In this document: positions 1-35,665 of the stretch, piece after piece
Position numbering within the stretch: the first letter of the stretch is position 1
Layout of the letters: each line of letters starts with the position of its first letter
Assembly: GCA_016873845.1 (NCBI GenBank)
Contig: VGVX01000022.1
Coordinates: 1-35,665, forward strand
Source: Ignavibacteria bacterium
GTDB taxonomy: Bacteria > Bacteroidota > Ignavibacteria > Ch128b
Length of the DNA: 35,665 nt
Reading direction: 5' to 3'
The notes under the pieces: generated by a model
Seen by the model: the letters and a program-made list of their open reading frames with translations, nothing else
The model's database searches: none
Told to the model about the DNA's origin: nothing
Position numbers and translations under genes: made by a program

Positions 1-380
1 AAAAGCTCACAGATGCAGATAAGAAGAGTCTATTTGACAAGGTAAATGTTTTCCCAAATCCATTGTATGCCTATAATCCGGCAGTAGGATATTATGCCGA
101 TCCGAATAATCCGAAGAATGACGAACCTTATGTCACATTCTCTAACCTACCTGAAGATTTTACTATTAGAATTTATTCCCTCTCAGGGTTATTATTACGT
201 ACACTTCCAGATGATAGAATTCCACTATCATCACCATTTGTAAATTGGGATCTGACTAATAAACATGGCTTACGGGTTGCCTCAGGAATGTATTTGGCAG
301 TAGTAACTTCACCTGGATTAGGAGATAAAGTCTTGAAATTTGCAATCATCCAACCGCAGAAGCAAATTAGAAGATTTTAA
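1..380 (+). CDS. C-terminal end of a secreted/surface protein with a sorting-type domain (partial)
   Basis: The reading frame is open from the left edge (codons in phase with base 3) and stops at 378-380, so the 5' part lies outside the window. The visible part starts KLTDADKKSLFDKVNVFPNP. The 'VFPNP' motif, followed by a beta-rich stretch (VTFSNLPEDFTIRIYSLSG, later ASGMYLAVV), is typical of the C-terminal Ig-like/sorting domains on secreted proteins of Bacteroidota and Ignavibacteria (FlgD-Ig or type IX secretion-like). The passenger domain cannot be seen, so the function is unknown. An internal TTG at 63 is not a credible start because coding sense continues upstream of it. The next gene begins 42 bases downstream and may be cotranscribed. 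Confidence 0.75.
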   Translation, partial: KLTDADKKSLFDKVNVFPNPLYAYNPAVGYYADPNNPKNDEPYVTFSNLPEDFTIRIYSLSGLLLRTLPDDRIPLSSPFVNWDLTNKHGLRVASGMYLAVVTSPGLGDKVLKFAIIQPQKQIRRF

Positions 381-422
381 TTAAGGAAAATTAAAATTGG
401 AAAAAAGAACGAGGGAAAATAG

Positions 423-1811
423 ATGAAAATAATATTTAAGACAATTTGTATTGCACTTCTTTTAACTATTTCATTAAATGCGCAAGTTTTGAATAATTCC
501 TCAGTTTTTGTTGATTATGCAAAATTTAAATTTAATGAGGATTCACTTTATGTAGAAATCTATTACTCGATATCGGCGCGAGCGCTTAAGCTCTCACAAA
601 TCGAAGGTCAATCGCATTTGAAAGCTGAAATTAATATCGATATTAACACCGAAGACAATGCTCAAAAAATTACTTCGAGAAATTATTCATTTGATAATAT
701 CTTGACAGGTGATATTGAGCAAAGTTTAAATAGATTTTTAACTGGTTTAGTGGGCTTCTCGCTCGAACCGGCAAAATATAACCTGAAATTTTCGATTAAT
801 GATTTAAACGATGAGAAAAATCATCACGTAATTGATTTTCCTCTTGAGGTTCAAAATTTTTCTGACGAGAATTTTTCTATAAGCGATATTCAGCTTTGCA
901 GTAACATTATCGAGAATTCTGAGAACACAAATTCTTACTTTTTCAAAAATTCATACGAAACGTTTCCAAATCCAAGTACAATTTTCGGCGAGGGTCTGCC
1001 AACTCTATTTTATTATACTGAGCTGTACAATCTTCAGCGGGGTGAGAATTTAAATCCACTGAAGTTGATAATTTCGATTCATGATTTTCGAGGCAGGGAG
1101 AGGAGCAGGAAAGAAAAATTTCTTTCGCGAAAATTCAATTCCATAGTCGATGTAGGGGCATTAAATCTTGCGAAGTATCCAAGCGGATCATACACACTGG
1201 CGTTGACTCTTGTAGATACTATCTCTCGTTACGGTATTGTCTCATCAAAAAGATTTTTTATTTACAATACTCAAGTGAAAGAGGATTTCGAGTCAAAGTT
1301 TGCTGAAGCAGATGTTCTTTCAAGTGAGTTCAATGTAATGAGCGAGGAAGAGCTGAATTCAACTTTTGAGGTGTCTCGGTATGTTGCTTCAGCAGCAGAA
1401 TTAGATCAATGGAATAAAATTGCAGACCTTGAAGGTAAAAAGAACTTTCTCTTCAAGTTTTGGAAACAGCGTGATCCAGATATAGTGTCGCCTAAAAATG
1501 AACGAAAGATCGAATATTTCGATAGAATTAGACGTGCTAACGAACAATTTACAACACCGCGCATTGAAGGCTGGAAGAGTGATAGGGGGCGTGTATACAT
1601 AGTTTACGGCGAACCAAGCGAGATCGATCGTTTCCCGAGTGAGATGGATGCATATCCATATGAGATATGGTCTTATCACCACATCGAAGGTGGAGTAATT
1701 TTTGTTTTCGGCGATATTACTGGAATATCGCAAATGCAACTACTTCATTCTACACATCGAGGTGAAATGAGAGACGGGAATTGGTTCAATAGAATTAAAA
1801 AGATTCGGTGA
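423..1811 (+). CDS. GWxTD domain-containing exported protein
   Basis: A 462-residue protein with a hydrophobic N-terminal signal peptide (roughly residues 1-20, ending SLNAQ), so probably exported. The C-terminal part (about 370-460) has the GWxTD-type signature as GWKSDRGRVYIVYGEPSEI, followed by an aromatic segment (YPYEIWSYHH). Here the Thr of GWxTD is Ser. The middle is beta-rich and unassigned. Proteins with this domain are common in Bacteroidota, Chlorobi and Acidobacteria; their biochemical role is not established. The ATG at 423 is preceded by GAGGGA, a reasonable ribosome-binding site. It follows the sorting-domain protein closely, which suggests an envelope or secretion context. Confidence 0.8.
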   Translation: MKIIFKTICIALLLTISLNAQVLNNSSVFVDYAKFKFNEDSLYVEIYYSISARALKLSQIEGQSHLKAEINIDINTEDNAQKITSRNYSFDNILTGDIEQSLNRFLTGLVGFSLEPAKYNLKFSINDLNDEKNHHVIDFPLEVQNFSDENFSISDIQLCSNIIENSENTNSYFFKNSYETFPNPSTIFGEGLPTLFYYTELYNLQRGENLNPLKLIISIHDFRGRERSRKEKFLSRKFNSIVDVGALNLAKYPSGSYTLALTLVDTISRYGIVSSKRFFIYNTQVKEDFESKFAEADVLSSEFNVMSEEELNSTFEVSRYVASAAELDQWNKIADLEGKKNFLFKFWKQRDPDIVSPKNERKIEYFDRIRRANEQFTTPRIEGWKSDRGRVYIVYGEPSEIDRFPSEMDAYPYEIWSYHHIEGGVIFVFGDITGISQMQLLHSTHRGEMRDGNWFNRIKKIR

Positions 1812-1864
1812 TAAGAAATAGTTCTTGAGTACATCTAAATTGTTTTTTTATTTTGCATGTAAAT

Positions 1865-2731
1865 ATGCAGAATAAAATCGAGTTTTTTCTTTTTAATCTA
1901 CTATCATTTCTTCTCACTCGTTTTTCTCTGGGGGTTGCAAGAAAATTTGCAACGCTGCTGGCAGCTTTTTTTTACTTTTTTATTCCGCTTAGAAAAAGTG
2001 TAGCAATAAAAAATCTTCGATTAGTTTTTCCAGAGTACACAGAAAAAAAACTGAATCAGATTTTATACTGTTCGTATATCAATTTCTTTATCGTTCTTAT
2101 CGAAATATTCTACATGCGAGTAATAGAACAGGAGGAATTGAAATCGATGGTAAAAATAAAGAAGCCTGAATTAATTCGTGAATCTCTGAGAAAAGATAAA
2201 GGACTCCTCTTCTTATCGGCGCATTTCGGCAATTGGGAAATTCTTGCTGCTTCGACTGCTCTTACCATTGGAATCCCCTATTCAATAATTGTGAAACCGC
2301 TTCGGAACAATTTGGTTGATAAGTTTATGAATACCATGCGTTGTAAATGGGGAAATAAAGTAGTTCGAATGGGTGTATCTGTGAAAGATATTTATCGAGA
2401 ATTGTTAAATAAAAATGTAGTTGCACTAGTGGCCGACCAGCGAGCCGCGGAAGGTTCACTGAAAATTCCTTTTTTCGGGAGAGAAACTTCTGTTTTTTTT
2501 GGACCCGCGACTCTATCAGTAAAAACCGGTGCACCAATACTCTTGGGAATTGCTGTGCGGCAAAATGATTTCAGTTATGAAGTCGATTTGAAAGAGATAA
2601 AGATTGAGGATAATTTATCTGAAGATCAAAAAATTGAATCTATAACCAAAGAATATATTCGGCAATTGGAATTGATAATTAGAAAGAATCCCGAGCAATG
2701 GCTTTGGTTCCATGATAGATGGAAACATTGA
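1865..2731 (+). CDS. Lysophospholipid/lipid A acyltransferase (LpxL/HtrB family)
   Basis: Membrane-anchored acyltransferase, predicted to transfer a secondary acyl chain to a lipid A precursor at the inner membrane. The N-terminal 20-45 residues are strongly hydrophobic (FFLFNLLSFLLTRFSLG), consistent with an anchor. The catalytic H-x4-E motif is visible as HFGNWE (His120 to Glu125 from the ATG). A later ALVADQR...FFGRE segment matches the conserved second block of the family. I chose ATG 1865; a TTG at 1853 in the same frame would add four residues, but neither has a clear ribosome-binding site. The 3' end overlaps the heptosyltransferase gene by 13 bases, so the two LPS genes are probably translationally coupled. 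Substrate specificity cannot be read from sequence. Confidence 0.85.
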   Translation: MQNKIEFFLFNLLSFLLTRFSLGVARKFATLLAAFFYFFIPLRKSVAIKNLRLVFPEYTEKKLNQILYCSYINFFIVLIEIFYMRVIEQEELKSMVKIKKPELIRESLRKDKGLLFLSAHFGNWEILAASTALTIGIPYSIIVKPLRNNLVDKFMNTMRCKWGNKVVRMGVSVKDIYRELLNKNVVALVADQRAAEGSLKIPFFGRETSVFFGPATLSVKTGAPILLGIAVRQNDFSYEVDLKEIKIEDNLSEDQKIESITKEYIRQLELIIRKNPEQWLWFHDRWKH

Positions 2732-3768
2732 TTAAAAAGCAAACTAAAATCTTAATTTTACAGACCGCTTTCTTGGGCGATGTACTGCTAACTCTCCCGT
2801 TGATTCATCATTTACGGAAAATATTTTCAGACTCGGAAATTGATTTAATAGTTAGACCGGATGCAGCCGAGGTAAGTGAAATTTCTTGCGATCTTAATCG
2901 TGTGATCATCTTTGATAAAAAGAAAAACGGATTGAGAAATACATTCAATCTTATTAAAGCCATCCGAAAGAAAAAATATGATTTACTGATTTCGCCGCAT
3001 CGTTCTTACCGTAGCAGTCTAATTTCTTTCTTTAGTGGAATACCCAAACGGATTGGATTTGATACTGCGAGTTTCTCAATTTTATATTCCGATAAAGTCA
3101 AATATCAAAAAAATGTACATGAAGTGGAAAGAAATATTTCCCTAATTTCGGAGTTCAGAAAAGTTCAGGAGTGGGAGCAATTAATTCCTATCAAACCGTC
3201 TGCTGCGGAATTGCACAAGAAGTTAATATCGTGGAATAATTCTAAACAACAAATCGTTTGTATTGCTCCATTTTCAGAGTGGTACACAAAAAGATATCCT
3301 CAAGATTATTTTATAAAACTAATCGAATTGTTAATTAAATCAGAAATAAAAGTATTAATAATTGGCGGGAAAAAAGATTTAAGTGATTCAAATAAAATTG
3401 TGGAGAGTATTTCTTCCAGCGAATGTGTGTTAAATTTGACTGGTCAATTAAGCATTCGAGAATCCATAGATGTGATTGGAAAATGTAATTTACTGATAAG
3501 CAATGATAGTGCTCCAACTCACATGGCAATGTTTACGACCTGTCCAGTGCTGACGATCTACGGTTCAACGATACCAGGATTTGGATTTTATCCTTACCGT
3601 TCGTTTGATTCGGTGATACAAATTGATGAATTATACTGCAAGCCATGCGGGATACATGGATTTATTACTTGTCCCGAAAATCATTTTCGGTGCATGAGAG
3701 AGTTGAAACCCGAACTTGTTTTTGAACAAGTCAAAAAAATGCTTCAAAACGAAATAATATCTTTATAG
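2719..3768 (+). CDS. Glycosyltransferase family 9, lipopolysaccharide heptosyltransferase
   Basis: A 349-residue GT9 protein, expected to move heptose (or a related sugar) from an ADP-sugar donor to the LPS inner core on the cytoplasmic face. The N-terminal Rossmann-like start, FLGDVLLTLPLIHHLRK, is the family signature. The donor-binding block in the C-terminal half is SNDSAPTHMA, followed by PVLTIYGSTIPGFGFYP. The cysteine-containing PCGIHGF...CP...CM tail is typical of WaaF-like proteins. The ATG lies inside the end of the acyltransferase gene. WaaF (heptosyltransferase II) is the closest guess, but WaaC/WaaQ-type specificity cannot be excluded. Confidence 0.88.
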   Translation: METLIKKQTKILILQTAFLGDVLLTLPLIHHLRKIFSDSEIDLIVRPDAAEVSEISCDLNRVIIFDKKKNGLRNTFNLIKAIRKKKYDLLISPHRSYRSSLISFFSGIPKRIGFDTASFSILYSDKVKYQKNVHEVERNISLISEFRKVQEWEQLIPIKPSAAELHKKLISWNNSKQQIVCIAPFSEWYTKRYPQDYFIKLIELLIKSEIKVLIIGGKKDLSDSNKIVESISSSECVLNLTGQLSIRESIDVIGKCNLLISNDSAPTHMAMFTTCPVLTIYGSTIPGFGFYPYRSFDSVIQIDELYCKPCGIHGFITCPENHFRCMRELKPELVFEQVKKMLQNEIISL

Positions 3769-3802
3769 AATAATTTTTTGAAGTTTGATATATTGAAATA
3801 AG

Positions 3803-4699
3803 ATGTTTAAAAATCTAAAAGTTATTTTCAAGAAAAGGTACGATTTACTCCTTATTCCGAAAGATGGTAGGAGCACTGATAAAATTTTGAGAACAAGTTT
3901 AACTCGTGCTCTGCTAATTATTTTTGGATTGATGATTATTTCAAATTCCATTTTACTTTCATTTTTGGCTTTCACTCCGATTATGGATTACCTGCCGGGA
4001 TTTGAAATAATCTCTAAAGAGGAGATGAATCAAATTTCTGAGATCAAAGAAAAAATGTTAACGATTTCAAAGGAATTTGAGCGGGTGAAAAGAAACAACG
4101 AAAGACTGCAGCTGATTCTTGAAGGTAAACCAATCCCCATGGACGAACGCGAGCTTGACTCAAATTATGTGAAAGAAAGGATGAGAAGAGATTCCATCCG
4201 ACTTATGTCAAAACCATTGTCTAATAATTTGTTTATTGCATTTAAACGTTTATTGAACCTTTTTTCACAGGTCTCAGATTCAAATTCGATTCAAAATCAA
4301 AAACAGTTCAATCAATATACCCTAAGTTTCATTTCGCCTGTAGTTGGTGTGATAACGCAAAAATTTTATCCTAAAAATGCCCACTATGGAATTGATTTTG
4401 CAGTGCGAACCGGAACTCAGGTTCGAACTGCCGGTTCCGGCGTAGTAATTTTTTCTGATTATACAATTAACGATGGTTATAAAATTATTGTAGCCCATTC
4501 CTCTGGTTATATAACTATCTATCAACATTTATCAGTCCTATTAAAAAAAGAGCGGGAGAAAGTTTTTCAAGGAGATGTTATAGCTTTGTCTGGCAATACA
4601 GGAAAACTAACAACAGCACCGCATCTTCATTTTGAAGTGTGGAAAAATAATAAACCAATTGATCCAAAAACCATTTGTGTAGATTTATATGAAAAATAG
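3803..4699 (+). CDS. M23 family metallopeptidase (LytM domain), membrane anchored
   Basis: A 298-residue protein with a short cytoplasmic N-terminus, one transmembrane segment (about 30-55), a coiled-coil-like charged stretch (about 70-110) and a C-terminal LytM/M23 peptidase domain. Zinc-binding motifs are present: HYGID (His194, Asp198) and HLH (274-276, in APHLHFEVW). The active domain should therefore cleave peptidoglycan cross-links in the periplasm. The 3' end overlaps the bactofilin gene by 11 bases. An M23 peptidase paired with a bactofilin is a known arrangement, in which the cytoskeletal polymer is thought to localise the peptidase; partnership here is inferred from that pairing. 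Confidence 0.9.
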   Translation: MFKNLKVIFKKRYDLLLIPKDGRSTDKILRTSLTRALLIIFGLMIISNSILLSFLAFTPIMDYLPGFEIISKEEMNQISEIKEKMLTISKEFERVKRNNERLQLILEGKPIPMDERELDSNYVKERMRRDSIRLMSKPLSNNLFIAFKRLLNLFSQVSDSNSIQNQKQFNQYTLSFISPVVGVITQKFYPKNAHYGIDFAVRTGTQVRTAGSGVVIFSDYTINDGYKIIVAHSSGYITIYQHLSVLLKKEREKVFQGDVIALSGNTGKLTTAPHLHFEVWKNNKPIDPKTICVDLYEK

Positions 4700-5051
4700 A
4701 GAAAAATTCAGTGATGAGCTTTCAATTCTTTCAAACAATGTTCAAATCAAAGGGAATATTTCTGCTCAAGGAAATTTCCGCATTGAGGGGCAAGTCGAGG
4801 GAGATGTGAACGTACGCGGTAATTTATTTTTAGGTGAAACTGCAACCGTTAGAGGGAACATTACATCCAACAATTTCACCTGCAATGGAACTGTGCAAGG
4901 CAAAATCATGATTGAGGATAAACTTGTCATTGAAAAAAAATCAAAAATTACTGGCGACATTACTACAAAAGCATTAATTGTTGAAGAAGGCGCAGAGATA
5001 AACGGAAAATGTATTATGTCTTCCGGTTCTAAAATTCAACCCGAGTCTTAG
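4689..5051 (+). CDS. Bactofilin family cytoskeletal protein
   Basis: A 120-residue protein dominated by short beta-strand repeats (GNISAQGNFRIEGQVEGDV, then GNLFLGETATVRGNI, then GKIMIEDKLVIEKKSKITGD), the right-handed beta-helix pattern of bactofilins (DUF583/PF04519). Bactofilins polymerise without nucleotide and organise envelope enzymes. The gene overlaps the upstream M23 peptidase by 11 bases and lies just before the ATP synthase genes, so all of them are likely on one transcript. Length is usual for the family. Confidence 0.9.
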   Translation: MKNREKFSDELSILSNNVQIKGNISAQGNFRIEGQVEGDVNVRGNLFLGETATVRGNITSNNFTCNGTVQGKIMIEDKLVIEKKSKITGDITTKALIVEEGAEINGKCIMSSGSKIQPES

Positions 5052-5054
5052 AGA

Positions 5055-5318
5055 TTGTTAAATCCTAAAAAAGTCAAGGACGAACAACGCAAGTTCATCG
5101 AAGGATTCGCAAAGTCAGGCCCTTATCTTGGGCTTGGAGCTCAAATGGCTGCAACTGTCGTCATCATGGTTTTTTTGGGGAAGTACCTAGATGACTATTT
5201 AAATTCAAGTCCGGCATTTATTTTAATTTTTTCACTTCTAGGTTCATTTGCCGCAATCTATAATTTTATCCGACAAGTCCTCAGATTGAATGAAAAGAAA
5301 AAAAATGGGAATAATTAG
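5055..5318 (+). CDS. AtpZ/AtpI-like ATP synthase accessory membrane protein
   Basis: An 87-residue protein with two hydrophobic segments (about 28-48 and 54-74). The pattern GLGAQMAATVVIMVFLGKYLD matches the small AtpZ/AtpI family found at the head of F-type ATP synthase operons. Such proteins are implicated in assembly of the c-ring or in divalent cation handling. The start is TTG at 5055, four bases after the bactofilin stop; no ATG is available upstream of the conserved part. It overlaps the following gene. Confidence 0.78.
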   Translation: MLNPKKVKDEQRKFIEGFAKSGPYLGLGAQMAATVVIMVFLGKYLDDYLNSSPAFILIFSLLGSFAAIYNFIRQVLRLNEKKKNGNN

Positions 5319-5691
5319 GAAGTCTTTTATTGGAAGGCATTTATTAATTAATCTTCCCATTCTAGGAATCGGGTTGCTGTTTGTATCAATTACAAATAAT
5401 TATGAAGCATTTACTGGTGTAATAACTGGTTATCTTCTGATATTGATTTATGTAATAATAGGATTTTTATCTTTTGAATATTCAGTTTCAAAGTCCAACG
5501 AAGCATTCTTAAAGTATTATTTTGGCGGTATGATGATTCGGATGTTTTTATTGCTAATCCTAATATTTTTTCTGTTAAAAAATATTAGCATTAATAAGAT
5601 AAGTTTGTTATTTTCGCTACTCATTTTTTACGTGATAAATCTAGTTGTGGAGTTACAATATGTAATTTCACGCCAAAAACGAATTAATTAA
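5305..5691 (+). CDS. ATP synthase I-like membrane protein (AtpI position)
   Basis: A polytopic membrane protein of 128-133 residues with about four hydrophobic segments, sitting exactly where AtpI (protein I of the F0 operon) is normally encoded, directly before subunit a. Sequence identity alone would not be decisive; the assignment rests on size, membrane topology and position. I prefer ATG 5305 (preceded by GAAAAGAAAA), though an in-frame ATG at 5290 would add five residues. It overlaps the AtpZ-like gene upstream, and its stop shares a base with the atpB start (TAATG), so translation is probably coupled. Confidence 0.65.
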   Translation: MGIIRKSFIGRHLLINLPILGIGLLFVSITNNYEAFTGVITGYLLILIYVIIGFLSFEYSVSKSNEAFLKYYFGGMMIRMFLLLILIFFLLKNISINKISLLFSLLIFYVINLVVELQYVISRQKRIN

Positions 5692-6536
5692 TGGATACTA
5701 CCAAGGTAATTACTGATACTTTAGCTCAAACCTCTGATAATAGCAGCAGTTGGATTATCGATCACATTGTTGACAGCAATGTACTCGATTTTGAACCGTT
5801 TTTCTCTATAACATTGCCTGCAATTCATCTGAATCTTCTTGGAGTAGATTTAAATCTTTCAATAACAAAACATGTTGTTTTTGTTTGGTTGGGAGCTTTA
5901 ATTGTTTTCTTACTTTTTCGTCTTGCAGCTTCAAGCTATAAGAAATCGCTTGTTCCCAAAGGTCTTGCGAATGTTATGGAAGTGTTGGTTACTTTCATTC
6001 GTGATGAAATTGTTGCTCCAACAGTCGGTACGGCATATACAAATAAGTTTTTACCTTTCCTTGGTACAATTTTCTTTTTCATTCTGACCTGCAATTTTCT
6101 TGGGTTACTTCCCTATGGATCAACCGCGACTTCAAATATTTCCGTAACGGCATCACTAGCGGCGATTAGTTTTATCGTAACGCAATTTGCAGGCATGAAA
6201 AAGAATGGTGTAATGGGATACGTTAAGGGATTAATTCCGCATGGAGTTCCTGTTTTTCTTTTACCTATAATGTTTGTGGTTGAAGTTTTAGGTCTATTCA
6301 CAAAACCATTTGCACTCATGATCCGACTTTTTGCTAATATGACAGCCGGGCATGTAGTGATTATGGCGTTAATCGGTTTGATTTTTATATTGAAGACACC
6401 ATTTATTTCACCGGTGTCAATTCTTTTTGCACTTTTTATATACTTGCTTGAATTGTTAGTCGCATTAATTCAAGCTTATATTTTTACAATGCTTTCATCT
6501 CTCTTTATCGGGATGGCAATTCATCAAGAACATTAA
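5691..6536 (+). CDS. atpB: ATP synthase F0 subunit a
   Basis: A 281-residue multi-pass membrane protein forming the ion half-channels next to the c-ring. The essential stator arginine is present in the KPFALMIRLFANMTAGH block (Arg212). Another family block, ILTCNFLGLLPYG, lies in the middle, and the C-terminal helices (LLVALIQAYIFTMLSSLFIGMA) are typical. The N-terminal extension before the first helix (about 60 residues, with VDSNVLDFEPF) is of the kind seen in Bacteroidota/Chlorobi proteins. The start overlaps the preceding stop by one base. Confidence 0.96.
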   Translation: MDTTKVITDTLAQTSDNSSSWIIDHIVDSNVLDFEPFFSITLPAIHLNLLGVDLNLSITKHVVFVWLGALIVFLLFRLAASSYKKSLVPKGLANVMEVLVTFIRDEIVAPTVGTAYTNKFLPFLGTIFFFILTCNFLGLLPYGSTATSNISVTASLAAISFIVTQFAGMKKNGVMGYVKGLIPHGVPVFLLPIMFVVEVLGLFTKPFALMIRLFANMTAGHVVIMALIGLIFILKTPFISPVSILFALFIYLLELLVALIQAYIFTMLSSLFIGMAIHQEH

Positions 6537-6557
6537 TTAAATATAAAGGATAAATAA

Positions 6558-6785
6558 ATGGAATCATTAGGATTTGCATACTTGGCAGCAGGAATCGGTG
6601 CTGCATTGACAGTGATTGGAGCTGGATTCGGTATCGGCAAATTGGCTAGTTCAGCAATGGACGCAAGCAGTCGTCAACCGGAAGCACTTGGCGATATAAG
6701 AACATCAATGATTATCGCAGCAGCACTTATTGAAGGTGTATCGTTGTTTGCATTGGTTATTTGTATTCTGCTCGCGCTTAAATAA
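6558..6785 (+). CDS. atpE: ATP synthase F0 subunit c
   Basis: A 75-residue hairpin of two transmembrane helices, the usual size. The glycine-rich first helix (GAGFGIGKLA), the polar loop RQPE (39-42) and the ion-carrying Glu59 in the second helix (ALIEGVSLFALV) are all present. The residue after Glu59 is Gly. The Glu-Ser pair and helix-1 Gln of sodium-binding c subunits are absent, so by established motif rules a proton-coupled ring is expected. SD-like AAAGGA lies shortly before ATG 6558. Confidence 0.96.
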   Translation: MESLGFAYLAAGIGAALTVIGAGFGIGKLASSAMDASSRQPEALGDIRTSMIIAAALIEGVSLFALVICILLALK

Positions 6786-6802
6786 ACTAACAGGTTTTTG
6801 AA

Positions 6803-7348
6803 ATGGAATTGTTAATATTTTCTTTTAAGTTTTTTCTGCTTGCTGGTGGAGAAAAAGGCGGATTGCTTGATGTTAATCCAGGTTTGATTTTTTGGACAGT
6901 TGTTACTTTCATTCTTCTTTTATTGATATTAAAAAGAACAGCTTGGAAACCCATGCTTGAAGCCCTTAAACAGCGTGAAGATTCAATTCGAACTGCTCTC
7001 GAAAAATCGGAACAAGCAAAACTTGAAGCAGAAAAACTACTTGAAGAAAATAAGAAAAATTTAGCTGCGGCTGAAGAACAAGCAAAAAAGATCATTGATG
7101 AAGGAAGGGAATTTTCCAGTAAGCTCAAAGCTGAAATTCTTGATAAGGCCAATGAAGATGCGAAGAAATTGTTAGATCAAACGAAAATTGAAATCGATCG
7201 GAAGAAAGATGAAGCTCTCAATGAACTTAGAGAGGTAGTTGCAGATTTGGCAATTCAAGCAACAGAAAAATTGATTGATGAAAAACTCGATGATAAGAAA
7301 CACAGATCACTTATTGACAAATTTATCAGCACTTTACCGAGGCAATAA
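6803..7348 (+). CDS. atpF: ATP synthase F0 subunit b
   Basis: A 181-residue peripheral-stalk protein. One N-terminal membrane segment (about 27-46, LIFWTVVTFILLLLIL) is followed by a long, charged alpha-helix rich in Glu, Lys and Ala (about 50-160), as expected for the dimeric b stalk. It ends with a Leu/Lys-rich tail that binds delta. It lies between atpE and atpH in the standard order. The membrane segment is preceded by a short extra hydrophobic leader (MELLIFSFKFFLLAGGEKGG). Confidence 0.94.
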   Translation: MELLIFSFKFFLLAGGEKGGLLDVNPGLIFWTVVTFILLLLILKRTAWKPMLEALKQREDSIRTALEKSEQAKLEAEKLLEENKKNLAAAEEQAKKIIDEGREFSSKLKAEILDKANEDAKKLLDQTKIEIDRKKDEALNELREVVADLAIQATEKLIDEKLDDKKHRSLIDKFISTLPRQ

Positions 7349-7351
7349 GTT

Positions 7352-7906
7352 TTGAGTAGTTTCAAAATTACGAATAGATACGCCACAGCTTTGCTCGAGC
7401 TTTCAATCCAAGAAAAATCCTTAAACGATGTCAATAGAGAACTTGAGCTTATAAAAAAATCAATTAAAGATTCAAGAGAACTAACACTTTTTTTACAAAG
7501 CCCAATCTTAAAATCGCAAAAAAAGAAGGATATTTTAACAAAAATATTCAGTGGCAAAGTTTCGAATCTCACGATGAAGTTTTTGAATTTAGTAATTGAC
7601 AGGAATAGAACTCCTTTGATTCTGGAGATTATCGATCACTTTTTCGAACTAAGAGATAAGCATCTTGGAATAATCAATGTAGCAGTAAGAAGTGCAGCTA
7701 AATTTGACAAGAATCAATCAGAAGACCTAACAAAGCAGTTAGAAAGTTACACTAATAAAAAAGTAAAAATTAATTTTTCATTAGATTCTTCGTTGAAGGG
7801 TGGATTTGTAGTTCAATTGGGTGATACTGTTTTAGATGCAAGTCTTCGACATCAATTGGATTTATTAAAAAGTAAATTCCTTCATGGCTCAGAAGAATTA
7901 AACTGA
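7352..7906 (+). CDS. atpH: ATP synthase F1 subunit delta
   Basis: A 184-residue OSCP/delta family protein joining the b stalk to the top of the alpha/beta hexamer. Recognisable blocks are the N-terminal ITNRYATALLELS, the central FLNLVIDRNRTPLILEII and the C-terminal LKGGFVVQLGDTVLDASLRHQLDLL. The start is TTG at 7352, three bases after the atpF stop; no ATG is available before the conserved N-terminus. The usual gene order supports the call. Confidence 0.93.
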   Translation: MSSFKITNRYATALLELSIQEKSLNDVNRELELIKKSIKDSRELTLFLQSPILKSQKKKDILTKIFSGKVSNLTMKFLNLVIDRNRTPLILEIIDHFFELRDKHLGIINVAVRSAAKFDKNQSEDLTKQLESYTNKKVKINFSLDSSLKGGFVVQLGDTVLDASLRHQLDLLKSKFLHGSEELN

Positions 7907-7935
7907 ACGAAAAAAGAATTTAGAAAAGGTTAAAA

Positions 7936-9486
7936 ATGGCAGAAGTAAGACCAGATGAAGTTTCTTCGATTTTAAGAAAAGAACTTTCAGGATTCGAGAA
8001 AGAAGTTGATGTTTATGATGTCGGTACGGTATTAGAAGTCGGCGATGGTATTGCGCGTATTTACGGCTTGTCAAAAGTCATGGCAAGCGAGTTAGTTGAA
8101 TTCCCAAATGGTGTTTTCGGAATGGTGCTTAATCTTGAAGAAGATAACGTTGGTGCAATATTATTTGGTGAAGATACACTCGTAAAAGAAGGCGATATTG
8201 TTAAAAGAACAAAGAGAGTTGCTTCGATTCCGGTTGGAGATCAACTTTTAGGAAGAGTTGTAAATCCACTTTGCCAGCCTCTCGATGGTAAAGGTTCAAT
8301 TAAAACGGATAAATTCCTTCCAATAGAAAGAAAAGCACTTGGTGTAATTTTCCGTCAACCGGTTAAAGAACCGCTTCAAACAGGTCTTAAAGCCATTGAT
8401 GGTATGATTCCAATCGGAAGAGGTCAAAGAGAATTAATAATCGGCGATCGACAAACTGGTAAAACTGCCATTGCACTTGATACGATTATCAATCAGAAGT
8501 ATACCCACACCGAAGAAGCTAAAAAGCAGGGAGTTAAGCCTGTTTATTGTATTTATGTTGCAATTGGACAAAAAGGTTCGTCAGTCTCGCAAGTAGTCGC
8601 AAAACTTGAAGAAGCTGGTGCAATGGAATATACAACTGTAATTTTAGCAGCTGCTTCAGATACAGCCCCAATGCAATTCATTGCTCCTTATTCAGGTGCA
8701 ACTGTTGGTGAATTCTTCAGAGATAGTGGAAGACATTCTTTAGTTATCTATGATGATCTCTCAAAACATGCACAGGCTTATCGTCAAGTTTCGCTATTGC
8801 TTCGACGCCCTCCTGGACGCGAAGCTTACCCAGGTGATATTTTTTACCTCCATTCTCGTTTATTGGAGAGAGCTTCTAAATTGAGTGACGATTTAGGTGG
8901 AGGAAGTTTAACAGCTCTACCAGTAATTGAGACTCAAGCTGGAGATGTTTCCGCATATATTCCGACAAATGTTATATCGATTACTGATGGTCAGATTTAT
9001 CTTGAGCCGAATTTGTTTAATGCTGGTGTTCGTCCGGCTATCAACGTTGGTATTTCAGTCTCTCGGGTAGGAGGAAATGCACAAATTAAGGCAATGAAAA
9101 AAGTTGCTGGTACGCTTCGGCTTGATCTCGCACAATATCGAGAACTTGAAGCATTTGCTAAATTTGGTTCCGACCTTGATGCCGCAACTCAGAGGCAGCT
9201 CAGAAGAGGTCAACGACTCGTTGAATTACTAAAACAAGGACAATACAAACCAATGTCCGTCGAAAAACAGATTGTTTCAATCTTTTATGGGACTAATGGT
9301 TATTTAGATCAACTCGCAGTTAATGATGTACAAAAATTTGAATCAGAAATTCTTGAAATTTTCGATGTAAAACATAAAGACATTATGCTGGAAATTGCTG
9401 AAAAGAAAGAATTGAATCAAGCAATTATCGAGAAGCTCAAGAAAATTGGAGATGAATTTTTAAATTCATTTAAGAAAAGCAATTAA
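7936..9486 (+). CDS. atpA: ATP synthase F1 subunit alpha
   Basis: A 516-residue protein, standard for F1 alpha, which binds non-catalytic nucleotide in the alpha3beta3 hexamer. The Walker A motif is GDRQTGKT (170-177); [23 protein letters not shown] and [22 protein letters not shown] are highly conserved blocks. The C-terminal helical domain ([19 protein letters not shown]) is complete. Ribosome-binding GAAAAGG precedes ATG 7936. It shares one base with the atpG start. Confidence 0.98.
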
Positions 9487-10388
9487 TGGCAACTCTACGT
9501 GAAATACGCAGAAGAATCACGGGTGTAAAAAGCACTCAACAAATCACAAAAGCAATGAAGATGGTTGCTGCTGCGAAGCTTCGAAAAGCTCAAGAGGCTA
9601 TTTTGAACATTCGGCCTTATTCCAATAAAATGGCAGATTTGCTTCATTCACTACCAGGAAAAATTGATAAGTCTATCAGCCCCCTGTTGATGGAAAGAGA
9701 AACCAAGAACGTTACTCTGATTATCGTTACCTCTGATAGAGGATTATGCGGCTCTTTTAATTCGAACCTAATACGAAGTGCTGCCGAGTTAATACAAACT
9801 GAATTCAGTTCGTATCGCGAGTCCGGCAATCTTAATTTAATGTGTATCGGCAAAAAAGGAAGTGATTTTTTCTCCAAGCGAAATTACCAGGTAAAAGAAA
9901 AGTATTTAGGGATCTTTTCAGATCTTCAATTTTCGTCAGCAAAGGAAATAATCCAAAAAGTTACGAACTCTTTCTTGAATGGAACGACTGATAAAGTCTA
10001 CGTTATTTATAATGAATTTAAATCCATCATCAGTCAAAAAATTAAAGTTGAACAAATTCTTCCCATTCCTGAGACTCATCAGGCCGAGAAAAATGAAAAA
10101 GAGAGCAAATATAATGAGTATGTCGATTTTATTTATGAACCAAGCAAGGAAGAGATTCTTACGAAAATTCTCCCTCAACATTTGAATATTTTGATGTGGC
10201 GTGTGTTACTTGAGTCTAACGCATCTGAACATGGTGCAAGAATGACGGCTATGGATAATGCAACTGAAAACGCAAAAGAACTTATCCGATTGCTGAGTCT
10301 TTCGTACAATCGCGCGAGACAAGCCTCTATCACAAAAGAACTACTTGAAATAGTTGCCGGAGCTGATGCGCTGAAGGAATCGGCGTAA
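9486..10388 (+). CDS. atpG: ATP synthase F1 subunit gamma
   Basis: A 300-residue central-stalk rotor protein. The N-terminal helix (LREIRRRITGVKSTQQITKAMKMVAAAKLRKAQ, read in segments) and the C-terminal helix (SEHGARMTAMDNATENA) are the conserved coiled-coil ends. The middle has the GLCGSFN Rossmann-like block. The gene overlaps the atpA stop by one base (TAATG). No beta (atpD) or epsilon (atpC) gene follows; the next gene is ffh with its own promoter, so beta and epsilon must be encoded elsewhere. Confidence 0.97.
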   Translation: MATLREIRRRITGVKSTQQITKAMKMVAAAKLRKAQEAILNIRPYSNKMADLLHSLPGKIDKSISPLLMERETKNVTLIIVTSDRGLCGSFNSNLIRSAAELIQTEFSSYRESGNLNLMCIGKKGSDFFSKRNYQVKEKYLGIFSDLQFSSAKEIIQKVTNSFLNGTTDKVYVIYNEFKSIISQKIKVEQILPIPETHQAEKNEKESKYNEYVDFIYEPSKEEILTKILPQHLNILMWRVLLESNASEHGARMTAMDNATENAKELIRLLSLSYNRARQASITKELLEIVAGADALKESA

Positions 10389-10449
10389 AATCTTCTTTTA
10401 AGTTTATTTTTTATAGGTCTCCAATTTTAGGGCTTAAAATTAAAATAAG

Positions 10450-10483
10450 TTTTTGATACTTTTACTTAGATTTGCTAACTTTG
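10450..10483 (+). promoter_or_regulatory. Bacteroidota-type promoter for ffh
   Basis: A -33 element TTTTTG (10450-10455), a 20-base spacer and a -7 element TAACTTTG (10476-10483) match the TTTG/TAnnTTTG consensus used by the primary sigma factor of Bacteroidota. Transcription would begin around 10489, leaving a very short leader before ATG 10503. A second, overlapping TAGATTTG (10467-10474) has no -33 at the right distance. Confidence 0.6.
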
Positions 10484-10502
10484 ACAGCTAAAATGAAAAA
10501 AT

Positions 10503-11828
10503 ATGTTCGAAGATTTAACATATAAATTAGAAAAGACCTTCAAGCTAATTCGCGGACAGGGGAAATTGACGGAAAAGAATATTTCTGACACGCTCCGTGA
10601 AGTACGTCGAATTTTGCTTGATGCTGATGTTAATTTTCGAGTCGCTAAGGATTTTATTGAAAAAGTGGAGCAAAAATCACTTGGAAAAGAAGTCTTAAAT
10701 TCAATTACTCCTGGTCAATTAATAATAAAAATTATTAATGATGAGCTAATTGAACTTCTTGGCAGCAAGACTGAAAGTATAGTTTTATCCAAGCAGCCAC
10801 CGTCAATTTATTTAATTTCCGGTTTACAAGGATCAGGGAAGACAACTTTTTCAGCCAAACTTGCAGATTATCTAAAAAAATCTAACTCAAAGCCGCTTCT
10901 GGTAGCTTGTGATATTTATCGCCCTGCTGCAGTTCAGCAGCTCAAGACACTTGGCGAACAACTTAAAGTAAATGTATTCGAAGGAGAAAGTGATCCGGTC
11001 AAGATTGCGAGTGATGCAATAAATTATGCCAAGAAAAATAATCATAATATAGTGATTGTTGATACAGCCGGAAGAATGCACATTGATGAGAAAATGATGG
11101 AAGAAATTGCTGAAATTAAAAAGGCAATTTCACCAACTGAGACTTATTTTATTGTAGATTCGATGACTGGACAAGATGCAGTGAACACAGCTAAAGCTTT
11201 CAATGAGAAAATTGATTTTGATGGAGTTGTACTAACTAAACTCGATGGCGATACGAAAGGTGGATGTGCTCTTTCGATTCGTGCCGTTGTGCAGAAACCA
11301 ATTAAATTCGTAAGTCTTGGGGAGAAGCTTGATTCCATCGAAGTTTTTCATCCTGATAGACTTGCATCAAGAATTCTTGGTAAAGGCGATATCGTAAGTT
11401 TTGTTGAAAAAGCTCAAGACGTATTTGATGAGAGAGAAGCTTTTAAAATTGAAGAAAAAATAAAGTCAAACAAATTTGATTTTGAAGATTTTAAAGAACA
11501 AATTAAACAAATAAAACGCATGGGATCGATTTCCCAGTTGCTTGGAATGATCCCTGGCATTGGTTCGAATTTGAAAAATGTTGAGATAGATGAAAAAGCA
11601 TTCGTAAAGATCGAAGCAATTATTAACTCAATGACTAAAGAGGAAAGAAAAAATCCTCGTGTTTTAAATGGCAGTCGGCGAAAAAGAATTGCTAAAGGAA
11701 GCGGAAGTACGATTCAGGATGTGAATAAATTGATTAAACAATTTGAAGAAATGCAAAAGATGATGAAACGTGTTTCTACAATGGGCATGAAAAATGCTTT
11801 TAAAGGTATTAAATTTCAGTACAATTAG
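10503..11828 (+). CDS. ffh: Signal recognition particle protein Ffh
   Basis: A 441-residue SRP54 GTPase that targets nascent membrane and secreted proteins with the 4.5S RNA and FtsY. The N helical bundle occupies about 1-95. The G domain has the P-loop GLQGSGKT (107-114), DTAGRMHID and [10 protein letters not shown]. The C-terminal M domain has a methionine-bearing hydrophobic groove ([10 protein letters not shown]) and the RNA-binding [11 protein letters not shown] helix-turn-helix. Its length is typical. It begins the block ffh-rpsP-khpA-rimM-trmD-rplS, a common bacterial order. Confidence 0.97.
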
Positions 11829-11851
11829 AAAATTATTTGGAGGAAAAACAT

Positions 11852-12298
11852 TTGGCAGTAAAGTTAAGATTGCAGAGAATGGGAAAGAAAAAACAGCCAA
11901 TTTATAAAATCGTTGCTGCAGATTCCCGTTCACCGCGCGATGGTAAGTTTATTGAAGCTATTGGAAGATATAATCCTAGAATGAATCCTTCTGAATTAAT
12001 TGTTTCAGAAGATAGAGCTCTCTACTGGTTGGGAGTTGGTGCACAGCCAACTGATACGGTTAAGAATCTATTAAGTCGTGAAGGAATTATTCTTCGATAT
12101 GATTTGATGAAGAAAAAAGCTTCTCCTGAGAAAATTGAACAAGAATTAGAAAAGTTCAAAATGCTGCAACAAGATAAGCAGAAGAGATCGCTTGAGAAGC
12201 AAATAGCGAAGAAAGGCTCAAAAAAGAAATCCAGTGCGGCAGAAGCAAAAGGTGCAGCTTCTGAAGAAAAACCGGCAGAAACTCCTGCCGAAAATTAG
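11852..12298 (+). CDS. rpsP: 30S ribosomal protein S16
   Basis: The N-terminal 80 residues ([20 protein letters not shown], then [19 protein letters not shown]) are a canonical S16, which stabilises the 16S rRNA 5' domain. I place the start at TTG 11852, because GGAGG at 11839-11843 is correctly spaced before it and the product then begins MAVKL like other S16 proteins; a TTG at 11837 lies upstream of the Shine-Dalgarno. The protein is longer than the usual 80-90 residues: a Lys/Glu/Ala-rich low-complexity tail of about 60 residues follows, as in Bacteroidota S16 proteins. Confidence 0.95.
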
Positions 12299-12311
12299 TA
12301 GAAATTTTCGG
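12273..12311 (+). other. Two overlapping stem-loops at the rpsP 3' end
   Basis: CGGCAG (12273-12278) pairs with CTGCCG (12285-12290). Independently, CCGAAAATT (12288-12296) pairs with AATTTTCGG (12303-12311), and the rpsP stop codon falls in the second loop. The two stems share 12288-12290 and so cannot both form fully. No U-run follows, so this is not a standard terminator; it might set relative expression of rpsP and khpA or mark an RNA processing site (inference). Confidence 0.4.
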
Positions 12312-12365
12312 TGGAATCTGCGCTTGGCACATAAATACTAAGCACCCCAATTTCCGGAGGGAAAT

Positions 12366-12599
12366 ATGAAAGAATTCATCGAATATATTGTAAAACAGCT
12401 TGTTGATAAACCAGAAGGGGTCACCGTTGAGGAAACTCAACCAGCGGAAAACAAACTTGTCTTCTCCCTCAAGGTAAGTCAGGAAGATGTTGGTAAAGTT
12501 ATTGGTAAACAGGGCAAAACTGCCCAAGCAATGCGAGTTCTTTTGACTGCGGTTGCTGCCAAAGAGGGGAAAAAAGCAATCCTCGAAATTCAGGATTGA
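12366..12599 (+). CDS. khpA: KH domain RNA-binding protein KhpA (YlqC family)
   Basis: A 77-residue single KH-domain protein. The RNA-contact GxxG loop is GKQG (47-50) in VGKVIGKQGKTAQAMR. KhpA binds RNA, often as a partner of KhpB/Jag, and has roles in ribosome-related and cell-division processes in other bacteria. Its place between rpsP and rimM is the classic one. A strong Shine-Dalgarno GGAGGG (12356-12361) precedes ATG 12366. Confidence 0.93.
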   Translation: MKEFIEYIVKQLVDKPEGVTVEETQPAENKLVFSLKVSQEDVGKVIGKQGKTAQAMRVLLTAVAAKEGKKAILEIQD

Positions 12600-12610
12600 A
12601 ATATTCCCTA

Positions 12611-12630
12611 TTCGATAGTTAGCTATCGAA
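12611..12630 (+). other. Perfect inverted repeat between khpA and rimM
   Basis: TTCGATAG (12611-12618), loop TTAG, CTATCGAA (12623-12630): an 8-bp perfect hairpin starting 11 bases after the khpA stop and ending 10 bases before the rimM start. No U-tract follows. It could be an mRNA hairpin that modulates rimM translation or protects a processed end, or a protein-binding palindrome; the sequence does not decide. Confidence 0.45.
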
Positions 12631-12640
12631 ATAAATAAGG

Positions 12641-13144
12641 ATGATCTTAATTGGTAGAATCATCGGCACCCACGGTCTGAAAGGGATGCTGAAAATTAAA
12701 CCGTTCACGGATTTCTCTGCACGGTTTAATAAGAGTGAAATTTTGTGTGTGAAGATTGAAAATGATTCTTTCGAGAAATTTAGAATTGATAATTCATTTG
12801 AGCGAAAAGGAATTTTCTATCTCAAATTTGAAAATGTGAATGATTTGACCCAAGCTGAGATGCTTGTGGGAAAAGATATTGTTATTGAAGAAGGCAGTCT
12901 GAAAAAACTTGAGTCTGATTCATTTTACATCCATGAACTTATTGGTGTGAAAGTATTAAGTGAATCAGGTGAAATTCTCGGAGTCATAACAGACGTATTC
13001 AATCTTCGCTCAAATGATGTGTATGAATTAATTGATAATTCTGGAAAGAAGTTTTTAATTCCTGCTGTAAAAGATTTCATTGAAGAGATGAATATAGAAT
13101 CTGGATTTATGAAATTAAAAAATACAGAAGGGATGTTTGATTAG
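12641..13144 (+). CDS. rimM: 16S rRNA processing protein RimM
   Basis: A 167-residue two-domain protein that assists 30S head maturation by binding S19. The N-terminal RimM barrel begins ILIGRIIGTHGLKGMLKIKP with the GTHGLKG signature. The C-terminal PRC-barrel contains GVITDVFNLRSNDVYELI and FLIPAVKDFIEE. Length is standard. The trmD start follows directly on the stop, so the two are translationally coupled, as in many bacteria. Confidence 0.95.
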   Translation: MILIGRIIGTHGLKGMLKIKPFTDFSARFNKSEILCVKIENDSFEKFRIDNSFERKGIFYLKFENVNDLTQAEMLVGKDIVIEEGSLKKLESDSFYIHELIGVKVLSESGEILGVITDVFNLRSNDVYELIDNSGKKFLIPAVKDFIEEMNIESGFMKLKNTEGMFD

Positions 13145-13792
13145 GTGAGAATAGATTTAATTTCTGCAGTGCCGCAAATTTTGGAAAGCCCAATAAGTCA
13201 CAGTATTGTAAAGCGTGCACGGGAAAAAGATTTAGTTGAAATTGTGATTCATAATCTGCACAATTACGGCGAAGGTAAATATCGTCAAATTGATGATAAA
13301 CCATTCGGAGGCGGAAGCGGAATGGTGCTGAAACCGGAACCGATCTTCCGATGTGTGGAGAAATTAAAAAGCGAAAGAAGTTATGATGCCGTTATCATCA
13401 CTTCTGCGAAAGGAAAATTATTCGATCAATCAATGGCGAAAAAGTTTTCCTTATTTGAAAATTTGATTTTTATTTGTGGTCATTACAAAGGTATTGATCA
13501 ACGCGTGACTGAATTAACCGGTGCAGAAGAAATTTCCATTGGCAGATTCGTTTTAAGCGGTGGCGAACTGCCTGCACTTGCGATTGTCGATGCAATAGTC
13601 AGATTGATCCCGGGCGCACTCGGTGACGGTGAATCTGCATTAACTGACACTTTCATCGATGAAGATTACATCGAACCGCCGATTTATACCAGACCACGCG
13701 AATTCGAAGGACTTAAAGTCCCTCAGATTTTATTAGAAGGAGATCATTCCAAAATTAAAGATTGGAAAGATAAGATTTCCTCAGAGAGTTGA
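13145..13792 (+). CDS. trmD: tRNA (guanine-N1)-methyltransferase TrmD
   Basis: A 215-residue SPOUT-class enzyme that methylates G37 of tRNAs with S-adenosylmethionine, preventing frameshifting. Signature blocks are DDKPFGGGSGMVLKPEP, FICGHYKGIDQRV and the knot region EISIGRFVLSGGELPALAIVDA, followed by ALTDTFIDEDYIEPPIYTRP. The start is GTG at 13145, immediately after the rimM stop. It is a little shorter than E. coli TrmD at the C-terminus, ending soon after DHSKIKDWK. Confidence 0.96.
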   Translation: MRIDLISAVPQILESPISHSIVKRAREKDLVEIVIHNLHNYGEGKYRQIDDKPFGGGSGMVLKPEPIFRCVEKLKSERSYDAVIITSAKGKLFDQSMAKKFSLFENLIFICGHYKGIDQRVTELTGAEEISIGRFVLSGGELPALAIVDAIVRLIPGALGDGESALTDTFIDEDYIEPPIYTRPREFEGLKVPQILLEGDHSKIKDWKDKISSES

Positions 13793-13818
13793 AAAATTAA
13801 GAAAATGGAGATGATAAA

Positions 13819-14157
13819 ATGAATAAGCTGCAACATGCACAGTCGTTACAATTGAGAAACGATTTTCCAAAATTTAGAGCCGGTGATCGTGTAAATATTC
13901 ACTTCAAAGTAATTGAAGGGGATAAAGAACGAATCCAGCAGTTCGAAGGGGATGTAATTTCAATTCGAGGTGCCGGAATAGATAAAACATTCACTGTCCG
14001 AAAGATTTCCGATGGAGTTGGAGTGGAGAGAATTTTTCCGTTCCACTCGCCGAAGATCGCTAAAATAGATTTAGTTCGTGAAGGAAGAGTCCGCAGAGCT
14101 AAACTTTATTACTTGAGAAATCTTTCAGGAAAAGCTGCGAGAATTAAAAGCAAATAG
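13819..14157 (+). CDS. rplS: 50S ribosomal protein L19
   Basis: A 112-residue protein of the 30S-50S interface. Conserved blocks are [48 protein letters not shown] and the basic C-terminus [32 protein letters not shown] directly before ATG 13819 provides the ribosome-binding site. It is the last gene of the translation block and is followed by a strong terminator. Confidence 0.97.
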
Positions 14158-14176
14158 AAACCGTAATTTGGAAACA

Positions 14177-14206
14177 AAAAAAGGTCAGCTTATACTGACC
14201 TTTTTT
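14177..14206. terminator. Bidirectional rho-independent terminator (rplS / serA)
   Basis: AAAAAAGGTCAG (14177-14188), a six-base loop CTTATA, then CTGACCTTTTTT (14195-14206): a 12-bp perfect stem with a GC core and A/T runs on both sides. It works in both directions, ending the plus-strand rplS operon and the converging minus-strand serA operon. Confidence 0.9.
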
Positions 14207-14234
14207 ATTTTAAAGGAATTGGCAATTCGATTTT

Positions 14235-15173
14235 TCAATTCACTCGATTAATCGCTTGACCTGTCTTTTGAAACTCTGAGATTATTCTCACAGTTTCTTC
14301 GGCTACGGCGTTTTGCGCTTGCTCTGTCGATGCACCAATATGGTGAGTAACATAAATGCCGTCTACATTTTGGAGTTTAGAGCTGACAGCACCATCTTTT
14401 CCTTCTGGCTCTCCTTTGAATACGTCGACTGCGGCTGTAATTCCTTTTTCTTTCACTGCTTTGATTAAAGCATCTTCATCGATTACATCTGACCTGGATG
14501 TGTTGATCAACATCGCATTTTTTTTCATTAATCCGAACAGCTTATCGTTGAACATTCCTTTGGTTTGAGGATTTGCCGGAACGTGAAGAGTGATAACATC
14601 TGATTCGGAAATTAACTTTTCAACGTCATCATAATATTCGACTCCAATACCTTCACTCTTAATTACATCGTAACCGATAACTTTCATTCCGAATGCATGT
14701 GCACGTTTTGCAATTTCCTTCCCAATATTTCCGACTCCGATAATGCCAAGCGTTTTTCCGAAAATTCCTTCAGCTTTTGAAAATTTCGCTTTGTTCCAAA
14801 TGCTTGAGTTGAAGTCTTTAACATTATCTGGTATTTTTCTGTCGAGTGCAACTATCATTCCCATTGCAAGCTCGGCTACAGCGATTGAATTCTTGCCCGG
14901 ACAATTCGTTACAGGAATGCCTTTTGCACTTGCAGCTTTAACATTAATATTATTTACACCCGAACCTGCTCGAATTATCAATTTCAAATTACTTCCATCG
15001 GTAATTGTTTTTTCGTTTACAATTGTCGATCTCACAACGATTGCATCAGCATCTTTTGCTGCTTCGGGTAAATCGTTTTCCCCGAGTTTGGGATTGTAAA
15101 CCACATCAAGCTTTAAATCTTTCATTTGGTTGATGTAGATATCTGGAAATTTATCCGCAACTATTACTTTCAT
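14235..15173 (-). CDS. serA: D-3-phosphoglycerate dehydrogenase-type 2-hydroxyacid dehydrogenase
   Basis: A 312-residue NAD-dependent dehydrogenase, expected to convert 3-phosphoglycerate to phosphohydroxypyruvate for serine synthesis. The NAD-binding motif GIIGVGNIGKEIAKRA is central. Active-site residues fall in RAGSGVNNI (Arg), DVFKGEPEG (Glu) and VTHHIGASTEQAQ (His). The regulatory ACT domain of long SerA proteins is absent, as in the short form. It is the last gene of an apparent ada-unknown-hutU-serA operon (18 bases after hutU). Another 2-hydroxyacid dehydrogenase activity is possible, but the C-terminal block fits SerA. Confidence 0.82.
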   Translation of the reverse strand: MKVIVADKFPDIYINQMKDLKLDVVYNPKLGENDLPEAAKDADAIVVRSTIVNEKTITDGSNLKLIIRAGSGVNNINVKAASAKGIPVTNCPGKNSIAVAELAMGMIVALDRKIPDNVKDFNSSIWNKAKFSKAEGIFGKTLGIIGVGNIGKEIAKRAHAFGMKVIGYDVIKSEGIGVEYYDDVEKLISESDVITLHVPANPQTKGMFNDKLFGLMKKNAMLINTSRSDVIDEDALIKAVKEKGITAAVDVFKGEPEGKDGAVSSKLQNVDGIYVTHHIGASTEQAQNAVAEETVRIISEFQKTGQAINRVN

Positions 15174-15191
15174 TTTTTTCTCCTCTCCAAA

Positions 15192-16859
15192 TTATTGATT
15201 AAAATTTTTCTTTAACATTGGAATATTAATTTTATGTTCTATTGCATTTTGAATTGCTCGCTCATATCCAGCATCGGAATGACGGACGATTCCCATTCCG
15301 GGATCATAAGTTAAAACTCTCTCAAGTCTTTGTTCAGCTTCATCGGTGCCGTCTGCTACTACGACCATACCTGCGTGGATGGAATAACCTATTCCAACAC
15401 CGCCGCCGTGATGTACAGAAACCCAGCTTGCACCTCCGATAGCGTTTAGCAATGCATTCAGTATAGGCCAATCTGCTATTGCATCACTTCCGTCTTTCAT
15501 CGCTTCCGTTTCGCGGTTTGGCGAAGCAACGGAGCCGCAGTCTAAATGATCGCGCCCGATTACAATTGGAGCTTTTACTTTTTTCTCTTTAACAAGTTGA
15601 TTAAATATTTTTCCCATCTTTGCACGCTCGCCGTATCCGAGCCAGCAAATTCGTGCAGGCAATCCTTGAAAGTGAACATGTTTCTGCGCCAATTCAATCC
15701 AGCGAATTAGAGATTTGTTTTTAGGAAATGTTTCGATTATGGCTTTATCGGTTATAAATATATCTTCAGCTTCACCTGAAAGTGCCGCCCATCTGAAAGG
15801 ACCTTTACCATCACAGAATAGCGGACGAATATATTCAGGTACAAAACCCGGAATATCAAACGCATTTTTCACTCCATTGGCAAAAGCTTCTCCGCGGATG
15901 TTATTACCGTAATCAAATGTAATGCTGCCAAGTTTTTGAAATTCGAGCATTGCATTTAAGTGAATGACAATCGATTTCTTCGAAAGCTTGATATATTTTT
16001 CCGGATCAGATTTGCGAAGTGAAAGGGCTTGTTCATAACTCATCCCAGCCGGCACATAACCATTTAAAGTATCATGTGCTGATGTTTGGTCTGTCAATAT
16101 ATCCGGAATGATTTTCATCTCAAGAATTTTTGGAAGGATTTCTGCTGCATTGCCGAGCAGGCCGATTGAGAATCCTTCTTTTTTCTCTTTCGCATTTGAG
16201 ATTTTATTCAATGCTTCTTCAAGATTGTCAGTCATAATATCGAGGTAGCCGGTTTTGAGTCTCTTTTCTATTCTTGATTTGTCAACTTCGATACCAAGAA
16301 AAGCTGCACCATTCATTTTTGCTGCAAGAGGTTGTGCACCCCCCATACCTCCGAGTCCGGCAGTAAGCAAAAATTTTCCAGCAAGTGAACCGTTGAAATA
16401 CTTGTCTGCGCAAGCAGCAAACGTTTCATAAGTTCCCTGAAGAATTCCCTGCGTTCCAATGTAAATCCAGCTTCCAGCAGTCATCTGTCCGTACATAATC
16501 AAACCGAGAGTTTCGAGCTTTCGGAATTCATCCCAAGTTGCCCAATGCGGAACGAGCATAGAATTTGAGATGATCACTCGCGGCGCGTTTGAATGCGTTT
16601 TGAAAACCGCTACTGGTTTTCCAGATTGAATTAATAATGTTTCATCGGCTTCAAGTTCTTTCAATGATTTTACGATTGCATCGAAGCATTCCCAATTTCT
16701 TGCAGCTTTACCAATTCCGCCATAGACGATTAATTCTGCTGGATTTTCTGCAACATCAAGATCGAGATTGTTCATTAACATTCTTAGGGCTGCTTCTTGA
16801 ATCCAGCCCTTTGTGTTAAGATTCGTTCCTCTCGGAGCTCTAATTATCTTTTCATTCAT
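15192..16859 (-). CDS. hutU: Urocanate hydratase (urocanase)
   Basis: A 555-residue cytoplasmic enzyme that hydrates urocanate to imidazolonepropionate in histidine degradation, using a tightly bound NAD as electrophile. Visible family blocks are [15 protein letters not shown], the NAD-binding [17 protein letters not shown], and the C-terminal [20 protein letters not shown] with the active-site cysteine, then [17 protein letters not shown]. Length is normal. No other hut genes (hutH, hutI, hutG) are in this window. It follows the small unknown gene by three bases. Confidence 0.97.
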
Positions 16860-16862
16860 ATT

Positions 16863-17201
16863 TTATCTTTTCTTGAAATGATTATTTAACAAACCTTCAT
16901 ATTGATTTATCAGCGATTTGTACATCCATTTTTTGAAGAACCAAGATTTTTTTATTGCATCTTTGTATTGCTTTAAGTTTTCAGTCAGTTGAGTCTCAAT
17001 TCTCTTTGACTCTTCCTTTGTTAATTTTACGACTTCTTGCGATGAAGAAAACTTCTCCGATAAGCTTTGGTAAATTCTGATCTCGCTGGAATATCTAGAG
17101 TCTCCCTCAATTTGCTTGAGGATTTGTTTCACTAATGTGGACAATAATTTTTTTTCAGTTGAATTAAATTCAAAATTATAATTCTTGAATAATGGTTTCA
17201 T
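16863..17201 (-). CDS. Conserved-looking hypothetical protein, 112 residues
   Basis: I do not recognise a family. The protein is highly charged (Lys/Glu-rich) and predicted mostly helical, with no signal peptide, membrane segment or cysteine motif. A Shine-Dalgarno TAGGAGA lies just before the ATG at 17201, and the gene is packed between ada (10-base gap) and hutU (3-base gap), so it is very probably translated. Cotranscription suggests, but does not prove, a role linked to nucleoside or amino-acid breakdown. Confidence 0.7.
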   Translation of the reverse strand: MKPLFKNYNFEFNSTEKKLLSTLVKQILKQIEGDSRYSSEIRIYQSLSEKFSSSQEVVKLTKEESKRIETQLTENLKQYKDAIKKSWFFKKWMYKSLINQYEGLLNNHFKKR

Positions 17202-17211
17202 GGTCTCCTAA

Positions 17212-18300
17212 TTATTTAAATGAAAGCAGCTTTTCTCTGGTTTTTTGATAACCAGGTTTTATAACATCGTAAATTATCTTAATTCTATCTTTATATGGAA
17301 TGAATGCGCTTTTCATTGCATTAATAGTCAGCTTTTCCATATCGTCGAGTCCAATTCCAAAAACATCGGCAGCGATTTTGAATTCTTTTGTGAGTGTATG
17401 ATCGCTCATTAATCTGTCATCGGTATTTAGACAAACACGGAATTTGTATTTATAATAAATGCCAAATGGATGCAGTTCAAGACTTTTCACTGCACCTGTG
17501 TGCACATTGCTCAGTAAACATATCTCAAGAGGAATTCTTTTGTCGAGAACGTATTGAGCTAAATTTCCCATTGAGATCAATTGCCCATCTTTAATTACCA
17601 TATCTTCAATTAATCTTGTTGCGTGGCCAATTCGATGTGCGCCGCACCATTGAAGCGCCTGCCAAATCGATTCTTTTCCGAAAGCTTCACCAGCGTGAAT
17701 CGTTATATTGAAATTTTCTCTTTGAATATATTGAAAAGCTTCTATGTGTTTCTTCGGAGGATACCCCCCTTCTTCACCTGCGAGATCAAATCCAACCACT
17801 CCTTTATCGCGAAAATCCACAGCGAGTTCTGCCATTTCGAGAGAAAGTTTCATATTCCGCATTGCACAAATTATTAAGCCATACTGTACGCCAAAAGTTT
17901 GTCTGCCGCGTTCCAATCCATTTAATACTGCTTGCACAACTTCTTCCCAATGCAAACCTTTGTTTGTATGAAATATTGGGGAAAATCTTGTTTCAATATA
18001 TACTACGCCATCATTATGCATGTCTTCCATCATTTCGAATGCAACGCGTTCGAGAGCTTCTTTTGTTTGCATAACACCGCAGGTGTGAGCGAAACCCTGT
18101 AAAAATTCAACTAAGTTGCCTTTATTTGCACCGCGGTGAAACCACTCAGCTAGTTCTCCGGCATCGGTGGTTGGAAGTTTTGTGTATTTCATTTCTTTTG
18201 CAAGATCAATCACAGTTTGCGAGCGTAATCCGCCATCGAGATGGTCGTGCAAAAGAACTTTTGGAACTTCTTTAATGATATCAAAAATTTCTTGTTTCAC
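17212..18300 (-). CDS. Adenosine deaminase
   Basis: A 362-residue amidohydrolase-fold enzyme expected to deaminate adenosine (or a related aminopurine) to inosine. Metal and substrate residues are visible: HDHLDGG near the N-terminus (His18, His20), HAGEAFGKES with the catalytic Glu, the SNVHTGAV block and NTDDRLMS with the metal-binding Asp. The start is GTG at 18300, preceded by GAAAGGT. It is the first gene of the ada-unknown-hutU-serA unit, and a candidate promoter lies about 85-115 bases upstream. Adenine deaminase or a modified-nucleoside deaminase remains possible. Confidence 0.87.
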   Translation of the reverse strand: MKQEIFDIIKEVPKVLLHDHLDGGLRSQTVIDLAKEMKYTKLPTTDAGELAEWFHRGANKGNLVEFLQGFAHTCGVMQTKEALERVAFEMMEDMHNDGVVYIETRFSPIFHTNKGLHWEEVVQAVLNGLERGRQTFGVQYGLIICAMRNMKLSLEMAELAVDFRDKGVVGFDLAGEEGGYPPKKHIEAFQYIQRENFNITIHAGEAFGKESIWQALQWCGAHRIGHATRLIEDMVIKDGQLISMGNLAQYVLDKRIPLEICLLSNVHTGAVKSLELHPFGIYYKYKFRVCLNTDDRLMSDHTLTKEFKIAADVFGIGLDDMEKLTINAMKSAFIPYKDRIKIIYDVIKPGYQKTREKLLSFK

Positions 18301-19081
18301 AGGTTACCTTTCTGGTGTTATCGGAATTTGTAATTTGATGGAGCATTAATTTTGACATAATCATCGGTCAATTAACTAACCACAACAAATTTATGCAAAA
18401 GAGGGAGTAATTTCAATTTAATGATGAGCATAATCGCTGAAGAGAGGTTTATGATTTAATTGAATTAATAATCAACAAGTTTAACCCAAATTTGTCATTA
18501 GGAAAAAACCAAATCGTATAAATCCTGAAATAACATTTTGTTATTGACATTTTAAGAAATAAGATTTGCTTACATATAGAATTAATTATGGTCAAAAAAT
18601 TATTAGATTAGTTTATATAAAACAATGAGTTACAAGCCATTTTTTCTATTGTCGGTCATGAGAAATTTCTAATGATAAATCCGGGTTTAATTAATTTGCT
18701 AATCGTTTTGATGTTTCAAGATAAATATTTAAATCGGTCATGCACAAATATTTTTTTGATTTACAGATAAATCTGCTTCAATGTTGTTTTACCGTTCGAC
18801 AATTCACAACTGCAATAATTACTTCGATTTCATAACTTTGGTTGCTGCGAATTATTCCTTTATGAAACACACATTGAAAGGAAGTTTTTCTCTCTGACTT
18901 AAGATTCAACCCAAAATTATTATTAAATAAATTTCTAAATAGCAGTCGAGTGTAATATGTACCAAATCACTGACTTCTTAAACAGTTTATTGCTTATAAA
19001 GCGACGCTATTATTCAATTCATTTCAATATTAAATTCCAAATAAAAACAATAAGAGAATAAGCTTAAAATTTATTTCAGTC
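18301..19081. other. Long intergenic region without a recognisable gene
   Basis: About 780 bases between ada and the glutamate-synthase-like gene, very AT-rich. I see no ORF with a convincing start and coding character (the best, about 32 codons from 18672, resembles nothing), and no tRNA or rRNA. The ada promoter lies at its left end. A short word, TCGGTCA, occurs three times (about 18364, 18653 and 18734), twice extended to CGGTCATG; its meaning is unknown. Confidence 0.5.
18386..18416 (-). promoter_or_regulatory. Candidate Bacteroidota-type promoter for ada
   Basis: On the minus strand, TTG (18416-18414), a 20-base spacer and TAAATTTG (18393-18386) fit the TTTG/TAnnTTTG pattern. Transcription would start near 18379, giving a leader of about 80 bases before the ada GTG. 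The same -7 octamer and spacing occur upstream of gdhA. Confidence is limited because the region is AT-rich. Confidence 0.42.
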
Positions 19082-20665
19082 TTATATCTTCAAAATTTTG
19101 TCAACTTCCTTTTTATCAAGATCCATTACATAAGGAATTCCTGTTATCTCGGCGGATTCCTTGGTTAAGCACGCAAGGTCGTCACGAGTCATGAACTCAA
19201 GTTTGAATTTCCTGCTTCCGCACATTAATTGACGCAAACCCTGAGCCAAACGTTCGTAATAGGTATAAAGTCCTAAAGCTCCGACCGGAACTTTTTGAAA
19301 TTCATTATCACCAAGCTCCTTCCTGAGATGAGAAGCAGTGACAAAAATCTCATCTACCGATCTTCCGAACCGCTCAATATAAACCGGAAGCTGCCCGTCA
19401 TCTATTGCTCTGCCAATAGTTTTTCCAACCATAGCTGCTGCAATTGGTGCTCTTGCCATACCAACGAGTTTAGTAAATGGGGCGCCAAGTGCCAATCCTT
19501 TAAAGATTTGATCTTCAAATGTAAATCCTCCGGCGAATGCAACTGCCGGAACGTAGTGTCCTTTGTCTGATAACTTTTTGATATAACTATAAGCTAGTGA
19601 GTGTAATTCAAGTGGGGGGATACCCCATTCATTCATCATTCTCCATGGACTCATTCCGGTGCCTCCGCCTGCACCGTCGATTGTGAGCAGATCGATTTTA
19701 TATTTTGAGCAAAATACTATTGCACGCGCGAGATCGAGCGGGCGATAAGCACCTGTTTTCAGAAATATATATTTTGCTCCGGCTTTTTTTAACTCTTCAA
19801 CTCTTTTAGCAAATCCTTCTTCCGAAACCATTCCAATTCTAGAATGTCTTTCGAATTCAGTAAATGCACCTTTCTCAAAAGCCTGAATTACATTTGCATC
19901 GGTGGGATTTGGTAGAACAATATAACCTCTATCATGAAGGAGCTGAGCTTTTTTTAGATCTCTGATTTTAACCTCACCTCCAATATTTTTGGCGCCTTGT
20001 CCCCATTTTAATTCAACTATTTCAACACCTAATTTTTCGATTGCATATTCTTGAACACCGAGCCGGGTATCTTCAACATTTGCCTGAAGGATAATGGCAC
20101 CATAATCATTTCGTTTAAAATCGTTATAAAGTTGGACTCTGCGTTTTAGATCAACCGTGTCGATTACTTTCCCGTTCTTTATTACTGTTTGAGGATCCAT
20201 ACCAGCAACATTTTCACCGATGGTAAGTCCGGTTCCTGATATTGCTGATCCAATTGCTAATCCTTCCCAATTATTCTTAGCAATATTGGTAGAGCCAATT
20301 CCTGGAATAATCCAAGGATATTTAAATTTGATACCGCCATCATGCCCGAAATGAACTTCGAGATTTACAGCAGGGAAGATTGCTTTATCGCTGTCTGCTT
20401 CTATTCCTGAAGCACCTATTACTCCTCCCATAATGTTTAAATGAGAATAATCTATGGGATAGACTTTTTCCGCGGCGGTTGTTATTACGCCAAATGGTTG
20501 AGGATAGATTACCTCGTGACCTCTATAAGCTGATTTACCGATTTCACACATCCCAATACAACCGTCGACACAGGTTACGCACATTCCGGAAGAGGGAGTG
20601 ATACTGCCGTCAGTTCTGTTTTTTGTTAATGTAGCTGCAGACGAATTAATTCTTGAGTACGACAT
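19082..20665 (-). CDS. FMN-binding glutamate-synthase-like protein (GltB synthase domain only)
   Basis: A 527-residue protein homologous to the FMN-binding (alpha/beta)8 synthase domain of glutamate synthase. TIDGAGGGTGMSPWRMM, HFGHDGGIKFKYPW and ELKWGQGAKNIGGEV are recognisable blocks. The glutaminase domain is missing. So is the cysteine cluster that binds 3Fe-4S in classical GltB: where CPVGIATQ is expected it has VPVGALGLYTY. It carries instead an N-terminal Cys29-x2-Cys32-x3-Cys36-x3-Cys40 motif, a likely 4Fe-4S site. The ATG directly follows the stop of the HoxU-like gene, so both are made together. True substrate unknown: ammonia-dependent glutamate synthesis, its reverse, or another FMN chemistry. 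Confidence 0.82.
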   Translation of the reverse strand: MSYSRINSSAATLTKNRTDGSITPSSGMCVTCVDGCIGMCEIGKSAYRGHEVIYPQPFGVITTAAEKVYPIDYSHLNIMGGVIGASGIEADSDKAIFPAVNLEVHFGHDGGIKFKYPWIIPGIGSTNIAKNNWEGLAIGSAISGTGLTIGENVAGMDPQTVIKNGKVIDTVDLKRRVQLYNDFKRNDYGAIILQANVEDTRLGVQEYAIEKLGVEIVELKWGQGAKNIGGEVKIRDLKKAQLLHDRGYIVLPNPTDANVIQAFEKGAFTEFERHSRIGMVSEEGFAKRVEELKKAGAKYIFLKTGAYRPLDLARAIVFCSKYKIDLLTIDGAGGGTGMSPWRMMNEWGIPPLELHSLAYSYIKKLSDKGHYVPAVAFAGGFTFEDQIFKGLALGAPFTKLVGMARAPIAAAMVGKTIGRAIDDGQLPVYIERFGRSVDEIFVTASHLRKELGDNEFQKVPVGALGLYTYYERLAQGLRQLMCGSRKFKLEFMTRDDLACLTKESAEITGIPYVMDLDKKEVDKILKI

Positions 20666-21361
20666 TTATTTAACTCCTTTATTTTCTAAATCTACTATTT
20701 CGCATGCTACACATGGATCCATGTAGCACATCATATTTTGAAAGTGTTCTTTTTCCACGCAGGGCGGAGAAATATTTGCACATCCGCCGCATACTGCTTT
20801 TTCAGGATCGATATAAGTACATCTTAGTTGACAAGCCGGACAAACATAAATACACCCGCCGCAAAGCCTGCAAACTTCGGATTTGATATCGAATGGTGTT
20901 CCGATACTTCGCTTTTCGCCGCGTCCTCTAAATCCAATGGCCTTCGCGACCATCTGTTCATTACACATTCTCACGCACAATCCGCAAAGAATACAATCTT
21001 CATATTCTTGTTTAAATCGCTGTTGTCTTACATCATGTTGGGAAGCAATATCTTGAATTATTTTGGATTGCGGGCAAGATGCTAATAACAATTCGATAAC
21101 CATTTTTCTTGCTCTCATAACTCGTACAGAACCAGTTTTAACTTTTAATCCTTCTTCGGCCGGATATGTACAAGAAGATACCAGCTTAGCTCTTTCACCT
21201 TCGCCGATTTCAACTACACACAATCTGCATGCACCATACGGAGTTAAGCCTTCCAAGTGGCACAGAGTTGGAATTGGGAATCCTATAAATTGAGCAGCTT
21301 CTAAAATTGTACTCCCTTTTTCAACTGAAACTGATAATCCATTTATTTTTAATGTGATCAT
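20666..21361 (-). CDS. HoxU/NuoG-N-like iron-sulfur electron carrier
   Basis: A 231-residue protein. Residues 1-75 are a plant-type 2Fe-2S domain with ligands Cys34, Cys45, Cys48 and Cys64. Two 4Fe-4S motifs follow: Cys123, 126, 129, 133 (DCILCGLCVRMC) and Cys164, 167, 170, 174 (VCRLCGGCIYVC). The usual His-Cys3 cluster between them is not evident. The last 55 residues hold eight further cysteines (177, 181, 191, 194, 201, 212, 217, 220), suggesting another cluster or a metal site. Related subunits carry electrons from NuoF-type flavoproteins in diaphorases and bifurcating enzymes. The start overlaps the NuoF-GltD stop (ATGA). Confidence 0.85.
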   Translation of the reverse strand: MITLKINGLSVSVEKGSTILEAAQFIGFPIPTLCHLEGLTPYGACRLCVVEIGEGERAKLVSSCTYPAEEGLKVKTGSVRVMRARKMVIELLLASCPQSKIIQDIASQHDVRQQRFKQEYEDCILCGLCVRMCNEQMVAKAIGFRGRGEKRSIGTPFDIKSEVCRLCGGCIYVCPACQLRCTYIDPEKAVCGGCANISPPCVEKEHFQNMMCYMDPCVACEIVDLENKGVK

Positions 21362-24300
21362 GTAACTACCTCCGAACCTTTATTAACAGTTTCATTTACT
21401 TTTTCCAAAGATTGCGTGAATTCCAGATCGCATCTCAAACATCGACTCGCTTCATACCTGGCAGATTCATCCGACAATACTTTCTCGACTTCTTCTAATC
21501 CTTTTCTCCTTCGTTCTAAAGAGATAGTCGGCAATTTTATTCTTGCTAATTGCTGCTCATCTGATTGTTCACCGTTCACTGGTGGGATGTATATTTTTGG
21601 GAGATTGACCTCAAACGGTTGATTTAATTTCTGAGCTTGCAAATATCGATTAATCATAATTGCAGCTTTTTTCCCTGCAGCAATTGCTTCAATTACCGTT
21701 TTTGGGCCAGTAACGACATCTCCACCGGCAAATACTCCTTTCCGATTTGTTTGAAGAGTCTCTTTATCAACGATTAGTGTTCCCCATTTATCTACTTTAA
21801 TTCCCATTTCAGAAATATAGGCCACGTCAGGAGTATCGCCAATGGTGACAATTAAAGTATCAAATTCGAATGATTCTTCTGTACCAGGAATTGGTACTGG
21901 ATTTCTTCTGCCGCCTGGATCTATTTCACCTAACTGATTTCTAATTACTTCGACTCCCGCGAGTTTGCTATTTCGTGAATGAATTTTAACTGGCGAGACT
22001 AATGTTATTAAATTGATACCTTCTTCTATTGCCGCATCAATCTCATGTTGAAGTGCAGGCATTTCTTTCCGAGTTCGCCTGTACAGTACAGTGACGCTTT
22101 CCACTCCGTCTTGTCTCAACGAGACTCTTGCAGCGTCAATTGCAGAATCCCCGCCGCCAATTACTCCAACTTTACCTTTAGCAAGATTTCTTCCCTTTAA
22201 ATTAAATTCTTTCAAAAACTCGATCGCAGGATAAACACCATCCAAATCTTCCCCTTCAATGTTTAGGAGTTTACTTTTGTGAGCACCCATTGCTAGGAAG
22301 ATTGCTTTGTAATCGTCATTTAGAAGACTATCGATTGTAATATCTTTTCCCATTTCGATGTTGTATTGAATATTGATATTGCTATCGATCAGCGAATCAA
22401 TCTCTTTCTTAATTATATTTCGCGGGAGGCGATACTCTGGAATACCGCATGTTAACATCCCCCCAGGGATATTTTCTTTTTCAAAAATATCTACTTTATA
22501 ACCTTTCAATGATAAATAATGTGCTGCAGTTAGTCCGCCAGGGCCTGAACCTATTATGGCAATTTTGAATTTGTTAGCATTTTTGATTGTGGCTCGTTCG
22601 GGTTGATAGATTGAAGGCTCAATCCTATCGGTGATGAACCGCTTTAATGCTCTAATAGCAATTGCATCACCTCCGCTTGTACCTGCGCGGCACTTGTACT
22701 CGCAAGGATGGCTGCAGACTCTGGCACACACGGATGGAAAAGGATTTGTCTCTCTAATGGCTAAATATGCTTTTTCATACTCACCGTTAGAAATATGAGC
22801 AATATATCTCCAAGCTTCAGTCCCTATCGGACAAGTAGACTGACAAGGAGCTCCGACTAGTTCTCTGCATACTGCAGCCCTGCATTTTTTATTTTCAATA
22901 TGCTCTATATATTCATCTTTAAAATATTGCAGTGTAGATAATACTGGATTAGAAGCCGACTGACCTAATCCGCACATTGTTGTATCTTTTACTACGATAG
23001 CTAATTCTTCCAAAAGTTGTATTTTATCCAAAGTAGCTTTCCCCCGGGAAATGTCATCCAATAATTCATACATTCTCTGTGTACCTTTCCGGCACATAAA
23101 ACATTTACCGCATGATTCATCTTTTAAGAAGTTCATGAAATATTTTGCAACATCGACCATGCATGTATTTTCATCCATCACAATCATTCCGCCGGAACCC
23201 ATTATAGTACCTGCTTTACTCAGTGAGTCGTAATCAATAGGTATATCAAATTTATTAACTGGGATACAACCTCCCGAAGGACCACCTGTTTGAACTGCTT
23301 TTAACCGTGTCTCTTTTTCAGATCCGCTTCCAATGTCAAATACAATCTCTTTAATCGATATTCCCATTGGCACTTCGACCAATCCAGTGTTTTTTACTTT
23401 CCCAACAAGACTGAAGATTTTCGTTCCGGAATTATTTTTCGTGCCGATTTGAGCAAAGTGCTGAGCACCCATTTCAATTATTGCCGGGATATTTGCCCAT
23501 GTTTCAACATTATTTATTGCGGTTGGTTTTCCATAGATCCCTTTGGTAATAGGGAAGGGAGGTCTCTGAACCGGTTCTCCCATAAATCCTTCAATTGATT
23601 TTATTAGGGCAGTTTCTTCACCACACACGAAGGCACCGGCTCCTCTAACAATTTTTATATCGAAGGAAAAGGCGGTTCCTAAAATATTTTTTCCTAGGAA
23701 GCCAATTTCATTCGCAACTCGAAGTGCAATGATTAAATGTTTGATTGCAAGAGGGTATTCATTTCTAACATATATTATACCCTCGTTTGCACCAGTTGCA
23801 AAAGCACCAATCATCATTCCTTCAATGATACTGTGTGGATTACCCTCGAGTAAACTGCGATCCATATACGCTCCAGGGTCACCCTCATCGGCATTGCAAA
23901 CAAGGAATTTACCATATCCATTTTTTTGCTTCGAAAGAAGTTCCCATTTCTTTCCGGTTAAAAATCCTGCACCTCCTCTTCCTCGCAAACCAGATTTGAT
24001 AATTTCATCAATAATCCATTGGGAATCATTTTTGTGAAGGACATTAACGAAAGAATCATATCCACCGATTTCAATATAATTGTAAATTCTTATAGGATCG
24101 ACTTTCTCATTCCTAGAGAGTAAAATTCTATTCTGTTTTTTGAAGAACGGTATATCATCCTGTTTCTGGATCCTCTTACCCGAATCAAGATCAAAAAATA
24201 ATAGCTCCTCAATAATTTCTTCCCGCGAGATTGCCTTAATAATACTTGGTATGTCTTTAACAGAAACTTTAGGATAATAAGTTCTGTATGGTTCGACCAA

Positions 24301-24534
24301 AATAGAGGGTTCCATTTCACAAAAACCGTGACAACCTGTTATGCGCAATTTAATTTTTGCAGTAAGGTTTTTACTAATTAATTCTTTTTTCACTACTCTA
24401 ATTAAGTCATTAGCTCCGCTTGCTTGCCCGCATGTTCCAGCTGAAATTATTATTGTGGGAATATGTTCCATTTTATCAACTGAAATGAGACTTTGAAGTG
24501 AATGAAATTCGGAAATACTGTTTAGTCTATTCAT
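21358..24534 (-). CDS. NuoF-GltD fusion flavoprotein (NADH-FMN plus NADPH-FAD modules)
   Basis: A 1058-residue fusion. Residues 25-100 are a thioredoxin-like ferredoxin domain with Cys35, Cys68 and Cys72. Residues 150-530 are NuoF-like: the NADH/FMN loop GRGGAGF (185-191), VCGEETALIKSIEG, an SLBB segment and a 4Fe-4S site at Cys475, 478, 481 and 521. From about 545 it is GltD/NfnB-like: two 4Fe-4S cysteine groups (PCQSTCPIG; CARVCSHPCEYKC), the FAD Rossmann motif GSGPGGLTAA near 660, an NAD(P)-binding GGGDSAIDAA near 790, and a CxxC tail near 1033. One chain thus joins an NADH site to a probable NADPH site. It sits 18 bases after the NuoE-like gene. Bifurcating transhydrogenase is the leading guess. 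Confidence 0.9.
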   Translation of the reverse strand: MNRLNSISEFHSLQSLISVDKMEHIPTIIISAGTCGQASGANDLIRVVKKELISKNLTAKIKLRITGCHGFCEMEPSILVEPYRTYYPKVSVKDIPSIIKAISREEIIEELLFFDLDSGKRIQKQDDIPFFKKQNRILLSRNEKVDPIRIYNYIEIGGYDSFVNVLHKNDSQWIIDEIIKSGLRGRGGAGFLTGKKWELLSKQKNGYGKFLVCNADEGDPGAYMDRSLLEGNPHSIIEGMMIGAFATGANEGIIYVRNEYPLAIKHLIIALRVANEIGFLGKNILGTAFSFDIKIVRGAGAFVCGEETALIKSIEGFMGEPVQRPPFPITKGIYGKPTAINNVETWANIPAIIEMGAQHFAQIGTKNNSGTKIFSLVGKVKNTGLVEVPMGISIKEIVFDIGSGSEKETRLKAVQTGGPSGGCIPVNKFDIPIDYDSLSKAGTIMGSGGMIVMDENTCMVDVAKYFMNFLKDESCGKCFMCRKGTQRMYELLDDISRGKATLDKIQLLEELAIVVKDTTMCGLGQSASNPVLSTLQYFKDEYIEHIENKKCRAAVCRELVGAPCQSTCPIGTEAWRYIAHISNGEYEKAYLAIRETNPFPSVCARVCSHPCEYKCRAGTSGGDAIAIRALKRFITDRIEPSIYQPERATIKNANKFKIAIIGSGPGGLTAAHYLSLKGYKVDIFEKENIPGGMLTCGIPEYRLPRNIIKKEIDSLIDSNINIQYNIEMGKDITIDSLLNDDYKAIFLAMGAHKSKLLNIEGEDLDGVYPAIEFLKEFNLKGRNLAKGKVGVIGGGDSAIDAARVSLRQDGVESVTVLYRRTRKEMPALQHEIDAAIEEGINLITLVSPVKIHSRNSKLAGVEVIRNQLGEIDPGGRRNPVPIPGTEESFEFDTLIVTIGDTPDVAYISEMGIKVDKWGTLIVDKETLQTNRKGVFAGGDVVTGPKTVIEAIAAGKKAAIMINRYLQAQKLNQPFEVNLPKIYIPPVNGEQSDEQQLARIKLPTISLERRRKGLEEVEKVLSDESARYEASRCLRCDLEFTQSLEKVNETVNKGSEVVT

Positions 24535-24552
24535 TTATCCACCTGTTGAGCA

Positions 24553-25401
24553 TTAATAATTAATTCCAGTTATGTCGAGCATGTGCCACCTGCATCCACG
24601 CTTAGAACAAATTTGAATCATACCACCGCCTCGTACAATCATGGGAACTGTTAATGAACCACATTCCGGGCAAGGTGAACCACCGCGTAATTCAGCGTGA
24701 CAGAAGGGACAAAAAAAGTTACAAATAACACCTGTTGTAATTTCGTATTCTGATTCAATATTAAAGCTGCCGTATAAGCTCGAAAGTCTTCCCCAGCCAT
24801 GTTTTCGTTCGAAAGATAGTGTAAGCTTGATTGATGGGTGTCCATCAATCTTATGTTCTGAATCCATAAGACTATGATTGCACCTTGCACAGCTTATTTC
24901 AAGAGGAAAGATTCTTTCATCAGTTTTTATTTCAAACCGATCAAGACCTTCATTAGTTTGTTTGATTATTTGTTTTACCTTTCGAGAGGCAACTTTTGAA
25001 AAATAATGACCATCCGAAACTACAATTGGTCCCAAAGCACAGGCTCCAAGACAAGCGACAGTTTCGAGGGTGAATTTATTATTTTTTGTTGTATCACCAG
25101 CATGGATGCCAAGCTGTGCTTCGAATTCTTTTTGAATGTTTGGACCTCCCCTCACATGACATGCTGTACCAAGACAAACACAAACTAAATGTTTCCCCCG
25201 CGGCTTTAAGCTGAAGGATTTATAAAAAGTCGCGACTCCGTAAATGTCAACTAAAGACTTTCCAGTCTCTTCAGCAACTTTTTTTAATTCGGAAATGGGG
25301 AGATAACCGTGATCGGCTTGGATAGATTCGAGAATGGAAATTATTCCATCTCGGATTGGAACGGAAGGCTCTTCATTTTTAATTTGAGATTCGTGAGCCA
25401 T
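24553..25401 (-). CDS. NuoE-like 2Fe-2S protein with a C-terminal zinc-ribbon-like extension
   Basis: A 282-residue protein. The first 155 residues match NuoE/HydC: a helical start (ILESIQADHGYLPISELKKVAE), VDIYGVATFYKSF, and 2Fe-2S ligands Cys76, Cys81, Cys117 and Cys121 (CLGTAC; CLGAC). Ordinary NuoE ends near here. The extra C-terminal half has paired cysteines at about 171/174, 231/234, 244/247 and 265/270, which look like zinc knuckles; its role is unknown. AAAGGAG precedes the ATG at the usual distance. It heads the four-gene redox unit and would pass electrons with the NuoF part of the fusion protein. Confidence 0.88.
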   Translation of the reverse strand: MAHESQIKNEEPSVPIRDGIISILESIQADHGYLPISELKKVAEETGKSLVDIYGVATFYKSFSLKPRGKHLVCVCLGTACHVRGGPNIQKEFEAQLGIHAGDTTKNNKFTLETVACLGACALGPIVVSDGHYFSKVASRKVKQIIKQTNEGLDRFEIKTDERIFPLEISCARCNHSLMDSEHKIDGHPSIKLTLSFERKHGWGRLSSLYGSFNIESEYEITTGVICNFFCPFCHAELRGGSPCPECGSLTVPMIVRGGGMIQICSKRGCRWHMLDITGINY

Positions 25402-25430
25402 TTTTTCTCCTTTATTTTTTGAGCACGTTA

Positions 25431-25469
25431 GTTGATATTCTCAACAATTTTAATTGCAGCCGCCGCTGC
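25431..25469 (-). other. Two small stem-loops in the leader of the NuoE-like gene
   Basis: GCAGC/GCTGC with a four-base loop (25456-25469) and GTTGA/TCAAC with a five-base loop (25431-25445) lie between the PEP-synthase-like gene and the NuoE-like gene. Neither is followed by a U-run in the minus direction, so they are not clear terminators. They may stabilise or separate the two transcripts. Confidence 0.3.
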
Positions 25470-25503
25470 CAAATACTCATAGGATCTTCTTAGCAAAGAA
25501 ATA

Positions 25504-28485
25504 TTAGTTATTACTAGGCTTAATGATAATACCAATATTTTTATGTCCGTTAATTTTTACAGAAATTGAATTTTCAAATTGCAAATGTTTTGAATGATTA
25601 AGTGCTTCTTTTGGATGAATATTTAGCAACCAATCCCAATCAATAAATTCTTTAGGGCTTGACGAATTAACTGTAAAATAACCAATCTTAAATGATGTAA
25701 TATTCTGGAAAAAATGAGAACCTTGTGAGGGGGTGACAGTGAAGTCCTTAAAACCAGATTCAACAATCACACTTGCCCCAGAAATTTGATCCCACGTAAC
25801 TGGAATTCCGAGCCACGGATCGAGACTTCCCCAGCGTCCCACTCCAATTAAAATGTATGGCTTCTTTAGAGCGAGTAACTTCCCATTTAATTGACTGACT
25901 TCGAATGCAACTTCTTTGCTTTTACTTCTGTCAAATTTTTGATAATCAACAACAACAACATCATGTATACCATTTATAACACCATTTCCTAATACTTGTT
26001 CACTCTGGCAAATAAGTTCTTCTCTCTTGATGTTATTCAAGTTAATTTCCTCAAGTTCGTGACTAATCACTAAAGGTCGCATTTGAAGTAATGCAAATTC
26101 TTTTAGCTGGTCTGGCTGAACATTCATATTAACTGCGAATTCAATTTCAACATGAGTACCCATTCCCCATGCACCGATTTCACAAATTTTATCTAAAATT
26201 TCAGCAAGTGGAAAAACAGAGTGTTTAAGAATTGGAGCAAAAGTTACAACACGAGTTCCAGGGCGCGAAATACCATCATAAACAGCTTCGTTTTCCGGCG
26301 AATATGTTGAACCAACATAAGATAAAGTCATATCCTTTTCGGCTTTCGAGAGATCGAATTTCTGGACAAAAATATCAGGCGTAACGAAATTCTCAGATTC
26401 AAGCCTGCTGTCAAGGTTTAAAGCAAAAAATTCCTGCTGAGCATTTTTAATTGTTTCCTTTGTCGAAAAGAATTGCATGAGATGACGAGGATATTTTGGA
26501 CAAAATCGAACTGCAATTCCGCCATCAACCACTTGCTTGCCTAATCCCAATGCAACTAATGCGATGCCATCAGAAGATTTTTGTGGTGGTACAGGATAAA
26601 AGTTATAGGACTTTGCAACACCTGCAAAATCCGGATAAAATTGTCCTTCATGTTTTGCACCAACTAATCGCTGAATAATTACAGCCATTTTTTCTTCTTC
26701 GAGCCGATAAGTTGTGGCTTTCATATAATCTTTGGCTTTTCGAAAGAATGTCGAAGCATATACACATTTTATGCATGCGAGAAGTTCTTTTAACCTGATT
26801 CCTAGGTTTTCATCGTTGTTAGGGATCATGTAAGTTTGATATACACCTGCGAAAGGTTGAAATTGCGAATCTTCCAACAGACTTGAAGACCTGACCGCAA
26901 TTGGTCCGTTAATTATTTTGAGAAACTCAGATAATTTATTTTTAACATCTTCAGGAAATTTACTCACTTTTAGAAATCTTTTTATGAGTTCTTCATCACC
27001 TACATCACTGAAAGCAAATTCAGTTAGGTTGTTTTCCTCCATGAAAAAATCGAATGTGTCGGTTGCTAATACAACTGCCGAAGGTACTGAAATTTCTACG
27101 TTTGTAAAGTTGTAGCGAATATTGTGGTTGTTAATTATTGTATTTATAAAACCAAGACCTCTTGCTTTACCTCCTAATGAACCAGACCCAATTCGAGCAA
27201 AACTATTTGTTGGATCAAACGATTCCCTGCTAAAATCCGTAATAATTCCGCGTTGTCTTAATTTTTGATATTCTTTGAGAGCGTTAATTAGGTCTTCTCG
27301 TAATTCATTAACAGTATTGAAGTCCGTAACTTTTTGTGGTCTCAGACGGTGAGCGAGCCAAAATTCAGTACGAGCTTTAAGCCATTTGGAGAAGTGATTT
27401 CTTGAGGCATGAAATACGATACTTTCGTCCGGCACTTTTCTCAATTGTTCTTCAAGAGTAAACAGATTGTTTGCTTTACCGACAACATCTCCATTTAGCG
27501 TTTGAAAAACAAAGTCGCCAAATCCGAAATTTTTTAACATGAAGTCTCTTAATTCATGGAGCAACCACGGTGAACCTTTCAATAAAAATGCAGCTCCAAG
27601 TTTATGAGCTGCTTCGGAATGATCAGGATTACTCGACTGAAGAAGTATTGGAATATCATAATGTCTGCTTTTTACTTCTGCAGCAAATTTAATTCCTGCT
27701 TCAGGATCTTTAACACCTTGGCGTTTGAAGTTAATATCCGAAATAATTCCGAGTATGAAATCTTGGTACTTCTCGTAATAATCCATTGCCTCATCGTAAG
27801 TTGTTGTGAGTAAGATTTTTGGTCTTGCTCTCATTCTTAAAAAACGATGAGTCATGCTGATCCCTTCTGAGATCAGTCGTTGCGATTGTTTGAATATTTC
27901 GGTGTAAATTAATGGAAGATAAGATGAATAGAATTTGACATTATCTTCAACTAAGAGGATTGATTGCACCCCAACATTTTTTGTGTCGTTTTCGACATTA
28001 AGTTTATCTTCGAGATATTTAATTATTCCTATTAAAAGTTTGTAATCACCCTGCCAAATAAATATCTTATCAAAAATTGAGGTATCATAGTTTACAACAA
28101 GATCTTTCCGTTCTTGATTATCGTAGGCAAGAAGAATGATTGGCGTTGTAATATTCGCGTCACGCAGCAGTTTAGCGAATTTAATAACATGCATGTCTTC
28201 GATATGAAGCGTGGAAATTATTAGATCATAATTATTGTTTTCGGCTAATTCTTTCCCCTCTGTTCCAGTAGTGACATGGGTGATCTCCGGAGCGTGACTA
28301 AGGTTAAGTGTTTGATACTCTTGACGGATGAGGTCGTACAATCGTCCGTCTTCTTCAAACAAATAATAATCATACATACTCGAAACAAGAAGAATGTCAC
28401 GCACCTTTACCCGCATTAATTTTTGGAATTTTTTTATGCGGTTCCCAAAATTATCTTCGGTGAAAGCTATGTAGGGTGAAGTCAT
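25504..28485 (-). CDS. Receiver domains fused to a PEP/pyruvate-binding (PPDK/PPS N-terminal) domain
   Basis: A 993-residue protein. Two receiver-like domains come first. In the first (about 30-160) the phosphoacceptor Asp is replaced (DLIIST). The second (about 175-330) keeps the acidic pair (LLVEDN), the acceptor Asp (IISDIN) and the Lys (LLKGS). From about 430 it has the ATP-grasp domain of PEP synthase/pyruvate phosphate dikinase: GSGSLGGKARGLGF and GPIAVRSSSLLEDSQ. The swivelling phosphohistidine domain (GGxTSH) and the PEP-utilising barrel are absent, so it cannot be a complete PEP synthase. It may be a signal-controlled ATP-dependent enzyme or regulator. It lies between gdhA and the redox cluster with about 100-base gaps on each side. 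Confidence 0.82.
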   Translation of the reverse strand: MTSPYIAFTEDNFGNRIKKFQKLMRVKVRDILLVSSMYDYYLFEEDGRLYDLIRQEYQTLNLSHAPEITHVTTGTEGKELAENNNYDLIISTLHIEDMHVIKFAKLLRDANITTPIILLAYDNQERKDLVVNYDTSIFDKIFIWQGDYKLLIGIIKYLEDKLNVENDTKNVGVQSILLVEDNVKFYSSYLPLIYTEIFKQSQRLISEGISMTHRFLRMRARPKILLTTTYDEAMDYYEKYQDFILGIISDINFKRQGVKDPEAGIKFAAEVKSRHYDIPILLQSSNPDHSEAAHKLGAAFLLKGSPWLLHELRDFMLKNFGFGDFVFQTLNGDVVGKANNLFTLEEQLRKVPDESIVFHASRNHFSKWLKARTEFWLAHRLRPQKVTDFNTVNELREDLINALKEYQKLRQRGIITDFSRESFDPTNSFARIGSGSLGGKARGLGFINTIINNHNIRYNFTNVEISVPSAVVLATDTFDFFMEENNLTEFAFSDVGDEELIKRFLKVSKFPEDVKNKLSEFLKIINGPIAVRSSSLLEDSQFQPFAGVYQTYMIPNNDENLGIRLKELLACIKCVYASTFFRKAKDYMKATTYRLEEEKMAVIIQRLVGAKHEGQFYPDFAGVAKSYNFYPVPPQKSSDGIALVALGLGKQVVDGGIAVRFCPKYPRHLMQFFSTKETIKNAQQEFFALNLDSRLESENFVTPDIFVQKFDLSKAEKDMTLSYVGSTYSPENEAVYDGISRPGTRVVTFAPILKHSVFPLAEILDKICEIGAWGMGTHVEIEFAVNMNVQPDQLKEFALLQMRPLVISHELEEINLNNIKREELICQSEQVLGNGVINGIHDVVVVDYQKFDRSKSKEVAFEVSQLNGKLLALKKPYILIGVGRWGSLDPWLGIPVTWDQISGASVIVESGFKDFTVTPSQGSHFFQNITSFKIGYFTVNSSSPKEFIDWDWLLNIHPKEALNHSKHLQFENSISVKINGHKNIGIIIKPSNN

Positions 28486-28591
28486 TTTGTTTAGATCTAA
28501 TTTACAAAATCTATCAGATTTTTACATTTTATTTCAGCCGATATCTTATCAAATCAAAAGAGGTTTTTGGCGATAGTCGATCTATATAATA

Positions 28592-29932
28592 CTAAACTAA
28601 ACCTTGATCAAGCATTGCATCTGCAACTTTCAGAAAACCTGCAATATTTGCACCATTTAAATAATTACCGGGTGTTCCGAATCTTTCAGCTGTTGTGATA
28701 CAAGTATCGTGTATGCTCTTCATGATCTGCTGAAGACGTTTATCAACTTCCTCTTTTGGCCAGGGCAAACGCATGCTGTTTTGCGACATCTCCAAACCAG
28801 AGACAGCCACACCGCCTGCATTAGATGCCTTGCCCGGTGCGTAAAGAATTTTCGCATCTCTAAAAATTTTATATCCATTAATGGTTGTTGGCATATTCGC
28901 ACCTTCGCTGACACATTGGCATCCATTCTCCACAAGAATTTTTGCATCAGCTTCGTCAAGTTCGTTTTGGGTGGCACATGGAAGGGCAACATCTACTTTA
29001 ACTTCCCATGGACGCTTACCTGCGAAAAACTTAACTTTAAATGTCTCAGCATAATCTTTCACTTCATCTTTTGCACTTGCGCGAAGCTTGATCATGTATT
29101 CAACTTTGTCTCCTTTAACTCCATCTGGATCATAAACATAACCATCTGGACCAGATAAGGTGACGACTTTGCCGCCAAGTTCATTCACTTTTTGCACTGC
29201 GCCCCAAGCAACATTTCCGAATCCAGAAACAGATACTAATTTTCCATCGAAACTTGTTCCTTTTGTTTTGAGCATTTCTTGAGCGAAATAAACCACACCA
29301 TAGCCAGTCGCTTCAGGACGTATCAGTGAACCACCCCAGCTTATACCTTTACCTGTTAATACGCCAGTAAATTCATTTTTTAATCTTTTATATTGTCCGA
29401 AAAGGAAGCCAATTTCTCTCGCACCGACTCCAATATCTCCAGCAGGAACATCAGTATCAGGTCCGATATGTCTGAAAAGTTCAGTCATGAAGCTTTGACT
29501 AAAACGCATCACTTCGTTATCACTTTTACCTTTTGGATCGAAGTCAGAACCACCTTTTCCGCCACCCATTGGAAGTGTTGTAAGAGAATTTTTAAATACT
29601 TGTTCGAAAGCCAAGAATTTTAAAATTCCTAAAGTTACCGAAGGGTGAAATCGCAATCCGCCTTTGTAAGGACCGATTGCACTATTCATTTCAATTCTAT
29701 ATCCGCGGTTAACACGAACTTCTCCCCGGTCATCCATCCAGGGGACGCGAAATAAAATGACTCTTTCAGGTTCAACCATTCTCTCAAGAATTTTTGCCGA
29801 ACGATATTCTGGATGCCGCTCAAAAACCGGTCCAAGCGATGCAGTTACTTCATCAACTGCTTGATGGAATTCAGGTTCACTTGGATTTTTTGCCTTTACC
29901 TCGCTCAAAATTTTCTTAGTATAATCTGACAT
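28592..29932 (-). CDS. gdhA: Glutamate dehydrogenase, NADP-type hexameric
   Basis: A 446-residue enzyme catalysing reversible reductive amination of 2-oxoglutarate with ammonia. The length and the blocks GPYKGGLRFHPSV, LPMGGGKGGSDFDPKGKS (catalytic Lys region), PAGDIGVGAREIG and the dinucleotide motif SGFGNVAWGA are those of the class I, usually NADPH-dependent, GDH. The segment TLSGPDG after the second beta strand, with no acidic residue there, agrees with NADPH preference. It is the first gene of the minus-strand run leading into the redox cluster; a candidate promoter lies about 135-165 bases upstream. Confidence 0.96.
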   Translation of the reverse strand: MSDYTKKILSEVKAKNPSEPEFHQAVDEVTASLGPVFERHPEYRSAKILERMVEPERVILFRVPWMDDRGEVRVNRGYRIEMNSAIGPYKGGLRFHPSVTLGILKFLAFEQVFKNSLTTLPMGGGKGGSDFDPKGKSDNEVMRFSQSFMTELFRHIGPDTDVPAGDIGVGAREIGFLFGQYKRLKNEFTGVLTGKGISWGGSLIRPEATGYGVVYFAQEMLKTKGTSFDGKLVSVSGFGNVAWGAVQKVNELGGKVVTLSGPDGYVYDPDGVKGDKVEYMIKLRASAKDEVKDYAETFKVKFFAGKRPWEVKVDVALPCATQNELDEADAKILVENGCQCVSEGANMPTTINGYKIFRDAKILYAPGKASNAGGVAVSGLEMSQNSMRLPWPKEEVDKRLQQIMKSIHDTCITTAERFGTPGNYLNGANIAGFLKVADAMLDQGLV

Positions 29933-29984
29933 ATTTTCCTCTGCTGCTTATAATTTTTGATTTGATTTTTTTGCTGGATAAAAT

Positions 29985-30221
29985 TTGATAGGAATATTCA
30001 ATCACTTCATAGAATCAAAATTTTCGAGAATTGAATTAATATCAAGATTTCTTCCAAATTTTCATTACAAATTTAAGCATTGCGGTTTTACTTTACAAGA
30101 AAGATTAAGTGCAGCAACTGCGATTCATATATTAAAACGAGTGCGGAATAAAATTAAATATTTGATTGAAATCGATGAGGAGTATGCAAATTGGAATTCA
30201 GTTACTCTTGAAATTTACTGA
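29985..30221 (+). CDS. Doubtful 78-codon reading frame between gdhA and the esterase
   Basis: An open frame starting at TTG 29985 with no ribosome-binding site and no in-frame ATG. The second half (GFTLQERLSAATAIHILKRV) has a protein-like amphipathic character and might be the remnant of a gene that lost its 5' end. It matches no family I know, and the proposed gdhA promoter lies inside it on the other strand. Treat as an uncertain gene or fragment. Confidence 0.22.
   Translation: MIGIFNHFIESKFSRIELISRFLPNFHYKFKHCGFTLQERLSAATAIHILKRVRNKIKYLIEIDEEYANWNSVTLEIY
30068..30098 (-). promoter_or_regulatory. Candidate Bacteroidota-type promoter for gdhA
   Basis: On the minus strand, TTG (30098-30096), a 20-base spacer and TAAATTTG (30075-30068), identical in -7 sequence and spacing to the candidate before ada. 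Transcription would begin near 30061, about 130 bases before the gdhA ATG. Confidence 0.35.
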
Positions 30222-30249
30222 CAAATTTCTATTTTATAACTGCCTTTTG

Positions 30250-30257
30250 TAGTTTTG
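30250..30257 (+). promoter_or_regulatory. Possible -7 element for the esterase gene
   Basis: TAGTTTTG (30250-30257) fits TAnnTTTG and lies about 25 bases before the TTG start. The -33 region at the expected distance (TTTC around 30226-30229) is a poor match, so this is weak. Confidence 0.25.
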
Positions 30258-30282
30258 TTACGCTCAATAAGCTGGAGTTCAA

Positions 30283-31005
30283 TTGAAAGAAGAATATCAT
30301 AAATGGAATTCTCTGCAGAACAGCCGAGAATTTGAAATGCTTGTATTTGGGCAGGAGGGTTATCCATTAATTTTATTCCCAACATCTAATGGAAGGTATT
30401 ATCAGAATAAAGATTTTGGTCTAATTGCTGCTATTTCCCACTTCATCGAAAATGGTATTGTTAAAGTTTACTGCCCTGACAGTATGGATGAGCAAAGCTG
30501 GTACAATTATTCGATTCACCCGGCTGATCGAGTGAAAACTCACAATGCTTATGAAAATTTGATTCTCGAAGATGTTATTGAATTTGCGAAATATGAAACT
30601 AAGAAAAACAAAGTTGCACTCTGCGGTTGCAGTTTTGGCGGATATCACTCAGTGAACTTAGGTTTACGCCATCCTGATAAAGTAAGTCACATCTTCAGTT
30701 TGGGAGGTACTTTTGATATAAAACCATTCATTAATGGTTACTACGATGATAATTGCTATTTCAATTCTCCATTTGATTTTCTTCCTGGTTTGCAGGATGA
30801 GTGGTATTTAAGTCGAATCCGTGATATGAAAATCGTATTAGGAACAGGCGATTGGGATATTTGTTTAGGCGATAACCTTCATCTTTCAAATCTTCTGAAG
30901 GAAAAGGGGATTGAACCGTGGCTGGATGTGCGCTCGAATTCAGGACATGACTGGCCTTGGTGGAAAGAGATGCTGCCGCATTATCTTTCCGTTCATTTTC
31001 AATAA
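30283..31005 (+). CDS. Esterase, alpha/beta-hydrolase fold (esterase D-like family)
   Basis: A 240-residue cytoplasmic serine hydrolase without a signal peptide. The nucleophile elbow is GCSFGG (Ser117); Asp190 (GTGDWDI) and His222 (SGHDWPWW) complete a credible catalytic triad. The N-terminal part (FGQEGYPLILFPTSNGRYYQ) matches the putative esterase/DUF3089-like group that carries homologues of esterase D. The start is TTG 30283 with GGAG (30274-30277) properly spaced; the next in-frame ATG would cut into the conserved region. The natural ester substrate is unknown. It precedes a GH13 protein by 183 bases, so a link to glycan metabolism is possible but unproven. Confidence 0.8.
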   Translation: MKEEYHKWNSLQNSREFEMLVFGQEGYPLILFPTSNGRYYQNKDFGLIAAISHFIENGIVKVYCPDSMDEQSWYNYSIHPADRVKTHNAYENLILEDVIEFAKYETKKNKVALCGCSFGGYHSVNLGLRHPDKVSHIFSLGGTFDIKPFINGYYDDNCYFNSPFDFLPGLQDEWYLSRIRDMKIVLGTGDWDICLGDNLHLSNLLKEKGIEPWLDVRSNSGHDWPWWKEMLPHYLSVHFQ

Positions 31006-31188
31006 TCCAAATTCTAAATTTTTGGACAGGAAGATTCAAAATCAGACTTTCAGAAATTTTTTATCTGAACAAATTAAATTCCACATAAGTCATTATATTA
31101 GAATGAAAATTAAAGTTAATTAATTGCGTTAGTTCAACTACAGAACACAATTAATTAAATAAGCGATTTTAGTTGATCAGAATTTTTA

Positions 31189-34100
31189 ATGATAAAGCTT
31201 CTAATCTGTAACCACAAAATAAATGAAAATTTCAAGCGAGGAAATTTAACGTATAATTTTCAAGTACGTTCAGATATACGAAAAAAATATGACTTGCATG
31301 AAAATTTGTTTCAGTTAAATGGGAATGTAATTTTAGCTGATTTTAACCTTGTACGAAATTTCACTTTTAAGCTGAATCAGAAAAGAACCGCTGACAATCA
31401 AATTCGCGCTGGGCAAGTTAATGCTTTGGGACTGATTGATGAAATTTACCATTTCGTTTTGAGATACTATGAAGAAAATTACAATCCGAATGTATTTCTT
31501 AAGGCATTAAATTACTTGTATGATAAAATTGGGGAACAAGAATTACAAAAAACGATTAAGGTTTTTCTTGAAGAATTCCAACCGATTGAAGTAATGAAAG
31601 GAATTATTTCGGTTGAAAATTATATTGAAGGAAAAACTGGTTCGAGGTCAAATCTTGAGATAACACTAGAAGAATTAATGCTCGTTCATTTTTCGAATTA
31701 TAATCCCGCGAATAAAAAGCTGAGAGAATTGTTTGACGATAAGGAACTGGCTGAACGAACTCCCTATGATAAAGTAATAAACGAGCTGGAAAAATATTTT
31801 CAAACACAAATAGGATTTGGAGAAGAAAATCAATTCATTTTTGATTTTCTAAGAAAACCATTTTTTGAGCATCCGGCAAGCTTGGAAGACCAACTGAAAT
31901 TTATTAAGAACCGCTGGAAAATTGTTTTAACACCTGACTTTTTGAAAAAAATATTGTCAAGTGAGGATTTACTTAAGGAAGAAGAAAAATTATTTCAGAT
32001 TGGATTTGGTCCTGGTGAGACACAAGTTCCAATCTTCGATGAAAAATATTTATTCGGATTTGGTGATAAAGATTTTGGCGATGGAATCAATTACAAAGTC
32101 TATCTTGAACCTGAAAGATTCACACCAGATACAGATTGGATGCCGCGTGTAGTACTTATGGCAAAAAATATCTTTGTTTGGTTAAATCAACTTTCAAAAA
32201 AATACGGCTGGCATATTCATCGGCTTGAAAATATTCCTGATGAAGAGCTAGATCAGCTTGCAGATTGGGGTTTCACTGCTCTTTGGCTCATTGGAGTTTG
32301 GGAGCGAAGCAATGCTTCAAAAAAAATTAAGCAGATAAGCGGTAATCCGGAAGCAATGCCTTCAGCATATTCAATTTATGATTATCAAATTGCGAATGAA
32401 CTTGGCGGTGAAGAAGCTTTCCAGAATTTAAATCATAGATGCAGGCTTCGCGGAATACATCTTGCAAGCGATATGGTCCCAAACCACATGGGAATTTTTT
32501 CCCGTTGGATTTTAGAGCATCAAGATTTTTTCATCCAATCTCACTCAAGTCCTTTCCCAAATTACTCATTTACCGGAGTTGATCTCTCAGACGATCCTGC
32601 AGTTCAACTCAGGATTGAAGATGGTTATTGGTCGAGAAAAGATGCAGCAGTTGTTTTTCAATTAATAGATAATCGAAGCGGCGAAGTGAGGTACATTTAT
32701 CATGGCAACGATGGAACTAGTATGCCATGGAATGATACAGCTCAATTGAATTTATTAAAATCCGAGGTTCGTGAAGCACTCATTCAGATGATTATGCACG
32801 TTGCTAGAAAATTTACCATTATTCGTTTCGATGCAGCGATGACTTTAACCCAGAAGCACTATCAGCGTTTATGGTTTCCTCCTCCGGGCTCAGGCGGTGA
32901 TATCCCATCACGAGCTGGAAATACAATTTCGGGTGAAGAATTTTATAAGCTTTACCCGAAGGAATTTTGGCGAGAGGTAGTCGATAGAATAAATTCTGAA
33001 ATGCCCAACACACTACTGCTCGCAGAGGCATTTTGGCTGCTCGAAGGATATTTTGTGAGAACACTCGGTATGCACCGTGTCTACAACAGTGCATTTATGA
33101 ATATGTTGAAGAAAGAAGAAAATGCAAAATACCGGGATCTGATTACCAATACTTTAGAGTTCAATCCAGAGATCCTCAAAAGATACGTTAACTTTATGAG
33201 TAATCCTGATGAAGAAACAGCTGTAAAACAATTTGGTGATGGCGATAAATATTTTGGGATCGCTGTTATGATGGTCACTCTTCCCGGTTTACCTATGTTT
33301 GGTCATGGTCAGTTAGAAGGATATTACGAAAAATATGGGATGGAATATAATAAAGCTTATTATGATGAATCACCGAATCATTACTTGATTTCTAGGCATC
33401 AGGAAGAAATTTTTCCACTGATGAGAAAAAGATATCTTTTCAGTCAGGTGTCAGATTTTGAATTCTATGATTTCAAGACTCCCAATGGGAATGTTGCTGA
33501 AAATGTTTTTGCCTACACAAACTTCTTTGGTGGTGAACGTGCAATTGTCGTTTACAACAATTCATATGAGACTTATTCAGGGTCAATTAATTATTCAACG
33601 GGCAAAAACTATGGTGAGAGTGAAGGGGAGAAACAAATTTTATCTAAGAATTTGGGAGAAGCATTATCGTTTAAGAATTCAGAAAAACATTTTTACGTTT
33701 ACAAGGATCTGATCACTAAACATGAATTCATCCGTTCTGGTAAAGATTTTTATGAGTATGGTCTGAGTTTAACACTCCGCGGATATGGATATTTTGTATT
33801 CATTGATTTCCTTGAAATGTATGATCGGAATGGAGAGTTGGATGCAGTTGCGAAGGAATTAAATGGTGCCGGAGTTATTTCTATCCAAAAAGAATTAATC
33901 AAAAAGGGATTGAATAATGTCAAGCACGAGTTCGTGAAGGTCTTGAGTTCATTTTCTTCGATTTTTGATGCAGCAATGAAAAGCAAAAAAGATTTTGAAA
34001 TCGATCCAAACAAGATTCTTGAGCTGAAGGAACATTTTCAAAAAATAGGAGATATGATAAATCGTGCCGCAGGAACAAAATTGAATGGCGAGTTGATCGC

Positions 34101-34779
34101 AAAAAACATATTCGCTGAGATTAGACCTTATACAGAATCTCTAATTGTAATGAAGAAATTGAAAACATCGAAAAAAACAATTAAATGGTTTAAAAAAGCC
34201 CAAAAGGAATTTTTATTGTTAGACTCGTTTTGGTTCTCTCACTTCATGCACTCTCATTCCATCGAAAAGAATTTTATGGGAAGCGTCGACGAGAATAAGG
34301 AGTTGCTAATCGATTTCTTCCGCAATTCTGATATTGTCAATTTATGGTTGTCGGAGATAAAATTAAATCCAGAGTTGAAGCAGGATTCACTGCAATTAAT
34401 GAAAATTCTTCCGCTTATTGAAAATATGCTTGAGAAATTAAAGGATGAACCGGTTGAGTCAGAAATCAATACATGGAATGAGTTCGCTGAATTTATAGTG
34501 AATCCAGAAATTCAAAATTTTATTCATGTTAATGAGTTTGAGGGGGAAATATTTTTTAGCATGGAGCAGTTTGAATTGCTTCTTCGGACTTTCCTAAATC
34601 AATACCTACACAGGTCAATTTATAATTCAATCCAAGATAAAAAATCAAAAAGAATCGATCAGGAACGACTTTTATATAAAGCGATTAAGAAATTATATGA
34701 TCACTATTCACGAATTATTGATTTAGCAAAAATTAGTGATTATAGATTTAATGTTTTTCTTGAAAAGTTAAGAATTTAA
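31189..34779 (+). CDS. Large GH13 (alpha-amylase family) protein
   Basis: A 1196-residue protein with no signal peptide, so probably cytoplasmic. Residues 1-330 are a mostly helical N-terminal region. The GH13 barrel (about 340-760) shows region I DMVPNH (Asp428, His433), region II IRFDAA (nucleophile Asp548), region III LLAEAF (acid/base Glu613) and region IV as NPDE, with Asp674 kept but Pro673 where NHD normally has His. TLPGLPMFGHGQ follows. The C-terminal 430 residues are helical and unassigned. A role in storage glucan or maltodextrin metabolism fits the fold; exact activity (hydrolase, transferase or phosphorylase) is not readable. ATG 31189 lacks a clear Shine-Dalgarno. Confidence 0.85.
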   Translation: MIKLLICNHKINENFKRGNLTYNFQVRSDIRKKYDLHENLFQLNGNVILADFNLVRNFTFKLNQKRTADNQIRAGQVNALGLIDEIYHFVLRYYEENYNPNVFLKALNYLYDKIGEQELQKTIKVFLEEFQPIEVMKGIISVENYIEGKTGSRSNLEITLEELMLVHFSNYNPANKKLRELFDDKELAERTPYDKVINELEKYFQTQIGFGEENQFIFDFLRKPFFEHPASLEDQLKFIKNRWKIVLTPDFLKKILSSEDLLKEEEKLFQIGFGPGETQVPIFDEKYLFGFGDKDFGDGINYKVYLEPERFTPDTDWMPRVVLMAKNIFVWLNQLSKKYGWHIHRLENIPDEELDQLADWGFTALWLIGVWERSNASKKIKQISGNPEAMPSAYSIYDYQIANELGGEEAFQNLNHRCRLRGIHLASDMVPNHMGIFSRWILEHQDFFIQSHSSPFPNYSFTGVDLSDDPAVQLRIEDGYWSRKDAAVVFQLIDNRSGEVRYIYHGNDGTSMPWNDTAQLNLLKSEVREALIQMIMHVARKFTIIRFDAAMTLTQKHYQRLWFPPPGSGGDIPSRAGNTISGEEFYKLYPKEFWREVVDRINSEMPNTLLLAEAFWLLEGYFVRTLGMHRVYNSAFMNMLKKEENAKYRDLITNTLEFNPEILKRYVNFMSNPDEETAVKQFGDGDKYFGIAVMMVTLPGLPMFGHGQLEGYYEKYGMEYNKAYYDESPNHYLISRHQEEIFPLMRKRYLFSQVSDFEFYDFKTPNGNVAENVFAYTNFFGGERAIVVYNNSYETYSGSINYSTGKNYGESEGEKQILSKNLGEALSFKNSEKHFYVYKDLITKHEFIRSGKDFYEYGLSLTLRGYGYFVFIDFLEMYDRNGELDAVAKELNGAGVISIQKELIKKGLNNVKHEFVKVLSSFSSIFDAAMKSKKDFEIDPNKILELKEHFQKIGDMINRAAGTKLNGELIAKNIFAEIRPYTESLIVMKKLKTSKKTIKWFKKAQKEFLLLDSFWFSHFMHSHSIEKNFMGSVDENKELLIDFFRNSDIVNLWLSEIKLNPELKQDSLQLMKILPLIENMLEKLKDEPVESEINTWNEFAEFIVNPEIQNFIHVNEFEGEIFFSMEQFELLLRTFLNQYLHRSIYNSIQDKKSKRIDQERLLYKAIKKLYDHYSRIIDLAKISDYRFNVFLEKLRI

Positions 34780-34882
34780 TATTCTTAAAGAATGTCCCTG
34801 CAGATGGAAAAATCTAATTTGATAAAGCAGGCACATTTGGTTAATTTCGTAGTTGAAAATAGTAAATCAATCGGAGTATGTA

Positions 34883-35665
34883 ATGAAAAAAATATATTTA
34901 AGTGTTCTATTTTTAAGTTTTTTAGGTTTGACTTTAACTGCCTACCAATGTGCTTCAACTGAAATTACAAGTGCGAGACTTTATATTCAGCAGAAGAACT
35001 TAGACAAAGCGGAGGATGTTTTAAAAAAAGAAATTGAAAAAAATCCTCAAAGTGAAGAAGGTTGGTTTTTGACCGGCTATGTGCGTCATGAAAAAAGAGA
35101 TTATAATGGAATGATGGATGCATTTGATCGCACAAAAAAACTTGGTGATAAGTTTGATGCAGAAATTACTAACATGATGAAAGCTTCATGGGCGGAGAAT
35201 TTCAACTCTGCCGTATTAAACCTGAATACCGCAAACAAAATGCAAGATCAAGATTCTGCAAAAATCTTACGACAGCAGGCAATCGATGATTTTAAAATGG
35301 CGATCAAACTGCAGCCCGACAGTGCAGATACCTATAGAAGTCTTACTTTCGCATATTTATCTGCAGGCGATATGGAAGGAGCTTTAGAACCAAGTCAGAC
35401 ATGGATTAAAAAGACAAAAGCTTTAGATGGTTATCAAATTGTGGGTGAAATTTTATATAACAAAGCTGAAAATGCATTCAATAAATACCTATCAACAAAA
35501 AATGAATCTGATTCTATTGCCTCGATGGATAAGTTTCAAAAAGCTATCCAAGTTCTTGAAGAAGGATTAAAATTTCATGCTGGTGACGGTGTATTGACTT
35601 CACTTCTATTCAACGCTTATATTTCAACTGGTAAGAGAGATTTCGCACTAAAAAAAGCTGAAGAA
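34883..35665 (+). CDS. TPR-repeat lipoprotein (partial, runs off the right edge)
   Basis: The frame is open from ATG 34883 to the end of the window (261 codons, no stop). GGAG at 34873-34876 serves as ribosome-binding site. A hydrophobic signal (about residues 4-20) ends in AYQC, giving a possible lipidated Cys23, although Gln at -1 departs from the usual lipobox. Helical TPR-like repeats follow: ARLYIQQKNLDKAEDVLKKE, AIDDFKMAIKLQPDSADTYR and AIQVLEEGLKFHAGDGV. It is therefore likely a membrane-anchored periplasmic scaffold of unknown partner. The remainder lies beyond the window. Confidence 0.8.
   Translation, partial: MKKIYLSVLFLSFLGLTLTAYQCASTEITSARLYIQQKNLDKAEDVLKKEIEKNPQSEEGWFLTGYVRHEKRDYNGMMDAFDRTKKLGDKFDAEITNMMKASWAENFNSAVLNLNTANKMQDQDSAKILRQQAIDDFKMAIKLQPDSADTYRSLTFAYLSAGDMEGALEPSQTWIKKTKALDGYQIVGEILYNKAENAFNKYLSTKNESDSIASMDKFQKAIQVLEEGLKFHAGDGVLTSLLFNAYISTGKRDFALKKAEE

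Follow-up and report, generated by a model that had tools for sequence, protein, structure and literature searches.

Members of the Bfu family (HydABC/BfuABC) are built from BfuB, whose FMN/NAD core carries the B1 cysteines and the B2 His/Cys ligands, a NuoE-like BfuC, and a BfuA with one [2Fe-2S] and two [4Fe-4S] clusters (PMC9304861). Virtually every Bfu member conserves the B2 ligands, whereas homologues that do not bifurcate lack them (PMC9304861). Third substrates with a potential above that of NAD (peroxide, quinones) have already been proposed; 17 BfuB clades were left without a function in this survey, which makes no mention of glutamate, GltB, GOGAT, GltS, or GltA (PMC9304861). In sub-type I BfuB of Hydrogenedentota [FeFe]-hydrogenases, the B3/B4 domain is replaced by a GltD-like DPD_II domain and an FAD/NAD(P) domain (PMC11406978), while Stn transhydrogenase (Nfn-Bfu) links NAD(H), NADP(H), and possibly ferredoxin through NuoE, NuoF, and GltD parts (PMC7483475, PMC10482914). 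On the glutamate side, GltBD (GOGAT) joins an FMN barrel of the PF01645 superfamily to a GltD-type subunit, and stand-alone FMN-binding glutamate synthase family proteins (COG0069 type) consist of a single barrel without glutaminase.

The window analyzed here, a 35,665-nt stretch of Ignavibacteria DNA, contains a minus-strand operon, ordered as BfuC (NuoE-like), BfuB (NuoF-like) fused to GltD, BfuA (HoxU-like), and finally a glutamate-synthase-like FMN barrel subunit, which we name GltX. BfuB and BfuA overlap by 4 nt, and the gap between BfuA and GltX is 0 nt. The locus shares the three subunits and their B1 and B2 ligands with the Bfu family but differs in that its third-substrate module is the glutamate-synthase-like barrel, and in a Cys-rich extension of BfuC and extra C-terminal cysteines of BfuA. 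The BfuB–GltD fusion itself is not new, because it has been published in Hydrogenedentota (PMC11406978); there, however, BfuA is an H-cluster hydrogenase, whereas here it is short and without H-cluster, and GltX is additional. In Stn, GltD is fused to a NuoG-like subunit rather than to BfuB, and no GltX is present. The arrangement also differs from that of the “glutamate synthase-linked” A2 hydrogenases of HydDB. No description of the GltX operon or of a glutamate-synthase-type Bfu complex was found in the open-access literature, so that the conserved four-gene electron-transfer complex around GltX is apparently undescribed.

Among 84,980 scanned genomes of prokaryote species, no fewer than 586 places encode a relative of GltX. 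The best 80 of these at least 586 relatives are 76–93% identical in GltX and come from more than 10 phyla, among them Bacteroidota, Ignavibacteriota, Zixibacteria, Planctomycetota (including the anammox organism Scalindua), Calditrichota, Acidobacteriota, Myxococcota, Elusimicrobia, Armatimonadota, and Spirochaetes; the many hosts are mostly uncultured bacteria. Gene order is the same in almost every locus whose contig is long enough to show it, the few exceptions having a fragmentary neighbor. Of the four subunits, GltX shows the highest conservation, and BfuB and BfuC show far less. Within its own group, the sole genome of the same genus has GltX, four genomes of the same family lack it, and it occurs in three genomes from a different family of the class. 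This patchy distribution, together with the intermixing of phyla on the GltX tree, suggests that the operon may have been transferred horizontally. As a set, 34 Bacteroidota matches were considered as GltX orthologues and rejected: all except the own genome are weak (25–36% identity over short stretches) and lie mostly in frames of 500–590 aa, and the nine examined are FMN-glutamate-synthase-family proteins.

GltX is a 527-aa open reading frame at 19082–20665. The initial annotation had treated this stretch as coding without stating a strand; the frame lies on the minus strand, and the plus strand contains many stops. At a family threshold of E ≤ 0.001, PF01645 (Glu_synthase) is the sole Pfam match (54.2 bits against a cut-off of 20.4, residues 279–399), and no NCBIfam model reaches that threshold. 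Across the 527 aa, Pfam detects no class II amidotransferase, central, or GXGXG domain, and profile searches find PF04898 and PF01493 nowhere in the own genome. A profile search of PDB sequences with GltX retrieves no glutamate-synthase relative, and plain phmmer retrieves none either. By profile–profile comparison, the closest proteins are the stand-alone family (E 3.5e-16, 329 columns), yet these keep the cysteines of CxxxxxCPVG and, in examples, carry Rieske-like or rubredoxin-like N-termini, of which GltX has neither.

The [3Fe-4S] site of GltB is lost as well. In profile and multiple alignments with the stand-alone family and GltB (hhalign and combined alignment), the CHxNxCPVG loop falls approximately on GltX residues 414–430 (GKTIGRAIDDGQLPVYI; 19376–19426, minus strand), where the three cysteines correspond to K415, I421, and L426. 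The initial annotation had correctly called the ligands missing but read the loop out of register, at VPVGALGLYTY (residues 459–469; 19259–19291, minus strand). This assignment is rejected: the segment lies downstream of the true loop and is a separate, GltX-specific conserved region. The absence of a [3Fe-4S] cluster nonetheless holds, because residues 414–430 are likewise without cysteine. Since the amidotransferase, central, and GXGXG domains and the [3Fe-4S] loop are all missing, GltX is not a GOGAT; judged by its sequence, it is a divergent glutamate-synthase FMN barrel without the usual helper domains and Fe–S site.

In their place, GltX has a four-cysteine motif of its own, Cys29-x2-Cys32-x3-Cys36-x3-Cys40 (20546–20581, minus strand). 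In an alignment of the window protein with 79 relatives from many phyla, all four positions are cysteine in 80 of 80 sequences, at exactly the residues first proposed, and the surrounding residues are largely invariant too (SGMC-T-C-DGC-GMCE-GKS). The remaining cysteines C319, C482, and C499 vary in the same alignment. The conservation of the motif far exceeds chance, and the contrast with the other cysteines indicates that a compact metal-binding motif is under strong selection. Its simplest occupant would be a [4Fe-4S] cluster, and the absolute conservation of the motif supports the earlier suggestion that this putative cluster may substitute for the missing one. The spacing resembles what we take to be the C-x2-C-x4-C-x3-C pattern of the first GltD cluster, minus one residue. 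The motif lies in a low-confidence part of the AlphaFold model, whose N-terminal 74 residues are without resolved structure.

The remainder of the model forms an FMN-type TIM barrel of moderate quality (pLDDT 70, pTM 0.72). With this model, Foldseek retrieves generic FMN barrels, best among them α-hydroxy-acid oxidases (lactate and glycolate oxidase), as weak matches (TM 0.3–0.4, rmsd 6–15 Å). The FMN core itself is retained: of the 57 positions that GltB and the stand-alone family both conserve, GltX keeps 28, including G150, E151, K220, Q223, K226, K303, GGTG 334–337, S339, and P340. Two claims of the initial annotation, that the FMN barrel motifs are present and that no glutaminase domain is attached, are thus borne out by the core residues and the Pfam profile. 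Conversely, only 17 of the 185 positions conserved in GltB alone are kept in the combined alignment, and the PPPHHDIYS loop conserved in GltB is absent from GltX. Nothing in GltB corresponds to the GltX-specific insertions at residues ~158–215 and ~255–272 or to the invariant motifs WRMMNEWG and PTGALGLYTYYERL. The proposed alignment check of the 2-oxoglutarate pocket, judged here by residue conservation, therefore leans against a simple GltB-like pocket while upholding the FMN core. With 28 of 57 shared but 17 of 185 GltB-only positions kept, GltX is likely a flavin hydride-transfer enzyme, while any 2-oxoglutarate site like that of GltB is conjectural. An ammonia-dependent reaction, one option raised in the initial annotation, is likewise a hypothesis.

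BfuB (21358–24534, minus strand) comprises a NuoF/HydB-like FMN/NAD(H) core followed by a GltD part with two 4Fe-4S sites, FAD, and NAD(P) domains. Its best PDB match is HydB of the bifurcating NiFe enzyme of A. mobile (7t2r_B, 639 bits), and alignment to this chain delimits a HydB-like part of residues 1–549 (22888–24534), which includes Cys458, Ser496, and His545; Cys551 and Cys556 follow shortly after its end. The core contains PF01512 and PF10589, and the B1 [4Fe-4S] ligands Cys475, Cys478, Cys481, and Cys521 are invariant. The B2 ligands, with identities taken from PMC9304861, map to C458, S496, H545, C551, and C556; C458, H545, C551, and C556 are invariant in all 51 long-form BfuB sequences, while position 496 is serine in 27 and threonine in 21 of the 51. 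In the thioredoxin-like N-terminus, the place of the B5 cluster, C68 and C72 are invariant, and C35 is present in 55% of the long BfuB forms and in 94% of the short ones; a full [2Fe-2S] ligand set was not found there.

The two-[4Fe-4S] ferredoxin domain B3/B4 is absent from the window BfuB by Pfam, and a GltD-like part takes its place (residues 550–1058; 21361–22887, minus strand; Fer4_20 and Pyr_redox_2). By this absence, the window BfuB departs from the Bfu definition, whereas 18 sister operons do not. Among the 78 loci in which the end of BfuB can be read, 60 (the window included) terminate in GltD and 18 in the two-[4Fe-4S] ferredoxin domain; the latter encode complete canonical BfuB proteins of ~616 aa that end in the classical CxxCxxCxxxC pair. 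On the GltX tree, parsimony requires 12 changes of the C-terminal module, and at least five when well-supported branches alone are counted. The output module, ferredoxin-type or GltD, has thus been swapped repeatedly around one catalytic subunit. Since the same GltX occurs now with a ferredoxin-type and now with a GltD/NADPH-type module, it appears indifferent to the low-potential carrier. This pairing of GltX on a Bfu core with either low-potential carrier module is the most telling new fact of the locus. In the GltD part, the CxxC of the first cluster is seemingly shifted to the extreme C-terminus (ASRC1032-LRC1035; 21361–21440). C564 and C568 stand at the start of the GltD part, followed by C603, C607, C611, and C615 for the second cluster (C564 to C615 at 22690–22845), and nearly all of these are invariant in the 51 long forms.

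BfuA (20666–21361, minus strand) is HoxU-like and contains PF13510 and PF12838 (Fer2_4 and Fer4_7), corresponding to a [2Fe-2S] and two [4Fe-4S] sites; its best PDB match, 9mqx_A, spans residues 3–187. Beyond the known HoxU/HydA structures, residues 188–231 (20669–20800) add C191, C194, C201, C212, C217, and C220, all invariant or nearly so, which possibly ligate an extra cluster at the contact with GltX. BfuC (24553–25401, minus strand) is a NuoE-like [2Fe-2S] subunit (PF01257; HydC-like, 8a6t_C) in which C76, C81, and C117 are invariant and C121 is conserved to 98%. Its C-terminal extension of ~130 aa (residues 151–282; 24556–24950) lies outside every NuoE/HydC PDB match. There, C171, C174, C231, C234, C244, C247, C265, and C270 are invariant in 58 sequences, making the extension a candidate zinc-ribbon or additional Fe–S domain.

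The initial annotation expected the FMN reaction to be fed by neighboring Fe–S subunits. This is very likely, because Fe–S/flavin subunits are invariably co-encoded; what it overlooked is that these partners are specifically a Bfu-type (HydBC-like) bifurcating core. The gene context makes it highly probable that GltX forms a shared complex with BfuA, BfuB, and BfuC, and we lean slightly toward bifurcation or confurcation by this complex. That GltX acts in it as the catalytic third-substrate subunit, wired to BfuA via its own Fe–S cluster, is the reading we favor, at about even odds. In such an enzyme, electrons of NAD(H) would enter or leave at the BfuB FMN and be split or merged at the Bfu-specific B1/FMN/B2 center. 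One branch would run through C1 of BfuC and B2 to B3/B4 or GltD and on to ferredoxin or NADP+, the output being GltD with FAD for NADP(H) in the window and the two-[4Fe-4S] domain for ferredoxin in the sister operons. The other would lead from NADH via the BfuB FMN, B1, and the BfuA clusters to the Cys29–40 cluster, which would replace the [3Fe-4S] cluster in handing single electrons to the barrel FMN. From the GltX FMN, a small substrate could then receive two electrons as hydride. An imine, 2-oxo acid, or amino acid would be the likeliest class, with 2-oxoglutarate plus ammonium to glutamate, or the reverse, as the leading single candidate.

A link to glutamate comes from the surroundings of the operon. 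The window encodes a glutamate dehydrogenase (GDH) of 446 aa at 28592–29932 on the minus strand (Pfam), the only one found in the own genome. GDH genes of more than one kind flank the operon in 10 other loci of several phyla, upstream or downstream. This corresponds to a ~40-fold enrichment (10 loci versus 0.25 expected in 606 kb of flank), with the expectation based on ~80 strong matches, rounded by hand, in 194 Mb of host genomes and a Poisson value of 2e-13 that is indicative only, the loci being non-independent. Bacterial GOGAT is absent from 41 of 50 host genomes, whereas a Bacteroidota sample lacks it in 42 of 148 cases. This comparison spans different phyla and may reflect lifestyle; no GXGXG domain exceeds the cut-off in the 41 GOGAT-less hosts or in the own genome. 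Glutamine synthetase is found in nine of 10 tested hosts. GDH occurs in 46 of the 50 and in the own genome, so that a further glutamate-forming enzyme is not needed. Three host genomes have neither GDH nor GOGAT. GltX as the sole nitrogen entry in such genomes was considered and rejected, since AlaDH-type matches in two of the three (G157, G193) indicate that other routes exist. The GDH enrichment and the missing GOGAT make a glutamate chemistry of GltX plausible; glutamate/2-oxoglutarate as its actual substrate is a possibility on the unlikely side.

Energetically, a glutamate branch would be the higher-potential one that pays for NADH-driven reduction of ferredoxin or NADP+. The standard potential of the 2-oxoglutarate plus ammonium/glutamate couple is about −0.12 V, compared with about −0.32 V for NAD and −0.4 to −0.5 V for ferredoxin. 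A comparable use of an exergonic branch, with NADH as the middle donor, is made by butyryl-CoA dehydrogenase/Etf. In its most specific form, the complex would be an ammonium-dependent glutamate synthase that bifurcates electrons and thereby drives reduction of ferredoxin by NADH in the short and of NADP+ in the long form, or, running backwards, a confurcating glutamate dehydrogenase; we regard this full version as distinctly doubtful.

The alternative that survives best is that the GltX substrate is unrelated to glutamate, for instance another amino acid, a hydroxy acid, or an enoyl-type compound, and that the nearby GDH serves general amino-acid catabolism. The loss of the GltB-specific residues (17 of 185 kept), the insertions and invariant motifs without GltB counterpart, and the presence of HutU, SerA, and adenosine deaminase next to the operon in the window all agree with this explanation, which we hold to be a serious contender somewhat short of even. 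The lactate and glycolate oxidases at the top of the Foldseek results point the same way, but these matches are weak and are explained by the shared FMN TIM-barrel fold, and PF01645 is the only family at E ≤ 0.001. It also has to account for a GDH co-location that recurs in several phyla, in varied position, and with more than one kind of GDH.

Alternatively, the complex could be a non-bifurcating NAD(P)H-driven enzyme, in which NuoEF, GltD, and HoxU act as a diaphorase that feeds a GltX reductase, possibly an ammonia-dependent glutamate synthase. NADH can reduce 2-iminoglutarate exergonically without any coupling, and the window BfuB does lack the B3/B4 ferredoxin domain. GOGAT, moreover, has GltD as its natural partner on the NADPH side (PMC8097209). 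For such a reaction, however, GltD alone would be enough, and BfuB, BfuC, and BfuA with their invariant B2 His/Cys ligands are hard to explain without a Bfu mechanism; the ferredoxin-type module of the 18 sister operons likewise points to a second electron carrier, and we judge a plain diaphorase unlikely. Very improbable, finally, is a non-catalytic GltX that serves as FMN/Fe–S electron gate or docking subunit of a Stn-like NADH/NADPH/ferredoxin transhydrogenase: NuoE, NuoF, and GltD make up the Stn parts list, although in another arrangement (PMC7483475), but the flavin-core motifs are kept, and being the most conserved subunit marks a constrained active site, not a scaffold.

Strongly conserved across many little-known anaerobic phyla, the GltX complex bears on the Bfu clades that have remained without function. 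If glutamate is the substrate of GltX as the catalytic subunit of a Bfu-type complex, the operon would represent a new coupling of nitrogen assimilation to energy conservation in many anaerobic lineages; if it is another compound, the glutamate-synthase FMN fold would have acquired a new reaction.

Several further genes recur beside the operon. In ~35 loci of many phyla, L005, L006, and L019 among them, genes for a histidine kinase and a sigma-54 response regulator of the NtrC type are conserved 4–8 kb upstream of GltX, which suggests inducible control. Between GDH and the operon, the window encodes a 993-aa response-regulator/PPDK_N protein with a PEP-synthase-like ATP-binding domain (25504–28485, minus strand; Pfam). 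Proteins of the PPDK_N type are encoded next to the operon in ~12 loci, other phyla included, and perhaps function in phosphotransfer signaling. A small protein of ~100–130 aa with the motif GLCxxCxxxxxC…CEE(Y/F), absent from the window and without Pfam match, is found in 39 of 80 loci, mostly upstream of bfuC; examples are L007:1647–1955, where the motif stands in two tandem copies, and L081 near 2729–3040. It may assist the complex as a metal-binding accessory. On an Elusimicrobia contig (L072:10016–10906 and the next gene), an open reading frame with a DHODB Fe–S binding domain lies directly downstream of the GltX operon and possibly encodes the small subunit of an NfnAB transhydrogenase.
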